Shown piece after piece: positions 1-64,000 of a stretch of 64,000 nucleotides of DNA. Position 1 is the first letter of the stretch; each line of letters opens with the position of its first letter. This DNA is from Evansella cellulosilytica DSM 2522. Lineage in GTDB: Bacteria > Bacillota > Bacilli > Bacillales > Salisediminibacteriaceae. The position numbers and the translations under genes were made by a program. The stretch is taken from contig NC_014829.1 of the NCBI RefSeq assembly GCF_000177235.2, forward strand, positions 1,922,001 to 1,986,000, in the 5' to 3' direction. A model generated the notes under the pieces. It did no database searches. It worked only from the letters and a program-made list of their open reading frames with translations, and was not told the origin of the DNA.

Positions 1-642
1 TTTAAGTTATTTGAAAGAAAAAGTATTTTTCATGCGCTAAATCAAAAGGCTGTAGCAAGAAGGGTAGCTCATGAACTAAATATCCCTTATCAACATTTAA
101 ACCTTATTGTTACACATATGGGTGGCGGTATTACGGTAGGTGTACACCATGATGGTAAAGTTATTGATGTTAATAACGGGCTTCATGGGGAAGGCCCTTT
201 TTCTCCTGAAAGAGCGGGTACCGTTCCTGCTGGAGATTTAGTATCGTTGTGTTTTTCTGGTGAATATTTTGCAGATGAAATTATGAAAATGATTGTTGGG
301 CAAGGTGGATTAGTCGGTTATCTAGGTACTAATAATGCAGTGGAAATCGAAAAGCGTATCGAAGATGGAGACAAGGAAGCTGAGCTTATTTTTGATGCAA
401 TGGCATATCAAGTAGCAAAAGAAATCGGCGCTGCCTCTGTTGTGCTAGAAGGAAAAGTTGACGCCATTGTTTTAACAGGAGGACTTGCTTATGGGGAACG
501 TTTTGTAAAAAATATTACCCGTCGCATTGAGTGGATAAGCAATGTTATTATTAAACCAGGAGAGAACGAGCTCCAAGCATTAGCAGAGGGTGCGTTACGC
601 GTACTTCAAAATAAAGAAGATGCTAAAGAATATAATGTTTAA
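1..642 (+). CDS. buk: Butyrate kinase, C-terminal part (5' end outside window)
   Basis: The frame is open from base 1, so only the last 213 residues are present; the ATG at 118 is an internal Met. Butyrate kinase converts butyryl phosphate and ADP to butyrate and ATP, and branched acyl phosphates are also used in Bacillus branched-chain amino acid breakdown. The acetokinase-family motifs VTHMGGG (visible residues about 37-43) and LTGGLAYG (about 158-165) are present. It lies 35 bp before lpdV in the order buk-lpdV-bkdAA-bkdAB-bkdB, as in the B. subtilis bkd operon, which supports buk over acetate kinase. Confidence 0.93.
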
Positions 643-677
643 TATATTCTCATACAATGAAAAAGGAGGGGTTTTTT

Positions 678-2105
678 ATGGCTAAAAATTATGACCTAGT
701 AATAGTAGGAGCTGGTACTGGTGGATATGTTGCTGCGATTCGCGCCTCTCAACTTGGGATGAAAGTTGCAATTGTAGAAAAAGAGAAGTTAGGAGGTACT
801 TGTTTACATAAAGGTTGTATACCAAGTAAAGCGCTCCTAAGAAGCGCTGAAGTATATAAAACAGTACAAAATAGTAGTCAGTTTGGTGTCGATGTAGAAA
901 ACTTCAAAATTAATTTTTCGAAAATACAACAACGGAAGGAAGCAATTGTTGACCAATTATACAAGGGTGTTCAACATTTAATGAAAAAAGGAAAAATAGA
1001 CGTGTATGAAGGGTACGGTAGAATTTTAGGACCTTCCATTTTCTCACCTACTCCTGGGACGATCTCAGTAGAAAATACAAATGGATCGGAAAACGACATG
1101 CTAATACCCAATTTTGTACTAATCGCAACAGGAAGTAGACCAAGGAATTTACCACAGTTAGAAGTTGATCATCAATACATTTTAAATTCTGATGATGCTT
1201 TGCAGCTCTCATCATTACCTAAATCGATGGTCATTATTGGGGGTGGTGTTATTGGGATTGAGTGGGCTTCGATGTTAAGTGATTTCGGTGTCGATGTTAC
1301 CATTTTAGAAGCAGCACCAAGAATACTTCCACAAGAAGATGAAGATATTTCAAAAGAAATGCTGCGTGCATTAAAAAAGAAAAAAGTATCTGTTTTCACC
1401 GGAGTAAAAATTGATACAGATCAAGTAGAAAAGGGTAGCAATGAAGTTACGCTTCGTTTTGAGTATAAAGGGGAATTAAAAGAAAAAACGGCCGAAAAAA
1501 TACTCATTTCGATCGGCAGAGTGGCTAACATCGAAGATATTGGATTACAGAACACAGAAATAAAAACAGCAGATGGAAATATTGAAGTAAACGAATACTA
1601 TCAAACGAAAGAATCTCACATTTACGCGGTTGGAGATGTTATCGGAGGTTTACAATTAGCGCACGTCGCTTCACATGAAGGAATCATTGCTGTTGAACAT
1701 ATGTCACGAAATGAAACTACCCCTCTTGATACAAATTTAGTCCCGAAATGTACTTACTCTTCTCCAGAGGTAGCTAGTGTAGGTATAACAGAGGCAGCAG
1801 CAAAGGAACAGGGCTACCATGTGAAAACGGGAATTTTTCCTTTTAAAGCAATTGGAAAGGCGTTAGTTTACGGGGATACAACAGGGTTTGTAAAATTTGT
1901 TTCTGATGCTAAAACAGATGACTTATTAGGTGTTCACATGATAGGTCCACATGTCACTGACATGATCTCGGAAGCTGCATTAGCAAAGCTGTTAGATGCA
2001 ACATATTGGGAAGTTAGTGAAACAATTCATCCGCATCCTAGTTTATCAGAAGTAATTGGAGAAGCTGCATTAGCAGTTGACAATAGATCAATACACGGAG
2101 GATAA
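678..2105 (+). CDS. lpdV: Dihydrolipoyl dehydrogenase (E3) of branched-chain 2-oxo acid dehydrogenase
   Basis: E3 reoxidises the dihydrolipoyl group of BkdB, passing electrons through FAD and a disulfide to NAD+. The protein has 475 residues. An N-terminal FAD-binding GAGTGG lies at residues 11-16, and the redox disulfide GGTCLHKGC has cysteines at 42 and 47. A second dinucleotide fold GGGVIG is near residue 190, and the C-terminal catalytic HPHPSLSE is near 445. An ATG at 657 is in frame, but AAGGAGGGG at 663-671 sits the right distance before ATG 678, so 678 is chosen. The bkd context marks it as the branched-chain E3 rather than the pyruvate dehydrogenase E3. Confidence 0.94.
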   Translation: MAKNYDLVIVGAGTGGYVAAIRASQLGMKVAIVEKEKLGGTCLHKGCIPSKALLRSAEVYKTVQNSSQFGVDVENFKINFSKIQQRKEAIVDQLYKGVQHLMKKGKIDVYEGYGRILGPSIFSPTPGTISVENTNGSENDMLIPNFVLIATGSRPRNLPQLEVDHQYILNSDDALQLSSLPKSMVIIGGGVIGIEWASMLSDFGVDVTILEAAPRILPQEDEDISKEMLRALKKKKVSVFTGVKIDTDQVEKGSNEVTLRFEYKGELKEKTAEKILISIGRVANIEDIGLQNTEIKTADGNIEVNEYYQTKESHIYAVGDVIGGLQLAHVASHEGIIAVEHMSRNETTPLDTNLVPKCTYSSPEVASVGITEAAAKEQGYHVKTGIFPFKAIGKALVYGDTTGFVKFVSDAKTDDLLGVHMIGPHVTDMISEAALAKLLDATYWEVSETIHPHPSLSEVIGEAALAVDNRSIHGG

Positions 2106-2132
2106 AACAGTATTATCTGAGGAGGGTTTTAG

Positions 2133-3128
2133 ATGAGGGAAAATCGTCATCAGCAATTAGGTTTATCAAACGATGATGTATTATTAATGTACGAAACAAT
2201 GCTAGAGGCAAGAATGATTGATGAAAGAATGTGGCTATTAAACCGTGCAGGGAAAATACCTTTTGTTATCTCTTGTCAAGGTCAGGAAGCAGCGCAAGTA
2301 GGTGCAGCTATGGCCTTAAATAAAAACAAAGATTATGTACTGCCATACTATCGTGATATGGGAGTCGTATTGACATTTGGAATGACAGCGAAAGATTTAT
2401 TTTTATCAGGCTTTGCGAAAGCGGAGGATCCAAACTCGGGTGGAAGACAAATGCCAGGACATTTTGGTCAAAGGAAAAATCGTATCGTTACTGGATCGTC
2501 ACCTGTTACAACTCAAGTTCCTCACGCAGTAGGATTTGGACTTGCGGCTAAAATGAAGAACGAAGATTTTGTTGCATTTACTACCTTTGGTGAAGGTTCT
2601 TCTAATCAAGGTGATTTTCATGAAGGTATTAATTTTGCTAGTGTTCATGATCTGCCAGTCATATTCATGTGTGAGAACAATAAATATGCAATTTCTGTAC
2701 CACAGGAAAAACAGCTGAGGTGTGAAAATGTTTCAGACAGAGCGATTGGCTACGGTATACATGGGGAAACAGTTGATGGGAATGATCCTTTAGCTGTTTA
2801 TGAAGCTATTAGTAAAGCGCGACAGCGTGCAGCCGATGGGAAGGGGCCATCTCTTATTGAAACGATTTCATATAGATTAACACCACATTCAAGTGATGAT
2901 GACGATAGTACGTATCGTGATAAGGCGGAGGTTGATGAGGCAAAGAAACGAGATGCCATCGTTACTTTTAGTATGTACTTAAAAGATACAGGAGTACTAA
3001 CGGATAGTCAGGAAACAGAGATGAAAAATAAACTGAAGAAGCGGATTGATGAAGCTACGGAATATGCAGAAAAAGCAGAGTATGCTAAGCCAGAAACCGC
3101 ACTTAATTTTGTTTATGGAGAGGAGTGA
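2133..3128 (+). CDS. bkdAA: 2-oxoisovalerate dehydrogenase E1 alpha subunit
   Basis: The E1 alpha subunit, together with BkdAB, performs thiamine-diphosphate-dependent decarboxylation of the 2-oxo acids from valine, leucine and isoleucine. The resulting acyl-CoAs can prime branched fatty acid synthesis. The protein has 331 residues. The thiamine diphosphate motif starts at GEGSSNQGDFHE (153-164) and continues to ENNKYAIS (181-188). The phosphorylation-loop-like segment SYRLTPHSSDDD lies near residue 250. GAGGAGGG at 2120-2127 precedes the ATG. The stop is 7 bp before the bkdAB start, consistent with one transcript. Confidence 0.95.
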   Translation: MRENRHQQLGLSNDDVLLMYETMLEARMIDERMWLLNRAGKIPFVISCQGQEAAQVGAAMALNKNKDYVLPYYRDMGVVLTFGMTAKDLFLSGFAKAEDPNSGGRQMPGHFGQRKNRIVTGSSPVTTQVPHAVGFGLAAKMKNEDFVAFTTFGEGSSNQGDFHEGINFASVHDLPVIFMCENNKYAISVPQEKQLRCENVSDRAIGYGIHGETVDGNDPLAVYEAISKARQRAADGKGPSLIETISYRLTPHSSDDDDSTYRDKAEVDEAKKRDAIVTFSMYLKDTGVLTDSQETEMKNKLKKRIDEATEYAEKAEYAKPETALNFVYGEE

Positions 3129-3135
3129 TTTCACG

Positions 3136-4119
3136 ATGGGAACAATGTCTTATATCGAAGCGATTACGCTTGCACTAAAAGAAGAAATGGAAAGAGATGA
3201 AAATGTATTTGTATTAGGAGAAGATGTTGGTGTACGCGGAGGTGTTTTTCGTGCTACAAATGGATTATATGACCTATTCGGAGAGCATCGTGTCATTGAT
3301 ACTCCGCTAGCTGAGTCAGCTATTGCTGGTGTTGGAATTGGAGCAGCAATGTATGGAATGAGACCGGTTGCTGAGATGCAATTTGCAGACTTTATTATGC
3401 CTGCGGTTAATCAAATTATTTCAGAAGCAGCAAAAATTCGCTACCGTTCTAATAATGATTGGCAGTGTCCTATAACGATCCGTGCACCATATGGAGGCGG
3501 TATTCATGGGGCGCTATATCATTCACAATCAATAGAGGCGATTTTTGCTAATGTGCCTGGATTAAAAATTGTTATGCCTTCTACACCATACGATGTAAAA
3601 GGATTACTAAAGGCTTCAATTAGAAGTGATGATCCTATACTATTTTTGGAGCATAAAAGAGCCTATCGTCTAATAAAAGGTGAAGTGCCAGAGGAAGAGT
3701 ATACTTTGCCAATTGGAAAAGCAGATGTGAAAAGGGAAGGAAATGATATTACTGTTATTACTTACGGTTTATGTGTCCACTTCGCTATGCAGGCTGCTGA
3801 AAACTTAGCAAAAGAAGGGTATGACGCTCATATATTAGATTTAAGAACCGTCTATCCCCTTGACCAAGAGGCCATTATACAGGCAGCAAAGAAAACAGGG
3901 AAAGTGTTACTTATTACAGAAGATAATAAAGAAGGCAGTATAATTGGTGAGGTCGCTGCTATCATTGCAGAAAATTGCTTGTTTGACTTAGATGCCCCAA
4001 TTAAAAGGTTAGCAGGCCCAGATATACCGGCGATGCCTTATGCTCCTACAATGGAGAAGTACTTTATGGTTAATCCGCAAAAAGTTGAGGAAGCAATGAA
4101 AGAATTAGCTGAATTTTAA
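3136..4119 (+). CDS. bkdAB: 2-oxoisovalerate dehydrogenase E1 beta subunit
   Basis: The E1 beta subunit of 327 residues pairs with BkdAA in the heterotetramer that loads the branched acyl group onto lipoyl-BkdB. The transketolase pyrimidine-binding region starts at MSYIEAITLAL and includes GEDVG (about 27-31). The transketolase C-terminal domain contains DLRTVYPLD near residue 237. The frame is open further upstream, inside bkdAA, but the ATG at 3136 has AGAGGAG (3119-3125) before it and matches the family N-terminus, so the longer version is rejected. Confidence 0.95.
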   Translation: MGTMSYIEAITLALKEEMERDENVFVLGEDVGVRGGVFRATNGLYDLFGEHRVIDTPLAESAIAGVGIGAAMYGMRPVAEMQFADFIMPAVNQIISEAAKIRYRSNNDWQCPITIRAPYGGGIHGALYHSQSIEAIFANVPGLKIVMPSTPYDVKGLLKASIRSDDPILFLEHKRAYRLIKGEVPEEEYTLPIGKADVKREGNDITVITYGLCVHFAMQAAENLAKEGYDAHILDLRTVYPLDQEAIIQAAKKTGKVLLITEDNKEGSIIGEVAAIIAENCLFDLDAPIKRLAGPDIPAMPYAPTMEKYFMVNPQKVEEAMKELAEF

Positions 4120-4143
4120 TAATTGTTAGGAGGTGCGTGCTCG

Positions 4144-5397
4144 ATGACTAATATTACGATGCCTCAGCTAGGAGAAAGTGTAACAGAAGGAACGATAACA
4201 AAGTGGTTAGTAAAGCCTGGAGATACAGTAAGCAAGTACGATCCAATAGCTGAGGTAATGACAGATAAAGTGAATGCAGAAATACCTTCATCGTATACTG
4301 GAACCATTAAAGAGATCATAGCAAATGAAGATGAGACGATAGCTGTTGGAGAAGTTATTTGTACGATGGAAGCCGAAGGTGAAGTCGTAAAAGAAGATAC
4401 TAGTAATGAGATTTCTACAAACTCTGAACGATTAATAGAAGACAGCGATGAAAAAATAGAGAAGAGTGCTAGTAAAAACCGATATTCTCCTGCAGTACTC
4501 CGTCTTGCTCAAGAACATGAAATTGATCTAAGAGAAGTAGCTGGAAGTGGACGTGGGGGTAGAATAACGAGAAAAGATATTTTAACATTTATAGAAAAAG
4601 GTGAAAATCAACTAGTCGAACAATCGAATACGTCTCTGGAAACGGATGAAAAACAACGAGAACCTCAAAATAAGACTGTCTCACAACATCTTGGAAGGGT
4701 AGAAGAAATTCCAGTAAGTGGAGTGAGAAAAGCAATTGCAAATAACTTGGTAAAGTCAAAACATGAAGCACCACATGCATGGATGATGATTGAGGTTGAT
4801 GTAACAAACTTAGTCAACCATAGAAATAAAATAAAAGATGAGTTTTACCGAAATGAAAATCTTAAATTAACATTCCTTCCTTTTTTTATGAGGGCAATCG
4901 TAGATGCTTTGAAGGCATTTCCTGAAGTCAACTCTAGCTGGGCTGGAGATAAAATCATCCGCCATAAGGATGTGCATATTTCTTTAGCTGTAGCTACTGA
5001 AACTGATTTATACGTACCAGTTATTAAACATGCGGAAGAAAAGTCAATTAAAGGGCTAGCAAGAGAAATACATGAAGTTGCCAAAAAGGTGAGAACGAAG
5101 AACATATCCCAGACAGAAATGGAAGGTGGCACGTTTACTGTTAATAATACTGGATCATTTGGGTCGATTCAATCGCAACCAATCCTCAATTATCCACAGG
5201 CTGCTATTCTATCTATTGAATCTATAGTAAAACGACCGGTAGTAGTAGAAAACGATGCGATTGCTATTAGGCATATGGTTAATTTATGTATGTCTCTTGA
5301 TCATCGTGTTTTAGATGGGGTGATTTGTGGTAAATTTTTAGCACATGTGAAAGATAGTCTTGAAAATATCAACGAAAAAAATACCTCTCTATATTAA
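4144..5397 (+). CDS. bkdB: Branched-chain 2-oxo acid dehydrogenase E2 (dihydrolipoyl acyltransferase)
   Basis: E2 forms the core of the complex and transfers the acyl group to CoA. Domains in order are: an N-terminal lipoyl domain with lipoylated Lys42 in TDKVNAE; an acidic linker; a peripheral subunit-binding domain near 115-150 (YSPAVLRLAQEH then GRGGRITRKD); a second linker; and the catalytic domain with SLDHRVLDG near 384-392. Length is 417. An upstream in-frame TTG at 4123 would lie before the AGGAGGT at 4128-4134, so ATG 4144 is the start. It is the last bkd gene before a strong terminator. Confidence 0.95.
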   Translation: MTNITMPQLGESVTEGTITKWLVKPGDTVSKYDPIAEVMTDKVNAEIPSSYTGTIKEIIANEDETIAVGEVICTMEAEGEVVKEDTSNEISTNSERLIEDSDEKIEKSASKNRYSPAVLRLAQEHEIDLREVAGSGRGGRITRKDILTFIEKGENQLVEQSNTSLETDEKQREPQNKTVSQHLGRVEEIPVSGVRKAIANNLVKSKHEAPHAWMMIEVDVTNLVNHRNKIKDEFYRNENLKLTFLPFFMRAIVDALKAFPEVNSSWAGDKIIRHKDVHISLAVATETDLYVPVIKHAEEKSIKGLAREIHEVAKKVRTKNISQTEMEGGTFTVNNTGSFGSIQSQPILNYPQAAILSIESIVKRPVVVENDAIAIRHMVNLCMSLDHRVLDGVICGKFLAHVKDSLENINEKNTSLY

Positions 5398-5403
5398 ATA
5401 AAT

Positions 5404-5449
5404 GGGTGACACAGAAGGGTGGTTTTTACCTTTTGAGTCACCTTTTTTT
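5404..5449 (+). terminator. Rho-independent terminator of the bkd operon
   Basis: GGTGAC...GTCACC arms flank an inner AAGG/ACCTTTT pairing and are followed by seven T. It lies 7 bp after the bkdB stop. Its sequence belongs to the dispersed TGACTCAAAAGG hairpin family that recurs in this window. Confidence 0.85.
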
Positions 5450-5461
5450 AGATATGAAAGC

Positions 5462-5521
5462 ATATATTTGGAGGTGGAATTGATGCCACGCCTTGTAGCG
5501 AGGGCAACATTTCTTCACCGC
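5462..5521 (+). repeat. Degenerate copy of the ATGCCACG hairpin repeat
   Basis: GGAGGTGGAATTGATGCC pairs imperfectly with GGCAACATTTCTTCACC, enclosing CACGCCTTGTAGCGAG. The same arms and the same ATGCCACG..GTAG.ACGAG core occur twice in the 157-bp tandem duplication at 38477-38791. Here the right inner arm is missing. The embedded Shine-Dalgarno-like GGAGGTGG and ATG look like part of the repeat rather than a gene. Confidence 0.6.
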
Positions 5522-5696
5522 AACCAAGAAGGTGTCCCAAAAGTTATCAAAATTTTATCTACTTTTTCAAACATGGTGGCATCGTTACTTTTATATCCTT
5601 ACGACAGCGCGTGTTACATTTTCCGAACTCGGAATCTCTTTAGAATATATCGTGACATCAAACACATACTAAAGTAAAAACAGAAAGGATGATTTG

Positions 5697-6170
5697 ATGA
5701 AGTGGATAAACATACTGTTCGTAGCAATTTTTTTGATGATAGCATCCCCATTCAACACTTTAGCTGAAGATATTGATGAAAATAAAGTAGAACAAGAAAA
5801 ATGTTATTCTGAACAAGAACTTTCACATATGCATAAAGCAATGCGGGTGCATATTGACTACTACTATGAATTATTAATCAATAAATATCGTCCTGAACTA
5901 ATGGAAGATTGGAAGGAATCGGTACGTGATAGAGATGCCATATTAAAAAAAATAAAGGAATTGTCTAAAGAAGGAGCTGACTTAACGAGCTTACAACCAA
6001 CTGAACAATGGAAAACAAAGCATGAGGAATATCAAGAATCTTTTTTAGAAGCTATTAAAAATAGAGATAATGAAAAAATTAAAACTATATTACCGCTGTT
6101 TTTGCAATTGCAACAAATGTGGAACGATAGTCAACGTGAAAGCTTACAAAGAATAAATGACAATAACTAG
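5697..6170 (+). CDS. Small secreted protein of unknown function
   Basis: I do not recognise this 157-residue protein. The N-terminus (MKWINILFVAIFLMIASP, then an A-x-A site before EDIDENK) looks like a cleavable signal peptide of about 23 residues. The mature part is highly charged, has a single Cys near residue 36, and appears almost entirely helical, with many E, K, Q and R and no membrane segment. A TTG at 5694 is in frame, but GAAAGGATG (5684-5692) fits ATG 5697. It stands alone between the bkd terminator and the zinc-regulated znuA promoter, in the same direction. Confidence 0.7.
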   Translation: MKWINILFVAIFLMIASPFNTLAEDIDENKVEQEKCYSEQELSHMHKAMRVHIDYYYELLINKYRPELMEDWKESVRDRDAILKKIKELSKEGADLTSLQPTEQWKTKHEEYQESFLEAIKNRDNEKIKTILPLFLQLQQMWNDSQRESLQRINDNN

Positions 6171-6192
6171 TCCTTAATCGTAGTCATTACTG

Positions 6193-6221
6193 TTTACAAA
6201 ATGTAACTTATACGATATAAT
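6193..6221 (+). promoter_or_regulatory. Sigma-A promoter of znuA
   Basis: TTTACA at 6193-6198 and TATAAT at 6216-6221 are separated by 17 bp. Transcription would start near 6228, just before the Zur box. Confidence 0.75.
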
Positions 6222-6241
6222 CCTTTTTGGGTTGTATTAAA

Positions 6242-6256
6242 GCGTAATGATTACGA
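6242..6256 (+). promoter_or_regulatory. Zur operator of znuA
   Basis: GCGTAATGATTACGA matches the Bacillus Zur box TCGTAATNATTACGA at 14 of 15 positions. It lies between the predicted transcription start and the znuA ribosome binding site, as expected for zinc-dependent repression. Confidence 0.8.
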
Positions 6257-6269
6257 AAGGGGAATTGAA

Positions 6270-7451
6270 ATGAAGAAATTATTTTTACTAATTGCAATGC
6301 TACCGTTTGCTTTATTAGTTGCTTGTGGTGAAGGTGAGGAAGAAACGACAGAAGCAGATGTAGGAACGGAAGAAAATGAAGATGTTATTGATGAAGAAGT
6401 CGTTGAGGAAGAAATTGATCCGATTTCTATTTATACGACACTTTTTCCTTTAGAGGATTTTGCAAATAAGATTGGTCAAGAATATGTTGAGGTTACAAAT
6501 ATTATTCCAGTAGGAACAGATGCACATTCATTTGAGCCTAGTGCTAGTCAAATGATTGATATTTCTGAAGCTGATCTATTCATTTATAACGGAGCAGGTT
6601 TCGAAGCATTTGCAGAAAGAATTAAGGAAACAGTTGAAGAGCATGATGTTGTTGTAATTACTGCAGCAGATGGAATCGAACTAATTGACTATGACCATGA
6701 CCACGATCATAGTCACGACCATGACCACGGCCACGAGGAAGATGATCACGATCACGGGCATGACCATGGTCACGAGGAAGATGATCACGATCACGGGCAT
6801 GACCATGGTCACGAGGAAGATGACCACGATCACGGACATGACCATGGTAGTGAAGAAGACGACCATTCTCATAACCACGAGGATGATGAAGATCATGGTC
6901 ATGGACATGATCACGGCCACTCACATGGAGAGGAAGATCCTCACGTTTGGTTAGATCCATTAAGAGCAGTACAATTAGCTGAAAATATTAAAGATGCATT
7001 AGTTGAAATCCGTCCAGAGTTAACAGAGACTTTTGAACAAAATTTTGAAGCATTAAAAAGTGATTTGGAAATACTAGATCAAGAGTTTGTTGATCTAAAG
7101 GAAGAAATAACGAAGGATACTATTGTAGTCTCACATGCAGGTTATGGCTACTGGGATGATAGATACGGTATCCACCAAATTGGAATTTCTGGAATTTCAC
7201 CGACAAATGAACCTTCTATATCACAAATGCAAGACATGATTTCATTTATAGAAGAGCAAGGTATAAACTATATTATGTTTGAACAAAACATTCCGTTAAA
7301 TACAGCAGAAACTGTTCGTGATGAAGTAGGAGCAGAAGTATTATGGTTGCATAATTTAGAAGTTTTACTTGACGAAGATATTGAATCTGAAGAGGATTAC
7401 TTCAGTCTTATGAGAAAAAATATAGAAACATTAAGAACGGCATTACAATAA
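6270..7451 (+). CDS. znuA: Zinc ABC transporter substrate-binding lipoprotein, His-rich
   Basis: This is a cluster A-I (ZnuA/AdcA) metal-binding protein of 393 residues. A lipobox LVAC places the lipidated Cys at 19, followed by an acidic linker. The family N-lobe has TLFPLEDFANKIG and the GTDAHSFEPS metal-ligand motif. A His/Asp/Glu-rich loop spans about residues 145-225 and contains three exact or near-exact 13-residue repeats. After it come PHVWLDP, SHAGYGYWDDRYG and FEQNIP. The His loop and Zur box both indicate zinc rather than manganese. No permease or ATPase gene is adjacent, so its transporter partners must be elsewhere. Confidence 0.92.
   Translation: MKKLFLLIAMLPFALLVACGEGEEETTEADVGTEENEDVIDEEVVEEEIDPISIYTTLFPLEDFANKIGQEYVEVTNIIPVGTDAHSFEPSASQMIDISEADLFIYNGAGFEAFAERIKETVEEHDVVVITAADGIELIDYDHDHDHSHDHDHGHEEDDHDHGHDHGHEEDDHDHGHDHGHEEDDHDHGHDHGSEEDDHSHNHEDDEDHGHGHDHGHSHGEEDPHVWLDPLRAVQLAENIKDALVEIRPELTETFEQNFEALKSDLEILDQEFVDLKEEITKDTIVVSHAGYGYWDDRYGIHQIGISGISPTNEPSISQMQDMISFIEEQGINYIMFEQNIPLNTAETVRDEVGAEVLWLHNLEVLLDEDIESEEDYFSLMRKNIETLRTALQ
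6732..6848 (+). repeat. Three 39-bp tandem repeats inside znuA (His-rich loop)
   Basis: Three units at 6732-6770, 6771-6809 and 6810-6848 each encode HEEDDHDHGHDHG. The first two are identical in DNA and the third differs at two bases, which suggests recent expansion by slippage or unequal exchange. The unit is a multiple of three, so copy number can change without breaking the frame. Confidence 0.9.
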
Positions 7452-7456
7452 GTAGA

Positions 7457-7497
7457 GAAAGGACTCTTTTCAACAATGGAGTCCTTTTCTTTTTTTA
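7457..7497 (+). terminator. Terminator of znuA
   Basis: GAAAGGACTC pairs with GAGTCCTTTTC across a 13-base loop and is followed by a T-rich run. It begins 5 bp after the znuA stop. Confidence 0.85.
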
Positions 7498-7693
7498 TGA
7501 ACGAGTATGAGTATAAAACTAGGTATTGGAATTTGCCACAAGTAGAAGTGAAAAAAGCACTTACTACTACTTTATAAGCGATTGGCAACATTACTTCATC
7601 GTCTCCTTAGGGAAATATAATACATAAGCTTGGAAAACATTATAAATAAAGTGTAAAATATAAGAAACAACTATAGAAAGGGTGTTTTATTCG

Positions 7694-8128
7694 ATGGATT
7701 TTCAAATGTTTATGAACGATGTTGTTCAAACAGCGAGAAAAGAAATGGTTGAATCAGGATATAGAGAATTAACTTCTCCAGAGGAAGTTGATGATGTTTT
7801 ATCAAAAGAAGGTACGACCTTTGTCATGATCAACTCAGTATGCGGTTGTGCGGGAGGTATTGCTAGACCTGCAGCAAATTATATGAAAAATTATGAGGTA
7901 GAGGCAGATCACTATGCTACAGTTTTTGCTGGACAAGATAGAGAAGCAACAGAGCAAGCTAGAACTTACTTTAAAGGGTATCCACCATCCTCTCCATCAT
8001 TCGCTTTAATAAAAGATGGGGAAATCCAAACAATGATCGAAAGGCATGAAATTGAAGGACATGAACCGATTGAGGTTGTCCAAAAACTAGAAAAAGCATT
8101 TGATCAATATTTTAAAAAAGAGGTATAA
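7694..8128 (+). CDS. brxB: Bacilliredoxin BrxB (YqiW, BrxA/BrxB family)
   Basis: Bacilliredoxins remove bacillithiol from mixed disulfides on oxidised proteins. The 144-residue protein has the family CGC motif in NSVCGCAGG with cysteines at 50 and 52. It also has the conserved segments [14 protein letters not shown] and [13 protein letters not shown]. An in-frame GTG at 7682 overlaps the ribosome binding site AGAAAGGGTG, so ATG 7694 is chosen. The B. subtilis homologue yqiW also lies close to bkdB, which supports the assignment. Confidence 0.93.
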
Positions 8129-8134
8129 TATATA

Positions 8135-8178
8135 AAAGGTGACTCAAAAGGTTAGTTTTTACCTTAGAGTCACCTTTA
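8135..8178 (+). terminator. Terminator of brxB (TGACTCAAAAGG family)
   Basis: AAAGGTGACTCAAAAGGT pairs with ACCTTAGAGTCACCTTT, 6 bp after the brxB stop. It is a member of the dispersed hairpin family. Confidence 0.8.
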
Positions 8179-8295
8179 TAAAGCAATGTACGTGGCTACC
8201 ACTTGAGTTTCGATTTTTAATAGTGGGTGCGTAATTATCATTACCACAATGTTGCATTACATGAATAAGAGTGAACGAAAAGGAGTGCATACATA

Positions 8296-8658
8296 ATGGA
8301 AGAACTATATAAAGAAATACATGTATACTTAAATATGGAGGAAGAAATTACATTTGAGTCTTTTGATCGTTATTATAAAAAAGTAATTGAATATTTTAAT
8401 GACCATGCAGACGAGTTTCAAGAGGAACAATTATGGAGAGCACTTTTTATTGCAGAAAACGTCATGTCAAATGCTAATGCGAGAGCAAAAGAAAATAAAA
8501 AGAGTTCTAAATCCAAAAAGTATCGTAAAATTGGAGAAAGATTAACGTTATGGGCACAAAACTTTGCAGCGAGATTAGCGGAATTAGGGTACAATGAGCA
8601 ACAAATGAACGAACGCTTTGAGAGTATGTTTGGTGATGCTGAAGAATTGAATGCTTGA
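8296..8658 (+). CDS. Conserved-looking cytoplasmic protein of unknown function
   Basis: I do not recognise this 120-residue protein. It has no signal peptide, membrane segment or cysteine. The N-terminal half is acidic and aromatic (ITFESFDRYYKKVIEYF), the middle is a lysine/serine-rich stretch (KENKKSSKSKKYRK), and the C-terminal half is helical. It looks like an all-alpha soluble protein. AAAGGAGTG (8279-8287) gives a good ribosome binding site for ATG 8296. It has its own terminator and lies directly upstream of tRNA-Arg. Confidence 0.75.
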   Translation: MEELYKEIHVYLNMEEEITFESFDRYYKKVIEYFNDHADEFQEEQLWRALFIAENVMSNANARAKENKKSSKSKKYRKIGERLTLWAQNFAARLAELGYNEQQMNERFESMFGDAEELNA

Positions 8659-8691
8659 TTTTTTAGAATAAAATTGCTATACTCCTAAAGT

Positions 8692-8716
8692 ACGGACGAG
8701 TGTTTCGTCCGTTTTT
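8692..8716 (+). terminator. Terminator before tRNA-Arg
   Basis: ACGGACGA and TCGTCCGT form an 8-bp stem with a short loop, followed by TTTTT. It ends two bases before the tRNA. Confidence 0.8.
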
Positions 8717-8718
8717 AT

Positions 8719-8793
8719 GCGCCTATGGTGAAATGGATATCACACGAGATTTCGGCTCTCGCGTTCTGGGTTCGAATCCTGGTAGGCGCGCCA
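8719..8793 (+). tRNA. tRNA-Arg (anticodon TCG)
   Basis: The acceptor stem GCGCCTA pairs with TAGGCGC and is followed by G and an encoded CCA. The D stem is GTGA/TCAC. The anticodon stem is CGAGA/TCTCG around the loop TTTCGGC, giving anticodon TCG at positions 34-36 (codon CGA). The T loop is TTCGAAT, and two wobble pairs in the T stem are the only weak point. The gene stands alone, with terminators on both sides. Confidence 0.9.
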
Positions 8794-8810
8794 TAACTTT
8801 ATAATTGATA

Positions 8811-8842
8811 ACCCCAGTTTTTAATTTACTGGGGTTTTTTTT
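8811..8842 (+). terminator. Terminator of tRNA-Arg
   Basis: CCCCAG and CTGGGG form a perfect stem with an A/T loop and eight T after it. Confidence 0.88.
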
Positions 8843-9102
8843 AAAGGTAAAAAAGTATAACTGATGACAGTGGATGATTCCCGTCGTTCGTACTAGCGTA
8901 AAGAGCACTTTTAGCATAGATTTTGTTATATTTATTAGCTTGGCTACACTACAGGCGGACGCTTTCCACGGGCAAGGCTTCAAGAGGGATTGAAGAGGTC
9001 GATACATTTTACAAAAACTGCCTCTAAAAAAGACGTTAATATAATTACATGTTAAAACGTTTTTCTTAGGCGTGTCATTTAAGCTGGAAGAGGTGAAAAT
9101 CT
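8843..9102. repeat. Intergenic stretch with an old repeat fragment
   Basis: No gene is visible here. At 8954-8982, GGACGCTTTCCACGGGC resembles the reverse complement of the GCCCACGGAAAGCG segment in the 391-bp element at 44792-45182, so this is probably a decayed partial copy of the same intergenic repeat family. The last 20 bases hold the AGAGGTG ribosome binding site for the next gene. Confidence 0.5.
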
Positions 9103-10071
9103 TTGTTTAGGATAGGTTACAGAACTGTTAAAACGGCATTAGGTGCTGCAATTGCAATCGCAATTGCTTACTATTTAAAGTTAGATTTTTATGCTTCTGC
9201 AGGAATCATAACAATTCTATGTATTCAGAAAACGAGAAGGCAATCCATTAAAATCTCTTGGGAAAGATTGTTAGCATGTGTGGTTGGATTATTGTATGCA
9301 AGCATTCTTTTTGAACTATTTGGATATAATCCAATTACGATTGCAATCTTGTTATTATTATTTATCCCAACTACCGTTGTTTTAAAAGCACAAGAGGGAA
9401 TTGCAACGAGCTCTGTTATTATTTTACATGTTTTTACATCTGGATATGTGAGTACGTCGCTCATTGTAAATGAATTAGCTATTATCGTAATTGGTATAGG
9501 CTGTGCATTGCTGATGAATGTTTACATGCCTAGTGTTGAACGTGAATTACAAAAACAGCAGCAGGCAGTAGAACGATTATTCTCAAAAATTTTCCATGAA
9601 TTTGCTGTTTATATTCGTTACGGTGATCGAAACTGGGACGGAAAGGAAATTACGGAAGTAGCTAAAATACTTCAAGATGCAAAAAATACAGCATTGAATA
9701 ACGTAGAAAATCATATTTTACGCTACAATGACCAATACTATCACTACTTCAAAATGAGAGAGAAGCAACTGGATATTATTGAACGAATGATGCCACTCCT
9801 AACTTCGATTGAGATACAAGTAAAACAAGGAGAAATGCTTGGTGGTTTCATGGAGGAACTAAGTGAAGGTGTCACACCTAAAAATACAGCTACACTGTAT
9901 TTAGAAAAGCTTGAAATCTTAAGAAAAAAATATAAAGAAATGCCTTTGCCACATGCAAGGGATGAGTTTGAAACACGTTCTGCATTATTGTATCTAGCAT
10001 ATGAAATAGAGCAATACCTGCTCGTTAAACAACAATTTCAGCCAGTACAAAACTATTCGGTATTCAGGTGA
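9103..10071 (+). CDS. Aromatic acid exporter family membrane protein (YqjA-like)
   Basis: The 322-residue protein has five or so N-terminal membrane helices in the first 150 residues (for example TALGAAIAIAIAYYL and AIAILLLLFIPTTVV). The YGYNP/TVVLKAQEG type signature of the ArAE_1 family lies between helices. A long soluble helical C-terminal domain follows from about residue 155. Family members are thought to export aromatic carboxylates, but the substrate here cannot be read from sequence. Translation starts at TTG 9103, eight bases after AGAGGTG. Its position next to brxB and the methylmalonyl-CoA genes agrees with B. subtilis yqjA. Confidence 0.82.
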   Translation: MFRIGYRTVKTALGAAIAIAIAYYLKLDFYASAGIITILCIQKTRRQSIKISWERLLACVVGLLYASILFELFGYNPITIAILLLLFIPTTVVLKAQEGIATSSVIILHVFTSGYVSTSLIVNELAIIVIGIGCALLMNVYMPSVERELQKQQQAVERLFSKIFHEFAVYIRYGDRNWDGKEITEVAKILQDAKNTALNNVENHILRYNDQYYHYFKMREKQLDIIERMMPLLTSIEIQVKQGEMLGGFMEELSEGVTPKNTATLYLEKLEILRKKYKEMPLPHARDEFETRSALLYLAYEIEQYLLVKQQFQPVQNYSVFR

Positions 10072-10148
10072 ATAATTGCTGAACCATTTGTTACTACTAA
10101 GATTACATGAAAAAATTATCAAGTCATCTATAGAAGGTAGTGAAGCAG

Positions 10149-10664
10149 ATGAAGTTTATTTTACTTTCTCTAATGTTAATTACTTCACCAATTTGGCCAA
10201 TTGGAACAAATCCAACAGTAGGTGATCCTTATATTATTGTAAACAAATCAACAAATGAGTTAGCTTTTATTATTGAAGGGGAAGTGCGGCAAATATATGA
10301 AATTGCAACAGGTAAAACAAATGAACATACTCCGGAGGGAGAGTATAACATCATTGTAAAAGCGGTTGACCCGTATTATCGGAAAAAAGATATCGAAGGT
10401 GGAGATAAGAATAACCCACTAGGAACAAGATGGATTGGTTTTGATGCTGAGGAAACGGATGGTAGAACGTATGGTATACACGGAACAAACAATCCCGATT
10501 CAATTGGACAATACGTTACTTTAGGTTGCATAAGGCTAAAAAATGAAGATGTTGAGATACTCTACGACCAAGTGCCAATTGGGATGAAAATTTTAGTGGC
10601 ATCAACCGATAAGACATTTGAAGAATTAGGGAGAGAGCGAGGAGCTATTGCAAAACAAGATTAA
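10149..10664 (+). CDS. L,D-transpeptidase, YkuD domain
   Basis: This is an exported enzyme that would cross-link or modify peptidoglycan using a catalytic cysteine. The protein has 171 residues with an N-terminal hydrophobic segment (FILLSLMLITSPIW), probably a signal peptide. The YkuD domain covers about 27-160. Its active site is HGTNNPDSIG (His111) followed by TLGCIRL (Cys127). The usual S-H-G-C core is T-L-G-C here, a small deviation. An in-frame GTG at 10140 overlaps the Shine-Dalgarno GAAGGTAG, so ATG 10149 is preferred. Confidence 0.85.
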   Translation: MKFILLSLMLITSPIWPIGTNPTVGDPYIIVNKSTNELAFIIEGEVRQIYEIATGKTNEHTPEGEYNIIVKAVDPYYRKKDIEGGDKNNPLGTRWIGFDAEETDGRTYGIHGTNNPDSIGQYVTLGCIRLKNEDVEILYDQVPIGMKILVASTDKTFEELGRERGAIAKQD

Positions 10665-10711
10665 GTAGGTAAGGGTAATGTTGAATAGGAGATCCCTATG
10701 AACGCTTTTAA

Positions 10712-10754
10712 AAGGGTGACTCAAAAGGAAAATAACCTTTTTTGAGTCACCCTT
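10712..10754 (+). terminator. Bidirectional terminator (TGACTCAAAAGG family)
   Basis: AAGGGTGACTCAAAAGG pairs with CCTTTTTTGAGTCACCCTT. It lies between the L,D-transpeptidase gene and the oppositely oriented prli42, so it may serve both. Confidence 0.8.
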
Positions 10755-10763
10755 ATTTTATAT

Positions 10764-10853
10764 TTAGAAAGCTGCAATTCCAGTGAATACTGTACCAATA
10801 AACATAATTGCTATCATGATATAAATAATAAGTTTACGGTATTTACGGGGCAT
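10764..10853 (-). CDS. prli42: Stressosome-associated microprotein Prli42
   Basis: A 29-residue membrane microprotein, MPRKYRKLIIYIMIAIMFIG then TVFTGIAAF. A basic start, one hydrophobic helix and the final small-residue/F tail match Prli42, the peptide that anchors the stressosome to the membrane in Listeria and is conserved in Bacillus. The start at 10853 has GGGAGGT seven bases upstream. The frame remains open further upstream, but this ribosome binding site and the family length decide the start. It is convergent with the L,D-transpeptidase and divergent from the mutase gene. Confidence 0.82.
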   Translation of the reverse strand: MPRKYRKLIIYIMIAIMFIGTVFTGIAAF

Positions 10854-11021
10854 AACATTTACCTCCCTTAAACAGTTACTATACCTTATTTTACTGCTTG
10901 TCTTGGTGATTGGCAAGTGTAAGTCGGTAATTACCATTGAAATATTGGAATTGTAATAAATAAGTAAAAGAAGCAGTAAATATATATAAGAGTGTAAGAC
11001 GTGATAGATAGGGGGAGAAAT

Positions 11022-12644
11022 GTGACGAGTAAAAATGATGAGAGGGAATGCTGGAATGATAAGGAAGAGGGAGAGATACAATACGAACCGCAATTTGATA
11101 CTACTTCAAAAATTCCTGTTGAACGTATTTATGTTCCAGCATTAACAGATGAGTATATAGAGAAAATAGGACTCCCTGGTGAGTATCCGTATACACGTGG
11201 AATAAGGCGAACAATGTACAGGGAGAAGTTGTGGACAATGCGCCAATATGCAGGATATGGATCGGCTAGAGAAACAAATGAACGGTTCCATTATTTATTA
11301 GATCAAGGACAAACAGGATTATCCGTAGCTTTTGATCTACCTACGCAAATTGGCTACGACTCTGATGACGAGATGGCACATGGTGAAGTAGGTAAAGTTG
11401 GTGTTGCCATTGATTCATTAGCAGATATGGAAGTATTATTTAGTAATATTGCTCTTAATAAAGTTAGCACTTCAATGACAATAAATGCCACTGCCCCTAT
11501 ATTGTTAGCGATGTACATTGTTGTAGCTGAAAAGCAAGGTGTTTCACCTTCACAATTAAGAGGGACGATTCAAAATGATATTTTAAAAGAGTACATCGCT
11601 CGAGGAACATACATTTATCCCCCTAAATCATCCATGAAACTCACTACAGACATATTTCAATATTGTACAAAACATTTGCCGAAATTTAACACGATTAGTA
11701 TTAGTGGCTATCATATGAGGGAAGCAGGTGCTACGGCTGATCAAGAGCTTGCTTTTACATTAGCAAATGCCATGGCGTATGTAGATGCTGCGCTAGCTGT
11801 TGGATTAAACATTGATTCATTTGCACCAAGGCTGGCCTTTTTTTTCAATGGTCATAACGATTTTTTTGAAGAGATAGCAAAATTCAGAGCCGCTAGACGT
11901 ATGTGGGCTAAAATAATGAAAGAAAAATATGGAGCAAGAAACGAGAAAAGCCTCCAGATGCGGTTTCATACGCAAGTAGCTGGATCCACATTAACCGCAC
12001 AACAGCCGGATAATAATATCATTCGAGTATCTATCCAAGCACTTGCTGCTGTATTAGGGGGGACACAAAGTCTCCACACAAATGCTAAAGATGAAGCGTT
12101 AGCTTTACCATCTGAGGAATCAGCAAGAATTGCTTTAAGAACACAACAAATTATCGCTCACGAAACAAGTGTTACGAGCACGGTCGACCCATTAGGAGGG
12201 TCATATTTTATAGAGTCTTTAACCGATGAAATAGAGAAGAGAGCAAATTCATATATACAAGAAATTGAAGATGTGGGAGGGGCAGTATTAGCTGTTGAAC
12301 AGCAATATATGCAAAAACATATACAGCGTTCGGCATATGAAATGCAAAAAAAAATGGAGAGACATGAGCAGATTATTGTTGGTGTTAACAAATATGAAAT
12401 AGAGGAAGAAAGAGAACAACAATTACAAAGAGTGAAAGAAGAAATTGTTGAAGAACAATTACTGTCCATTCAGCAAATTAAGGCATCACGAAATAATAAA
12501 GAAGTAATTCGACTACTAAAAGAATTAAAAGGAGCTGCACATAATTCAGATAATCTGTTACCGCACATCATTAATGCTGTTAGAGCTTATGCTACTGTCG
12601 GGGAAATATCAAATGCGTTGAGAGATGTGTTTGGAGAATACTAG
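11022..12644 (+). CDS. Methylmalonyl-CoA mutase large (catalytic) subunit
   Basis: The adenosylcobalamin enzyme interconverts methylmalonyl-CoA and succinyl-CoA. This 540-residue protein has only the TIM-barrel substrate domain; the B12-binding domain is in the next gene. RQYAGYG has Tyr76 and [10 protein letters not shown] has Arg194. These correspond to the Tyr and Arg that bind the methylmalonyl carboxylate, whereas isobutyryl-CoA mutase has Phe and Gln there, so methylmalonyl-CoA is the likely substrate. Other family motifs are [28 protein letters not shown] and TQSLHTN. GTG 11001 is in frame, but AGGGGGAG fits GTG 11022. Confidence 0.9.
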
Positions 12645-12661
12645 ATAGGTGGTGTATCCAT

Positions 12662-13504
12662 GTGAGAAAAATTCGTGTGTTAATCGCAAAGCCTGGACTA
12701 GATGGACATGATAGAGGAGCCTTAGTTATATCTCAAGCTCTACGTGATGCAGGTATGGAAGTAATTTATACAGGACTTAGGCAAACACCAAAACAAATTG
12801 TATATGCAGCAATCCAAGAAGATGTAGATGTTATCGGACTATCTAGTTTATCTGGAGCTCATAATATAGTTTTTCCGAAAATCTTAAATTTACTGAGAGA
12901 ACAACAGGCAGATGATATTCTCGTAATTGGTGGTGGAGTAATTCCGAAAGAAGACATTGATAAGCTAGAGGCCCAAGGTGTCGCAAAAATATTTACACCT
13001 GGTACGCAAATGAAAACAGTAGTTTCCTTTATAGAAAATGCCATTAATAAGATGAAGCACAAAGATTTTAAACATAATATGAAAAAGCCAAAAGGAATAG
13101 ACCATATTGGAATAGCGGTCAAATCGATAGAAAAAACACTTCCGTTTTATTTGGATACATTTGACTTAAGAGTAGATAAAATAGTGGAAGTTTCATCACA
13201 AAAAGTGAAGGTCGCTTTTATAGAAATTGGTGACACTAAGTTAGAATTTTTGGAACCGCTTACAAAGGATAGTCCAATTGCAACGTTTATCGATAAAAGA
13301 GGAGAGGGATTACATCATATTGCTTTTAGTGTACTGAATATTGATGACAGATTAGAGCAATTAAAGAAAGAGGGAATTCAAGCTATTGATGAAGCTCCCC
13401 ATATAGGTGCTGCTGGTTATCCTATCGCATTTTTACATCCGAGTAATGCAAATAATGTCCTTATTGAGCTATGTGAAAAAGAGCTTCACAAAGGAGAAAA
13501 ATAA
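12662..13504 (+). CDS. Fusion of mutase B12-binding domain and methylmalonyl-CoA epimerase
   Basis: This 280-residue protein joins two functions. Residues 1-130 are the cobalamin-binding subunit of the mutase, with DGHDRG (14-19, His16 the axial ligand), SSLSGAH and GGGVIP. After a lysine-rich linker (about 131-144), residues 145-275 are a VOC-fold methylmalonyl-CoA epimerase with candidate metal ligands His148, Glu195 or Glu198, His218/219 and Glu269. The internal ATG near 13079 has no ribosome binding site, so a separate epimerase start is unlikely. Translation starts at GTG 12662 after AGGTGG. The protein would supply both the missing half of the upstream mutase and the epimerase step. Confidence 0.88.
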
Positions 13505-15039
13505 TGGATATTTATGAAAAAATGAATGAGTTGTATGATAAAAGGAGAAAAGTCGAGCTCGGAGGAGGGGATAATAGGATACAAAAGCAGCGTGAAAAAG
13601 GGAAGCTAACTGCTAGAGAAAGAATAGCTACTTTATTAGATGAAAATACTTTTGTAGAATTATATCCTTTTATAGCACAAAGACATGAAGGGGTGTATGT
13701 CGATAATGGTGAAGGTGTTGTAACAGGTTATGGAAAGATTAATGAAAGGCTAGTGTTTTTATTTGCTCAAGATTTTACTGTTTACGGAGGAGCTTTAGGA
13801 GAAATGCATGCAAGAAAAATAACCCAGATGATGGATTTAGCGATGAAGAATAGAGCACCAATCATAGGATTAAACGATTCTGGAGGGGCGAGAATACAAG
13901 AAGGGGTGCTCTCTTTAGATGGGTATGGTCATGTGTTTTACCGGAATGCTATTTATTCAGGTGTTATTCCACAAATATCTGTTATCATGGGTCCTTGTGC
14001 AGGTGGTGCTGTTTATTCACCAGCTATTACTGACTTTGTCATTATGGTGGAAGAAACAAGTCAAATGTTCATTACTGGCCCTAAAGTAATTGAAGCCGTT
14101 ACGAATGAAACGATATCTGCTAATGAACTAGGAGGAGCGAAAATCCATAGCAGTAAAAGTGGAAATGCACATTTTTCATGTAAAACGGAGGAAGAGGCGT
14201 TACAAAAGGTGAGACAATTATTATGTTATTTACCTCAAAATAATGAAGAGATGCCGCCATCAATACAATCAAAGAAAAAGGAAGACGTACTTTATGATTT
14301 ACCCGAAAGTGTTCCTATTGATCCTATGTTGACCTATGATATAAAAAAAGTAATCAAACAAGTAGTCGATGACGATAGTTTTCTAGAAATACATGAGCTG
14401 TTTGCTAAAAATGCGGTCATCGGCTTTGCTAGGCTAAAAGGACAATCAATTGGGATTGTAGCAAACCAACCAAAAGTAAAGGCAGGTAGTTTGGATATTG
14501 ATTCGTCAGATAAAATTGCCCGTTTTATCCGCTTTTGCAATTGTTTCCATATACCGTTAATTACTTTTGAGGATGTAACTGGTTTTTTCCCAGGGGTGAA
14601 CGAAGAGCATGGTGGTATCATTCGACATGGTGCAAAAATATTATACGCATATTCAGAAGCAACGATACCAAAAGTAACTGTTATATTGCGAAAAGCATAT
14701 GGAGGAGCATATGTTGCTTTAAATAGTAAAGCAATTGGTGCCGATATCGTTTTAGCTTGGCCGAATGCAGAAATTGCTGTTATGGGGCCGCATGGAGCAG
14801 TAAACGTGCTGTACTCAAAAGAAATAATTCATAGTAGTAATCCAGAAGAAGTAAGAAAGAAAAAAATAGAAGAATATCGAACAAAATACACGAACCCATA
14901 TATTGCAGCTGCAAATGGCATGGTCGATGATATTATAGACCCTAGGGAAACAAGAGTAAAACTAATACAGTGTATGGAAATGTTAAAGGAAAAAACAGAT
15001 CAAAGACCAAATAGAAAGCATGGGAACATTCCTTTATAA
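13504..15039 (+). CDS. Propionyl-CoA/methylmalonyl-CoA carboxylase carboxyltransferase subunit (YqjD-like)
   Basis: A 511-residue carboxyltransferase with two crotonase-like halves. It moves a carboxyl group between biotin and propionyl-CoA. The N-half oxyanion motif DSGGARIQEG is near 121-130, followed by GPCAGGAVYSP near 161-171. The C-half has FEDVTGFFPG and GGAYVALNSKAIGAD. The ATG overlaps the upstream stop (TAATG) with AAAGGAG before it, implying translational coupling. No biotin carboxylase or biotin carrier gene is present here, as in B. subtilis yqjC-yqjD, so partners must be encoded elsewhere, or the enzyme acts differently. Confidence 0.9.
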   Translation: MDIYEKMNELYDKRRKVELGGGDNRIQKQREKGKLTARERIATLLDENTFVELYPFIAQRHEGVYVDNGEGVVTGYGKINERLVFLFAQDFTVYGGALGEMHARKITQMMDLAMKNRAPIIGLNDSGGARIQEGVLSLDGYGHVFYRNAIYSGVIPQISVIMGPCAGGAVYSPAITDFVIMVEETSQMFITGPKVIEAVTNETISANELGGAKIHSSKSGNAHFSCKTEEEALQKVRQLLCYLPQNNEEMPPSIQSKKKEDVLYDLPESVPIDPMLTYDIKKVIKQVVDDDSFLEIHELFAKNAVIGFARLKGQSIGIVANQPKVKAGSLDIDSSDKIARFIRFCNCFHIPLITFEDVTGFFPGVNEEHGGIIRHGAKILYAYSEATIPKVTVILRKAYGGAYVALNSKAIGADIVLAWPNAEIAVMGPHGAVNVLYSKEIIHSSNPEEVRKKKIEEYRTKYTNPYIAAANGMVDDIIDPRETRVKLIQCMEMLKEKTDQRPNRKHGNIPL

Positions 15040-15110
15040 TTACAACAAGAAGATTTTGCCTATATTTTTTGTTACAATACGATATGACTATAATCATGGA
15101 GGCTACAGGA

Positions 15111-16232
15111 ATGGTAAATGAACAAAGAATAGTAAAGGAATTTTTAGAATTAGTTCAAGTTGATTCTGAAACAAAATATGAACGTGAAATTGCAGATGTA
15201 TTAATTAGAAAATTTGAATCACTTGGTGTTCATGTGAGAGAAGATGATACGATGAATGAAACAGATCATGGTGCAGGTAATTTAATTTGTACGTTAGAGG
15301 GAAATAGTGATGGTGATACTATTTATTTTACGTCCCATATGGATACGGTTGTACCTGGTGTAGGAATTAACCCAGTGGTTGAGAATGGCTATATAAAATC
15401 AGATGGTACGACAATACTGGGAGCAGATGATAAAGCAGGGTTAGCTGCTATGATAGAGGCAATTCGTGTCTTAAAGGAGCAAAAGTTGGCACATGCAACA
15501 ATACAATTTATTATTACTGTAGGAGAGGAATCTGGTTTAGTAGGAGCAAAAGCGCTTAATAAAAATAATTTAATTGCGAAGTATGGATTTGCTTTAGACA
15601 GTGATGGTAAAGTAGGTTCAATTATTGTAGCTGCCCCTAATCAGTCTAAATTACAGATTACAGTGTATGGAAAAACTGCGCATGCAGGTGTAGCCCCAGA
15701 AAAGGGAGTTTCTGCAATAACGATTGCCTCACGAGCAATTTCTCACATGCCGTTAGGGAGAATTGATGAGGAGACAACCGCTAATATTGGACGTATCGAA
15801 GGTGGAACACAAACAAACATCGTTTGTGATAAAGTACATATTTTAGCAGAAGCCCGTTCTCTCGTGAAGGAAAAACTACAAAAACAAGTAACTGCCATGA
15901 AAGAGGCATTTGAACAAGCTGCTTCTGATATGGGAGGAAACGTGGAGGTAATTATACAGGAAATGTATCCTGGTTTTAAACATGGAGAAGGAGATCAAGT
16001 AGTTGAAGTAGCTAAAAATGCAATTGCTGCTATTGGAAGAGAGCCGAACCTCCTACAAAGTGGCGGAGGAAGTGATGCGAATATTATCGCAGGATTTGGT
16101 ATTCCAACGATCAATCTAGGTATTGGTTACGAAGAAATTCACACGACGAACGAGAAGCTATCCATTGAAGAGTTAGTGAAAACGGCTCAATTAGTCGTTC
16201 AAATTTGTAGGCAAGCAGTTACAGTAAAATAA
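15111..16232 (+). CDS. M20 family metallopeptidase, tripeptidase-like (YqjE)
   Basis: A 373-residue dinuclear zinc peptidase of the PepT-like type. Metal and catalytic motifs in order are SHMDTV (His and catalytic Asp, near 79-84), GADDKAG (near 105), VGEESGLVG (near 137-145), an alpha/beta dimerisation insert, and the final ligand His in IHTTNEK. An upstream in-frame TTG at 15069 lacks a ribosome binding site; GGAGG at 15098-15102 fits ATG 15111. It follows the carboxyltransferase as in B. subtilis yqjD-yqjE. The substrate cannot be fixed from sequence. Confidence 0.9.
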   Translation: MVNEQRIVKEFLELVQVDSETKYEREIADVLIRKFESLGVHVREDDTMNETDHGAGNLICTLEGNSDGDTIYFTSHMDTVVPGVGINPVVENGYIKSDGTTILGADDKAGLAAMIEAIRVLKEQKLAHATIQFIITVGEESGLVGAKALNKNNLIAKYGFALDSDGKVGSIIVAAPNQSKLQITVYGKTAHAGVAPEKGVSAITIASRAISHMPLGRIDEETTANIGRIEGGTQTNIVCDKVHILAEARSLVKEKLQKQVTAMKEAFEQAASDMGGNVEVIIQEMYPGFKHGEGDQVVEVAKNAIAAIGREPNLLQSGGGSDANIIAGFGIPTINLGIGYEEIHTTNEKLSIEELVKTAQLVVQICRQAVTVK

Positions 16233-16241
16233 ATGAAGAAG

Positions 16242-16284
16242 AGGATGACACAAAAGGTCGAAACTTTACCTTTTGTGTCATCCT
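16242..16284 (+). terminator. Perfect 17-bp hairpin terminator (TGACTCAAAAGG family)
   Basis: AGGATGACACAAAAGGT and ACCTTTTGTGTCATCCT are exact inverted copies across an 8-9 base loop. It lies between the convergent yqjE-like and phnD-like genes. Confidence 0.85.
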
Positions 16285-16312
16285 AGCACATACTGAACAC
16301 CGTGTGTATCGT

Positions 16313-17260
16313 TTAGAAGTGTTCAGGAAATAGCCGGTGAACGTCTCTTACTATATCGTAATCGCTATCTTCAGCTTCAGCGATACCTGTCCAAGTATAT
16401 ACCTCTTGCATAATTCCTATCATTTCTTCATCGTCATTAAATGAAAGGAAGATTTCCTCAATTTGATCTATCAGTTCTTGAGGTAACGTTGTGTCAACAG
16501 AAATTGTATCATTTGGTATAGGGTCTGTGAAGTCTAGTTGAACTAATTCATCATAAACTTCAGGATAATCATCTGCTATCGTGTCTCTTGCGTCTTCAAA
16601 TGAAGTAACAACATCTGCATTACCTTCCAGGAGCTGAAGCATAGCGTTATCATGAGAACCTGCTTGAATGAGCTCAGAAAAGTGGGTATTAACATCTTCT
16701 ACACCGTAATCATTCATTAATTGTGCTGCAGGGAATAGGAAGCCGCTAGTGGATGCTATGTCCGCAAATGCCCATACTCTTCCTTCGAGATCCTCTATAG
16801 ATTCAATATCAGAGTCTGCTCTTACTGTATACTGGGCTCGGTATGAATCTTCTCCATTTCTAATCGACTTTAAAATCACATCGATGTTATCATAACGATC
16901 TGTTGCTAGCACATACCCAAAAGGGTTTAAAAAGCCAATTTGTACTTGGTTGTTCCCCATTGCTTCAATAAGCCCAGTGAAGTTTGTCATCACTCTTCCG
17001 TCTACCGGAATACCAAGCTCTTCAGAAAGACGATCGGCAAGTGGTGCAGCTGTATCAGCTATTTTATCGGAGTCTTGTGATGGTACAAAGCCCATTATGA
17101 GCTCATCTGGCATTTCGATATCATCGGTAGCGCTATCTTCTGTGGTGTCTTCCATGTCAGTAGTGTCTTCACCAGGAACAGGTTCTTCATCCACTGTACC
17201 ACAGGCTGTGAAAACTGTAGTAAGTGCAATTAATGCTGTTAAAGTTAATTGTTTTTTCAT
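16313..17260 (-). CDS. Phosphate/phosphite/phosphonate ABC transporter binding lipoprotein, orphan
   Basis: A 315-residue PhnD-type substrate-binding protein. The lipobox VFTAC puts the lipidated Cys at 20, followed by an acidic Asp/Glu/Thr linker up to about 48. The family core follows: MGFVPSQDSDKI near 56, NQVQIGFLNPFGYVLA near 100, and FADIASTSGFLFPA near 165. The very acidic composition suits an extracellular protein of a salt- or alkali-adapted organism. No ATPase or permease gene is nearby, so the ligand and transporter are unknown. AAGGAGT precedes the ATG. Confidence 0.87.
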   Translation of the reverse strand: MKKQLTLTALIALTTVFTACGTVDEEPVPGEDTTDMEDTTEDSATDDIEMPDELIMGFVPSQDSDKIADTAAPLADRLSEELGIPVDGRVMTNFTGLIEAMGNNQVQIGFLNPFGYVLATDRYDNIDVILKSIRNGEDSYRAQYTVRADSDIESIEDLEGRVWAFADIASTSGFLFPAAQLMNDYGVEDVNTHFSELIQAGSHDNAMLQLLEGNADVVTSFEDARDTIADDYPEVYDELVQLDFTDPIPNDTISVDTTLPQELIDQIEEIFLSFNDDEEMIGIMQEVYTWTGIAEAEDSDYDIVRDVHRLFPEHF

Positions 17261-17473
17261 ACTAAAATACTCCTTACCTCATTTTTTTAAGTCAATTAGT
17301 ACTATAACCAATTTATAACGTCTTGATTCTCATTTTTCTCATCATTGATTATTAATTAATATAAGTTTTGCAAAGGTGAAGAGGCTATATATAATTTGAT
17401 ATATATTGTTCCGTGATATAATAATAGAAACAAATCCCACAATTTGAAGTGGTTTAACAGTAGGTGAATGTAA

Positions 17474-18745
17474 GTGCCGTCAAAAATAATATTCCATGTC
17501 GATATGAATAGTTTTTATGCATCTGTTGAAGCAGCTTATGATTCAACTTTAATGGGAAAGCCTGTGGCGATAGCTGGAAATGCAGAAGCTAGACGAGGGA
17601 TTGTTGTTACTTCAAGTTACGAAGCGAGAGCAAGAGGTGTAAAACCGCCGATGCCGCTTTGGGAAGCATTAAAAAAATGTCCAGAGTTAGTAGTCCGAGA
17701 ACCAAACTTCGAACGGTACCGACATGCTTCCAAAAGAATGTTCCAATTGCTTTATGAAATAACGCCTCTTGTAGAGCCAGTATCAATTGATGAAGGCTAT
17801 TTGGATGTAACCGATGTCCACTTAAAAATGCAAGCTATTGAACTAGCCAAGTATATACAAACGCGAATAAAAAAAGAGCTAAACCTTCCATGTAGCATCG
17901 GTGTTGCACCAAATAAATTTTTAGCTAAGATGGCTAGTGATATGAAAAAGCCAATGGGTATAACAATACTTAGAAAAAGAGAAGTACAAACAAGGCTCTG
18001 GCCATTAAAAGCTATTGAAATGCATGGAATAGGTGCAAAGACAGCAGATAAGCTTAATAAGTTGGGGATTCACACAATCGAGGATATTGCGTTAAGTGAC
18101 CCGTTATATCTCAAAGCTAAATTAGGAATAGTAGGAGAAAGAATACATGAACGCGCGAATGGTATTGATCAACGTCCAGTTGATCCACTAGCAGTGGAAG
18201 AGTTTAAAAGTATTGGTAACTCTACAACATTGCCAACTGATAGTAAAAACGTAACACAAATAAAAAAAGTAATTATGAATTTATCAGATTCTGTAGGGAG
18301 AAGGATAAGAAATAAAAATGTATATGCAGGTAACATACAAATAACGATAAGGTACTCCGATTTTTCAACAATAACGAGAAGTAGTAAGTTGCATCATCCC
18401 GTTCATTCTCATAAAGAGATATTCGAGGCTGCCTGGTCATTATGGCAAAAGTACTGGAGCGGTGAAAAAGTGAGACTAATAGGTGTTACTGCAATGGATC
18501 TAGTTGAAAGGGGTCATGCTTTTAAGCAGTTAGATTTATTTTCATACAAAAAGGACGAAAAAGAGGAAAAGTTAAGTAGTGTTGTAGATACGCTAAAAAA
18601 TAAATTTGGAGAAAATGTTCTCTTAAAAGGAACCCAATTAGGAAGTAAAGACAGAAGTGATGATTTGAGAGATAAAAATAAACGAGGGACTAGTTTAGAG
18701 AAAGATTTCTTAAGAAAAGATTTGTTTCATAATGAGAAAGAATAA
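17474..18745 (+). CDS. dinB: DNA polymerase IV (Y family, DinB/YqjH)
   Basis: A 423-residue translesion polymerase. Palm motifs are HVDMNSFYAS (near 8-17, first catalytic Asp) and SIDEGYLD (near 104-111, Asp-Glu pair). The little-finger region is typical, and QLDLF near residue 354 matches a beta-clamp-binding motif. A lysine-rich tail of about 60 residues follows. It starts at GTG 17474 after TAGGTGA. No GAAC-N4-GTTC LexA box was seen upstream, unlike the second Y-family polymerase in this window. Its location after the yqjE-like region matches B. subtilis yqjH. Confidence 0.93.
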   Translation: MPSKIIFHVDMNSFYASVEAAYDSTLMGKPVAIAGNAEARRGIVVTSSYEARARGVKPPMPLWEALKKCPELVVREPNFERYRHASKRMFQLLYEITPLVEPVSIDEGYLDVTDVHLKMQAIELAKYIQTRIKKELNLPCSIGVAPNKFLAKMASDMKKPMGITILRKREVQTRLWPLKAIEMHGIGAKTADKLNKLGIHTIEDIALSDPLYLKAKLGIVGERIHERANGIDQRPVDPLAVEEFKSIGNSTTLPTDSKNVTQIKKVIMNLSDSVGRRIRNKNVYAGNIQITIRYSDFSTITRSSKLHHPVHSHKEIFEAAWSLWQKYWSGEKVRLIGVTAMDLVERGHAFKQLDLFSYKKDEKEEKLSSVVDTLKNKFGENVLLKGTQLGSKDRSDDLRDKNKRGTSLEKDFLRKDLFHNEKE

Positions 18746-18762
18746 AAATATCTCTTTAAAAA

Positions 18763-18801
18763 ATTATTACTAGCTTCGCAATGGCTAGTAATAATTTTTT
18801 T
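18763..18801 (+). terminator. Terminator of dinB
   Basis: ATTATTACTAGC pairs exactly with GCTAGTAATAAT across a 9-base loop and runs into TTTTTTT. Confidence 0.88.
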
Positions 18802-18831
18802 ATTCCAATATTTTAATAACAAACGATACGT

Positions 18832-18858
18832 TAAAACAAATAAGCTTTATGCCGATAT
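18832..18858 (+). promoter_or_regulatory. Sigma-D (flagellar) promoter
   Basis: TAAA at 18832-18835 and GCCGATAT at 18851-18858 are 15 bp apart, an exact fit to the Bacillus sigma-D consensus. It reads toward the FliK-like gene 38 bp downstream. Confidence 0.85.
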
Positions 18859-18896
18859 TAAGATAGACCGTTTGATTCGTAGAGGAGAGTTGAACT

Positions 18897-21377
18897 ATGG
18901 AAGTTACAGGACAACTGATAAATATAAAAACAACGAATAATGATCGTCCCCTTCAGTTGAGGGAAGGTGGCGTATATGATGCGAAAATAGAATCAAGAGT
19001 TTCCGAGCGTGAAGCGGTAGTGTCGATACGTGGTCACAGAGTGAGTGCGACTTTTTCTGAAGGTGTACCAAGTGGGGATCGTACTAATGTTCAAATAGAA
19101 GGTAAAACGGAAGAAGGAGTAAGACTTAGAGAGGTTCAAGGACAGACAGAACGTGAGGGGCGAAGGGATCACACATCTAGGGAACAGTCTGTTGAAAGGT
19201 TAATGAGACAAAGCCTTGACAGACCAGCTTCACCAGAATTAAGACATGCTGTGCAACGTCTCATTCAAAATAATGTTCCTTTACCAAATGAGTCTGTTAA
19301 AGAGTTAAATCGATTTATTGAACAAGGAACAGGTACTAGAGAGCAGCGTGTGCAAACTGTAGATACGATTGTAGAGAAACGCTTAGAGCCCACTCGAGCT
19401 CATTTGACCTCTGTACACGAAGCGTTACATGGTAAAAAAGTGCAGGAGCGGATAAGTGAGATAGATCCGAAAAGAGAGCAAAGGACCGAAACGAGAAATG
19501 TGTCTCGTGTCGATACACAACAAGTTACAGACAGTAGAAGAACGGAAGCGAGTGTAGACCGTCAAATTCAAGGAGAACGAAGAGACGAACCGATAGTCAC
19601 AAGACAATCAGATGAGAGAAGAGAAGTACAGCCGAGAGTAGAGCGTTCATTCCAAGAACAACGGGTCCCAAATGAACAACGTCAAGAACTAACACGCTCC
19701 CTTGAGCAACTAGTACAAAGTAATCGCGCGGAATGGCCAGCAAATATTAGAGAAGTTCAACAAGCCATTGAACGAATGGAACAAGAAGTAAGAGTGAATG
19801 TAAACACCGGCCTACGTGAGGCGCTTCAGCTTCAAGGAATACAACAGCCAGAATTAGCAAACGAACGTATTACACAATTAATACATCAAATTCAAGGACA
19901 AGCAGTATCTACATCAGTTGAACAAACTGTAAGTATTGATAGAGGTCAATTACAGCAGTTTTCATCACTTATACAAAATGAAGCAAATTTACAACAAGCA
20001 TTAGCAAGTATACAAAATACGATAACAAACGCAGCTATCCCAAGAGAAGTAGAGCAAATTTTAAATCAAGGTATGGCAGAAGCTATTGAAAAGCTTGAAC
20101 AAGGCCGTGAATTAAAGGCAAGACAACTGATGATCGATACACTTCAAAAAGCAGAAGTTTTATTACCGTCAATTCCTGTATCTAGTCAAAGTGATAGTAG
20201 GACAGAGATACAGCAATATATTTCTAACGAGATCTTACATTCTGTTGATAGAGCGTCAAAGCAGTTTTTAATGACAGAAGTGACAGAAAGACTTGCGACA
20301 GCGACAGATGAGTTTAAAGCTTTCAAACGTGATGTCACAAATCAATTAACTCGTATTGAACAGATTATTCAACAGTTTCGTTCGCAATCGGTGCAGCAAG
20401 CTAAGCCAATGCTTGAAAATGTGATTCGTCAGTTAGATAATGCACTACTAAAAAATGATTGGCTATTATTTGCTGATATGAAGACAGAAAAGCAAGTTCT
20501 TGAAGCAAGTTCGCGATTAGCGGAAGCAAAGAAGTTGTTGATGAAAGGAAATCACGTAGAAGCACGACAAATTGTAAGAGAAGTCCAACAAACGCTAGAT
20601 AAATTAAATTTTAAACCTAATAATCAAAAGGTGATTCATCATGCTACGAGGGAGCTTGAATGGCAAGAGAACCGCCCACATGCGCATCGATTATCGAGTC
20701 AATTTGAAAATACCGTACGTACATTGACGTATAATCAAGGATCAGGGCGTGAAGTTTTTGAAGGTTTACGATCTATAGGGCTAAATCGTGAAGCGGAGTT
20801 AGGGCAATTGTTAGCTTCAGGTAAGGAAATAAAGGAAGATCAGCAAAGAAACATGAAATCTCTTCTTTATCAAGCCGCGCGAGAGGAAGAAGGTAGTAGA
20901 GCACAACAGCAAGCGCAACAGTCTTTGCAAAATTTAACAGGACAACAACTATTAAGTAGAACAGATCATCAGCAAAATATGCAAATGCTCATGTTTCAAA
21001 TTCCTATGCTTCTAAAGGATGCTGTCGAGAATTTACAAGTGTTTGTAAACTCAAGAAATGATGGCGAAAAAGTAGATTGGGAAAATTGTAGTCTATATTT
21101 TTTATTAGATACGAAAAAAATGGGAGAAGTGGGCATTTCATTAAACGTAACCGATCGAGCGTTAAGCGTAACAATAAAAAATGATTCACCAAATTTAAAG
21201 GCAAAAGTAGAACCGTTAGCTAATAAGTACCTGGATAGGTTAAAAGACATTGGTTTTAATGTGAAAGGTCTACAGTTTAGCCCAATGACAGAAAAACGAG
21301 TAGAAGCTCCACAAATACGAGAAGAAGATCATCAACAACCAACAATGTCTAAAGAAGGGTTTGACTACAAAGTATGA
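18897..21377 (+). CDS. FliK-like hook-length-control-type protein (YlqG-like)
   Basis: An 826-residue protein. Residues 1-80 form a small beta-rich region (YDAKIESRVSEREAVVSI). Residues 80-690 are very rich in Gln, Arg and Glu, and helical, with no membrane segment or signal peptide. The last 130 residues resemble the FliK C-terminal domain, with alternating strands in LYFLLDTKKMGEVGISLNV and ALSVTIKNDSPN, and a final acidic tail. FliK sets hook length and triggers the FlhB export switch. An exact sigma-D promoter upstream and an overlapping FlhB-like gene downstream support a flagellar export role. The repetitive middle makes orthology to the main FliK unlikely. Confidence 0.7.
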   Translation: MEVTGQLINIKTTNNDRPLQLREGGVYDAKIESRVSEREAVVSIRGHRVSATFSEGVPSGDRTNVQIEGKTEEGVRLREVQGQTEREGRRDHTSREQSVERLMRQSLDRPASPELRHAVQRLIQNNVPLPNESVKELNRFIEQGTGTREQRVQTVDTIVEKRLEPTRAHLTSVHEALHGKKVQERISEIDPKREQRTETRNVSRVDTQQVTDSRRTEASVDRQIQGERRDEPIVTRQSDERREVQPRVERSFQEQRVPNEQRQELTRSLEQLVQSNRAEWPANIREVQQAIERMEQEVRVNVNTGLREALQLQGIQQPELANERITQLIHQIQGQAVSTSVEQTVSIDRGQLQQFSSLIQNEANLQQALASIQNTITNAAIPREVEQILNQGMAEAIEKLEQGRELKARQLMIDTLQKAEVLLPSIPVSSQSDSRTEIQQYISNEILHSVDRASKQFLMTEVTERLATATDEFKAFKRDVTNQLTRIEQIIQQFRSQSVQQAKPMLENVIRQLDNALLKNDWLLFADMKTEKQVLEASSRLAEAKKLLMKGNHVEARQIVREVQQTLDKLNFKPNNQKVIHHATRELEWQENRPHAHRLSSQFENTVRTLTYNQGSGREVFEGLRSIGLNREAELGQLLASGKEIKEDQQRNMKSLLYQAAREEEGSRAQQQAQQSLQNLTGQQLLSRTDHQQNMQMLMFQIPMLLKDAVENLQVFVNSRNDGEKVDWENCSLYFLLDTKKMGEVGISLNVTDRALSVTIKNDSPNLKAKVEPLANKYLDRLKDIGFNVKGLQFSPMTEKRVEAPQIREEDHQQPTMSKEGFDYKV

Positions 21378-21673
21378 TGGTTTCGAGACACTTTAATCAT
21401 ATAAAACGACGTGAAATAAATGGACCTACAGCTGCGGTTATACGCTATGATGAAGCATCAGGGGAAGAACCTAAAGTTGTAGCTCAAGGGAAAGGGCATG
21501 TAGCACAAAAGATATTGGCGCTTGCAAAGGAAAATGGGATACCTATGGAAGAAGATACACATCTCCTTGAAAGCTTACTGGATATGGATCTAGGTGAAAA
21601 TATTCCACCGCAGCTTTATAGTGTTATGGCAGAAATTTTATTATTTATTGAAGAAATGGATAGAAACTATTAA
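21374..21673 (+). CDS. FlhB C-terminal-like export switch protein (YlqH-like)
   Basis: A 99-residue protein matching the cytoplasmic domain of the FlhB/YscU export switch, without the membrane part. It has NGPTAAVIRYDE where FlhB has the self-cleaving NPTH segment, so autocleavage is not expected. The following PKVVAQGKGHVAQKI and DLGENIPPQLYSVMAEIL are family features. The ATG overlaps the stop of the FliK-like gene (ATGA), so the two are translationally coupled, as expected if the proteins interact like FliK and FlhB. Confidence 0.85.
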   Translation: MMVSRHFNHIKRREINGPTAAVIRYDEASGEEPKVVAQGKGHVAQKILALAKENGIPMEEDTHLLESLLDMDLGENIPPQLYSVMAEILLFIEEMDRNY

Positions 21674-21697
21674 ACATTAAATTGAAGTTGACGATAA
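21671..21697 (+). promoter_or_regulatory. Possible second sigma-D promoter
   Basis: TAAA at 21671-21674, then 15 bp, then GACGATAA at 21690-21697 (six of eight positions match GCCGATAT). It would serve the fliS-like and flagellin genes. Confidence 0.5.
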
Positions 21698-21771
21698 TAG
21701 TACTAGATTAGTTATAATTCGTGAATATATACAAGGATATAACAATATTCGCTTATGCGGAGGTGAAAATA

Positions 21772-22188
21772 TTGATTACAAATGAAGCATTGCATAAAAA
21801 ATCTCCACAAGAAATAACTGCTTTATTGTATGAAGCATGCTTAGACAATTTAGAGGAAGCGAAATTAGCGATAGAAAAAATAGATCATTTTAAATCAAAT
21901 ACACACTTACAAAAAGCAAATGATATACTGCGTCGACTCGGAGCAGGTCTCAACTATGAAGCAGGAATTATCGCTGATCAATTAGATGCTTTATACAATT
22001 ATTTAGCTGATAAAATAATAGAAGCAAACTATTCGAAAGATATAAAAAAAATAGATGAAGTTATTTCACACGTTCAATCAATAGCTAACGCTTGGCAAAA
22101 AGCAATGACACAAGCAGAAGATAAACAATCAAAAGTAAGGAAACAAAATGCCAACGCTTATGAGCAGACGGCTATGTATGAGAGCTGA
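21772..22188 (+). CDS. fliS: FliS-like flagellin chaperone
   Basis: A 138-residue helical protein. The N-terminus ITNEALHKKSPQEITALLYE corresponds to the FliS start, in which a short extension leads into the S-P-x-x-L/I-T-x-L-L-Y-E motif. FliS caps the C-terminus of flagellin and prevents premature polymerisation. An in-frame GTG at 21721 gives a longer product, but GGAGGTG at 21759-21765 fits TTG 21772, which also aligns with family length. The stop is 14 bp before the flagellin ATG, consistent with chaperone-client pairing. Confidence 0.82.
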   Translation: MITNEALHKKSPQEITALLYEACLDNLEEAKLAIEKIDHFKSNTHLQKANDILRRLGAGLNYEAGIIADQLDALYNYLADKIIEANYSKDIKKIDEVISHVQSIANAWQKAMTQAEDKQSKVRKQNANAYEQTAMYES

Positions 22189-22202
22189 GAGGGGATTTTA
22201 TA

Positions 22203-23855
22203 ATGAAAATTAACAATAATATTCAAGCATTAAATTCATACCGAAATTTATATCAAAATCAAATGCAAACATCTAAAAACTTAGAAAAATTATCTTCCGG
22301 TCTACGTATTAATCGCGCAGCAGATGATGCCGCCGGACTTGCAATCTCTGAAAAAATGCGCTCCCAAATTCGTGGTTTAAAGCAAGCTGAGCGTAATGCG
22401 CTAGATGGGATCTCTTTAATGCAAACATCTGAAGGTGCTATGCAGGAAGTGCATACGATGCTACAACGTATGAGAGAGCTCGCTGTACAAGCCTCTAATG
22501 ATACAAACACAGAGTATGACCGTGAGCAAATTCAAAAGGAAATAGATCAGCTAAAATTAGAGATTGATAGTATTTCTGAAAAAACAGAATTTAACACACG
22601 TAGACTATTAGACGGAAGCAGCGCAGTTCTTTCTGTCGTTGATAGAAACAGTGTAGAAACAAACCTTGTCGGTTCACCGAGAGTAACGGATGCGAGGATA
22701 GATTCTGGGAATTATTCACTTGCAGTTCATGATGTAACGATGAGTTATGATGTAAAACAGCCTTTTGCAGGGCTTGGTCAAACAGGTGCAAATGATATAC
22801 AATTTGTTGATCCAGGAAAACCGGGACAAGCACTTGGTGAATACACAATAGAAATACGTGAATTTACAGGTGAAAACGCACGTGTAACCGTAAAAGGTCC
22901 AGATGGGTTGCCAATTGTCGAAAACCAAGTAATTAACGCAGGTGAAGGCGCCGGTTGGGCAGAAGTTGGTGGGTTGAACATTAATGCTGGTAATATTACT
23001 GGATCAGGGACAGTTAAAATCCAGATCGAAGCAACTTTAAATGCTAGTGTGGAAAAAGAAGGCATAACAACTTTTGTAAATAGAGAGTTTACAACGCGTA
23101 ATGGTGTATTTAATCATAGTGGAATTGAGTTTAAGGTGAATAGTGATGTGCAATCTTCCTATATAGTAAATACAGAAGAGGACACAAATAATCACACAAT
23201 TAGCGCAACATCTACTCATAATGTTCCGACTTATGCAGAGTTGTTAGCAGATCTAGGTGTGAATCCTGATACTGCAAATGTTGTTAGAAATGCAGGTATA
23301 GATGAAGATGGTAACCCTATTTTCGTTAATGTAAATCTTGCCGACAAAGTTGTTGGAGAACCAATTCGTATTAATGGTACTTGGAATAATATAGATGTAG
23401 TAGATAATGTACCGCTTAACGAATTTTCAAAGGTTTCAAGAACAGAATTCTCAGTCACTAACAATTCCTTAGCGTTCCAAATCGGACCTAACACAAATCA
23501 AAATGTGATGATTGACATTCCGAAAATGGATACTGTGGAGCTGGGGATTGAAGACTTAAATGTTCTTACAAATGAAAATGCAAATAATGCTATCTTTGTA
23601 TTAGACCAAGCAATTAATAAAATTTCTGAAGCGCGTTCTAAACTTGGTGCTACTCAAAATCGAATGGAGCACACAATTAATAACCTACAAGTGACACATG
23701 AAAACTTGACAGCAGCGGAATCACGTATTCGCGATGCTGATATGGCACTTGAAATGACAGAGTTTACGAGAAATAATATTCTTAACCAATCGGCAACAGC
23801 GATGCTTGCACAGGCGAATCAATTGCCACAGGGAGTACTTCAACTACTACAATAA
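22203..23855 (+). CDS. hag: Flagellin
   Basis: A 550-residue flagellin. The N-terminal D0/D1 domain (residues 1-140) has MKINNNIQALNSYRNL and LSSGLRINRAADDAAGLAIS. The C-terminal D1/D0 domain (about 460-550) has NRMEHTINNL and NQSATAMLAQANQLPQGVLQ. Between them is a variable surface domain of about 320 residues, larger than that of B. subtilis Hag, which totals about 304. The variable part is acidic and almost free of Cys. AGAGGGG precedes the ATG, and a strong terminator follows. It sits apart from the usual flagellar operons, so it could be the main or an extra filament protein. Confidence 0.95.
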   Translation: MKINNNIQALNSYRNLYQNQMQTSKNLEKLSSGLRINRAADDAAGLAISEKMRSQIRGLKQAERNALDGISLMQTSEGAMQEVHTMLQRMRELAVQASNDTNTEYDREQIQKEIDQLKLEIDSISEKTEFNTRRLLDGSSAVLSVVDRNSVETNLVGSPRVTDARIDSGNYSLAVHDVTMSYDVKQPFAGLGQTGANDIQFVDPGKPGQALGEYTIEIREFTGENARVTVKGPDGLPIVENQVINAGEGAGWAEVGGLNINAGNITGSGTVKIQIEATLNASVEKEGITTFVNREFTTRNGVFNHSGIEFKVNSDVQSSYIVNTEEDTNNHTISATSTHNVPTYAELLADLGVNPDTANVVRNAGIDEDGNPIFVNVNLADKVVGEPIRINGTWNNIDVVDNVPLNEFSKVSRTEFSVTNNSLAFQIGPNTNQNVMIDIPKMDTVELGIEDLNVLTNENANNAIFVLDQAINKISEARSKLGATQNRMEHTINNLQVTHENLTAAESRIRDADMALEMTEFTRNNILNQSATAMLAQANQLPQGVLQLLQ

Positions 23856-23864
23856 GTGTATTTT

Positions 23865-23897
23865 ATGGAAGGCATTTCAAGTGCCTTCCATTTCTTT
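23865..23897 (+). terminator. Terminator of flagellin gene
   Basis: ATGGAAGGCA pairs exactly with TGCCTTCCAT across a 7-base loop, followed by TTCTTTT. Confidence 0.88.
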
Positions 23898-23921
23898 TCA
23901 TAAAAATCTTTCAAATTCTAC

Positions 23922-23950
23922 TTGGTTCAAGCGAATTTCTCTCCTATAAT
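23922..23950 (+). promoter_or_regulatory. Sigma-A promoter of yaaR
   Basis: TTGGTT at 23922-23927 and TATAAT at 23945-23950 are 17 bp apart, 31 bp before the yaaR ATG. Confidence 0.65.
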
Positions 23951-23980
23951 AAAAGAAGTAATTACAAAGGAGTCGTTAAT

Positions 23981-24418
23981 ATGGATGTTCAAAAAGTTAG
24001 CAGGGCCTCTCTAAATCGAACAGAACAAAAAAATACAACAACTGAAGCGAAGGTGTCTTTTTCGGAAATTATGCAAAAAGGAAGAGACACACAAGCATAT
24101 GAGCGCTTAAATGAGTTAATGCATAAAATTGATGATCAAGGAAAAAGCTTAGCTGAATCAAGAACAGTAGAGGAACTTCGTAAATATAAGCAGTTAGTGA
24201 AGGAGTTCATGGATGATGCTGTGAAGCTCGGACTAAGCTTAGAAGAAAGAAAAGGCTTTAATCGTCGTGGGAGAACGAAGGTATATAAAATTGTAAAAGA
24301 GGTTGATCGAAAGCTTCTTGATTTAACAGACGCTGTATTAAAGCAACAAAAAAAAGGATTAGATATTCTTGATATGGTAGGAGAAATAAAAGGATTACTC
24401 GTAAACATATACGCATAG
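23981..24418 (+). CDS. yaaR: YaaR family protein (DUF327)
   Basis: A 145-residue soluble helical protein. The Lys/Ser/Thr-rich N-terminus leads into VSFSEIMQKGRD. Family-typical segments follow: YKQLVKEFMDDAVKLG, RRGRTKVYKIVKEVDRKL and GLDILDMVGEIKGLLVNIYA at the C-terminus. The function of YaaR is not established. In B. subtilis it lies near tmk, so placement next to a flagellin gene is unusual. It has its own promoter and is 24 bp from the kinase gene downstream. Confidence 0.88.
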   Translation: MDVQKVSRASLNRTEQKNTTTEAKVSFSEIMQKGRDTQAYERLNELMHKIDDQGKSLAESRTVEELRKYKQLVKEFMDDAVKLGLSLEERKGFNRRGRTKVYKIVKEVDRKLLDLTDAVLKQQKKGLDILDMVGEIKGLLVNIYA

Positions 24419-24442
24419 AGAAAACGATACTGAGGTGAAGAC

Positions 24443-25417
24443 GTGGGAATATTATTTGCGATCGGAGAAGTGTTAATTGACTTTATACCAAATGAAAAAG
24501 GCTTACCTTTAAAAGATGTAATATCATTTGAAAAAGCACCTGGTGGCGCTCCTGCAAATGTAGCAGCAGCAGTTGCAAAATACGGGGAACAATCAGAGAT
24601 GATTACAAAGTTAGGTACCGATGCTTTCGGTGATTTTCTAATTGACGTTTTAAAAAATACTGGTGTGAATACGGAAAAGGTTTTTAGAACTTCCGAAGCG
24701 AACACGGCATTAGCTTTCGTTTCATTAAAGGAAAACGGGGAACGTGATTTTTCCTTTTATCGAAATCCATCAGCTGATTTATTGTTAACTGAAGCAGAAG
24801 TTGATAGCTCTTGGTTTAATGATGGTGATATTTTACACTTTTGTTCTGTTGATTTAGTAGATAGTCCGATGAAGGAAGCACATAGAAAAGCAATCCAAAG
24901 TGTAATTCAAAATGGCGGTATCGTTAGTTTTGATCCAAATGTGAGATTACCGCTTTGGGATAGTCAAGCATCTTGCCGAAATGCGATAAGAGAATTTTTA
25001 CCTGAGGCACATCTAGTAAAAATTTCAGATGAAGAACTCACATTTATAACAGGTATAAGTGAGGAAGAGAGCGCAATACAATCCTTGTTTAAAGGAAATG
25101 TACAAGCTGTTATATATACAAAAGGAGCCAAAGGTGCAGACCTTTATTTAAAGGGAGAAGACACTGTTTTTACTTCAAAAGGGTATTTAGTTGATGTTCA
25201 AGATACAACGGGGGCGGGGGATGCTTTTATTGGTGGTTTTTTATATCAATTGTTAACGTTAAAAGCGAAACCAGAGACACTAAAAACGCTTTTGTCTGAA
25301 AATTATCAACATATACTGAGCTTTGCAAATGCTAGTGGTGCACTAACAACGACAGGAAAAGGAGCTATTTCCGCATTACCAACAAAAAAGGATATTTTAT
25401 CATTAATAAATAATTAA
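24443..25417 (+). CDS. PfkB family sugar kinase, probable fructokinase
   Basis: A 324-residue ribokinase-fold kinase. PfkB signature 1 is GGAPANVAAAVAKYG (near 34-48). Signature 2 with the catalytic Asp is DTTGAGDAFIGGFL (near 254-267). The opening FAIGEVLIDFIPN is typical of fructokinases, which phosphorylate fructose at C6. No sucrose or fructan genes lie beside it, so the sugar is inferred from family resemblance only. It starts at GTG 24443 after GAGGTGAAG. Confidence 0.85.
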   Translation: MGILFAIGEVLIDFIPNEKGLPLKDVISFEKAPGGAPANVAAAVAKYGEQSEMITKLGTDAFGDFLIDVLKNTGVNTEKVFRTSEANTALAFVSLKENGERDFSFYRNPSADLLLTEAEVDSSWFNDGDILHFCSVDLVDSPMKEAHRKAIQSVIQNGGIVSFDPNVRLPLWDSQASCRNAIREFLPEAHLVKISDEELTFITGISEEESAIQSLFKGNVQAVIYTKGAKGADLYLKGEDTVFTSKGYLVDVQDTTGAGDAFIGGFLYQLLTLKAKPETLKTLLSENYQHILSFANASGALTTTGKGAISALPTKKDILSLINN

Positions 25418-25461
25418 CTTTTAAAATTAAGTACTTTCAGAAAATTCTCTAAGGAGATGGT

Positions 25462-25495
25462 GGACTCAATAGATTATTATAAACCTATTGAGTCC
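25462..25495. terminator. Hairpin between convergent genes
   Basis: GGACTCAATAG pairs exactly with CTATTGAGTCC across 12 bases. It lies between the convergent kinase and DUF4236 genes and may end both transcripts. Confidence 0.75.
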
Positions 25496-25504
25496 TATTT
25501 CCTT

Positions 25505-26767
25505 TTAATTGTGATGTTCGTCAATTTTATACGGTTCGATTTCTTTAAAGATAAATGTTTTCGTTACTTTCAAGCGTGGCTCAAAATTGTCAAAGGCTTT
25601 TATTGGGTGGACCTTACTCATATTTAGGGAATAAAATGTCTTTCTATCAACCTTTATACTATAAATATATCTGTCATGATCTAATCCTGTAGACTCATCT
25701 ATAGCTTGGTTATAACCAGATACATACACAGTTTTTAGACTAGGCAAATAGCCAAAAAAGAAACTAGCCAAATAAAGAGCGGTAGCCCCTATGAGAATAG
25801 CATAGTGTTCTCTATGCTCTCGTTGTGTTTTTTCTTGCACTTTTAAACGTCCTGTTTTCAGGATAGAAGCTTTCTTTACAGGGATTTCCTCCATTGTGGG
25901 GAGGTTTATATCGAGAAAGACAGTATCCTTGTTAATAAGTTGAAAGTCAACATCAGTTTCAAGAGGGAAGTCAAGTTCATCAAGGAACAAACTTATCCAA
26001 TCCTCCATCGCATGAACATCGCCATTTTTCACTTTTGTTGCTAATTTGTTTCGATATTCTTTCTCTTCATTGTATGCTTTCTTATTTTCTTCGTATTCAC
26101 TCATCTCTTCTTGAAATAATTTTTCTACTTCCGCCATTACGATTGCTTCATGTTCTTTTTTTCTTTTCGGGAATATGAGTAAAATTTTTTCTAAGAACGT
26201 TAAGTTTTGTTTCATATTTGTCATTACTTCATGATAAATGACTTTTTGATTAGGAGGATGGCTAATGTTATCTTGAATATTACTCATAGAAAGCGCGATT
26301 ATATCGGTAGTAGGATGAAATAATTGATGATGTAAATGTAGTAAACGGTCTGTACGTTTATTTATTTCATCCGCTTTTTCTTGATACATTCGCATTAGAT
26401 CATTTTTGTAAACAGACCGAACATTTTTTTCTTCTACGTTTGTTAATGATCTTCCATCTGCAGTTGAAAAAGAAAAATCTCCAATGGAATCATTCCATTG
26501 TAATTGAATATTTTCTTCATTAGTTGTAGGTGAGGTAGCGTTCGGATGTTTCATTTTTCTTTCGCTTCTTGTACTATGATTACGTTTGTCTATCCTAGTT
26601 CTATATGATAATCCAGTTCCAGGGATACCAGCATTACCGTAAATTCCCCGTTTACCTAACGTTAACGATGAGCCGCGGGGACCAACAGAAGTACTAACTC
26701 CTCGTTTACTAAAATTTAAGCGAACGCCAGGAGCAACGCGAACTCGCTTTTGAAATCGAAAGCTCAC
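25505..26767 (-). CDS. DUF4236 domain protein with one membrane helix
   Basis: A 420-residue protein. Residues 1-55 are the DUF4236 domain, a basic glycine-rich segment with VRLNFSKRGVSTSVGPRG and GIPGTGLSYRTR. A long helical region (about 90-240) and a second soluble part follow. One clear transmembrane helix, HYAILIGATALYLASFFFGY, lies near 325-345, leaving about 75 C-terminal residues. Function is unknown. It starts at GTG 26767 with GGGAGAG upstream. It is 40 bp downstream of namA on the same strand. Confidence 0.85.
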   Translation of the reverse strand: MSFRFQKRVRVAPGVRLNFSKRGVSTSVGPRGSSLTLGKRGIYGNAGIPGTGLSYRTRIDKRNHSTRSERKMKHPNATSPTTNEENIQLQWNDSIGDFSFSTADGRSLTNVEEKNVRSVYKNDLMRMYQEKADEINKRTDRLLHLHHQLFHPTTDIIALSMSNIQDNISHPPNQKVIYHEVMTNMKQNLTFLEKILLIFPKRKKEHEAIVMAEVEKLFQEEMSEYEENKKAYNEEKEYRNKLATKVKNGDVHAMEDWISLFLDELDFPLETDVDFQLINKDTVFLDINLPTMEEIPVKKASILKTGRLKVQEKTQREHREHYAILIGATALYLASFFFGYLPSLKTVYVSGYNQAIDESTGLDHDRYIYSIKVDRKTFYSLNMSKVHPIKAFDNFEPRLKVTKTFIFKEIEPYKIDEHHN

Positions 26768-26807
26768 TTTTTAACACTCTCCCTTACGTATTATGTTCGA
26801 TTACGGT

Positions 26808-27821
26808 TTACCACCCCCGACTGTACTGCTGAGGAGGATCAAGCTTAACATGTAATTCATCAGCAGCTGTTTTCGACCAATATGGGTTGCGTAACAACTC
26901 TCTACCTACAAAAATGAGATCGGCTCGTTCATTTTGAAGAATCTCCTCAGCTTGTATACCTGTAGTAATTAATCCTACTGCACCAGTTGCCATTTTTGCA
27001 TGTTCTTTTATTGTTTCAGAATGACGAATTTGATATCCTGGATAAATGTTAATGGGTGTACGGATCACGCCACCAGTGCTACAATCTATTAAATCAACAT
27101 CAAGCTTTTTCATTTCTGAAGCGAAATAAATAAAATCCTCCATTTGATTTCCATCTGGATCGTATTCATCTGCAGAAATCCTTACAAATAGTGGGCCATC
27201 CCACACGTTTTTTACAGAATGAATAATCTCTTTTAAAAAACGGAATCTATTCTTTCTTGTACCGCCATACTCATCATTCCTCTTATTAGAAAGTGGAGAA
27301 AGAAATTGATTGATTAAGTAGCCGTGTGCGGCATGGATTTCCACTATATCAAATCCCGCTAATTTTGAGCGGAAAGCGGCTTTTTTAAATGCATCTATCG
27401 TCTCGGTAATTTCATTCATAGACATTTTTTTAGGTGTTTTACTTTCTTGGTCAAAAGCGATGGACGAAGGTGCAATAATTTCCCCGTCAAATATTGCTTT
27501 TCGGCCGGCGTGGCCAAGCTGAATCGCAGTCCTAGCACCGTATGCTTTTATGCCTTTTACGAGCTTTTTTAATCCTTGAACATGTTCATCATCGTATATC
27601 CCTAAATCCTTAGTGGATATTTGACCTTGCTTAGTTACTGCAGTAGCTTCAATCATAACTAAACCAACTTGTCCTATTGCACGGCTTATGTAATGGGTAT
27701 AATGAAAATCAGATATATAACCATCACCTTCTGAGGAATACATGCACATTGGTGACATGACAATCTTGTTTTTTAAAGTTACATTTTTTATTGTTATTGG
27801 TGTAAAAAGTTTAGCTGTCAT
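26808..27821 (-). CDS. namA: NADPH dehydrogenase, old yellow enzyme family (YqjM)
   Basis: A 337-residue FMN flavoprotein that reduces activated C=C bonds of enones and nitro compounds with NADPH. The YqjM-type features are SPMCMYS with the redox-sensing Cys at 26, QLGHAGRK near 102-109, [17 protein letters not shown] near 164 (His pair binding substrate), and the C-terminal arm ending QYSRGW that reaches into the neighbouring subunit. AAAGGAGAA precedes the ATG. In B. subtilis yqjM lies in the same yqj interval. Confidence 0.94.
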
Positions 27822-27944
27822 CTTTTCTCCTTTGTTTACTTGCTATATTATTTTTATGTTTATTTGAGTTATTTTTTAAATGTATCATAACTTCACAACA
27901 TTTGTCAGATATAAGTATTTATTATGTCATTTTCACTAGATTAA

Positions 27945-27989
27945 AGTAAAAAAAGCTGTCGTTAAGGATGATTTCCTTAGTACAGCTTT
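27945..27989 (-). terminator. Terminator of cbpB
   Basis: On the minus strand AAAGCTGT and ACAGCTTT, with an inner AAGGA/TCCTT pairing, form a hairpin followed by TTTTTTT, 9 bp after the cbpB stop. Confidence 0.8.
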
Positions 27990-27997
27990 CCGTAACC

Positions 27998-28453
27998 TCA
28001 TTTTGTTTTCTTTTGTTCATGCAAATATCCATTTAAATAGGCTAATAGTTTACTTCGGGTTATAATCCCAATAAATGCACCTAAATCGTCTTCTACACAA
28101 ACAAATGGGTGGTTAATAGAATAAGATAACGCACGTTCAAAAGGCTCATAATCCTTCATACGAGCTAATGTCTTACTCATAACAGCAGAAACTTTTGTTG
28201 TTTCTAAACGTTCTGGTTCAATATGTTCAATACCTAAAATCGAATCAAGAATTTGAGCTTTCGTAATGAGTCCATGAAGTTTGAAATTAGTATCTAGTAC
28301 GGGGATTGCGGTATAGCCAGACTTTATTAAAATTAACAGTGCGTGTTCAAGTGTATTGTTAGGCTGGACGTGAGCAACTTTTTCAACTGAAATAACAAAT
28401 GGTGCAATTGATTCCTTCAAGATGTTCACAGGATCAAGTTTTTGCATAGGCAT
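27998..28453 (-). CDS. cbpB: CBS-pair protein, c-di-AMP-binding CbpB/DarB type
   Basis: A protein of about 150 residues made of two CBS motifs. It closely resembles B. subtilis DarB (YkuL) and Listeria CbpB, for example in EKVAHVQ, NTLEHALLILIKSGYTAIPV and FVCVEDD. Those proteins bind c-di-AMP and, in the free state, activate the (p)ppGpp synthetase Rel and interact with pyruvate carboxylase. The start is uncertain. GTG 28459, ATG 28453 and ATG 28447 are all in frame with only a weak ribosome binding site, and 28447 best matches the DarB N-terminus. Confidence 0.85.
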   Translation of the reverse strand: MPMQKLDPVNILKESIAPFVISVEKVAHVQPNNTLEHALLILIKSGYTAIPVLDTNFKLHGLITKAQILDSILGIEHIEPERLETTKVSAVMSKTLARMKDYEPFERALSYSINHPFVCVEDDLGAFIGIITRSKLLAYLNGYLHEQKKTK

Positions 28454-28657
28454 GCACACTTTCTTTTAAGATTTTATGACGCAAGCATTTGAATATTTTC
28501 TTTATCTTTCCATCTTCTATGGTAGTGGTAAGACAGAAAAAAGTCAATGGTTTAAGAAAACGCTTACAACACAAAAGTGTGATTTGAATAAAAAAACAGT
28601 GTTTGTCTATTGTTTAGATTTTGTTTTAACACCCATACTATAGATGAGGTGAGAATC

Positions 28658-28903
28658 ATGCACAGTAAACAAACAGTGAAGTATATTTGTGAACGATATC
28701 CCTCTGGTAACTGTTATTATTTTAAGCAAGAAATGATAACTTCTAACAGTTGGCAAGATGTTACATCGTTGCAGTGGGGGATGAAGAGACCTATAACAAA
28801 AATAACATATGATAAAAGGAAAAAAGAGGGATACCGCACGGAGGAGTCTTTTATTGAACGTCAACCTGCTGTTGTTTTACCTTTTAATAGAGTAAATACT
28901 TAA
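28658..28903 (+). CDS. Small basic protein of unknown function
   Basis: I do not recognise this 81-residue protein. It is basic and aromatic, with two cysteines (near residues 11 and 19) and no hydrophobic helix. Segments such as ICERYPSGNCYYFKQEM and KITYDKRKKEGY suggest a small folded protein. GAGGTGAGA (28644-28652) gives a good ribosome binding site for ATG 28658, which favours a real gene. A hairpin follows the stop. An upstream in-frame ATG at 28610 has no ribosome binding site. Confidence 0.6.
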   Translation: MHSKQTVKYICERYPSGNCYYFKQEMITSNSWQDVTSLQWGMKRPITKITYDKRKKEGYRTEESFIERQPAVVLPFNRVNT

Positions 28904-28920
28904 GTAAAGCACGCTTTTCG

Positions 28921-28958
28921 AAGGAAAGAACGTAAATTTTTCGAAAGCGTCTTTCCTT
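28921..28958. terminator. Hairpin between convergent genes
   Basis: AAGGAAAGAACG pairs with CGTCTTTCCTT with one bulge. It lies between the small basic protein and the acetyltransferase. Confidence 0.6.
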
Positions 28959-28971
28959 CATGATGGTAAAC

Positions 28972-29520
28972 TTAATTAAAAAAGTAGGCCATAAAGATTT
29001 CATCTTCAAATTCTCCATCTATATATACTTGTTCCCGTTGAATCCCTTCAACAACAAAGCCATATTTATCATACAATTTTTTTGCAATTTGATTAGACGA
29101 GAAAACAGTTAAACAAATTTTATGCAAATGATGTTTTTTTCCCCATTCCAACGTATATCTCATTAAAATATTGCCGAGTCCTTTACCTTGAGCACTTTTA
29201 CTGAGCCACGTCCTGAAGATGGCTGTATGACGTTTCATTTTTAGTTCGCCACGAACAAGGCGTGCAATACCAACGACTTCACCATTTATTTCGACAGCAG
29301 TATACATATGGTCTTCTGCCGTCATTTGTTGTATAAAGCGTTTTTCTTCTTCTACTGTTCGAACCTTTTCTTTTTGGATGTAACGTCCTTCTTGGACAAT
29401 ATCTTGAACATTTTTAATAATGTCAAATGCGTCTTTTTCTTCAGCGGGGCGTAAGATGACTTGCGAGTTATCTTTAGTTGTACCTTTCATTTGTAAACGT
29501 TCATCATTTAATACGATCAT
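28972..29520 (-). CDS. GNAT family N-acetyltransferase
   Basis: A 182-residue acetyl-CoA-dependent acetyltransferase. The GNAT core starts at VILRPAEEKDAFDII. The CoA pyrophosphate-binding loop is SAQGKGLGNILM (near 115-126), and the C-terminal beta bulge has NQIAKKLYDKYGF followed by EGIQREQVYIDGEFEDEIFM. The ending resembles RimJ/RimL-like and spermidine-type GNATs, but the acceptor cannot be inferred. An upstream in-frame start at 29547 is rejected because GGAGGAAAAA sits just before ATG 29520. Confidence 0.85.
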   Translation of the reverse strand: MIVLNDERLQMKGTTKDNSQVILRPAEEKDAFDIIKNVQDIVQEGRYIQKEKVRTVEEEKRFIQQMTAEDHMYTAVEINGEVVGIARLVRGELKMKRHTAIFRTWLSKSAQGKGLGNILMRYTLEWGKKHHLHKICLTVFSSNQIAKKLYDKYGFVVEGIQREQVYIDGEFEDEIFMAYFFN

Positions 29521-29534
29521 TTTTTCCTCCAATT

Positions 29535-30335
29535 TTAATCCTGCCAAAATGATTCAGGATTATCTTCAACCTTAGTATTTAATAAATGAGACATTGGCAC
29601 TATTTGAATATTTTTTTCTTCTAAGTGTGGTAATGCATCTTGAATGCCGTTAAAGGTGTCGTTACCTTTTACGCCAACGTGACCTATTGCGATTGCTTGT
29701 CCATGCTTCTTAACAATGTCACATAGCTTAATCATTTGCTTATAAACGTGGTTTCTTGACGAAAAGCTATCGTCTAAAAATGTATCGCGAATACCATACG
29801 GAATATTTAACTCTTCTGCAATTTCTGGAACGACTGAATCACCGCTAGTTCCACTGTCAATAACATACAAACCATGCTTCTTGGCAACTTCTAATATAGC
29901 GCGTACTATTCTTTCATTACCAACAATTTTTGACCCCATGTGGTTATTAATTCCTTTTGCATGTGGAACATTTTCTATCGCTTTTTCTACTCTTCGCTTT
30001 ACTTCATCTGTTTCTAAATCGGCAGTAATGGGGAGTGGTCCTAACCACGATCTTTTACCCTTTTTAGGTTCTAAAGGCATATGAATAATGACTTCAAAAC
30101 CTAATTCATTTGCTCGCTTTGCCTGTTCAGTTGATTCATCGAGAAACGGCATAATTGCCATCGTGATAGGGACGTCTGCGTTCATAAATTCTTTAACTCC
30201 ACCAGTATTTCCACCAAAATCATCAATGATAATTGCTGCTCTATACACGGAATGATTCTCTTCAGCATGAACAATAGGTAGTTGGGAAGAGAGAAATAGT
30301 GCGATAATCATGATACATGTAAACCTTTTAATCAT
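29535..30335 (-). CDS. Divergent polysaccharide deacetylase family protein (YibQ-like), secreted
   Basis: A 266-residue protein with a cleavable signal peptide (FTCIMIIALFLSSQLPIVHA). The NodB-like fold of the divergent deacetylase_2 family shows AAIIIDDFG (metal Asp pair, near 33-41), MPLEPKK, GINNHMGSK with His, and GHVGVKG near the C-terminus. Members may act on cell wall or exopolysaccharide, but activity is not established. AGGAGGC precedes the ATG. Its stop lies 14 bp before the acetyltransferase ATG, so the two probably form one transcript. Confidence 0.85.
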   Translation of the reverse strand: MIKRFTCIMIIALFLSSQLPIVHAEENHSVYRAAIIIDDFGGNTGGVKEFMNADVPITMAIMPFLDESTEQAKRANELGFEVIIHMPLEPKKGKRSWLGPLPITADLETDEVKRRVEKAIENVPHAKGINNHMGSKIVGNERIVRAILEVAKKHGLYVIDSGTSGDSVVPEIAEELNIPYGIRDTFLDDSFSSRNHVYKQMIKLCDIVKKHGQAIAIGHVGVKGNDTFNGIQDALPHLEEKNIQIVPMSHLLNTKVEDNPESFWQD

Positions 30336-30572
30336 TGCTTATAGCCTCCTTGCGATATAGAAGAGATCCATTTTGTTTTACTATGTGTTATTATGTACGA
30401 TTATCGTTGTACTCATGAGAGAATTAAAATGAAAGTCATGGAAAATTAGAGTTTGATTCAAATAGTTCGATTTTTTCTTTTCAGACAAGTTTTAATGAGT
30501 ATGGAGTCGAATGTGGAGTAGAGTGAGGAAGGAAAGTGACGAAGTGAGAAAGATTTCTAAATTTAATAATAA

Positions 30573-30602
30573 AAAAGTCACCAATTTGATTGGTAACTTT
30601 TC
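30573..30602 (-). terminator. Terminator of tnrA
   Basis: On the minus strand AAAAGTTACCAAT and ATTGGTGACTTTT form a 13-bp stem with one mismatch, followed by TTTT, at the tnrA stop. The 30336-30602 interval holds no other feature I can support. Confidence 0.75.
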
Positions 30603-30899
30603 TTACTTTCTCATTCTGAACGCAGCGTTTAACTGACCACGGAGCATTTTTTCTCGAATGTCAGCTTTTTTCATTTCTTCTCGGCGGATCTCGAAAGTTT
30701 GCATGCCATCCTCGATTTTGTTTGCAATATCTACTAAACGTTCTACATCATAAAAGGAATACTTCCTTGTACCGCCTTTACTTCGTTCAGGGTAAATTAA
30801 CTTTCTTTCTTCATAGTAACGGATTTGACGTTCTGATAAACCTGTTAATTCGCTTATAACCCCTATACTTATGACTTTCTTGTCTTTATAAGATGACAT
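30603..30899 (-). CDS. tnrA: Global nitrogen regulator TnrA (MerR/GlnR family)
   Basis: A 98-residue MerR-family regulator active under nitrogen limitation. It opens [20 protein letters not shown], then has the winged-helix motif [15 protein letters not shown] and [16 protein letters not shown], nearly identical to B. subtilis TnrA. It is about 12 residues shorter than the 110-residue B. subtilis protein, with the gap between [10 protein letters not shown] and the C-terminal [15 protein letters not shown], which in TnrA contacts feedback-inhibited glutamine synthetase. A perfect TnrA/GlnR site upstream implies autoregulation. GlnR itself is less likely because glnA is absent and the C-terminus is TnrA-like. 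Confidence 0.9.
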
Positions 30900-30943
30900 A
30901 GGGAATCCCTTCCTTCTTTCGATTGGTAATTTTTATTACATTA

Positions 30944-30975
30944 ACTATATCACGCTCTGTTCACATATGTGTCAA
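30944..30975 (-). promoter_or_regulatory. tnrA promoter
   Basis: On the minus strand TTGACA (30975-30970) and TATAGT (30949-30944) have a 20-bp spacer. A weak core of this kind would need an activator, which suits the TnrA site just upstream. Confidence 0.5.
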
Positions 30976-30978
30976 ATG

Positions 30979-30995
30979 TGTAAGGAAATCTAACA
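30979..30995 (-). promoter_or_regulatory. TnrA/GlnR binding site
   Basis: TGTAAGGAAATCTAACA is an exact match to TGTNA-N7-TNACA. Its centre lies about 50 bp upstream of the predicted tnrA transcription start, the position TnrA uses for activation. Confidence 0.8.
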
Positions 30996-31002
30996 CGACT
31001 AA

Positions 31003-31057
31003 TTTAAACAAACAACATCCGCCTTATAATCTAACAGGCGGACGTTGTTTGTTTAAA
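31003..31057. terminator. Long hairpin terminator after the sodium channel gene
   Basis: TTTAAACAAACAACATCCGC pairs with its near-exact inverted copy ending GTTTAAA (one mismatch in more than 20 bp). It lies between the tnrA upstream region and the channel stop. Confidence 0.82.
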
Positions 31058-31084
31058 CATATAACTGTAAAACGAACATTGCTA

Positions 31085-31906
31085 TTACTTGATATTATTA
31101 TTAATTTGCTGCTGTAGCAATTCCTTTAATTCACGAACCTCTTTTCTCAGTTCAGTAACTTCCTTATGAGTATTTTCAACTTCTTTGTCCACGTTGTCAG
31201 CTTTTTCTACATTGTTAACGATGACGCCAATAAATAAATTAAAGACAACAAACGTTCCAACGAGTACAAATAAAACAAAATAAATCCAAGACCACGGAAG
31301 AATGTGTAATATTGGTCTCATTACTTCACTTGCCCATGATTCTAACGTGACTACTTGAAATAAAGTCAATAATGATAATTGGATAGAACCGAAGTACTCT
31401 GGTGCTACTTCCCGAAATAGCATTGTTCCAGTCACTGCAAAGATGTAGAAAATGATACTCATTAATAACATTATATTTCCGAGTGCAGGAATCGTCATTA
31501 ATAAAGCATCAACTAATTTTCTAAGTGATGGGATAACTGATACAGCTCTAAAGACGCGCAGCACACGTAAAATTCTTAATACTGTAATGAAGTGTGCACC
31601 TGCGAAAATGTGACCTGCAGAAACGATGAGGACATCAAACCAATTCCACCCACCTTTAAAAAAATGCTTTAAACTAGGGGCAGCGATAATACGTAAAATA
31701 ATTTCTATTGAAAAGATCCAGAGTAACGTCATATCAATTTGAAAAAAAAGCTGCTTGTAGTTTTCATAAATAGTTGGATATGTTTCTAAACCTACAATAA
31801 TAGCGTTAAATAAAATGAGACCTATAATGACTCGTGAAAAATATTTATGATCAACAATATGTTGTACGGTCTTTTTCCAACTAGGTAAGTTTTTTTCAGC
31901 TGTCAT
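31085..31906 (-). CDS. ncbA: Voltage-gated sodium channel, NaChBac family
   Basis: A 273-residue six-helix channel subunit that would form a homotetramer. The S4 voltage sensor has Arg at 111, 114, 117 and 120 in RILRVLRVFR. The pore selectivity filter TLESWAS (187-193) is the sodium-selective motif of B. halodurans NaChBac. S6 is VLVGTFVVFNLFIGVIVNNV, followed by a C-terminal coiled coil (about 236-273). In alkaliphilic Bacillus this channel returns Na+ for pH homeostasis and motility. AGGAGGAA precedes the ATG. The symbol follows B. pseudofirmus usage. Confidence 0.95.
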   Translation of the reverse strand: MTAEKNLPSWKKTVQHIVDHKYFSRVIIGLILFNAIIVGLETYPTIYENYKQLFFQIDMTLLWIFSIEIILRIIAAPSLKHFFKGGWNWFDVLIVSAGHIFAGAHFITVLRILRVLRVFRAVSVIPSLRKLVDALLMTIPALGNIMLLMSIIFYIFAVTGTMLFREVAPEYFGSIQLSLLTLFQVVTLESWASEVMRPILHILPWSWIYFVLFVLVGTFVVFNLFIGVIVNNVEKADNVDKEVENTHKEVTELRKEVRELKELLQQQINNNIK

Positions 31907-32001
31907 AATTTATTCCTCCTGCATTTAATCACAGTGTTTACGAAAGATTTCGCGTCATAACCTTTACTATTATTCTACTAAAAATGAATCTCATATACAC
32001 A

Positions 32002-32040
32002 AAAGAGCCCCCTCAAGATTTTCATCTATAAGAGGGAGCT
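32002..32040 (-). terminator. Terminator of the CrtI-like oxidoreductase gene
   Basis: On the minus strand GCTCCCTCTTATAG and CTTGAGGGGGC form an imperfect stem followed by TCTTTT. Confidence 0.65.
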
Positions 32041-32063
32041 AGCTCATATCGCCTCTAACCAAG

Positions 32064-33377
32064 TTAAGCACCTTTATGTTCTTCTTGTTTTTTAATGATT
32101 TTCTGACATACGTCATAAGCGCTTGAAAATGAAAGTTCAGATAGCTGTCCAACGCCTTGACACCAATCACCTGCAAAAAAGGTGTTATCCAGAGTGGAGA
32201 ATGAGGTAGGTAATCCTCGTTGATGCATTGTCCATTTAATTGCTTGAACAACTGCAACTTTTGATACACGAGGAACAACAAGCTGTTTCCGCCAACCTTC
32301 GAAGTGTTTATCATAAAAATCCTCAATCTCTTTAATGATCCGTTCATGCGCGCTAGGGCTATTTATGTCATCCCTTTTTAAGTAAGCGACTGCTTGCAAT
32401 AATTGTCCGCCAGGTGGTGCTGCTTCCATGTCATAGTATGATATATCAGAAATAAAAATTTGCTTCGCTTTATCATATATATAAGTAAATGACGAGTCGA
32501 TTCGTTTTTTCAAGCCAATATCATAAAAGATAACATAAGTAGGCTCGTAATCAGTATAACGTTCTAGATCTTTCTCTATAGATGTTTCTGTAAATAAACT
32601 CGTAAGCTCATCAGGTGGAATTGCAAAAATGAAATTTTCAGCAGCATAACTATTTTTCTTCGTGTATACCTTTTGAATTTTATTTTTATTCACTTCAAGG
32701 CCAGTTACCTTTGTTTTTGTTATGATTTCTCCACCATTTTGTTCAATCACACGAACGAACTCGTTAATAAGCTTTTCCCACCCACCTTGAATATAGCTGA
32801 CAGGGATATTAGTTTTAAAAAGCCTTTTGTAGTAACCGAAGAAAACATCCGATGGAATTCGTTCCGGTTCACCAGTGAAAAAGTTTGAAGCAGCAAGATT
32901 TAACATCATTTCTTTCACAGCCGGGCTTACCTTTTTGTTATCAAGCCATTCTTTTATTGAAACATCGGGATCTCCTTTTTCAAATCCTAACGTTGTAAAT
33001 AAAATATGGTATGCAAATCGAAATTTGTCCATTCCTTTAAGGAGCTTCGTTTGTAGTAAACCACCAATATTGGATGGTACTACTGAAACTTCGTCATCTA
33101 AGTCATATTTTGCTTTCATTTGTGTAAAGTCAGACCAATAAAGTTTCAAATCGAGTTCTTTTTCAAGTTTAGTTAAATAAGATTGATCTCTGCCATATAT
33201 TGCATGGGCACCAAAGTTAAATTGGAAGCCTTTCATTTTTATGGTCATTGCTCGACCACCGAGTTTACCTCGTTCAATTACAGCTACTTTTTTTCCGTTA
33301 TGTGCGAGGTAAGCAGCGGACGATAATCCAGCTAAGCCACCACCGACGATGATTACGTCGTATTGGCTTTTATTCAT
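32064..33377 (-). CDS. FAD-dependent oxidoreductase, phytoene desaturase/amine oxidase-like
   Basis: A 437-residue flavoprotein. The N-terminal Rossmann motif is DVIIVGGGLAGLSSAAYLA (near 7-25), followed by ERGKLGGRAMT. The C-terminal FAD segment NTFFAGDWCQGVGQLSELSF lies near 395-414. It resembles CrtI-type desaturases and protoporphyrinogen oxidases, but the substrate cannot be assigned. It is not closely similar to the carotenoid desaturase at 41136. GTG 33383 lies in the spacer after AGGAGG, so ATG 33377 is the start. Confidence 0.82.
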   Translation of the reverse strand: MNKSQYDVIIVGGGLAGLSSAAYLAHNGKKVAVIERGKLGGRAMTIKMKGFQFNFGAHAIYGRDQSYLTKLEKELDLKLYWSDFTQMKAKYDLDDEVSVVPSNIGGLLQTKLLKGMDKFRFAYHILFTTLGFEKGDPDVSIKEWLDNKKVSPAVKEMMLNLAASNFFTGEPERIPSDVFFGYYKRLFKTNIPVSYIQGGWEKLINEFVRVIEQNGGEIITKTKVTGLEVNKNKIQKVYTKKNSYAAENFIFAIPPDELTSLFTETSIEKDLERYTDYEPTYVIFYDIGLKKRIDSSFTYIYDKAKQIFISDISYYDMEAAPPGGQLLQAVAYLKRDDINSPSAHERIIKEIEDFYDKHFEGWRKQLVVPRVSKVAVVQAIKWTMHQRGLPTSFSTLDNTFFAGDWCQGVGQLSELSFSSAYDVCQKIIKKQEEHKGA

Positions 33378-33533
33378 ATTCACGCCTCCTAAAGAAGTAG
33401 AAAGGATTAGTATCTCTTTTTATTTAAAAGCAATTTTTCACTATCGAAATATTGCTTTAATTATAGCTTATTCTATTAGTATTGAAAAGGTATGATTGCT
33501 AGTTGTTAGCTATATTTCGACACTTTTGTTATA

Positions 33534-34355
33534 TTATGACGATTTTTCATTTTTAAGTTCGAGAGATCTTTCACAAGCACTGAGGATACAAGAGATTAGC
33601 GATTGTTGTACATTATTATTCTGTAACACTTGAAAGCCAGCCTCTGTCGTTCCACCTGGGCTCATCACTTGCTTGTATAATTGCCCAGGATCCTCGTTAC
33701 ACTCCTTTGCTCGTAAACTTGCACCGAGTAATGTTTGAGAAACGAGTTTTTTAGCTAGTTGTTCTTCTATACCCATTTTTTTAGCAGCCATTTCCATTGA
33801 CTCGATTAAGTAATATACATACGCTGGACCAGAACCAGTTAAAGCAGTAGTAGCATCAAGCTGTGCTTCGTCTACTTCGGCTGTTTCTCCTACGCCATTA
33901 AATAGTTGAGTAATATCGTGACGAATGCTTGGATCAACATTCTTTCCATACGCAATGGTGGTCATGGAAGCCCCGACGGTAGCTGACGTATTTGGCATGA
34001 CACGAATTACAGGAACTCGGTTACCGACAAATTGTTCGATAACGGATAAGGATACCCCAGCCATTACAGAAATAAGAGGAGTATTTTCATTCATTAAGTG
34101 AGTAAGGTTTGATAAGGCACTTTTCCAATCTTTTGGTTTACATGCTAAAATAATCATCGAATCAGGAGAAATGATGTTTTCTGGCTTCCTAGTGGATTGT
34201 ACTTGATATGTATGGACAAGCTTTGCTAATTGATCGTCATTAGACTTATTTGAAATCGTAATTTGCTCTCCTTTTAAGAAACCTTTTCTTCTCCACCCAT
34301 TGATAAGCGCTTCCGCCATAGCGCCTGCACCGATAAAACTAAGTTTTGTATTCAT
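33534..34355 (-). CDS. proI: Pyrroline-5-carboxylate reductase (YqjO/ProI type)
   Basis: A 273-residue enzyme for the last step of proline synthesis, reducing pyrroline-5-carboxylate with NAD(P)H. The Rossmann motif is FIGAGAMAEAL (near 7-17), followed by the P-N-T-S-A motif VIRVMPNTSATVGASMT (near 117-133). The P5CR signature is LTGSGPAYVYYLIESM then SPGGTTEAGFQVL near the C-terminus. B. subtilis has several paralogues (ProG, ProH, ProI), and the yqj context favours ProI (YqjO). AGGAGGAC precedes the ATG. Confidence 0.9.
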   Translation of the reverse strand: MNTKLSFIGAGAMAEALINGWRRKGFLKGEQITISNKSNDDQLAKLVHTYQVQSTRKPENIISPDSMIILACKPKDWKSALSNLTHLMNENTPLISVMAGVSLSVIEQFVGNRVPVIRVMPNTSATVGASMTTIAYGKNVDPSIRHDITQLFNGVGETAEVDEAQLDATTALTGSGPAYVYYLIESMEMAAKKMGIEEQLAKKLVSQTLLGASLRAKECNEDPGQLYKQVMSPGGTTEAGFQVLQNNNVQQSLISCILSACERSLELKNEKSS

Positions 34356-34493
34356 AATTAAAAGTCCTCCTTAAAAATCATTTGCTTTCTGTAGATCTAT
34401 TATAAAAATGGTGAGGTAGTGATTAATTAGATATAATTATACTATATTTTATGAAATGGTTGTTTTTATATTAACCGTGAAAGGAAATCGATA

Positions 34494-35285
34494 ATGGATA
34501 AGTTGAAAGATAAAAAAGTTGTGATTACGGGGGCATCAAGTGGCATAGGAGAGCTTATGGCATATGAGGTTGCAGCAAAAGGTGGGAAACCCATTTTACT
34601 TGCAAGGTCTTACGATAAGCTTCTTAAAATTGCTGAGAATATTAGTGAACAAACAGGAGTTACTCCGCTTATTTTTAAACTAGACGTATCTGATGGGGAT
34701 GCAGTAGAGAAAGTGTTTACTACTATAAAAAGTTCTGTTGGAAACGTTGATATACTTATTAATAATGCTGGTTATGCACGATTTGAACTAGCCCATGAAG
34801 CGACGATGGAGACAGTGGAATCAATGTTTAAAGTAAATGTTTTCGGTTCAATTGCGTGTACGCAAGCAGTTTTAGAGAATATGCTCACAGAGGACCATGG
34901 GCACATTATATTCATTGCCTCTCAAGCTGGAAAATTAGCTACTCCAAAATCGAGTGTATATTCGGCTACAAAACATGCACTTTTAGGCTTTGCAAATAGT
35001 TTAAGAATGGAGTTAGCTAACACGGGTATTAAAGTGAGTACTGTTAATCCTGGGCCTATTCGTACTGAATTTTTTCGTATTGCAGATAAAACTGGTTCTT
35101 ATGAAAAAAATGTTGAAAAGTTTATGTTAGACCCTAAAGTTGTTGCAATGAAAACGATTGGTTTAATTGAAAATCCAAAGCGGGAATTAAACCTTCCGAG
35201 GTGGATGGGGATTGGTACGAAGCTGTATCAACTATTTCCTACATTAGTGGAAAAAGTAGCAGGAGAACAGTTTCGAAAAAAATAA
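34494..35285 (+). CDS. Short-chain dehydrogenase/reductase (YqjQ-like)
   Basis: A 263-residue classical SDR. The cofactor motif is TGASSGIGE (near 12-20), NNAGYA is near 91, and the catalytic set is IASQAGK with Ser near 141, then YSATK (Tyr near 155, Lys near 159). The C-terminal part RWMGIGTKLYQLFP is slightly longer than a minimal SDR and resembles B. subtilis YqjQ, its positional counterpart. The substrate is unknown. It is divergent from proI, with AAAGGAAA before the ATG. Confidence 0.88.
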   Translation: MDKLKDKKVVITGASSGIGELMAYEVAAKGGKPILLARSYDKLLKIAENISEQTGVTPLIFKLDVSDGDAVEKVFTTIKSSVGNVDILINNAGYARFELAHEATMETVESMFKVNVFGSIACTQAVLENMLTEDHGHIIFIASQAGKLATPKSSVYSATKHALLGFANSLRMELANTGIKVSTVNPGPIRTEFFRIADKTGSYEKNVEKFMLDPKVVAMKTIGLIENPKRELNLPRWMGIGTKLYQLFPTLVEKVAGEQFRKK

Positions 35286-35371
35286 TTATTAATTTCGACT
35301 GACGATTCCCCCTCATTTTTTACAGAATATCATTTTAAGTGGCGGCGAAATGTACTTAACGCATCTAATAA

Positions 35372-35418
35372 AAAACTAAAACCTAGCTTCTTCTTGAAGC
35401 TAGGTTTTAGTTTTTTAT
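35372..35418 (+). terminator. Terminator of yqjQ-like gene
   Basis: AAAACTAAAACCTAGCTTC pairs exactly with GAAGCTAGGTTTTAGTTTT across a 5-base loop. Confidence 0.9.
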
Positions 35419-35499
35419 AGGAAAGTGGAAAGTATACATTTGGACGATGAAGATAACACATCGTTTCTTAACTAAAGATCTTAAGTAATATTTTCCCAG

Positions 35500-35528
35500 T
35501 TGAAGAAAGGAATTAAATCTCATATAAT
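35500..35528 (+). promoter_or_regulatory. Promoter of SOS polymerase gene
   Basis: TTGAAG at 35500-35505 and TATAAT at 35523-35528 are 17 bp apart, just upstream of the LexA box. Confidence 0.75.
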
Positions 35529-35542
35529 AAGATCACACAAGG

Positions 35543-35554
35543 GAACATTTGTTC
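35543..35554 (+). promoter_or_regulatory. LexA (DinR) box of uvrX
   Basis: GAACATTTGTTC matches the Bacillus LexA consensus GAAC-N4-GTTC and lies about 15 bp after the -10 box, where repressor would block transcription. Confidence 0.8.
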
Positions 35555-35574
35555 TTATTTTAGGAGGGTTATTT

Positions 35575-36849
35575 TTGGATATCGACTATGATTCGTTGCC
35601 TAAACGTACTATTCTCTGTATTGATATGAAGAGCTTTTATGCAAGTTGTGCTGCAATTGCTTTAGGAGAAGATCCTCTTACGAGTCATTTAGCGGTTGTT
35701 GGTGATACTGCAAGGGAGGGAAGTGTCATTTTAGCTGCTACTCCTGCATTAAAGCGAGATTTTGGAATCAAAACAGGTAATCGTCTCTTCGAGGTCCCAA
35801 AAGATTCAAAGATTAAATTAGTTAACGCTTCAATGGCAACGTATTTATCAATTTCCGTTCAAGTCACTGCCTTATTCCAACAATACGTACCACCTGAAGC
35901 GATTCACACTTATAGTGTAGATGAAAGCTTTTTAGATATTTGTGGAACAGAAAAAATTTGGGGGAATGATCGTGAGTTAGCACTAAAAATACGAGATGAT
36001 TTGTTTAAACGTTTTGGTCTTTCATGTGCGATTGGAATAGGTCCGAATATGCTTATGTCAAAGGTTTGCTTAGACATAGAAGCGAAAAATCAACCGAGTG
36101 GTATTGCAAAATGGACATATGCCGATGTAAAGACGAAACTTTGGCAAATTAGCCCTTTACAAAAAATGTGGGGAATAGGCTCTAAAATAGAAGCACGTTT
36201 ACACCGGTTGGGGATATTTTCTATCGGACACTTAGCTAACTACAGATTAGATAAATTAGAGAAAGTTTTCGGGGTGATGGGAAATCAATTGTATTATCAT
36301 GCATGGGGAATAGATTTTTCCGAAGTGGGAGCACCAATTTTAAATGGGCAAATAAGTTATGGAAAAAGCCAAATCTTAATGCGTGATTATACCGATAAAC
36401 TTGAAATAAAGCGCGTTATATTGGAGATGTGTGAGGAAGTAGCTGCAAGGGCAAGAAGGGAAAATAAGGCAGGACAAACAATTTCTCTAGGGATAGGTTA
36501 TAGTAAGGTTGCTAGAGAACGGGGATTTCACCGGCAATTGACAGTAGTGGAGCCAACGAATATTACGATGGAACTTTATGAAGCATGCTTAAAGATTTTC
36601 GATAAGCATTATAACGGAAGTATTGTCAGGCAAGTCTCTATTTCACTAGCCAATATATGTGGTGATGATGTGATCCAGCTTAACTTGTTTGACCAAGATC
36701 AATTGCGTCCCAAAAAGAGAGATTTAGGCTATGTGATGGATGCTATTCGAAAGAAACATGGTCCTAACGCAGTGTTACGAGCGGTATCTTATGCAAATGG
36801 TGGTACAGCTCGACACCGAAATACACTTGTAGGTGGGCATAAACAGTAG
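35575..36849 (+). CDS. uvrX: SOS-inducible Y-family DNA polymerase (UvrX/YqjW type)
   Basis: A 424-residue translesion polymerase of the UmuC-like UvrX branch. Palm motifs are CIDMKSFYAS (near 15-24) and TYSVDESFLDI (near 112-122). The region CAIGIGPNMLMSKVCLDIEAKN and the helix-hairpin-helix WGIGSKIEARLHRLGI follow. QLNLFDQ near 373 fits a beta-clamp motif. The frame extends upstream to 35500, but that would place the promoter and LexA box inside the gene. AGGAGGG (35562-35568) and TTG 35575 fit better. The usual YolD-like partner lies downstream in convergent orientation. Confidence 0.92.
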   Translation: MDIDYDSLPKRTILCIDMKSFYASCAAIALGEDPLTSHLAVVGDTAREGSVILAATPALKRDFGIKTGNRLFEVPKDSKIKLVNASMATYLSISVQVTALFQQYVPPEAIHTYSVDESFLDICGTEKIWGNDRELALKIRDDLFKRFGLSCAIGIGPNMLMSKVCLDIEAKNQPSGIAKWTYADVKTKLWQISPLQKMWGIGSKIEARLHRLGIFSIGHLANYRLDKLEKVFGVMGNQLYYHAWGIDFSEVGAPILNGQISYGKSQILMRDYTDKLEIKRVILEMCEEVAARARRENKAGQTISLGIGYSKVARERGFHRQLTVVEPTNITMELYEACLKIFDKHYNGSIVRQVSISLANICGDDVIQLNLFDQDQLRPKKRDLGYVMDAIRKKHGPNAVLRAVSYANGGTARHRNTLVGGHKQ

Positions 36850-36873
36850 AGGGAGACTAAAAAGGTATTTTTA

Positions 36874-36915
36874 GAGGGCACTGAAAAAGTACAGAGCAAC
36901 TTTTTCAGTGCCCTC
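36874..36915. repeat. Perfect 17-bp inverted repeat related to the 391-bp element ends
   Basis: GAGGGCACTGAAAAAGT and its exact inverted copy are 8 bp apart. Together with GAGGGAGACT at 36850-36859, this matches the left end of the element at 44792-45182. It follows the uvrX stop and may act as a terminator. ATTCCCGCAGGAGTCT just after (36923-36938) looks like another fragment of the same intergenic repeat family. Confidence 0.75.
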
Positions 36916-36998
36916 AATGCTATTCCCGCAGGAGTCTAGGACCTTTTGTGAGAATCGACACTTGCCTTTAACAGAGCATTCTTTTAATCACTATTTTT

Positions 36999-37343
36999 CT
37001 AACTGCGGTCAATGGTTGTTAAATGTGTCAATTCACTAAGCATAATTTTTTGTTTTTCAAACGAAGAAGGGTGTTGCAGAATTAGGCAACGGTTAACTTG
37101 ATCCATTTTATATAAATAGCCTAAAATGTTCTCTTCATGACCGTTTTTCCACTTTGTAGCAGAGATAACCAATTGTTCATGATACGCTTTCTCTAATATA
37201 CGACTCCATTCCTCGAAAAGCTGCTCATCAATTATTGGTTTACTCAAAACCTTTTGTTTTTCTGATAGCTCCTTTAACTGCTGGACATGCTCTGGAAGCA
37301 TCATGGAAGTCCATTTGATTACACCACGATCTTTATTCAACAT
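36999..37343 (-). CDS. YolD-like family protein
   Basis: A 114-residue protein. The opening LNKDRGVIKWTSMMLPEHVQ is the YolD-family signature, followed by a helical middle and a beta-rich end with LGYLYKMDQVNRCLIL and MLSELTHLTTID. YolD-like proteins are encoded next to UvrX-type polymerases (YqjX with YqjW in B. subtilis) and are thought to assist them in SOS mutagenesis. Here the two genes are convergent, but both have LexA boxes. GAGGTGAG precedes the ATG. Confidence 0.88.
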   Translation of the reverse strand: MLNKDRGVIKWTSMMLPEHVQQLKELSEKQKVLSKPIIDEQLFEEWSRILEKAYHEQLVISATKWKNGHEENILGYLYKMDQVNRCLILQHPSSFEKQKIMLSELTHLTTIDRS

Positions 37344-37360
37344 TCACTCACCTCTAATAA

Positions 37361-37372
37361 GAACGTACGTTC
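37361..37372 (-). promoter_or_regulatory. LexA (DinR) box of yolD-like gene
   Basis: GAACGTACGTTC is a perfect palindrome matching the LexA consensus. It overlaps the predicted transcription start and lies 18 bp upstream of the start codon. Confidence 0.82.
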
Positions 37373-37374
37373 CT

Positions 37375-37404
37375 ATTTTAACTTATGGCATAGGAAGTGG
37401 TCAA
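37375..37404 (-). promoter_or_regulatory. Promoter of yolD-like gene
   Basis: On the minus strand TTGACC (37404-37399) and TAAAAT (37380-37375) are 18 bp apart. Confidence 0.65.
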
Positions 37405-37561
37405 GCGAAGAAAAATGTGGTAATGTTAGTAAAAACTTTTAGTGAAATGTTATACAATATTCACAAAATAATGACCACAAGACGTGAGAAACAGTGTATA
37501 GTAAGGTTTGTAATCAGTTGCACTGTCATGAATGACTAAGATTAAGAAGGGACGATTTACG

Positions 37562-37726
37562 ATGATCGTTAAAGATTTAGTAGAAACAGAAGAGCTAATG
37601 GCTTCGGAAACTGCTGAAAATGTATATGTTATTTACAAGCGCTATGAGAATGTGGATTGTCGCTGCAGTGAACGCAGCATTAGAGAAGAAATTGAATGTG
37701 ATCCAGAAGAGGTTGTTCAATATTAA
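37562..37726 (+). CDS. Small acidic protein with CxC motif, unknown function
   Basis: I do not recognise this 54-residue protein, MIVKDLVETEELMASETAEN onward. It is acidic and carries CRCSERSIREEIEC, giving three cysteines with a C-x-C pair that could bind a metal or form a disulfide. GAAGGGACG before ATG 37562 is an acceptable ribosome binding site. It lies downstream of, and divergent from, the SOS gene. An in-frame upstream ATG at 37532 lacks a ribosome binding site. The stretch to 38031 holds a hairpin but no other convincing gene. Confidence 0.5.
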   Translation: MIVKDLVETEELMASETAENVYVIYKRYENVDCRCSERSIREEIECDPEEVVQY

Positions 37727-37850
37727 CAGGACAATCGAATGCCTCACTAACGAATATTAAAACTTATGAAGTGAGTGAAACGTATTCAGTGAAAATGATT
37801 ATGGAAGATATTCGCAATCAATATCAACATCTTCTAAAATAAACTGTGGA

Positions 37851-37888
37851 GGGTGACACAAGGTGATTTTTACTTTTGGGTCATCCTT
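37851..37888 (+). terminator. Hairpin of the TGACTCAAAAGG family
   Basis: GGGTGACACAAGGT pairs with TACTTTTGGGTCATCC with a few mismatches and is followed by TTTTTG. It is the most degenerate family member and lies 125 bp after the nearest upstream stop. Confidence 0.65.
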
Positions 37889-38030
37889 TTTGTTATAGAG
37901 TATAAGAAAAATTTAGAATAACGTCACGAAGAAGCTAGTTTTAAGTTTTTCTTATATATACTTTTCTTAATATTAAAGAAGTGTATAATGTATAGAAGGA
38001 AAATGAAGTTGAAGTTAAGGAGAGGTAATA

Positions 38031-38504
38031 TTGATTAAAGTATTATTTGTATGTTTAGGGAATATTTGTCGCTCCCCAATGGCGGAAGCAATTTTTCGAA
38101 AAAAAATCAAGGAAGCTGGACTCGATGATAAGATTTCTGTAGATTCAGCTGGTACTGGAGATTGGCATATCGGAAAGCGTCCTCATGAAGGAACGTTGGA
38201 AATATTAGAGACAAATAGTATCGATCACCAAGGAATGGCGGCGAGACAAGTAACAAAGGAAGATATTAATCAATTTGATTATATTATTGGAATGGATGCT
38301 TCTAACATAGGAAACCTTCACAAATTAAAAGGTATGAACAATGCAGGAGGAGAAATAGCAAGATTATTGGATTTTGTTCCTGAAGGTGTAGTAGCAGATG
38401 TACCTGATCCATATTTTACTGGTAATTTCGAAGAGGTATATGAACTAATAGAAGAAGGATGCGAAAGACTTTTGCAGCATATAAGAAAAGACAGAAAAAA
38501 CTAG
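38031..38504 (+). CDS. Low-molecular-weight protein-tyrosine phosphatase
   Basis: A 157-residue phosphatase. The P-loop VCLGNICRSP has catalytic Cys8 and Arg14, and the general acid Asp is in DVPDPYFTG near 122-130. Bacterial members act on phosphotyrosine or phosphoarginine proteins; the lack of the YwlE-type Thr in the loop argues for tyrosine specificity (YfkJ/YwlE-like families). It starts at TTG 38031 after GGAGAGG. The last nine codons are the left end of the 157-bp tandem duplication that follows. Confidence 0.9.
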   Translation: MIKVLFVCLGNICRSPMAEAIFRKKIKEAGLDDKISVDSAGTGDWHIGKRPHEGTLEILETNSIDHQGMAARQVTKEDINQFDYIIGMDASNIGNLHKLKGMNNAGGEIARLLDFVPEGVVADVPDPYFTGNFEEVYELIEEGCERLLQHIRKDRKN

Positions 38505-38837
38505 CTTATGTAGCTAGTTTTAGTATTTACATAAAGAAAAGTGTATAAAACATATGCGGAGGAAATTATGCCACGCGTAGTAACGAGAACAGCACTCGCT
38601 ACTACTTAAGGGAAAGTGGCAAATTTCTTCACCGCATATAAGAAAAGACAGAAAAAACTAGCTTATGTAGCTAGTTTTAGTATTTACATAAAGAAAAGTG
38701 TATAAAACATATGCGGAGGAAATTATGCCACGCGTAGTAACGAGAACAGCACTCGCTACTACTTAAGGGAAGGTGGCAAAATTTCTTCACCGCATATAAG
38801 AAAAGACAGAAAAAACTAGCTTATGTAGCTAGTTTTT
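38477..38837 (+). repeat. 157-bp tandem duplication plus partial third copy
   Basis: Copy 1 (38477-38633) and copy 2 (38634-38791) are almost identical, differing by one substitution and one inserted A. A partial third copy starts at 38792. Each copy contains the phosphatase gene end with a CTAGC hairpin and then a second element. That element has outer arms ATATGCGGAGGAAATT and its inverted copy ending CCGCATAT, and inner arms GTAGTAACGAG/CTCGCTACTAC. Inside is GGAGGAAATT-ATG and a 13-codon reading frame, MPRVVTRTALATT. A degenerate copy of the second element is at 5462-5521. No protein-coding role is claimed. Confidence 0.9.
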
Positions 38838-38847
38838 TCTGTCTTTT
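38801..38847 (+). terminator. Perfect 20-bp hairpin terminator
   Basis: AAAAGACAGAAAAAACTAGC pairs exactly with its inverted copy ending in GTCTTTT across a 7-base loop. It is probably the original phosphatase terminator, displaced by the tandem duplication. Confidence 0.88.
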
Positions 38848-38935
38848 CTTATTAAACATAGGCACATTGTACAAGGAGGCTTGAATACCATAGTAAAGAT
38901 ACATGAAGAAATTTAACTGAAATGAGGGATATCAT

Positions 38936-40780
38936 ATGTGTGGAATCACAGGTTGGGTTGACTTCCATCGACCATTAAAAAACGAGCATAAAACAATAGA
39001 GGCAATGGCACACACATTAAACTTAAGAGGTCCAGACACGTCAAATGCGTGGCTAGAGAATAATGTAGCGTTTGGTCATAAGCGTCTTATTGTAGTCGAT
39101 CCAAAAGGTGGTGCTCAGCCAATGGTTCGTAAACACCGCGAAAAAAAATTTACGATCTGCTATAACGGTGAGCTATATAATACAGAGGATATCCGCCAAG
39201 AGTTACTTAGTGCAGGATTTACGTTTGAATCGCATTCAGATACAGAAGTATTGCTAACAGCATACATTCATTGGAGAGAAGCTTGTGTAGATAAATTAAA
39301 TGGAATATATGCTTTTGCTATATGGGATGAAGAAAAGGAACAAGTTTTTTTAGTAAGGGATAGACTCGGAGTGAAGCCGCTGTTTTTTTACAAACATAGG
39401 GAAGGGATACTGTTTGGTTCCGAATTAAAAGCTATTTTAGCACATCCTGAGGTAAATGCAGAAATAGGAGAGGATGGCTTACGTGAAGTGTTTGGGTTAA
39501 GCCCATCACGAACACCTGGTAATGGTGTATATAAAGGAATGGAAGAGCTACGCCCAGCTCATTGGATGAGAATAAATAAAGATGGTGTTGAAAAGAGACG
39601 CTACTGGCAAGTTGAAAGTAAAGAACATACGGATTCTTTAAATGATACGGCAGACAATGTTCGCTCGCTTTTTATTGATACTGTTCAACGGCAACTTGTA
39701 GCAGATGTTCCGGTGTGTACGTTTCTTTCTGGTGGTGTTGATAGTAGTGCTATAACCGCGGTAGCATCTCAATATTTCAAAGAGCAAAATAGAGGCAAAA
39801 TTAAAACGTACTCGATCGATTATGAAGATAATGAAAAATATTTTAAAGAAAGTAAGTTCCAACCGAACGCCGATGGTCCATGGATTGAAAAAATGAGAGA
39901 TGCATTTCAAACGGAGCACCATCCATGCGTTATTAATCAAAACGATCTTTACGACTATTTAAAATCTGCTGTTTTTGCAAGAGACCTTCCTGGTATGGCA
40001 GATATTGATTCCTCGCTCTTATGGTTTTGTAAGGAAATCAAAAAGGATGTAACAGTTGGTCTTTCAGGAGAGTGTGCGGATGAAATATTTGGAGGATATC
40101 CATGGTTTCATGATGAGGAAATGATGAATCGTCCTACATTCCCGTGGATGAGTTCTGTTGAAGAACGACAATTGTTACTGCATCCGAAATGGAAAAAACG
40201 ACTTCAGCTCACGGATTATGTTCAAGATAAATATCAAGAAACTTTAAATGAAGTGCCTTATCTTGATGGAGAAACAGGAATGAACAAAAAGCGGCGTGAA
40301 CTGTTTTATGTCAATATGATTTGGTTTATGACGACGCTTCTTGATCGTAAGGATCGTATGAGTATGGCTGCAAGTCTAGAAGTAAGAGTGCCATTTGCAG
40401 ATCATAGATTAGTGGAATATGTATGGAATATCCCTTGGGAAATGAAAATGCACCAAGGAAGAGAAAAAGGAATTCTTAGAAAGGCGTTAGAAGGAATATT
40501 ACCCGATGAGGTGTTGTACAGAAAGAAAAGTCCATATCCGAAAACGCATAACCCTGTATACACGAAGCTAGTAACAGAAGGATTAGCAAATATCATTAAA
40601 AAGGGAGACTCACCATTATTTGAGTTCTTTGATCGTAAGCAACTCATGGCACTTGTAGAATCAAACGGTGAATCGTTTAAACGACCTTATTTCGGGCAAC
40701 TAATGACAGGACCTCAGCTGATTGCACATTTAATTCAAGTGCATACGTGGTTATCCGAATACGACGTGAAGATTAATTAA
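38936..40780 (+). CDS. asnB: Asparagine synthetase (glutamine-hydrolysing)
   Basis: A 614-residue two-domain enzyme. The N-terminal class II glutaminase starts MCGITGW with nucleophile Cys2, then HTLNLRGPDTS, CYNGELYN and SDTEVLL. The C-terminal synthetase has the pyrophosphate loop SGGVDSS (near 265-271), LSGECADEIFGGYPWF, and RKDRMSMAASLEVRVPF. Product: asparagine from aspartate, glutamine and ATP. B. subtilis has AsnB, AsnH and AsnO; which is orthologous cannot be settled here. GAGGGA precedes the ATG, and a terminator follows. Confidence 0.94.
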   Translation: MCGITGWVDFHRPLKNEHKTIEAMAHTLNLRGPDTSNAWLENNVAFGHKRLIVVDPKGGAQPMVRKHREKKFTICYNGELYNTEDIRQELLSAGFTFESHSDTEVLLTAYIHWREACVDKLNGIYAFAIWDEEKEQVFLVRDRLGVKPLFFYKHREGILFGSELKAILAHPEVNAEIGEDGLREVFGLSPSRTPGNGVYKGMEELRPAHWMRINKDGVEKRRYWQVESKEHTDSLNDTADNVRSLFIDTVQRQLVADVPVCTFLSGGVDSSAITAVASQYFKEQNRGKIKTYSIDYEDNEKYFKESKFQPNADGPWIEKMRDAFQTEHHPCVINQNDLYDYLKSAVFARDLPGMADIDSSLLWFCKEIKKDVTVGLSGECADEIFGGYPWFHDEEMMNRPTFPWMSSVEERQLLLHPKWKKRLQLTDYVQDKYQETLNEVPYLDGETGMNKKRRELFYVNMIWFMTTLLDRKDRMSMAASLEVRVPFADHRLVEYVWNIPWEMKMHQGREKGILRKALEGILPDEVLYRKKSPYPKTHNPVYTKLVTEGLANIIKKGDSPLFEFFDRKQLMALVESNGESFKRPYFGQLMTGPQLIAHLIQVHTWLSEYDVKIN

Positions 40781-40809
40781 TAAAATGTTTGTAGGGATAA
40801 ATAATAATG

Positions 40810-40839
40810 CACACAAGATAGCTCTTGTGTGTTTTTTTT
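40810..40839 (+). terminator. Terminator of asnB
   Basis: CACACAAGA pairs exactly with TCTTGTGTG across 4 bases, followed by eight T. Confidence 0.88.
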
Positions 40840-41135
40840 GCTTAAAATAAATCCCTTGTAATTTGTACAATTAAATTATAGAATTTGTATACTAGATGTT
40901 CACTTACTTTTTTATAGTGGGAGTATGGGGGCGAAATTGAAAAGACAAATTGTCAATTTGGGCCTGGTTCAATAAATAGAACAATATTTTCCAGGTAATA
41001 GTCATCGTGAGAAGTAACGTCTTTGGAAGAATAGATCAAATGGTGTGGTAGAAAGAGGGAGCATATCCAAGTGGACTTTTGCAAGAATTACCTCAAAAAA
41101 ATGATAGATAAATATAAAAGGAAGAGGGGCTAAAT
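40840..41135 (+). promoter_or_regulatory. Intergenic region with candidate crtN promoter
   Basis: TTGTAA at 40856-40861 and TAGAAT at 40879-40884 are 17 bp apart, a plausible sigma-A promoter, with a palindrome TTGTACAA in the spacer. A second palindrome, GACAAATTGTC, lies near 40943-40953. Nothing else is supported before the GGAAGAGGGG ribosome binding site of the desaturase. Confidence 0.4.
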
Positions 41136-42593
41136 GTGGAAACGGCAATCATAGGTGGTGGAATTGGTGGATTAGTAACGGCATTGTATTTGCAGCAACA
41201 AGGGGACATAGTCACAGTATACGAACGAAAAGAAAAGCTTGGAGGGAGATTAAGTTTCCTACAGAAAGATGGGTATAAAGTAGATGAAGGACCGACAATT
41301 GTTCTTTTACCAGATATGATAAAAGATATATTAAAAGAAATTAACATTCCATTAGAAAAAATAAATTTAGTAAAAATAGATCCAATGTACCCGATTCATT
41401 ATCGAGACGGGACGACATTAATGAAGTGGAGTAACGTAAAGAAGCAAATAGAAGAATTAGAGCGTTTTTTTCCTAATGAGGTGGAACAGTTTAAAGTTTA
41501 TTTGCAAAATATGGAGGAACGTTTTAGTAAAGGGAAATCTGCCTTTCTAGAAAAAAGCTTTGTAGAAGATAGTTTTTGGACAAAAGAAAATGTAAAGACA
41601 TTAATACAGTTAAAGGCATATCAAACAGTGCGAGCACAGGTGAATGCTTATTTCACTTCGGAAAAGCTGCGCGATGCTTTTTCACTTCAAACGTTATATA
41701 TCGGAGGGGCACCCCAACAGACCCCGGCCATTTACTCCCTTGTACCATACAGTGAACATGCACATGGAATTTGGTATTTGAATGGTGGATATGCAACGTT
41801 AGTAGAAATTTTAGTATCAGAAATGAAAAAAAGAAATATTAAGATCGAACGAAATTCAGAAGTGACTGAAATAAACGCACATGAAAAAAATGCCTATTCA
41901 CTTGTTGTTAATGGAGTAGAAAAGAAGTATGGTCGGTTTATTTTGAACGGGGACCTTCCAGTAGCAAGGAAGTTAGTAAAAGAAAAAAAACAAAGGAAGT
42001 ATGTTTCTTCATCAGGAGCGCTTCTGATCTACTTAGGGGTAAAGGGTAAACTTACTACTGGACATGTACACCAGTTTTTTATGGGTGATGCTTTAAAAAA
42101 CGTCATGGATAATATTTTTATACAGAAACAAATTCCTACCAATCCAGCATATTATGTCTTTTATCCTTCTTTAATTGATGAAACGCTAGCCCCAGAAGGG
42201 CATGGTGTTGCCTATGTCCTAGTACCAGTTCCGGCAAATGTAAACATTAATAGAGAGGATTATGAGGTATGTGCACAACATATATTGAAGGATATGGAAA
42301 AAAGATTAGACGAAAATATTATGAATAAGATTGTTTGGAAAGAAATAAGAACACCACATGATGCAAAGCAGGATCGTCTCTTTGAAGGTGGAGCATTTGG
42401 TTTAGCCCCTACATTGTTTCAATCGGGAGTATTTCGTCCTCAGCTTAAACCATTTTCGTATGACAACATCTATGCTGTAGGAGCTTCGGTACATCCTGGA
42501 GGAGGAGTACCTATTGTTATGCAAGGGGCAAAGCTTCTAGCAGAATATTTGTCGAGGGAGAAGCGGGAGGTATTAAAAAATGAACATAAATGA
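41136..42593 (+). CDS. crtN: Carotenoid desaturase, CrtN/phytoene desaturase family
   Basis: A 485-residue flavoprotein of the CrtI/CrtN group that introduces double bonds into phytoene or 4,4'-diapophytoene. It opens with ETAIIGGGIGGLVTALYL, then ERKEKLGGRLSF and DEGPTIVLLPDMI. The FAD-binding C-terminal signature is YDNIYAVGASVHPGGGVPIV near 446-465. It starts at GTG 41136, since the overlapping ATG runs quickly into a stop. The ATG of the decayed phytoene synthase overlaps its 3' end, an operon order typical of C30 carotenoid genes in Bacillus. Without the synthase its substrate would have to come from elsewhere. Confidence 0.88.
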   Translation: METAIIGGGIGGLVTALYLQQQGDIVTVYERKEKLGGRLSFLQKDGYKVDEGPTIVLLPDMIKDILKEINIPLEKINLVKIDPMYPIHYRDGTTLMKWSNVKKQIEELERFFPNEVEQFKVYLQNMEERFSKGKSAFLEKSFVEDSFWTKENVKTLIQLKAYQTVRAQVNAYFTSEKLRDAFSLQTLYIGGAPQQTPAIYSLVPYSEHAHGIWYLNGGYATLVEILVSEMKKRNIKIERNSEVTEINAHEKNAYSLVVNGVEKKYGRFILNGDLPVARKLVKEKKQRKYVSSSGALLIYLGVKGKLTTGHVHQFFMGDALKNVMDNIFIQKQIPTNPAYYVFYPSLIDETLAPEGHGVAYVLVPVPANVNINREDYEVCAQHILKDMEKRLDENIMNKIVWKEIRTPHDAKQDRLFEGGAFGLAPTLFQSGVFRPQLKPFSYDNIYAVGASVHPGGGVPIVMQGAKLLAEYLSREKREVLKNEHK

Positions 42594-43191
42594 AGCCTAT
42601 GATGAGTGTAAAAAAATAATGGCGTTTCATTCAAAGAGCTTCTACAAAGCATTTTTACATTTACCTAAATAAAATACGAGAATCGGTATGGGCAATATAT
42701 GCCTTTTGTCGCAGTCGTTACATAAGGAATTATTCCTAAAAATATTGCATTATGGGTTGCTTTAGCTGATAACCTTTAATTAATTGCAAGAATGGGGTAA
42801 CATCAAATTCAAAACGTTCAAATGGTCAAGAAATGGACTTAATATAAACAAGGTATTCGACATTAGATGAAATGATGGAGTATGCTTATTATGTTGCAAG
42901 TACGATAGGTATGATGCTTTTACCTATTTTGTCGCATTTAAATACGAGAGAATTAACTCAAAATGCAATCGTGTTAGGGAAAGCTTAGCGGAAAAAGCAG
43001 AAGTTTATTTCGATGAAGCTATCCATGGTCTTCACTTATATCCATTAGAGTCACGGATACCAGTCAAGGCTGCTGCTTATTTTTATAGGGAAATATTACA
43101 ATCTGTTCGAAATAATCACTTTAATGTTTTTAGTGAAAGGGCATTTATTAGCGAAAAACAAAAAGTAGTCATTTTAAGTAAGATAGGATGA
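42580..43191 (+). pseudogene. crtM: Decayed phytoene/diapophytoene synthase (CrtM/CrtB)
   Basis: Pieces of one squalene/phytoene synthase lie in order but in different frames. MNINEAYDECKKIMAFHSKS then FYKAFLHLPK ends at a TAA near 42670. KIRESVWAIYAFCR is at about 42674-42715. DEMMEYAYYVASTIGMMLLP is near 42868-42930. AEVYFDEAIHGLHLYPLESR then IPVKAAAYFYREILQSVR reaches to 43110, and the end is at TGA 43189. Several frameshifts and stops interrupt it, and the Asp-rich first catalytic motif region is not readable. No functional product is possible without recoding. Confidence 0.88.
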
Positions 43192-43213
43192 GTTATTAAA
43201 AAGGAGTGTGCGT

Positions 43214-43960
43214 ATGAGTAGTAGTTGGAAGGGGAAAGTTGTATTAGTAACTGGTGGCGCAAATGGTATTGGAAAAGCAATTGTCGTAGGTTATGCAGTG
43301 CTAGGAGCAACCGTTTATTTTGTAGATGTCGATCAAAAAACAGGAAAGCATTTGGAGTCTGATTTGAAAGAAAAAGGTTTACGGGCGAACTTTATGTATT
43401 GTGACGTATCAAAGGAAGGTGACGTTATAAAAGTAATTAATCATCTAGAAAAGCAGGAAAAAGCAATACAAGCTATTATTAACAATGCAGGCGTATCAAA
43501 ATTTAAGCCTATTGAAGATTTGCAATTTAGTGAATGGGAATCTATTTTACATACTAACTTAAGTAGCGTGTTTTTATTTTCTAAATACGGATCAAGGATG
43601 ATGACTCGTTATGGCAGCATTGTAAATATTGCTTCAACTAGAGCGTTAATGTCAGAGCCGAATTCTGAGGCATACGCAGCTACAAAAGGTGGCATTGTTA
43701 GTTTATCACATGCGTTAGCAGCCAGTTTTTCAGGTAAAAATATAAGAGTAAATGTCATAAGTCCTGGCTGGATCGAAACAGGAAACTATGAGAATTTAAG
43801 GGAAATCGATCATGAGCAACATCTATCAAAGAGAGTTGGTAGACCGGAAGACATATTAAAAGCATGCCTATATTTAACTGACCCAGAAAATGATTTTATT
43901 AATGGAGAAAATATTGTTGTTGATGGCGGCATGACAAAGAAAATGATATATGAAAGCTAA
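43214..43960 (+). CDS. Short-chain dehydrogenase/reductase
   Basis: A 248-residue classical SDR. Cofactor motif TGGANGIGKAI is near 13-23, NNAGVSK near 88, the catalytic Ser in IASTRAL near 137, and YAATKGG with Tyr and Lys near 152-158. It ends in the family-typical NGENIVVDGGMTKKM. It belongs to the glucose 1-dehydrogenase/3-oxoacyl reductase-like group, and the substrate is unknown. GTG 43208 is in frame, but AAGGAG at 43201-43206 fits ATG 43214. It lies 22 bp after the crtM remnant. Confidence 0.88.
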   Translation: MSSSWKGKVVLVTGGANGIGKAIVVGYAVLGATVYFVDVDQKTGKHLESDLKEKGLRANFMYCDVSKEGDVIKVINHLEKQEKAIQAIINNAGVSKFKPIEDLQFSEWESILHTNLSSVFLFSKYGSRMMTRYGSIVNIASTRALMSEPNSEAYAATKGGIVSLSHALAASFSGKNIRVNVISPGWIETGNYENLREIDHEQHLSKRVGRPEDILKACLYLTDPENDFINGENIVVDGGMTKKMIYES

Positions 43961-43979
43961 TTTAAATAAGGAAATCGTC

Positions 43980-44044
43980 AGCCCCCTGTCTCTTTAGAGG
44001 TGAAGCTAGTTTGATACTCCGACACCTAAAGGAGTGGGCTTTTA
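43980..44044 (+). terminator. Large imperfect hairpin after the SDR gene
   Basis: AGCCC...GGGCT outer arms and inner CTCTTTAGAGGTG/CACCTAAAGGAG segments form a branched or imperfect stem ending in TTTTA. It may be a terminator or an end fragment of a mobile element; sequence alone does not decide. Confidence 0.45.
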
Positions 44045-44082
44045 CGTTCGGGAAGTTCTATAAGATTTCCAACTCTTGTATA

Positions 44083-44115
44083 AAACTATCGTGCATGAAG
44101 CGCGATAGTTTTTTA
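44083..44115 (+). terminator. Hairpin terminator
   Basis: AAACTATCG and CGATAGTTT form a stem around TGCATGAAGCG, followed by TTTT. Confidence 0.7.
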
Positions 44116-44196
44116 TTTTATTCTTAAAAATTGCGTTCACCATTTTCTTGTTATTTTTGGGTAATAGATAGGAGGAAAAATTCGTATTAGTACTAA

Positions 44197-44225
44197 TTGC
44201 AAGTTATGTATGCATACACTATACT
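44197..44225 (+). promoter_or_regulatory. Sigma-A promoter of crr
   Basis: TTGCAA at 44197-44202 and TATACT at 44220-44225 are 17 bp apart. Confidence 0.65.
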
Positions 44226-44237
44226 TAAAGGAAATAG

Positions 44238-44249
44238 TTGTATATACAA
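44238..44249 (+). promoter_or_regulatory. TreR-like operator upstream of crr
   Basis: TTGTATATACAA is a perfect palindrome identical to the core operator described for B. subtilis TreR (GntR family). It begins about 6 bp after the predicted transcription start and 22 bp before the crr start codon. Confidence 0.6.
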
Positions 44250-44270
44250 GTTGAGGAGGGAGATAATTTC

Positions 44271-44786
44271 ATGTTTAAGAAATTATTTAGTAAGCAAAAA
44301 AATAATGTGCAAATGCCAGATGCCAATGGGGAAGACACGATTTTTAGTCCTCTAAACGGGAAGGTTGTTTCGTTATCACAAGTACCTGATCCGACATTTT
44401 CTCAAAAAATGATGGGGGATGGAGTGGCGATTATGCCAAGTGATGGCACTGTTGTTTCTCCAGTGATTGGAGAAATTATACAAGTGTTCCCAACAAAACA
44501 TGCAATTGGAATCAAAACTGTAAATGGAGTAGAAGTACTTATCCATATTGGGTTAGAAACAGTAAATTTAAATGGAGAAGGTTTTACAGCGTTTGTGAAA
44601 CAAGGTGATAAAGTTGCAAAAGGAGAAAAACTGATTTCGTTTGATCTCGATATCATTAATGAAAAGGCGAGCAGTACAATTACTCCAATAGTCATTACTA
44701 ATGGAGAGCTAGTTAAGTCACTAAAGAACGAAGAAAATGGAGATGTCATAGCAGGGAAGTCATTAATATTAACGATTTCGACTTAA
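44271..44786 (+). CDS. crr: PTS glucose-type EIIA component (Crr/YpqE)
   Basis: A 171-residue stand-alone EIIA-Glc. Family motifs are DPTFSQKMMGDGVAIMPSDG (near 45-64), KHAIGIKTVNGVEVLIHIGLETV with the phosphorylated His in LIHIG (near 98), and the partner His in TKHAIG. It accepts phosphate from HPr and passes it to an EIIB of a sugar permease. B. subtilis YpqE can serve permeases lacking their own EIIA, such as the trehalose permease. The TreR-like operator upstream fits such a role. GGAGGG precedes ATG 44271; earlier in-frame starts have no ribosome binding site. Confidence 0.9.
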   Translation: MFKKLFSKQKNNVQMPDANGEDTIFSPLNGKVVSLSQVPDPTFSQKMMGDGVAIMPSDGTVVSPVIGEIIQVFPTKHAIGIKTVNGVEVLIHIGLETVNLNGEGFTAFVKQGDKVAKGEKLISFDLDIINEKASSTITPIVITNGELVKSLKNEENGDVIAGKSLILTIST

Positions 44787-44791
44787 ATGAT

Positions 44792-45182
44792 GAGGGAGAT
44801 TCATTTTAGAGGGCACTGAAAAAGTGAAAAACTTGCTGTTTCGTTGCATTAATATTCAATATACCCCATTATAGGGGAAGTTGATGAGACCGGAGCAAGC
44901 GAGGTTACTGTCTCTTCCTCTACGAGCATACGCTTTGGAGCGTATCCGTCGAGACAACTCGAAGCATTAGCGACGAAGCAACGCTCGTTCCTGTGGGATC
45001 GAAGGCAGGGGTGAGACCCCGCAGACCGCAGGTTGAGGAGGCTCACCAGCCGCCCACGGAAAGCGAGTTTGCACAGGTCTCATCAATGTCTATATTCAAA
45101 CAACTTTATATTTATTAGTCTACCCTTTGAATTTAAGTGCTTTTTCAGTGCCTTCTAGTTTTACTACTATTGAATCTCCCTC
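44792..45182. mobile_element. 391-bp non-coding element with long imperfect inverted ends
   Basis: GAGGGAGATTCA then TTTTAGAGGGCACTGAAAAA at the left is matched in inverted orientation at the right end, with about 11 extra bases between the two blocks. The interior codes for no protein. It is locally GC-rich compared with the flanks and contains further inverted segments (for example ATACGCTTTGGAGCGTAT) and GCCCACGGAAAGCGAG. That last segment also occurs degenerately at 8954-8982. It looks like a MITE-type or dispersed structured repeat inserted between the convergent crr and ycgQ genes. No target-site duplication could be defined. Confidence 0.65.
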
Positions 45183-46151
45183 TTAATTAAAACTAGGATA
45201 AACATAAGGAGAGTCAGGTTCATCCACTTCTACAAGGTAAGTATCTGTAAGGACAGGAATTTGAAAGTCATGATATTGTCCTTTTTTAATTGTACCGCTA
45301 GCATATACCCAAGTGTCTTTTTCAAACTTAGATGCATCTTCCGACTCGATTAGTGTCCCATAAACGCCAGCATCAGCAGTACAGCAAGTCATAGAAAATC
45401 TAGCAACAACAAGCTCGTTAGGTTCAAAATCAGCTTCGCGATATACAAATCCAACAATTTCTATTTCTTTCCCAATAAACCGATCCAAATAGAGGTCTAA
45501 CACTGTCATCACGTCTAAGTAATTTTCCTCAGTCACCGTAATCTTCTCTGCAGATTCGAGCTCGTCTGCTAATTCAATATAATACTCTGTAAACCAATCT
45601 TGATCATATAAATCTTCAATTTGATAATGTTCAATGTCATCGTCTGTTCCATACTGTTCAAGATTACTTATATATTCATCAGGATTTTCTAAAAATGCGT
45701 CTGCTCTTGCAGTTTCACTTACCTCTGTACGTTCATTATTCTGTGTGATATTAGCTGTAGTGTTGTTATTTAGTCCAGATCCTAATTGTACGCCCCTCGC
45801 GGCTGCCATATCACTATTTAACGCACGATCAGGTACAATAAACCCTAGTAAAATTGGTAAAATAAAGATGCTATATATCATCACTTTGACCCATAAAGGC
45901 CCTTTAATTTGATGATCATGATCACATGTGCAATGATGAGCGTCGTCGGTATTTTTAGACGAACTTCTAAAAATTTGCACTATCCCAAGGAAAAAGAAAG
46001 TTACCATAGCAAAGTAAATGAATGGCATCATTGTAGGGGCAATGTAATAAATGATATTTCCAGATAATATAAACCCTAACATTAATAAGGCAAATCCTAT
46101 TAAGATGATCCCTTGTATATACGCATGGAAGGAATGATCGTAACTTTTCAT
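45183..46151 (-). CDS. TIGR03943/DUF1980 family membrane protein (YcgQ-like)
   Basis: A 322-residue protein. Four predicted helices are in the first 110 residues (for example GIILIGFALLMLGFIL and WVKVMIYSIFILPILLG), with a His/Cys-rich loop HHCTCDHDHQ between helices at about 72-81. The extracytoplasmic C-terminal half is acidic, contains FSMTCCTADAG and has an OB-like character. It is encoded with a YcgR-type permease, as in B. subtilis ycgR-ycgQ. The function is not proven; the metal-ligand-rich loops suggest handling of a metal or other soft ligand. Confidence 0.85.
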   Translation of the reverse strand: MKSYDHSFHAYIQGIILIGFALLMLGFILSGNIIYYIAPTMMPFIYFAMVTFFFLGIVQIFRSSSKNTDDAHHCTCDHDHQIKGPLWVKVMIYSIFILPILLGFIVPDRALNSDMAAARGVQLGSGLNNNTTANITQNNERTEVSETARADAFLENPDEYISNLEQYGTDDDIEHYQIEDLYDQDWFTEYYIELADELESAEKITVTEENYLDVMTVLDLYLDRFIGKEIEIVGFVYREADFEPNELVVARFSMTCCTADAGVYGTLIESEDASKFEKDTWVYASGTIKKGQYHDFQIPVLTDTYLVEVDEPDSPYVYPSFN

Positions 46152-46165
46152 CGTATAACCTCCTA

Positions 46166-47215
46166 CTATAAAATGAATCCAAACAAGACAATAATGGCTG
46201 TAAACACTACGAAAGTCACAGTAATCATAAAGGTAATAACAAAACGTGCTTTAAAGAAAGCAAAGAGCATAAAAGTATTTTTTAAGTCAAGCATAGGTCC
46301 ATAGACAAGGAACCCGACAATTGACATATTTGTAAATTGTCCTGCAAAGGTAGATGCAACAAACGCATCCGCTTCTGAACATAATGACAATAAATAAGCA
46401 AAAGCCATCATCACTATTGTTGAAGAATAGTCGTTTTGACCGATAGACTCCAATAGCGAGCGGTCTAAAAATGTCTGGAATAATGAGGCTATAAATGCAC
46501 CTAAAATTAAATATTTCCCCATCATGAAAAACTCATCAACAGCATGGTAGAGCGTTTCCTTTAGCCTCTTCATAAGCGATGGTTTTTCTGAGTGGTGGTG
46601 ATCATGTGTATGTACATGACCTAATTGATGTTGCGTAATATCAGTTCGTAATTGTTTTGAATTATTCTTAAATATCGCATAAAGAATGCCGCCAATAATG
46701 ATAGAGAGGACAAATGCTAACCCCATTCTTGAGAAAAGAATCGTATTTGTATCATAAAAAGGGCCTCTAAATGCATAGTACGTTGAAGCAAATACAATTG
46801 GATTTAATATAGGTGCTGCTACTAAGAAAACGACACCAACGTGAAGTGGCATCCCTTTTTTTATAAGTCTTCTAACGACAGGGACGATCGCACATTCACA
46901 AAGTGGTAGAACTGCGCCTAATACAGCAGCAGGAAACAATGCGACTATTGCATTTTTCGGTAAAAAGCGTTGCAGACGATCTTCAGAGACGAATACTTGG
47001 ATTAAAGATGATACAAAAACACCTAATAATATAAAAGGGATTGCCTCAAGGACGATACTTAAAAAGATCGTATTGACGTTAATCCAGTTACTTGAAATGC
47101 TATTTAACTGTACGTTATCGTTAAGTTGATCACTAATAATGAACAGGAGTAGGAATAATAATAGTAAAGCAAAGCCTAGTAAATCCTTTCCTATAATATT
47201 CTTTGTTGTTTTCAT
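46166..47215 (-). CDS. YraQ/UPF0718 family permease (YcgR-like)
   Basis: A 349-residue protein with about eight membrane helices in two halves. The conserved GAVLPLCECAIVPVVRRLI (near 101-119, Cys pair) and SLCSEADAFVASTF (near 281-294) are the pore-like signatures of the DUF318/ArsP superfamily. A cytoplasmic loop GHVHTHDHHHSEK near 205 is His-rich. ArsP members export trivalent organoarsenicals, but YcgR-type permeases paired with YcgQ have no proven substrate. The start is at 47215 with AGGAGAT upstream, and it is 14 bp from ycgQ. Confidence 0.87.
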   Translation of the reverse strand: MKTTKNIIGKDLLGFALLLLFLLLFIISDQLNDNVQLNSISSNWINVNTIFLSIVLEAIPFILLGVFVSSLIQVFVSEDRLQRFLPKNAIVALFPAAVLGAVLPLCECAIVPVVRRLIKKGMPLHVGVVFLVAAPILNPIVFASTYYAFRGPFYDTNTILFSRMGLAFVLSIIIGGILYAIFKNNSKQLRTDITQHQLGHVHTHDHHHSEKPSLMKRLKETLYHAVDEFFMMGKYLILGAFIASLFQTFLDRSLLESIGQNDYSSTIVMMAFAYLLSLCSEADAFVASTFAGQFTNMSIVGFLVYGPMLDLKNTFMLFAFFKARFVITFMITVTFVVFTAIIVLFGFIL

Positions 47216-47423
47216 GATTATATCTCCTAATATATATTCAAAATAAAGTATAATAGAATTTTATATGTTTAATAGATTATCGAATATAAGTGTAGCAGAT
47301 TATCACACTTTCGTAAATTGCACAATGCAGATTGGAAAATAGTATACAAAACGATGTACTTTAAAGTGTTGATTTGTTTAAGTCGCCTTAAGCAATGGGA
47401 GAAGTAGTCGGAGCCATTTGAAG

Positions 47424-47469
47424 GAGGATGATTCAAATGGTAAAAAAATCGACCTTTTGAGTCATCCTC
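47424..47469. terminator. Hairpin of the TGACTCAAAAGG family in a 325-bp gene-free stretch
   Basis: GAGGATGATTCAAATGGT pairs with ACCTTTTGAGTCATCCTC with two mismatches. It lies between the divergently spaced ycgR start and the uppP stop, 72 bp after the uppP stop in the direction of transcription. The rest of 47216-47540 is AT-rich with no gene. Confidence 0.75.
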
Positions 47470-47540
47470 GAGTGGAACTTTTACTAAAGCAACACTTACT
47501 TATAGCAAGTTTCCGTCATAATTTATTACGGTGTATTGTT

Positions 47541-48374
47541 TTATTCTACATCCATAACAGTGCTAGGATCTAAGAAAAGTACGATGAGGACAGCAACAAC
47601 AAAGCAATATACTGCAAAATAAGTTAGTTTGCTTTTCTTTAAGAAGCTAATTAACCAAATGATACCTAACAACGAGAAAACGAAAGTAACAACAAAGGAG
47701 ACAATTAAATTAATCGTTCCTACATATTCAATCATGGTACTTGAGAAATCTCCGATAGCTAATACAGTAGAACCTAATATAACTGGAATTGACAATAGAA
47801 AGGAATAGCGTACTGCTGTTTCACGATCTAACCCAGCTAATAAAGCAACGACTAATGTAGCGCCAGACCGAGATATTCCAGGTATAACTGCTAACGTTTG
47901 TCCAAGACCAACAAGGATCGAATCCCAAAATGTCATAGTTTCTTCCGTTTTATTTCCGATGCGGTGAAACCTCTCTATAAAGATGAGGGATAACCCTGTA
48001 ATAACGAGAGCACCAGCTATAAAAGGAGGTGTTTTGATTGAATCCGCGGCGACATCAGATAATAACTTACCAAGAACACCAGTGATTGCAGTGGCTATTA
48101 AAATATAAACCCCGAAAAAGAACTGTGCCCGATCCTCTCTTTGTCGTTTTGCAATAAAACGAAAAAAGCCACTAATTACCTGAAATAGGTCTCTCCAAAA
48201 GTAAATCATAACAGCTAATACAGAAGCTAAGTGCAAATAAATTTCAAAGGAAAGTCCTGGGAATGTATAGCCAAAAATCATTCCTGTAATAACAATATGT
48301 GCTGTACTCGAGATTGGTAGGAATTCCGTAATTCCTTGAACTATACCGAATATAATTGCTTCTAATAACGTCAA
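47541..48374 (-). CDS. uppP: Undecaprenyl-diphosphatase UppP (BacA)
   Basis: A 277-residue integral membrane phosphatase that recycles undecaprenyl diphosphate to the monophosphate carrier for cell wall synthesis. It also gives bacitracin tolerance. The first signature GIVQGITEFLPISSTAH (near 9-25) has the catalytic Glu and Ser/His, and the second PGISRSGATL (near 165-174) has the catalytic Arg. About eight helices follow the family pattern. It starts at TTG 48374 with AGAGGAAG upstream. Confidence 0.94.
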   Translation of the reverse strand: MTLLEAIIFGIVQGITEFLPISSTAHIVITGMIFGYTFPGLSFEIYLHLASVLAVMIYFWRDLFQVISGFFRFIAKRQREDRAQFFFGVYILIATAITGVLGKLLSDVAADSIKTPPFIAGALVITGLSLIFIERFHRIGNKTEETMTFWDSILVGLGQTLAVIPGISRSGATLVVALLAGLDRETAVRYSFLLSIPVILGSTVLAIGDFSSTMIEYVGTINLIVSFVVTFVFSLLGIIWLISFLKKSKLTYFAVYCFVVAVLIVLFLDPSTVMDVE

Positions 48375-48463
48375 TGTTATCTTCCTCTCATTAAAATAAA
48401 TAGTGTTATGTACTGCCCATTTATTCTATCAAAGTTTTTCATTGCTTGGAATGATTTTTCATG

Positions 48464-49375
48464 CTAATTTCTGTGAAGGTTGTAAGTACTGTTCTTTGTT
48501 ACATTTGCGCACGCTTTTATTAAATCGTTCGTTATTTTAACCTTAGAAGAAAATATATTGTCGTCTAATTGTTCAAGACGGCTAGCTCCTGGAATTGTAG
48601 TAGCAACTGCAGTATCGTTTAACACGTAACGTAATGCTAAATGTTGTAGTGAGATATTTGATTGTTCGGCTATTTTAGATAGGGTAGTAACCGTAGTAAC
48701 CAATTCTTCAGGAGAATAATCTAAATACCCTTTATCGGTTATTTTATCTTTAAAATCGTTTGTTAAAATACCTTTTGCAACAGGTCCACGAGCGATTACG
48801 GAAACTTGGTTATCGCTGATTTGCTGCAACCATTCTTCAGGTCGACGGTCTAATAAGCTAAATTGCATCATAATAGAGACGATATTTGATTTTTTTAAAT
48901 ATGCTTGAATGACATTTGGACGAATGGATGAAATACCATAATACCTAATGCAGCCTTCTTTTACTAATTGTTCAAATGCCTCAATTGTCTCATCGATCGG
49001 ATCGTCAATTGTTCCACCATGAAGCTGATATAAATCTATATAATCTGTTTGGAGTCTTTGGAGTGATTTTTTCACTGCAGAAACGATATAGGTTTTTGAG
49101 GGATTCCAATTCCAACCCTCTGTTCCGGCACGCCATTCATTTCCTCCTTTTGTTGCGATAATAATATCTTTTCTCTTTTCTTTTAGCGCTTTTCCTACAG
49201 AGACTTCATTCATACCTCTATCATATAAATCTGCGGTATCAAAAAAGTTCACACCTCTATCTATAGCGTGGTGAATAATCCTTTCATTTTCTGAATGATC
49301 TTTACTCAACGACATACAGCCAAATCCAATCTCTGAAACGTATAACGCTGAACTACCAAGTTTGTTTTTTTTCAC
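48464..49375 (-). CDS. Aldo/keto reductase (YqkF-like)
   Basis: A 303-residue NADPH-dependent oxidoreductase with an (alpha/beta)8 barrel. FFDTADLYDRG has catalytic Asp and Tyr (near 45-55), IIIATKGG has Lys near 75, and the conserved His is in LYQLHGGTIDDP near 118. The C-terminal cofactor segment is TTIPGASRLEQLDDN. GTG 49384 lies within the Shine-Dalgarno AGAGGTG, so GTG 49375 (reading KKNKLGSS) is chosen; it also matches YqkF. In B. subtilis yqkF lies next to nudF, as here. Confidence 0.9.
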   Translation of the reverse strand: MKKNKLGSSALYVSEIGFGCMSLSKDHSENERIIHHAIDRGVNFFDTADLYDRGMNEVSVGKALKEKRKDIIIATKGGNEWRAGTEGWNWNPSKTYIVSAVKKSLQRLQTDYIDLYQLHGGTIDDPIDETIEAFEQLVKEGCIRYYGISSIRPNVIQAYLKKSNIVSIMMQFSLLDRRPEEWLQQISDNQVSVIARGPVAKGILTNDFKDKITDKGYLDYSPEELVTTVTTLSKIAEQSNISLQHLALRYVLNDTAVATTIPGASRLEQLDDNIFSSKVKITNDLIKACANVTKNSTYNLHRN

Positions 49376-49496
49376 ATTGATCACCTCTTAAGAATAAAAA
49401 CTAATAGTTAAATGATACCAAGGTTATTCTCCCTACTCAAACCTTTTAGTTATGCCACAGTTCATATAAGAATACATTGATGATGGGGGTGGTACT

Positions 49497-50570
49497 ATGA
49501 TTACTGAAGAACATGTGCAAGTAACCGCAATAAAAGAGATGACCGAAGATGTATTAAAGCTAGAGACAAATGGGGGAATCGGCCGTGCCCTTTTATATAG
49601 AAAGCTCCACCCAGATGTTACCACTGGAGATTGGGTCATTATTAATACAACAGCAACACAATTGAACCTTGGAACGGGTGGCTGGGACATCGTTCGTGCA
49701 GTGATAAATAAAACGACGCAAGAAAGTGCGATTAAAGAAAAACATGGGCACATAATGAAAAATCGCTACCTTAGTGATCAGCATAGTGTGATGGCTGTTG
49801 AATCTGAAGAGAGTCCTACGCATCACCTTTTTAAAAAGAAGCTAAATTTAAAAGATCAAACCGTTTTTTTATGTGAACTCCATAGTATGTTACCAATCAT
49901 TTGGTATTTGCTGAAAATAAAAAGTGAACACAAACCGCTTGCTGTTATTTTTAGCGATGAAGCATCACTACCTTTAAGTATGAGTAATCACCTCGCTCGT
50001 TTGAAAAAGGAACCTTTATTTTTCTCTATCACGACAGGGCAATCCTTTGGTGGAAATAAAGAATCGATAAATGTTGTTACAAGCCTTCAATATATAATGG
50101 AGATGTTTGCTGATCCTTTTATTTTAATAACATTAGGGCCAGGTGTTGTAGGAACTGGGACACATTATGGATTTAGTAGTATATCACAAGCCAATTGGGC
50201 GAATGTAGTAGGAGCTTTAGGTGGCACTCCTGTATGGATTCCAAGACTATCTGCAGTAGATCAAAGAGAGAGGCATCAAGGAATTAGCCACCACACAATG
50301 ACACCTTTAATAGAGTTAACTTTAACGAACAGTATACTGCCCTTACCAAAAGGGGAATATGCTGAAAAATATATAAGAGCACATATCGATCTGTTACGTA
50401 AATATCCTCATATTAAAATAACAACAGTTGATGAGAAGCTACTGTTTCCGTTATTAGAAATTGTTCAACGGGCTTCCCCCTTTCCATTAACCACTATGGG
50501 GCGAACAATAGATAAGGACCCTTTATTTTTTCTTGGGGTAGCAGCAGCAGTGTGTACCTTTTTGGAATGA
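49497..50570 (+). CDS. DUF3866 family protein
   Basis: A 357-residue soluble protein that I recognise only as the DUF3866 type found in Gram-positive bacteria. The N-terminal 90 residues are beta-rich (GDWVIINTTATQLNLGTGGW). The rest contains glycine-rich LGPGVVGTGTHYGFSS (near 217-232) and ends with the hydrophobic stretch DPLFFLGVAAAVCTFL. Function is unknown. GGGGGTGG precedes the ATG. Its last 106 bp overlap the 3' part of mciZ on the other strand. Confidence 0.75.
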   Translation: MITEEHVQVTAIKEMTEDVLKLETNGGIGRALLYRKLHPDVTTGDWVIINTTATQLNLGTGGWDIVRAVINKTTQESAIKEKHGHIMKNRYLSDQHSVMAVESEESPTHHLFKKKLNLKDQTVFLCELHSMLPIIWYLLKIKSEHKPLAVIFSDEASLPLSMSNHLARLKKEPLFFSITTGQSFGGNKESINVVTSLQYIMEMFADPFILITLGPGVVGTGTHYGFSSISQANWANVVGALGGTPVWIPRLSAVDQRERHQGISHHTMTPLIELTLTNSILPLPKGEYAEKYIRAHIDLLRKYPHIKITTVDEKLLFPLLEIVQRASPFPLTTMGRTIDKDPLFFLGVAAAVCTFLE

Positions 50571-50683
50571 GAACACCAATCGTAAACGGTCTCATATCTC
50601 TTTTTCATTTTCTTTAAGTATTCCCTTATTTCCCAAGCCTTTCCTGCTAAAATAATGCCGTTCGTTCTATCATATTTGCGCAT
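50465..50683 (-). CDS. mciZ: Z-ring formation inhibitor MciZ, with C-terminal extension
   Basis: A 72-residue protein whose first 40 residues, NGIILAGKAWEIREYLKK then KRYETVYDW, match B. subtilis MciZ (40 residues, with a closely similar GKAWEIR-x2-LK segment). MciZ is made in the mother cell under sigma-E and caps FtsZ filaments to block division during sporulation. A strong GGGAGG site seven bases before ATG 50683 supports the gene. The basic tail from about residue 45 has no counterpart in the 40-residue protein, and its codons overlap the end of the DUF3866 gene antisense. The location beside nudF agrees. Confidence 0.8.
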   Translation of the reverse strand: MRKYDRTNGIILAGKAWEIREYLKKMKKRYETVYDWCSHSKKVHTAAATPRKNKGSLSIVRPIVVNGKGEAR

Positions 50684-50718
50684 ACTATATCCTCCCGGTG
50701 TAAAAGCAATTTTATTTT

Positions 50719-50744
50719 GGTATGCTTATCCATATGAAGTATGT
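50719..50744 (-). promoter_or_regulatory. Possible sigma-E promoter of mciZ
   Basis: On the minus strand ACATACT and CATACC are 13 bp apart, a partial match to the sigma-E consensus (ATATT and CATACAAT). The weak match keeps confidence low. Confidence 0.35.
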
Positions 50745-50771
50745 AAATAAAACAGTACAGGAGGAGTCTAT

Positions 50772-51320
50772 ATGAATAAATTTTCAGAGAAAACAATAAA
50801 GCGGGAAACGATCTTTGAAGGGAAAATAATTGATTTGTCCGTTCATGACGTGGAGCTTCCGAATGGTGAAATGAGCAAAAGGGAAATTGTAAACCACCCT
50901 GGTGCTGTAGCTGTGATTGCCGTTACAGATAAAGATGAAGTAATACTTGTTGAGCAATTTAGAAAGCCATTAGAAAAAACTATTGCTGAGATTCCTGCTG
51001 GGAAACTAGAAAAGGGTGAAAATCCATTGCAATGTGCTAAGCGAGAACTCGAGGAAGAAACTGGTTTAGTTGCTGGGAAATGGACTAAACTCACATCTTT
51101 TTATACGAGTCCAGGTTTTGCGAATGAAATCATTTACATTTACTTAGCAGAGCAATTAAGTGACGGCCAATTAAACTTAGATGAAGACGAATTTGTAGAA
51201 TGCTTTAAGGCTACACTAGAAGAAGCAGAAAAGCTGATAGAAAAAGAAATTATTCATGATGCAAAGACTATTTATGCGATTCAATATTTAAATCTCTTAA
51301 AGTATCGTTGTAAAAAGTAA
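50772..51320 (+). CDS. nudF: ADP-ribose pyrophosphatase NudF (Nudix)
   Basis: A 182-residue Nudix hydrolase that splits ADP-ribose to AMP and ribose 5-phosphate. The Nudix box runs from GKLEKGENP to RELEEETGL (near 77-99), with the metal-binding REXXEE glutamates. The upstream VNHPGAVAVIAV and downstream YTSPGFANE are typical of the ADP-ribose group. AGGAGG lies just before ATG 50772. It is followed 14 bp later by the endonuclease Q gene, so the two are probably cotranscribed. Confidence 0.93.
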   Translation: MNKFSEKTIKRETIFEGKIIDLSVHDVELPNGEMSKREIVNHPGAVAVIAVTDKDEVILVEQFRKPLEKTIAEIPAGKLEKGENPLQCAKRELEEETGLVAGKWTKLTSFYTSPGFANEIIYIYLAEQLSDGQLNLDEDEFVECFKATLEEAEKLIEKEIIHDAKTIYAIQYLNLLKYRCKK

Positions 51321-51334
51321 GGAGAGTTCTCATT

Positions 51335-52531
51335 TTGCCCGCAAAAAAAAGCGTTAAAAATTATTATATGGATTTGCACATACATATTGGTCGAACAAAT
51401 ACTGGTAGATCTGTAAAAATAACAGCTTCAAGAAATTTAACACTCATGAGTGTATTAAATGAAGCTTTATACAGAAAAGGACTTGATATCGTTGGGATTA
51501 TAGATACCCATTCTCCAGATGTACTAAAAGAAATATTAGATTTAGTCACTACCGGAAGAGCAATAGAAGTCGAGGGTGGTGGTGTGTTGTACGACAAGAG
51601 CCTTCTTTTGCTTTTAGGTACTGAATTAGAGATTTATGATGAACAATGCAAAGGGCCCATACATGTCCTTTGTTTTTTGCCTACCATCGAAGCGATGTCC
51701 AAATTTTCTAGCTGGTGTGAAAAAAGGCTTAAAAATATTCATTTAAGTTCACAACGAATTTATACTTCTGGGAAAGAGTTGCAAAGAAAAGTAAAGGAAC
51801 TAGAAGGTATTTTTATCCCTGCACATATTTTTACCCCTTTTAAAAGCCTTTATGGTAAAGGGGTTGATTATTCATTAGTAGAAGTTTTTGAACCAACGCT
51901 CATTGACGCGGTCGAATTAGGATTAAGTGCAGATACGTCGATGGCTGTACAAATAAAAGAACTTGATCGCTATTCGTTTGTTACGAACTCTGATGCCCAC
52001 TCTAGCGTAAAAATAGCTAGGGAGCATCAAGTCGTACAATTGGATCACGTTAATTTTACAGAAGTCAAAAAAACGATACTTGGTGAGCAAGGGAAAATTG
52101 TAAAGAATGTTGGATTGCATCCACGTTTAGGGAAATACTTTCAAACAGTGTGTGGGAAATGCTTATCAAAAATGGAGAAAGATAATGTTTGTCGATGTGG
52201 TTCAACCTCCTACATAAAGGGAGTGAGTGAACGGGTAAAGGAAATAGCAACACTTCAAGCATTAAAATATCGACACGAACATACACATAAAAGCTCGCGT
52301 CCACCTTATGTCCATCAAGTGCCTCTGCAGTTTATCAGAGGTTGTGGTCCAAAAACATTAGATAAGCTTTTGTCTCACTTCGGGAATGAAATGGTTGTAC
52401 TCCACGAGGCACCTGTAGAAGACTTAAAAAAAGTAGTGCCTAGTAACATTGCAAATAATATAATAAAAGCAAGATTAGGGAAGCTTGAATTTGAAGAAGG
52501 GGGCGGTGGCGTATACGGAAAAGTAAAATAA
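51335..52531 (+). CDS. Endonuclease Q family DNA repair enzyme
   Basis: A 398-residue protein. A PHP phosphoesterase domain begins DLHIHIGRTNTG (near 13-24) and continues with DIVGIIDTHSPD, GTELEIYD, IPAHIFTPF and FVTNSDAHS. A zinc ribbon follows with CGKC near 270 and CRCG near 287. A C-terminal helix-hairpin-helix, FIRGCGPKTLDKLL, is near 335-348. This order matches endonuclease Q, described in Thermococcales and some Bacillus, which nicks 5' of deaminated bases (uracil, hypoxanthine, xanthine) and abasic sites. It starts at TTG 51335 after AAGGAGAG. Confidence 0.88.
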   Translation: MPAKKSVKNYYMDLHIHIGRTNTGRSVKITASRNLTLMSVLNEALYRKGLDIVGIIDTHSPDVLKEILDLVTTGRAIEVEGGGVLYDKSLLLLLGTELEIYDEQCKGPIHVLCFLPTIEAMSKFSSWCEKRLKNIHLSSQRIYTSGKELQRKVKELEGIFIPAHIFTPFKSLYGKGVDYSLVEVFEPTLIDAVELGLSADTSMAVQIKELDRYSFVTNSDAHSSVKIAREHQVVQLDHVNFTEVKKTILGEQGKIVKNVGLHPRLGKYFQTVCGKCLSKMEKDNVCRCGSTSYIKGVSERVKEIATLQALKYRHEHTHKSSRPPYVHQVPLQFIRGCGPKTLDKLLSHFGNEMVVLHEAPVEDLKKVVPSNIANNIIKARLGKLEFEEGGGGVYGKVK

Positions 52532-52642
52532 AAGCTTTCTCGTTTCTATTAAATTTGTCATAGATTAACTCATAGATTCATAGGCTTTGGTAGAAGGAAT
52601 TTTTATTTAGGCAATACTATCAAAGAAATGAGGAGAGAAATG

Positions 52643-53284
52643 ATGAAGCGTATAGGTGGATTAAAAATAGCGATTATCAATTTTATAGAAGAAAATAAAT
52701 CTATATATATGTTTACAGTCGTTTTACTATTTATGGGGGTAGTATTTGGGGCAATTATCGTAAATAGCTTAAGCTTTAATCAAAAAAATGATCTGTATGC
52801 TTATTTAACCTTATTTTTTGGACAAGTCGATCAGGGTGAGTTTGCGAGTTCAACAGAGATGTTTGCTCAAACATTCTCGCACTACATAAAGTATTTAGGA
52901 TTAATGTGGTTATTAGGGCTTACTGTTATCGGCTTACCAATAAATTATATACTTCTATTCATAAAAGGGATCGTCGTTGGCTTTACTGTAGGTTTTTTAG
53001 TCAACCAAATGGGGTTTGATGGATTTTTATTAGCTTTCGTCTCTGTATTGCCGCAAAATATATTGTTGATTCCGATATACGTTACAGTTGCAACAGTAGC
53101 TACAGTATTTTCAATAAGAATTTGGCGTCAAATTTCAAGACGGGGCTATGAACCGATTTTTCAATACTTTGTTCAGTACGCTATATTTTTTGTGTTTATT
53201 TGTATTTTAATAGCGATTGTCTCGTTCTATGAAGCGTATGCATCCCCTCCGATAATCCGTACAGTTTTATCATGGATAAGTTGA
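52643..53284 (+). CDS. spoIIM: Stage II sporulation protein M
   Basis: A 213-residue membrane protein of the DMP peptidoglycan-degrading complex (SpoIID, SpoIIM, SpoIIP), which drives engulfment of the forespore. About five helices are visible, including SIYMFTVVLLFMGVVFGAII and YLGLMWLLGLTVIGLPINY. The family segment FIKGIVVGFTVGFLVNQMGFDG and VLPQNILLIPIYV follow. In-frame ATGs at 52628 and 52640 lie too close to or within AGGAGAG, so ATG 52643 is chosen. The spoIIM-fur-yqzK-xerD order is like that of B. subtilis. Confidence 0.92.
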   Translation: MKRIGGLKIAIINFIEENKSIYMFTVVLLFMGVVFGAIIVNSLSFNQKNDLYAYLTLFFGQVDQGEFASSTEMFAQTFSHYIKYLGLMWLLGLTVIGLPINYILLFIKGIVVGFTVGFLVNQMGFDGFLLAFVSVLPQNILLIPIYVTVATVATVFSIRIWRQISRRGYEPIFQYFVQYAIFFVFICILIAIVSFYEAYASPPIIRTVLSWIS

Positions 53285-53287
53285 ATT

Positions 53288-53302
53288 TTATAATTATTAT
53301 TA
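53288..53302 (+). promoter_or_regulatory. PerR-box-like sequence upstream of fur
   Basis: TTATAATTATTATTA matches TTATAATNATTATAA at 14 of 15 positions. B. subtilis fur is a PerR target. The region is very AT-rich and the site lies upstream of the -35 box, so a chance match is possible. Confidence 0.4.
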
Positions 53303-53343
53303 AATAATATTAATTATATTCATCATTTTATAACGATTCTTAT

Positions 53344-53373
53344 TTGACACCTTTTTTTCTCAAGGAGTATAAT
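53344..53373 (+). promoter_or_regulatory. Sigma-A promoter of fur
   Basis: TTGACA at 53344-53349 and TATAAT at 53368-53373, spacer 18 bp; both boxes are perfect. Confidence 0.78.
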
Positions 53374-53438
53374 TGAGAAAAGCAGTTTGATAAAGTTACT
53401 TTTCTTAATAGAGAATAGTTAACTTTTGGGGGGATAAG

Positions 53439-53888
53439 ATGGAACAGAGAATCGAAAGAATCAAAAAACAACTTCATTCGCAAAGTTACAAGCTTACTCC
53501 GCAACGTGAGGCGACGGTACGAGTGTTATTAGAGCACGAGGAAGACCATTTGAGTGCGGAAGATGTTTATATGCTAGTGAAGGAGAAATCACCCGAAATA
53601 GGACTAGCAACAGTATATCGAACATTAGAGTTATTAAGCGAATTAAAGGTTGTAGATAAAATTAATTTTGGTGATGGTGTTTCTCGATATGATCTTCGCA
53701 AAGAAGGTGCGGCACATTTTCATCATCACTTAGTATGTATGGAGTGTGGCTCTGTTGACGAGATTCAAGAAGATTTGCTAGGTGATGTAGAAAAAATAGT
53801 GGAAAAAGAATGGAACTTTTATATTAAAGACCATCGTTTAACTTTTCATGGCGTTTGCTATCGGTGCCGTGATGACAATACGGAGTAG
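53439..53888 (+). CDS. fur: Ferric uptake regulator Fur
   Basis: A 149-residue Fe2+-sensing repressor. The winged helix contains YKLTPQREATVRVLLEH and GLATVYRTLELLSEL (recognition helix). The dimerisation/metal domain has AHFHHHLVCMECG, with one Cys pair, and VCYRC, with the second structural zinc pair, plus the regulatory His/Glu set. It lacks the PerR-specific residues as far as can be judged, and the Zur role is less likely given its position between spoIIM and xerD, as for B. subtilis fur. GGGGGG lies before the ATG. Confidence 0.93.
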   Translation: MEQRIERIKKQLHSQSYKLTPQREATVRVLLEHEEDHLSAEDVYMLVKEKSPEIGLATVYRTLELLSELKVVDKINFGDGVSRYDLRKEGAAHFHHHLVCMECGSVDEIQEDLLGDVEKIVEKEWNFYIKDHRLTFHGVCYRCRDDNTE

Positions 53889-53898
53889 ATTTTTAAGA

Positions 53899-53930
53899 TA
53901 ACCTTACTTGTTACATAGTGAGGTTTTTTT
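53899..53930 (+). terminator. Terminator of fur
   Basis: AACCTTACT pairs with AGTGAGGTT (one wobble) and is followed by seven T. Confidence 0.85.
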
Positions 53931-54007
53931 GTTGTGAAAGTGGTATAGAACTTGTCACACTTGTCATATTCTTTAGTAGTAAATAATTATGATGAAAGGA
54001 TGATATT

Positions 54008-54238
54008 GTGAGAGGTTTACGTGTTATTTTTGATGCTGTATGGGTGTTTTTCGTTTTTATGGGGTGCACCCTTGTTTTTTATTATGGTATTCTATGGGTG
54101 AGTGAGGAATATAACGATTATCACCGCTATGATGAGCCAGAGGGCAGAGCAGTGAAAGTAGTTCATCAACCGAATATAGAAGATTCAACTCAATTGCCGT
54201 TATCGCGACTAAGTTATTTCCTTATTAATGGTGAGTGA
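54008..54238 (+). CDS. yqzK: YqzK family small membrane protein (DUF4227)
   Basis: A 76-residue protein with one N-terminal membrane helix (AVWVFFVFMGCTLVFYYGI, residues 11-29) and a charged C-terminal half with YNDYHRYDEPEGRAVKV. This arrangement and the position between fur and xerD match YqzK of B. subtilis. The function is unknown. It starts at GTG 54008 after GAAAGGATG, and its stop is 20 bp before xerD. Confidence 0.85.
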   Translation: MRGLRVIFDAVWVFFVFMGCTLVFYYGILWVSEEYNDYHRYDEPEGRAVKVVHQPNIEDSTQLPLSRLSYFLINGE

Positions 54239-54258
54239 GCATGAGAGGGTGAACAAGT

Positions 54259-55149
54259 GTGCAACAGGAATTAAGAGAGTTTTTACATTATTTAATAGTA
54301 GAGAGGGGACTTTCTAAAAATACAACAGAAGCATATAATCGTGACTTAACAGCTTATATTCAATACATAGAGAGCCATGAGAATAAAAAAGATGTGAACG
54401 AAATTAATCGTCCGGCTATCATGCAATACTTATATTTTCTGAAGGATAATGGGAGGGCACCAACGACAATAACGAGAAATATTTCTTCAATTCGGGCATT
54501 TCATCAATTTCTTTTAAGGGAAAGATTATCAAGTTCAGATCCAACGATACATATATCAAGACCTAAACAAGAAAAAAAACTGCCTAAAATTCTATCAACG
54601 ACAGAAGTGGAAGCACTCATTTCAGCTTCAGTAAAGAACCCAGCCTTAAACATACGAAATAAAGCGATGTTGGAAGTGCTTTATGCAACAGGTATTCGGG
54701 TAAGTGAACTTTGTCAGTTATCTTTGTCAGACCTTCACCTAGACATGGGCTTTATTCGTTGCATAGGGAAAGGGAATAAAGAGAGGATAATACCGATCGG
54801 TAACGTTGCTACAAAAGCATTAGAAACATACTTACAAAAAAGTAGGCCAACTTTATTGAAAAAACAAGCCCATTCAATTTTGTTTGTTAATCACCATGGA
54901 AACAAAATGTCTAGGCAGGGATTCTGGAAGATAATAAAACTTCTTGCTAAGGAAGCTAATATTAAAAAGGAATTAACTCCCCATACTTTAAGACACTCAT
55001 TTGCAACCCACTTGCTTGAAAATGGGGCTGATTTACGAGCTGTTCAAGAGATGCTAGGTCACGTCGATATATCTACAACGCAAATATATACACATATTAC
55101 GAAAACACGTATGAAAGATGTATATTCTCGCTATCATCCTAGAGCATGA
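54259..55149 (+). CDS. xerD: Site-specific tyrosine recombinase XerD
   Basis: A 296-residue recombinase that with XerC (or CodV) resolves chromosome dimers at dif. The N-terminal SAM-like core-binding domain (1-100) is followed by the catalytic domain. Catalytic residues are Arg147 (ATGIRVSEL), Lys171, His242 and Arg245 (HTLRHSFATH), His268 (LGHVDIS) and nucleophile Tyr277 (TQIYTH). All are present. Length and position (fur-yqzK-xerD-deoB) match B. subtilis RipX/XerD. It starts at GTG 54259. Confidence 0.95.
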   Translation: MQQELREFLHYLIVERGLSKNTTEAYNRDLTAYIQYIESHENKKDVNEINRPAIMQYLYFLKDNGRAPTTITRNISSIRAFHQFLLRERLSSSDPTIHISRPKQEKKLPKILSTTEVEALISASVKNPALNIRNKAMLEVLYATGIRVSELCQLSLSDLHLDMGFIRCIGKGNKERIIPIGNVATKALETYLQKSRPTLLKKQAHSILFVNHHGNKMSRQGFWKIIKLLAKEANIKKELTPHTLRHSFATHLLENGADLRAVQEMLGHVDISTTQIYTHITKTRMKDVYSRYHPRA

Positions 55150-55350
55150 GATGAAGGCGAATTTTTTTTGACATATAAAATTGTATTAAATCTTTCGAAT
55201 TCGGAAGCTTTTTATTAAACTACCGGCGTTTCAGTTTTTTTGCCGATAAACGTGTATAAATGATTGTTTTTTGGATGTTTACTATCTTTTTAGAACACCC
55301 TTTAAATAGTGAGAATTTTACATAACGAATTTTAATAAGGAGGTATTGCT

Positions 55351-56535
55351 TTGTCACAATATCAGTATAAACGTATTTTTCTAATAGTCATGGATTCGGT
55401 CGGGATTGGAGAAGCACCTGATGCAAAGGAATTCAATGATGTTGGTGCAGATACATTAGGGAATATTGCAAAAGAAATGAATGGTTTAAAACTACCACAT
55501 TTAAATAGTTTAGGATTGCCTTTCATTAAGGATTACATTGGTGCCGAACCCCCGACATCACCTCTTGCACATTATGGGAAAATGGTAGAGAAATCTGTTG
55601 GAAAAGATACAATGACTGGACATTGGGAACTCATGGGGTTGTATATTGATAAACCATTTCAAACATTTCCAGAAGGTTTTCCGCCTGAATTAATAAACGA
55701 GATTGAAAAAAGAACGGGACGTAAAGTGATTGGTAATAAGCCAGCATCTGGAACTGAAATTCTTGAGGATCTTGGTGAAGAGCATGTGAATACAGGGAGT
55801 CTTATCATATATACTTCTGCAGATTCCGTATTACAAATAGCCGCTCATGAAGATATAGTCCCGATTGATGAACTATATGACATTTGTAAAATAGCGAGAG
55901 AATTAACATTAGATGAAAAATATATGGTCGGTAGAGTCATTGCAAGACCGTTTATTGGAAAAGTTGGAGGATGGCAAAGAACGGCGAATAGACATGATTA
56001 CGCCTTGAAGCCCTTTGGAAGAACCGTGATGAATGAGTTAACGGATGCCGGGTTTGATTCGTTAGCCATTGGGAAAATATCTGATATATACGATGGAGAA
56101 GGTATCACAGAGTCTCTTCGTACTGTTTCGAATATGGATGGGATGGATAAACTTCTTCAAACAGTGAGAATGGATTTTACGGGCTTAAGTTTTCTTAATC
56201 TTGTTGATTTTGATGCACTATTTGGCCATCGGAGAGATGCAATCGGTTATGGAAAAGCATTAGAAGAATTTGACGTGAGGCTCTTAGAAGTACTTAAAGA
56301 GTTAAAAGACGACGATCTACTCATCATTACTGCTGACCATGGAAATGATCCTACTCATCATGGTACCGATCACACTCGAGAATATGTGCCATTACTCGTT
56401 TATAGTAAAGGAATAATTGAGGGAAAATCTCTAGGAATAAGAAAAACTTTCGCTGATGTTGGCGCTACCGTAGCTGATAATTTTAAAGTTCCTTTACCTC
56501 ATCATGGTGAAAGTTTTTTGAAACATATTAAGTAA
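55351..56535 (+). CDS. deoB: Phosphopentomutase
   Basis: A 394-residue alkaline-phosphatase-superfamily enzyme that interconverts ribose (or deoxyribose) 1- and 5-phosphate. Metal-binding motifs are [12 protein letters not shown] near the start and [18 protein letters not shown] near residues 333-350. [11 protein letters not shown] carries the phosphorylated Thr region (near 88-98). It heads the nucleoside salvage operon. Starts at TTG 55351 after AAGGAGG. In B. subtilis the gene is drm. Confidence 0.94.
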
Positions 56536-56551
56536 AGTGAGGAAAAAATAG

Positions 56552-57379
56552 ATGGATACAAAAAAGATACAAGCAGCAAAGCAGTATATACATTCTAAAA
56601 TAATGGAGGCTCCTGATCTCGGTTTAATACTAGGCTCCGGTTTAGGAGTCTTAGCTGACGAAATTAACAACGCTATTACGATACCTTATAGTGATATTCC
56701 AGGATTCCCTAAATCAACAGTCGCAGGACATAAAGGTCAACTCGTCTTTGGTGATATAGAAGGAGTACAAGTTGTTGCCATGCAAGGCCGCTTTCATTAT
56801 TATGAAGGATATTCAATGGAGCTTGTCACATTACCAGTTCGGGTGATGAAAGAACTCGGCGTACAGACAATAATTGTTACGAATGCGGCTGGTGGGGTAA
56901 ATACCTCCTATCAACCCGGAGACTTAATGTTAATAAAAGATCACATTAACTTCTTTGGTACAAACCCATTAATTGGACCAAATGAAGAAAGGTACGGTCC
57001 GCGTTTCCCAGATATGTCATCTGCTTATAGTAAAAAGTTATTACAATTAGCATTACAAGTTGCCGACGAGGAAAACATACGAGTACGTAAAGGTGTATAT
57101 GTTGGTATGACAGGACCTACATATGAAACGCCAGCGGAAATAAAAATGGTACGCTCCTTTGGAGGGGATGCTGTCGGCATGTCAACTGTACCCGAAGTAA
57201 TTGTAGCTAAACATAGTAATATCGAAGTATTAGGTATTACTTGTATATCCAATATGGCAGCTGGAATTTTAGATCAACCTTTAACACACGACGAAGTGAT
57301 AGAAACAACAGAAATGGTAAAGTTAAAGTTTTTGTCTTTTGTTAAGGCAATCGTGCGTAAAATGAATGGGGGAGAGTGA
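56552..57379 (+). CDS. punA: Purine nucleoside phosphorylase, guanosine/inosine type
   Basis: A 275-residue trimeric-class PNP (PupG/PunA) that splits guanosine or inosine with phosphate. GSGLG (28-32) binds phosphate, and GRFHYYEGY and TNAAGG are family motifs. The two base-recognition residues of 6-oxopurine enzymes are intact: Glu192 in TYETPAE and Asn234 in ISNMA, equivalent to human Glu201 and Asn243. It lies 16 bp after deoB, and its stop overlaps the ribosome binding region of the second PNP. Confidence 0.94.
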   Translation: MDTKKIQAAKQYIHSKIMEAPDLGLILGSGLGVLADEINNAITIPYSDIPGFPKSTVAGHKGQLVFGDIEGVQVVAMQGRFHYYEGYSMELVTLPVRVMKELGVQTIIVTNAAGGVNTSYQPGDLMLIKDHINFFGTNPLIGPNEERYGPRFPDMSSAYSKKLLQLALQVADEENIRVRKGVYVGMTGPTYETPAEIKMVRSFGGDAVGMSTVPEVIVAKHSNIEVLGITCISNMAAGILDQPLTHDEVIETTEMVKLKFLSFVKAIVRKMNGGE

Positions 57380-57380
57380 A

Positions 57381-58229
57381 ATGAAGATGGAACAAATAAA
57401 GGAAGCTGCGTCATTTATAGAAGAGAAGCTAACGATGAAGCCGCAAATCGGACTTATACTAGGCTCAGGTTTAGGCGATTTAGCTGATGAAATAGAAAAG
57501 GCAGTTATTATCCCATATGATGATATTCCCCATTTTCCAGTTTCAACAGTTGAAGGACATAAAGGTCAGCTTGTTATTGGTGAACTAGAGGGGAAAAATG
57601 TTATTGCCATGCAAGGTAGGTTCCATTATTACGAAGGCTATCCTTTAACTGAAGTGACTTTCCCCGTTCGAGTGATGAAAGTTCTAGGTTGTGAAAGTAT
57701 GATCGTAACGAATGCTTGTGGTGGAATGAATGCTGATTTTAAGCCAGGAGACTTAATGATTATTGATGACCATATTAATTTTATTGGTGACAATCCATTA
57801 ATCGGTCCAAATTTAGAAGAATTAGGACCTCGCTTCCCTGATATGAGCCATGCATACACACCAATTCTGAGAGAGCATGCAATGACAGTTGTTCTTGAAT
57901 TAGATTTTGAAGTAAAACGAGGTGTTTATGCGGCAGTTAGTGGACCTACTTATATGTCTGCAGCTGAATTGATTATGCTTAGAAACTTCGGTGCTGATGT
58001 CGTTGGTATGTCCACAGTCCCAGAAGTGATTGTTGCGCGTCATATGGGAATGAGTGTACTAGGTATTTCATGTATAACAGATATGGCTATCGGTGAAACC
58101 ATTGAGGGGATTACCCATGAAGAAGTGATGGAAGTTGCTGCAAGAACGAAGCCAAAATTCAAAGCACTCGTTCGAGAGATACTGAAAAAAAGTGATGACT
58201 CTACTTGGGCAGCGAAAGGTGGACAATAA
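57381..58229 (+). CDS. Second purine nucleoside phosphorylase with altered base-binding residues
   Basis: A 282-residue paralogue that aligns without gaps to the preceding PNP over at least 240 residues. The phosphate site GSGLG and GRFHYYEGY are kept. The purine-recognition residues differ: Met192 replaces Glu (TYMSAAE) and Asp234 replaces Asn (ITDMA). In human PNP, Asn243 to Asp is known to raise activity on adenosine, so this copy may prefer 6-aminopurines or other bases. An in-frame ATG at 57366 is inside the upstream gene; GGGGGAGAG fits ATG 57381. It has a 10-residue basic/Gly tail. Confidence 0.9.
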   Translation: MKMEQIKEAASFIEEKLTMKPQIGLILGSGLGDLADEIEKAVIIPYDDIPHFPVSTVEGHKGQLVIGELEGKNVIAMQGRFHYYEGYPLTEVTFPVRVMKVLGCESMIVTNACGGMNADFKPGDLMIIDDHINFIGDNPLIGPNLEELGPRFPDMSHAYTPILREHAMTVVLELDFEVKRGVYAAVSGPTYMSAAELIMLRNFGADVVGMSTVPEVIVARHMGMSVLGISCITDMAIGETIEGITHEEVMEVAARTKPKFKALVREILKKSDDSTWAAKGGQ

Positions 58230-58232
58230 TAG

Positions 58233-59537
58233 ATGCGAATGGTAGATCTCATTGAGAAAAAAAGAGACGGTAAGGCCCTTTTAAAAGATGAAATTGATTT
58301 TATGATAGAAGGATACACAACGGGGACAGTACCAGATTACCAAATAAGTGCATTAGCTATGGCAATATATTTCCAAGGCATGAATGAAGAAGAAACAGCG
58401 CTATTGACTGACGCTATCGTTCGATCTGGAGAGACTATTGATCTTTCTGCTATTAAAGGCATTAAAGTGGATAAACATAGTACGGGTGGTGTCGGTGATA
58501 CGACAACCCTTGTATTAGCACCGCTCGTAGCAAGCGTGGGTGTCCCAGTTGCAAAAATGAGTGGAAGAGGATTAGGGCATACTGGAGGGACAATCGACAA
58601 ACTAGAAGCGATAAAAGGCTTTAGTGTGGAAATTACTAATGATACATTTATCGACCTCGTTAATAAAAATCGCGTAGCAGTTATCGGACAAACGGATAAT
58701 TTAACCCCAGCAGACAAAAAGTTATATAGTTTAAGGGATGTAACGGCTACAGTTAACTCGATACCGTTAATAGCAAGTTCTATTATGAGTAAAAAAATTG
58801 CTTCAGGAGCGGATGCGATTGTACTTGATGTAAAAACTGGTGCAGGTGCGTTTATGAAAGAGTTTGATGAGACGAAAAAACTTGCAAAAGCAATGGTGAA
58901 AATTGGTAACGACTTAGGGAAGAAAACTTCTGCGATCATTTCTGATATGGGACAACCGTTAGGCTATGCTATTGGGAATGCACTTGAGGTAAAAGAAGCA
59001 ATTGACACGCTACAAGGGAAAGGTCCAGACGATTTATCTGAGCTTTGCTTAACACTAGGTAGTCACATGGTAGTTTTTGCGGAAAAGGCAAAATCCTTAG
59101 AGGAAGCGAGAGGTTTGCTAAAACAATCATTACAATCTGGAAAAGCGCTCTCTCATTTTAAACTTTTCATTGAAAGTCAAGGAGGAGATAGCTCGGTAAT
59201 CGATGATGTATCGAAACTTCCCAAAGCTAAATATGAAATGGAAGTTAAAAGCCAAAAAGAAGGATATGTATCCAACATTATTGCCGACAAGCTTGGAACT
59301 GCAGCAATGATGTTAGGCGCAGGAAGAGCAACCAAAACATCGACGATTGATTTATCTGTGGGATTAGAACTTAGAAAAAAAGTAGGCGACTATGTGAAAG
59401 AAGGAGAAACGATAGTAGTTGTACACTCAAACAATCAGCAAATAGAGGATATACTATTAAGAATAATAGATTCTTATACGATAAAAAAAGAGAAGACATC
59501 TACTCCTCATTTGATATATGATGTGATCACAAAGTAG
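58233..59537 (+). CDS. pdp: Pyrimidine-nucleoside phosphorylase
   Basis: A 434-residue enzyme cleaving uridine, thymidine and deoxyuridine with phosphate. The helical N-domain has [14 protein letters not shown]. The family signature is [21 protein letters not shown] (near 79-99), then [17 protein letters not shown] (near 108-124). The C-terminal alpha/beta domain ends near residue 434, typical length. It is 3 bp after the second PNP and is the last gene of the deoB-punA-pnp-pdp salvage operon. A TAATAG spacer and AAAGGTGG precede ATG 58233. Confidence 0.94.
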
Positions 59538-59552
59538 ATTAGAAGCATGACG

Positions 59553-59580
59553 AAACCGGGCGAAAAGGCTCGGTTTTTTT
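59553..59580 (+). terminator. Terminator of the nucleoside salvage operon
   Basis: AAACCGGGC pairs with GCTCGGTTT (one mismatch) across 6 bases and ends in seven T. Confidence 0.82.
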
Positions 59581-59603
59581 ATTTTGTTTAGCTGTATATC
59601 TTA

Positions 59604-59633
59604 GTATATTCCCGTTGCAAACGGGCAAAATGG
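59604..59633 (+). promoter_or_regulatory. Sigma-F-type promoter of dacF
   Basis: GTATA at 59604-59608, spacer 15 bp, GGCAAAATGG at 59624-59633. Nine of ten -10 positions fit the sigma-F consensus. B. subtilis dacF is a sigma-F/sigma-G gene. Confidence 0.55.
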
Positions 59634-59662
59634 TAAAAGAAAAAGTGATTGGAGGGTTTACA

Positions 59663-60826
59663 TTGAAAAAATCATTCATTGTTTTATTACTAGGTTTATA
59701 CATGTTTTCAAGTGCGGGTTCTGCTTTAGCTGAAGAATCGACAGTTGATTTAGCAGATGATGCCACTTCAGCTATCTTAATTGAAAGAGATACTGGTCAA
59801 GTTTTATATGAAAAAAATAGTGGGGAGAAATTACCTCCAGCAAGTATGACAAAAGTCATGACAATGCTATTAATTATGGAAGCAATTGATTCGGGAAAAA
59901 TAACGTGGGATGAAAAAGTTCGTACGAGTGAAAGAGCTGCATCTATGGGTGGATCACAAATCTTTCTAGAACCAGGGGAAGAAATGACCGTTGAAGAAAT
60001 GATGAAGGGGATTGCGATTGCATCTGGTAATGATGCATCAGTTGCCATGGCGGAACACTTGGCTGGTTCTGAAGAACAATTTGTTCAAATGATGAACGAT
60101 AAAGCCAAAAAATTAGGATTAAAGAATACACATTTTGTGAATTCAAATGGGCTGCCAGCAGAAAATCATTATTCCTCAGCAGAGGACCTAGCTCTGATGG
60201 CTAAAGCATTATTAAAATATGAAGAGATCACAAAGTACACCAGTTTATATGAAGATTATTTAAGGCAAGACACAGATGATGAGTTTTGGTTAGTAAATAC
60301 GAATAAACTAGTGAAATTTTACCCAGGTGTTGATGGGTTAAAAACTGGTTTTACAAATGAAGCAAAATACTGTTTAACAGCGAGTGCGAATAAAAATGGC
60401 ATGAGAATTATCGCTGTTGTGATGGGTGCACCTACACCAAAGGATAGAAATCGCCAAGTGACGGAAATGCTTGATTACGCTTATAGTCAATATGAACTTC
60501 AAAGAAGGTATGACCGTGGTCAAGTTTTAGGGGAAGCAGAAGTGAGTAAAGGCTCTACGAAGACTGTTCCTGCATTAGCAAAAGAAAATGTGTCGCTACT
60601 AATGAAAAAAGGGGAAAATGTCGAAGGGATTACTGAACGTTTAGAAATAAATGAAATTCCCGCACCAGTAAAAAAAGGTGACACTATTGGTACGCTTTAT
60701 GTTGAGAAAGACGGGAAAATTTTATCAGAAACTACTGTAGTTGCAGAGGAGGACGTATCAGAAGCTTCCTTATGGACATTGATGAAAAGAACAACCTCAG
60801 CACTAGTAGGTAATGAAATTAATTAA
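59663..60826 (+). CDS. dacF: D-alanyl-D-alanine carboxypeptidase DacF
   Basis: A 387-residue penicillin-binding protein that trims D-Ala from spore peptidoglycan peptides in the forespore. The signal peptide is KKSFIVLLLGLYMFSSAGSALA. Active-site motifs are SMTK (61-64), SGN (121-123) and KTG (227-229). A C-terminal PBP5-like beta domain and amphipathic tail follow. In-frame upstream starts lie before GGAGGG; TTG 59663 is chosen and gives almost exactly the B. subtilis DacF length (389). It precedes spoIIAA, as in B. subtilis. Confidence 0.93.
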   Translation: MKKSFIVLLLGLYMFSSAGSALAEESTVDLADDATSAILIERDTGQVLYEKNSGEKLPPASMTKVMTMLLIMEAIDSGKITWDEKVRTSERAASMGGSQIFLEPGEEMTVEEMMKGIAIASGNDASVAMAEHLAGSEEQFVQMMNDKAKKLGLKNTHFVNSNGLPAENHYSSAEDLALMAKALLKYEEITKYTSLYEDYLRQDTDDEFWLVNTNKLVKFYPGVDGLKTGFTNEAKYCLTASANKNGMRIIAVVMGAPTPKDRNRQVTEMLDYAYSQYELQRRYDRGQVLGEAEVSKGSTKTVPALAKENVSLLMKKGENVEGITERLEINEIPAPVKKGDTIGTLYVEKDGKILSETTVVAEEDVSEASLWTLMKRTTSALVGNEIN

Positions 60827-60861
60827 GGAATGTATTAAAAATATCATTTTTTTTCTTCTTT

Positions 60862-60868
60862 TGACGAA
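60862..60868 (+). promoter_or_regulatory. Spo0A box upstream of spoIIA
   Basis: TGACGAA fits the 0A box TGNCGAA. It lies about 30 bp upstream of the sigma-H -35 element. Short motif, so uncertain alone. Confidence 0.45.
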
Positions 60869-60890
60869 TAGCCACTAGTTTTGTTTCAGA

Positions 60891-60920
60891 GAAGGAAACG
60901 AGCAGTAGTATAAAGAAAGA
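60891..60920 (+). promoter_or_regulatory. Sigma-H-type promoter of spoIIA operon
   Basis: GAAGGAAAC at 60891-60899, spacer 12 bp, AAAGAAAGA at 60912-60920, close to RNAGGAWWW-N12-RNNGAATWW. B. subtilis spoIIA uses a sigma-H promoter activated by Spo0A~P. Confidence 0.55.
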
Positions 60921-60997
60921 TACTAAGCGTAAGACCAATTTTCCTCAGGGAGAGGGGAACTGGTGAGTTTAGAACTATAATTTAAGGGGTGAATCGA

Positions 60998-61351
60998 ATG
61001 AGTTTACTCATTGATTTGGAAAAAAGAGACAAAGTTCTCTGTGTTAGACTTGAAGGTGAATTAGACCATCATACAGCGATGGAATTACGAGAGCGTGTTG
61101 ATGAAGCACTAAAGGAACAAAATTTAACTCATATTCTATTAAATTTAGAGCATTTATCATTTATGGATAGTTCTGGGTTAGGAGTAGTTTTAGGGCGTTA
61201 CAAATATGTACAAACATTAGGGGGAGAGATGGTCGTTTGTTCGATTTCCCCACAAATAAAACGGTTGTTTGAAATGTCTGGGCTATTCAAAATTGTAAGA
61301 CTTGCTTCAAATGAAATGGATGCCCTTCTTGAGTTGGGGGTGGCATCATGA
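60998..61351 (+). CDS. spoIIAA: Anti-sigma-F factor antagonist SpoIIAA
   Basis: A 117-residue STAS-domain protein. When unphosphorylated it releases sigma-F from SpoIIAB in the forespore. The regulatory serine is Ser58 in FMDSSGLGV, phosphorylated by SpoIIAB and dephosphorylated by SpoIIE. An in-frame GTG at 60989 lies within the ribosome binding site AAGGGGTG, so ATG 60998 is chosen. Its stop overlaps the spoIIAB ATG. Confidence 0.96.
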
Positions 61352-61788
61352 AAAATAAAATGGAATTGGCTTTTACGGCAGTGAGTCAAAATGAATCATT
61401 TGCAAGAGTAACTGTTGGAGCATTCGTTGCACAACTAGACCCAACGATGGATGAGTTAACTGAAATAAAAACGGTTGTGAGTGAAGCAGTGACTAACGCA
61501 ATTATTCATGGCTATAACGAAGATGCAAATGGAAAAGTATATTTAGAAGTGGAATTAGAAGAGGATACAGTACGACTAATGATCCGCGATAAAGGTGTAG
61601 GCATTCATAACTTGGATGAAGCGAGACAACCGTTGTATACATCAAAACCTGAGCTAGAACGAAGTGGTATGGGGTTTACAATCATGGAAAACTTTATGGA
61701 TGAAGTTGCCATTCATTCAGAACCCATGGTTGGAACAACCGTTACATTAGTAAAAACACTCTCAAAGCAACGCGCACTTGCCAATTGA
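61348..61788 (+). CDS. spoIIAB: Anti-sigma-F factor and serine kinase SpoIIAB
   Basis: A 146-residue GHKL-fold kinase that binds sigma-F and phosphorylates SpoIIAA. ATP-binding boxes are [13 protein letters not shown] (N box, near 48-60), IRDKGVGI (G1 box, near 82-89) and [13 protein letters not shown] (G2 box, near 106-118). The ATG overlaps the spoIIAA stop (ATGA), implying translational coupling in the spoIIAA-AB-sigF operon. Confidence 0.96.
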
Positions 61789-61802
61789 GAGGACGGAAGC
61801 TA

Positions 61803-62561
61803 ATGGATGTAGAAGTTAAGCAAACTAAAAAATCACAAACATATTTAGATGATAAAGAGGTAAAGAGGTTAATAAAAGAAGCTCAAGATGGTGCGCAAGA
61901 AGCGAGAGATCAAATAGTCAACGCTAATACACGTTTAGTTTGGTCTGTTGTACAACGGTTTTTAAATCGCGGTTATGAAGCAGATGACCTTTTTCAAATT
62001 GGCTGTATAGGTCTTATTAAATCGGTAGATAAATTTGACCTGAGTTATGACGTGAAATTTTCCACATATGCAGTTCCAATGATTATTGGTGAAATCCAAC
62101 GTTTTCTACGTGATGATGGAACTGTAAAAGTTAGTCGGTCTATTAAAGAGAGTGCTAATAAAATAAGGAAAATGAAAGAAGAGCTTTCCAAAACATTAGG
62201 GAGAACACCAACGGTTAATGAAATTGCTGAAAAGCTTGATCTTACTCCTGAAGAAGTGGTGTTCGCCCAAGAAGCTAGTAGACAACTTACTTCTATACAT
62301 GAAACAGTATATGAAAATGATGGAGATCCTATTACATTATTAGATCAAATTTCTGATGATGGTGATATGAAGTGGTTTGACAAAATAGCACTACGCGACG
62401 AAATTGATAAATTAGATGAGAGAGAAAAACTAATCGTTTATTTGAGATACTATAAAGATCAGACACAGTCTCAAGTTGCTGAAAGACTAGGTATTTCACA
62501 AGTACAAGTGTCGCGACTAGAGAAGAAAATCTTAAAGGTATTAAAAGAACAACTCGGCTAA
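61803..62561 (+). CDS. sigF: RNA polymerase sigma-F factor
   Basis: A 252-residue sporulation sigma factor, first active in the forespore. Region 2 contains DDLFQIGCIGLIKSVDKFD and FSTYAVPMIIGEIQRFLRD. Region 3 follows with LGRTPTVNEIAEKL, and region 4 has QTQSQVAERLGISQVQVSRLEKK. An upstream in-frame TTG at 61785 is rejected; GAGAGGACGG fits ATG 61803. It is the last gene of the spoIIA operon and is followed at once by a terminator overlapping its last codons. Confidence 0.96.
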   Translation: MDVEVKQTKKSQTYLDDKEVKRLIKEAQDGAQEARDQIVNANTRLVWSVVQRFLNRGYEADDLFQIGCIGLIKSVDKFDLSYDVKFSTYAVPMIIGEIQRFLRDDGTVKVSRSIKESANKIRKMKEELSKTLGRTPTVNEIAEKLDLTPEEVVFAQEASRQLTSIHETVYENDGDPITLLDQISDDGDMKWFDKIALRDEIDKLDEREKLIVYLRYYKDQTQSQVAERLGISQVQVSRLEKKILKVLKEQLG

Positions 62562-62580
62562 TTGCTGAGTTGTTTTTTTT
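62548..62580 (+). terminator. Terminator of the spoIIA operon
   Basis: AACAACTCGGC pairs with GCTGAGTTGTT (one wobble) and continues into TTTTTT; the left arm includes the last sigF codons. Confidence 0.85.
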
Positions 62581-62752
62581 AGGTTCTGTTAAATCCTAGC
62601 ATTGATTTTCACGAAAGCTGCAAAACGCCTGTGGGAATTAGAAAAGTACACATCAACTTTATTATTAAATGGCAATGGAGTTACTCGCTGCGCGCGCACT
62701 ATAAAAATTTCAATGAGTGGACTAACTTTTTTGGAGGCAACGCACATTGCTT
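62581..62752. repeat. Gene-free stretch with a likely repeat fragment
   Basis: This part of the 311-bp gap between sigF and spoVAA holds no credible gene; an open frame at 62631-62858 has no ribosome binding site and crosses the hairpin and promoter downstream. CCTGTGGGAATTA at 62629-62641 resembles, inverted, the ATTCCCGCAGGAG fragment at 36923-36935. Confidence 0.35.
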
Positions 62753-62797
62753 AGAGATTGACTCTAAAGGTCGTATTTACCTTTTAAGTCAATCTCT
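62753..62797. repeat. Hairpin of the TGACTCAAAAGG family
   Basis: AGAGATTGACTCTAAAGGT pairs with ACCTTTTAAGTCAATCTCT with one mismatch. It is not directly behind a stop codon, unlike most family members, and lies 14 bp upstream of the spoVA promoter. Confidence 0.75.
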
Positions 62798-62810
62798 TAA
62801 TATTAGATAT

Positions 62811-62840
62811 GCATGGAAATGGCTTTATCTTTACATACTA
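62811..62840 (+). promoter_or_regulatory. Sigma-G promoter of the spoVA operon
   Basis: GCATG at 62811-62815, spacer 18 bp, CATACTA at 62834-62840. Both boxes fit the sigma-G consensus GHATR-N18-CATXHTA exactly. B. subtilis spoVA is a late forespore sigma-G operon. Confidence 0.8.
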
Positions 62841-62872
62841 TTCGAGAGAATATCGTGAAAAGAGGTTTTTCG

Positions 62873-63484
62873 ATGAGTAAAAAAGTATACATTCGTTTGA
62901 AAAGCCGTTATTGGGGGGAGAAAGATCAATCTGTTGTAATTGGTGATATAGCACAAGTCATCGTTGATGGCGCGGGTGAACAAGAAATTAAGAACATTCT
63001 GGTGTATAAAGTCGACATGAGTAAGAAGTTATATGTGATTGATTCCATGTTTATTGTAAACAAGATACAGCAATTGATAAAAAATGTAGATGTTCAAGTA
63101 ATAGGTCCAACCCAAACAATCGTGTATAGCAAACAGAAGAATAACTTTAAGCAACCCGTGTTGTTGCTATTTGTTTGGTGTTTACTTTTCATCGGTGCTG
63201 GATTAGCGATTATGAATTTTCACGAAGATGTGAGTATGCAGGAAGTGCATTTGAAATTATATGAGTCCATTACAGGAGAAACTGTAGAACATCCTATTTT
63301 ATTACAAATACCATACTCAATTGGTCTTGGATTAGGTATGATTTTATTTTTTAATCATGTATTTAGGAAACGAATTAACGAAGAACCAAGTCCTATGGAA
63401 ATAGAAATGTTTAATTATCAGGAAAATATGGATAGGTACGTATCCGTCTATGAGAATGAGGCCTGGAAGGAAAGAGATGGTTAG
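62873..63484 (+). CDS. spoVAA: Stage V sporulation protein AA
   Basis: A 203-residue forespore membrane protein of the SpoVA channel for dipicolinic acid import into, and release from, the spore. The soluble N-terminal domain (1-90) contains VYIRLKSRYWGEKDQ. Two membrane helices follow: QPVLLLFVWCLLFIGAGLAI near 98-117 and IPYSIGLGLGMILFFNHVF near 150-168. An in-frame ATG at 62813 overlaps the sigma-G promoter, so ATG 62873 with AAGAGG upstream is the start. Length is near that of B. subtilis SpoVAA (206). Confidence 0.92.
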   Translation: MSKKVYIRLKSRYWGEKDQSVVIGDIAQVIVDGAGEQEIKNILVYKVDMSKKLYVIDSMFIVNKIQQLIKNVDVQVIGPTQTIVYSKQKNNFKQPVLLLFVWCLLFIGAGLAIMNFHEDVSMQEVHLKLYESITGETVEHPILLQIPYSIGLGLGMILFFNHVFRKRINEEPSPMEIEMFNYQENMDRYVSVYENEAWKERDG

Positions 63485-63893
63485 TTTCATACTTTTGATG
63501 TTCATAGGACTAGCAGGTGGGTTAGCTGTAGGGAGTGGTTTCGTCGCTTTTTTAACAGTGTTAGGAGTAATTCCAAGGTTAGCTGACTTGACTCGATCTG
63601 AAAAAAGTCTTCGTTATTATGAAGTGGCCATTGTACTAGGAGCTCTAGCAGGTGTGTGGTTCAGTTTAGGTGAACCTCATCTTTCGTTTCCAACGCCTAT
63701 TGTAATAGCAATTGGTTTATTGTGTGGAATGTTTATTGGTTTATTAGCAGCTGCATTAACGGAAGTACTTAATGTGTTCCCGATTCTTGCAAAGCGTATT
63801 GGGATGAAAAACAAAGTGAATTTGCTACTATGGGCAATTGTGCTTGGAAAAATACTCGGTTCCTTATATCACTGGTTATTTTTCGTTCGCTAA
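63477..63893 (+). CDS. spoVAB: Stage V sporulation protein AB
   Basis: A 138-residue membrane protein, second gene of the spoVA operon. Four helices are visible: SFILLMFIGLAGGLAVGSG, YYEVAIVLGALAGVWFSLG, PTPIVIAIGLLCGMFIGLL and LLLWAIVLGKILGSLYHWLF. The ATG at 63477 overlaps the end of spoVAA by 8 bp and has AGGAAAGAG before it; the earlier in-frame ATG at 63450 lies deeper inside spoVAA and is rejected. Length matches the family. Confidence 0.9.
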   Translation: MVSFILLMFIGLAGGLAVGSGFVAFLTVLGVIPRLADLTRSEKSLRYYEVAIVLGALAGVWFSLGEPHLSFPTPIVIAIGLLCGMFIGLLAAALTEVLNVFPILAKRIGMKNKVNLLLWAIVLGKILGSLYHWLFFVR

Positions 63894-63935
63894 GTAAGTA
63901 AAGTAGTGAGCTTACTAGAACAAAGGAGCGATTAC

Positions 63936-64000
63936 ATGAAATTGATGAAGCAGGTTATATTAGTCACTGATGGAGATGCATCAGCAAGGGAGGCTGTTGA
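63936..64000 (+). CDS. Start of a stage V sporulation protein AE-type gene (truncated by window)
   Basis: AAAGGAGCG precedes ATG 63936. The first 21 residues, KLMKQVILVTDGDASAREAV, resemble the start of the SpoVAEA-type protein, which opens with a basic stretch and a VILVTDGD motif. It is 42 bp after spoVAB in the same direction. Only the N-terminus is visible, so the identity rests on a short motif and context. Confidence 0.55.
   Translation, partial: MKLMKQVILVTDGDASAREAV

Follow-up and report, generated by a model that had tools for sequence, protein, structure and literature searches.

The Evansella cellulosilytica genome contains a conserved gene set in which a sigma-D-type site is followed by genes for a FliK-like protein (FliKL), a free protein resembling the C-domain of FlhB (FlhBL), a FliS chaperone and a flagellin (Hag-M). 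The coordinates given for these features in the first-pass annotation were found to be right, and a fifth linked gene, yaaR (DUF327), which that annotation had overlooked, belongs to the conserved set (Table 1). At the level of sequence, the module is defined by its gene order, its promoter match, separate ancestry, the modelled folds of the two switch-type domains and a one-sided association between the flagellin and the FliKL-FlhBL pair. The reading that is somewhat favoured here is that the module is an old second-flagellin set, the pair of which would come into play at the shared export gate once the main hook-to-filament switch has taken place.

Table 1. Features of the module, numbered by position in the window (the whole stretch of 64,000 nucleotides that was analysed)
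Feature	Position	Strand	Basis
Sigma-D-type promoter site, TAAA-N15-GCCGATAT	18832..18858	+	12/12 match
FliKL (FliK/YlqG-like protein, 826 aa)	18897..21377	+	Flg_hook, fold match, YlqG profile
FlhBL (free FlhB C-domain-like protein, 99 aa)	21374..21673	+	PF01312, model, own clade
FliS-like flagellin chaperone	21772..22188 (open frame from GTG 21721)	+	PF02561; TTG start proposed
Module flagellin Hag-M, 550 aa	22203..23855	+	PF00669, PF00700, tree
Terminator-like stem-loop 3' of the flagellin gene	23865..23891	+	12-pair stem, T tail
YaaR (DUF327), 145 aa, fifth linked gene	23981..24418	+	PF03885

Proteins of the module

FliKL consists of a conserved N-terminal part, a long, variable, Gln-rich middle (558-1524 residues across 70 loci) and a C-terminal switch-type domain. 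The whole protein gave no match to Flg_hook (PF02120); its last 142 residues matched with 19.8 bits (E 7e-4), below the cut-off of 29.8, and a match at E ≤0.1 was obtained for 45/90 related C-termini (best 1.4e-6). In a fold search, the modelled C-terminal part resembled the PscP switch domain and the FliK C-domain (5cuk, probability 1.00, E 4e-3; 2rrl, probability 0.98, E 0.07; none reaching E 0.001). Alignment with the lineage's own FliK using hhalign was colinear and not significant (score 15.2 vs 10.8-21.1 for unrelated and shuffled controls). The FliK-type C-terminus claimed in the first-pass annotation is weak at the sequence level and is supported by the modelled fold at the modest E-values given above. 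The absence of a FliK_C HMM match, one of two grounds that had been named for rejecting the proposal as a whole, holds only in the strict sense of a score below the Pfam cut-off; the related C-termini and the modelled fold speak against it. In 78/79 FliKL sequences, the extreme C-terminus carries the motif G-x-[DN]-x-x-[IV], which may be compared with the last five residues of Salmonella FliK, proposed to act on the C-domain of FlhB in the excerpt considered of PMC13344023.

The 99-residue FlhBL was matched by PF01312 (57 bits vs a cut-off of 24.4), lacks a membrane domain and aligns only with positions 268-345 of the 348 in TIGR00328. The NPTH self-cleavage site, present in the main FlhB of the host, was not found in FlhBL, and the model has the C-domain fold, with the top 34 fold hits all from the FlhB/YscU family. 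In an FlhB-family tree, for which rows L126 and L129 were dropped because of a missing start, FlhBL fell in a clade of 76 rows apart from its canonical relatives (support 100/99), although this tree has few columns and the program warned of long branches meeting. FlhBL scored 85.4 bits against TIGR00789, below the cut-off of 117.35; the host's own YlqH, with 100 bits, also lies below it. A leucine, beside a one-residue gap, occupies what we take to be the place of the FlhB tyrosine (EscU Y316), a position set from PDB titles and our own counting.

The reading frames of fliKL and flhBL share an ATGA overlap in 78/79 distinct module loci, in agreement with the translational coupling to a FlhB-domain-like protein without NPTH that had been described for this locus. 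This coupling and the long variable middle of FliKL would also suit an arrangement in which FlhBL caps FliKL in the cytoplasm and FliKL is secreted late, remaining associated with the filament or outside, neither protein touching the specificity switch. Given that the C-terminal part of FliKL models as a switch domain and that its tail is conserved, this arrangement is regarded as improbable.

The chaperone and flagellin assignments were confirmed by PF02561 (93 bits) for FliS, and by PF00669 (161 bits) and PF00700 (106 bits) for both flagellin helical domains of Hag-M. FliS also scores above the TIGR00208 cut-off (72.6 vs 53.75 bits) and is the second FliS of the host genome; its start is more likely TTG 21772 than GTG 21721, since GGAGG stands ahead of the former. 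In the flagellin tree, a single branch with support 100/99 separates the module sequences (71) from the canonical ones (20). The canonical rows comprised 19 regions and Hag1, region L185 having yielded no protein by pattern; rows L074 and L081 appeared mis-extracted at the N-terminus and were dropped from later flagellin typing. YaaR was matched by PF03885 (152 bits vs a cut-off of 25.8) and is the sole copy in the host genome; its membership of the set suggests a flagellar role.

The host genome also holds its own fliK, flhB (with NPTH), fliS, ylqG-ylqH and hag. The module therefore comes on top of these genes, and a role as stand-in for lost main genes is ruled out by the presence of the main fliK, flhB, fliS and hag. 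The module's own FliS and own flagellin lineage could point to a second, separate type of flagellum built with Hag-M. Only one full-length FlhB is found in the host genome, however, and the pair persists elsewhere with canonical flagellin alone, which makes a separate flagellum very improbable.

Promoter and conservation of the linkage

The promoter site was scored against the sigma-D consensus, and the exact promoter reported in the first-pass annotation was recovered. Sites with at least 10/12 matches were present at 47/70 distinct module loci compared with 5.7% of shuffles, and at 0/22 ylqG-type loci. The remaining 23/70 module loci have no site reaching 10/12 matches and count against the favoured reading. 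For this count, nine loci with a gene start too near the edge were left out and identical regions were counted once. A terminator scan found no terminator-like stem on the + strand from the fliK-like gene to the flagellin gene; its three sites across both strands are not above the 3.2 expected in shuffles.

A search with an FlhBL profile found the protein in 61/199 genomes of the host's order. Excluding the host, fliKL lies upstream of flhBL in 60/60 genomes, fliS-flagellin follow flhBL in 56/60 loci and yaaR is within the retrieved stretch of 58/60, the genomes being related and the counts therefore not independent. At the ylqG-ylqH control loci, fliS, flagellin and yaaR were near in 0/20, in keeping with the earlier statement that this pair is unlinked to flagellin in B. 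subtilis. Related genomes thus conserve the association between a detached FliK/FlhB-like pair and the fliS and flagellin genes, usually behind a sigma-D-like site, so that the second ground named for rejecting the proposal, a lack of conserved linkage, clearly does not apply. Chance or mis-annotation is ruled out by the same counts (56/60 vs 0/20). All 19 loci from named genomes (L015-L033) carry the identical five-gene set. The link with alkaliphiles is only partial: the module is also present in Niallia, Cytobacillus and Ammoniphilus, as well as in some Clostridia.

In 4/60 genomes (genera g46 and g59), fliS-flagellin are gone while the fliK-like, flhB-like and yaaR genes are still together; six flagellins were listed from this group, all of them canonical. 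In two Anaeromonas loci, fliS-flagellin are likewise absent within the retrieved stretch. Such loci would be expected if the pair were a general late regulator of export (of its rate, or of the shutdown of early export) on one flagellum, with the flagellin only co-expressed. This is considered possible but doubtful, because the flagellin stays beside the pair in 56/60 loci and no clear module-type flagellin was found among 19 genomes without the module. From this last result and the 4/60 loci, the module flagellin seems to need the pair and the pair not to need the module flagellin; any requirement in the latter direction is not strict. The proposal that the pair serves this flagellin is thus retained as to linkage and modified in that the pair is not for it alone.

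Proposed role at the export gate

The pair is best read as a second device, acting late, that governs specificity or gating at the shared export gate; we infer the following mechanism for it. Probably the pair acts on the general export apparatus and the module flagellin depends on it. Made under sigma-D, the pair would appear once the hook is finished, so that FliKL could hardly set hook length. FlhBL, having neither membrane part nor cleavage site, is similar to the C-domain that FlhB releases on cleavage, and its binding place would be the gate. FliKL, which has a conserved C-terminal tail, would work on either FlhBL or FlhB and so alter the set of proteins let through; FliS-escorted module flagellin would in this way be admitted or put in order beside canonical flagellin, with YaaR as a further partner.

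A 2026 model for Salmonella, as given in the excerpt of PMC13344023, has FliK eject the C-domain of FlhB. In a more specific version, which is unlikely though worth stating, FlhBL, made under sigma-D, would be an exchangeable plug that refills the site vacated when FliK ejects the native C-domain on completion of the hook, and would itself later be ejected by FliKL. If so, a second, resettable specificity state would admit one flagellin only until FliKL opened the gate to the other, and the filament would receive its two flagellins one after the other.

It has long been asked how the flagellar export gate changes its choice of cargo. The module offers free-standing, probably late-made relatives of the FliK/FlhB pair, tied to a second flagellin and subject to natural losses of parts, and thereby a genetic system for asking whether the C-domain can be exchanged and whether switching can occur twice. 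It also bears on why some bacteria retain two flagellins.

Relation to known systems

Among the matches listed in a search of titles and abstract openings of open-licence papers, no description of the module was found. Short FlhB relatives named FlhX or FlhB2 occur in Campylobacterota and Actinobacteria (PMC9321776, PMC10746217, PMC2864241), and flhX-fliK are named together for Nitratiruptor (PMC9321776). As extra short FlhB relatives, these are set beside FlhBL by description only; the excerpts from the three papers mention no linked flagellin or fliS. Two flagellins, arranged in order, form the filament of Shewanella putrefaciens (PMC6299084), which shares with the present host the possession of two flagellins; a linked FliK/FlhB-like pair is unmentioned in the excerpt of that paper. 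The Salmonella switch likewise combines a switch-type C-domain with the C-domain of FlhB, FliK there being the hook ruler and the C-domain being cut from FlhB (excerpt of PMC13344023). In the module, by contrast, both switch proteins are separate, lie behind a sigma-D-like site and are extra to the main fliK and flhB.

A like layout is found in ylqG-ylqH (TIGR00789, FlhB-related small proteins), located between rnhB and sucC. FlhBL differs from YlqH orthologues in having neither the YlqH clade nor the rnhB-sucC place, and an origin of the module as a recent copy of ylqG-ylqH is not supported by the FlhB-family tree, subject to its few columns and long-branch warning. The two pairs share the same two-gene arrangement, with an ATGA overlap in 19/22 ylqG-ylqH loci. 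The C-terminal part of YlqG is homologous to that of FliKL (hhalign probability 99.8), and in 16/22 the ylqG-type C-terminal tail is similar to the FliKL tail.

Gene set, promoter and related genes of the host

The module consists of genes for FliKL (a FliK/YlqG-like protein), FlhBL (a free FlhB C-domain-like protein), FliS, the flagellin Hag-M and YaaR. A sigma-D promoter had been proposed ahead of this set, and at the level of sequence the proposal was borne out. The site in the window matches the sigma-D consensus in full, and a site with at least 10 of 12 matches was present in 47 of 70 distinct module upstream regions, compared with 5.7% of shuffles and 0 of 22 regions upstream of ylqG (of the related ylqG-ylqH pair between rnhB and sucC). 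No such site was found in the other 23 of the 70 regions, so it is common and not universal. Among distinct module loci, fliKL and flhBL overlapped by ATGA in 78 of 79, as did the ylq genes in 19 of 22. FlhBL aligned with no more than the final 74 positions of the FlhB family (57 bits).

Features of the module, with positions counted within the window
Feature	Position	Strand	Description
Sigma-D-type site TAAA-N15-GCCGATAT	18832-18858	+	Full match to the sigma-D consensus
FliKL		+	First of five genes; 826 aa
FlhBL		+	Second gene; 99 aa; ATGA overlap with fliKL
FliS		+	Third gene; passes family cut-off
Hag-M flagellin		+	Fourth gene; 550 residues; passes cut-off
yaaR (DUF327)	23981-24418	+	Fifth gene, after a terminator-like stem; passes cut-off

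The window sits within a single contig of 4,681,672 bases. A search of the host genome for the main fliK and flhB and for other hag genes recovered all of these besides the module: a main FliK (Flg_hook, 62 bits), a single full-length flhB with NPTH that shares a flagellar operon with fliK, and the canonical flagellin Hag1. Weaker Flg_hook matches were to YlqG (21.6 bits), FliKL (20 bits) and two further places (E 0.47 and 0.81). Two short FlhB relatives (FlhBL and YlqH), two FliS and three Flagellin_N matches were found, the last being Hag1, Hag-M and a protein called FlgL by reading its sequence and place. A normal ylqG-ylqH pair also lies between rnhB and sucC. With all of these genes present, the module is an extra. 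Near hag1 (L014 355-6845), genes named by eye resemble sugar-nucleotide enzymes and a motility accessory factor of 940 residues, and possibly serve flagellin glycosylation.

Distribution, neighbourhood and ancestry

A FlhBL scan of named genomes yielded 25 loci, including some in Evansella, Salipaludibacillus, Halalkalibacter, Alkalihalobacterium, Litchfieldia, Niallia, Cytobacillus, Ammoniphilus and some Clostridia; the closest relative of the window FlhBL was from an Evansella (85%). The five-gene set was complete in 19/19 of loci L015-L033, and two Anaeromonas loci (L034 and L036) carried FliKL-FlhBL-YaaR with neither FliS nor flagellin within the fetched stretch. The remaining four were ylqH-type (L035, L037, L038) or full FlhB (L039). 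A profile built from 23 FlhBL proteins separated 199 genomes of the order into two classes, 61 genomes (host included) at 114-170 bits and the rest with nothing above 86 bits. Among 249 genomes of the phylum, host aside and for matches of E 1e-25 or stronger, three reached at least 125 bits and four 91-95 bits; the module is thus common within this order and seldom met outside it. Some species were present in both the named and the other genome sets.

Stretches of about 10 kb (shorter at contig ends) were taken around 60 non-host module loci and compared with 20 ylqH-type loci hand-picked from the same list. The linkage of the pair with fliS-hag proved conserved: FliKL lay upstream in 60/60 and FliS followed by flagellin downstream in 56/60. 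YaaR was within the stretch in 58/60, the exceptions being L094, which stops at a contig end, and L100 (G106), where YaaR is just outside. FliS, flagellin and YaaR were found in 0/20 controls, which had rnhB in 20/20 and sucC in 19/20. By its sequence, a gene that looks like a dinB-like DNA polymerase is located upstream of the module, both in the window (17474-18745) and in 21/60 of L072-L131.

Of 35 searched genomes, 30 had one YaaR, G033 had it split into two pieces and four had none; it was at or near the module in all nine module genomes among the 35. It was absent from four of the five genomes without any FlhB-type match, the fifth (G052) having YaaR and no flagellin match. A flagellar role for YaaR is likely, as judged from gene content; a solved relative is 2qup, the BH1478 protein.

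In the FlhBL tree, built on an alignment of only 100 columns and with a long-branch warning from the program, 76 FlhBL rows were separated (support 100/99) from 24 rows of ylqH type, with two FlhB rows falling among the latter. DMDLGxxxPPQL was common to the first 23 FlhBL proteins, with slight deviations in further ones (e.g. DIDLG). One branch (100/99) divided 71 module from 20 canonical flagellin rows; as this tree is unrooted, it shows the separation of the types and not which is older. That the module extends to Clostridia and Ammoniphilus points to an old origin or to transfer. Ammoniphilus resinae (L028 5974-8720) has two FlhBL genes, flanking fliKL on either side.

Apparent dependence of the flagellin on the pair

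At least three Flagellin_N matches (FlgL counted) were found in 59/61 module genomes and in 17/70 module-less genomes (70 of 138 available), some of the latter being split genes. FliS and flagellin were gone from L122, L125, L127 and L129 (G180, G156, G112 and G139; two genera), where FliKL, FlhBL and YaaR are still together; same-genus relatives (G074; G044 and G082) keep the full set. The six flagellins listed for these four genomes all fell on the canonical side (100/100) of a tree whose bootstrap was not fully settled. The 17 module-less genomes with extra flagellins and three more were typed with profiles, by which profile-building flagellins score as their own type by construction. Flagellin matches occurred in 19/20, and 30 of the 44 matches listed came with loci; none of these 30 was clearly module-type, and one (L238) scored between the types (+1.4 bits).

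With the pair kept in four loci lacking Hag-M, and no clear Hag-M type found among the listed flagellins of 19 module-less genomes, the need appears one-sided: Hag-M would need the pair, which can do without Hag-M. The first-pass annotation suggested that the pair serves this flagellin, which agrees with the linkage in 56/60 loci and is qualified by the 4/60 where the pair stands without it.

The flagellin genes of L226 (G017:C8:82692-83388) and L227 (G032:C43:33504-34194) are interrupted inside the N-terminal domain. Both loci also contain a match to a group I intron (84.6 and 73.7 bits), which begins roughly 1 kb beyond the N-terminal pieces; a flagellin gene in G098 is similarly split.

Predicted folds and putative role

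The FliK-type C-terminus ascribed to FliKL was supported, modestly, by predicted fold and not by domain score. Flg_hook gave no match in full-length FliKL, and 19.8 bits against its last 142 residues (cut-off 29.8). A model of the C-terminal part (190 residues, 90 sequences, pLDDT 80.7) had the PscP switch domain 5cuk at rank 1 (probability 1.00, E 4e-3, TM 0.52 by target) and 2rrl, the C-domain of FliK, at rank 3 (probability 0.98, E 0.07); no match reached E 0.001 and rank 2 was unrelated. 2rrl was also second in a profile search (E 0.13). As the FliKL profile did not significantly match the lineage's own FliK profile, the FliK link rests on fold, on YlqG and on the Flg_hook matches given by 45 of the 90 members (71 from modules, 19 YlqG). 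For FlhBL (88 sequences, pLDDT 78.4), the first 34 fold matches were FlhB/YscU-family C-domains; seven of all matches had E of at most 0.001.

Counted from the first Met in its open frame, FliKL of 70 loci is 558-1524 residues long; its middle is rich in Gln (11% Q) and its C-terminal end is conserved, reading G-x-[DN]-x-x-[IV] in 78/79 module loci. To judge from this layout, it might be a ruler or tether. Sigma-D genes are switched on once the hook is complete, a timing that would make FliKL an unlikely determinant of hook length. We infer that the pair would act during the filament stage, on the shared export gate, and may help admit or order the module flagellin.

No paper on the module was found among open-licence titles and abstract openings. 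For Salmonella, PMC13344023 proposes that the cleaved C-domain of FlhB is ejected by FliK, which would employ a fold of the FliK C-domain together with the five residues at the end of FliK; the FliKL tail may be set beside these residues. FlhBL is the same kind of C-domain as in Salmonella FlhB, but free and without the cleavage site. Other short FlhB relatives, FlhX and FlhB2, are known from other phyla, with flhX-fliK mentioned together for Nitratiruptor.
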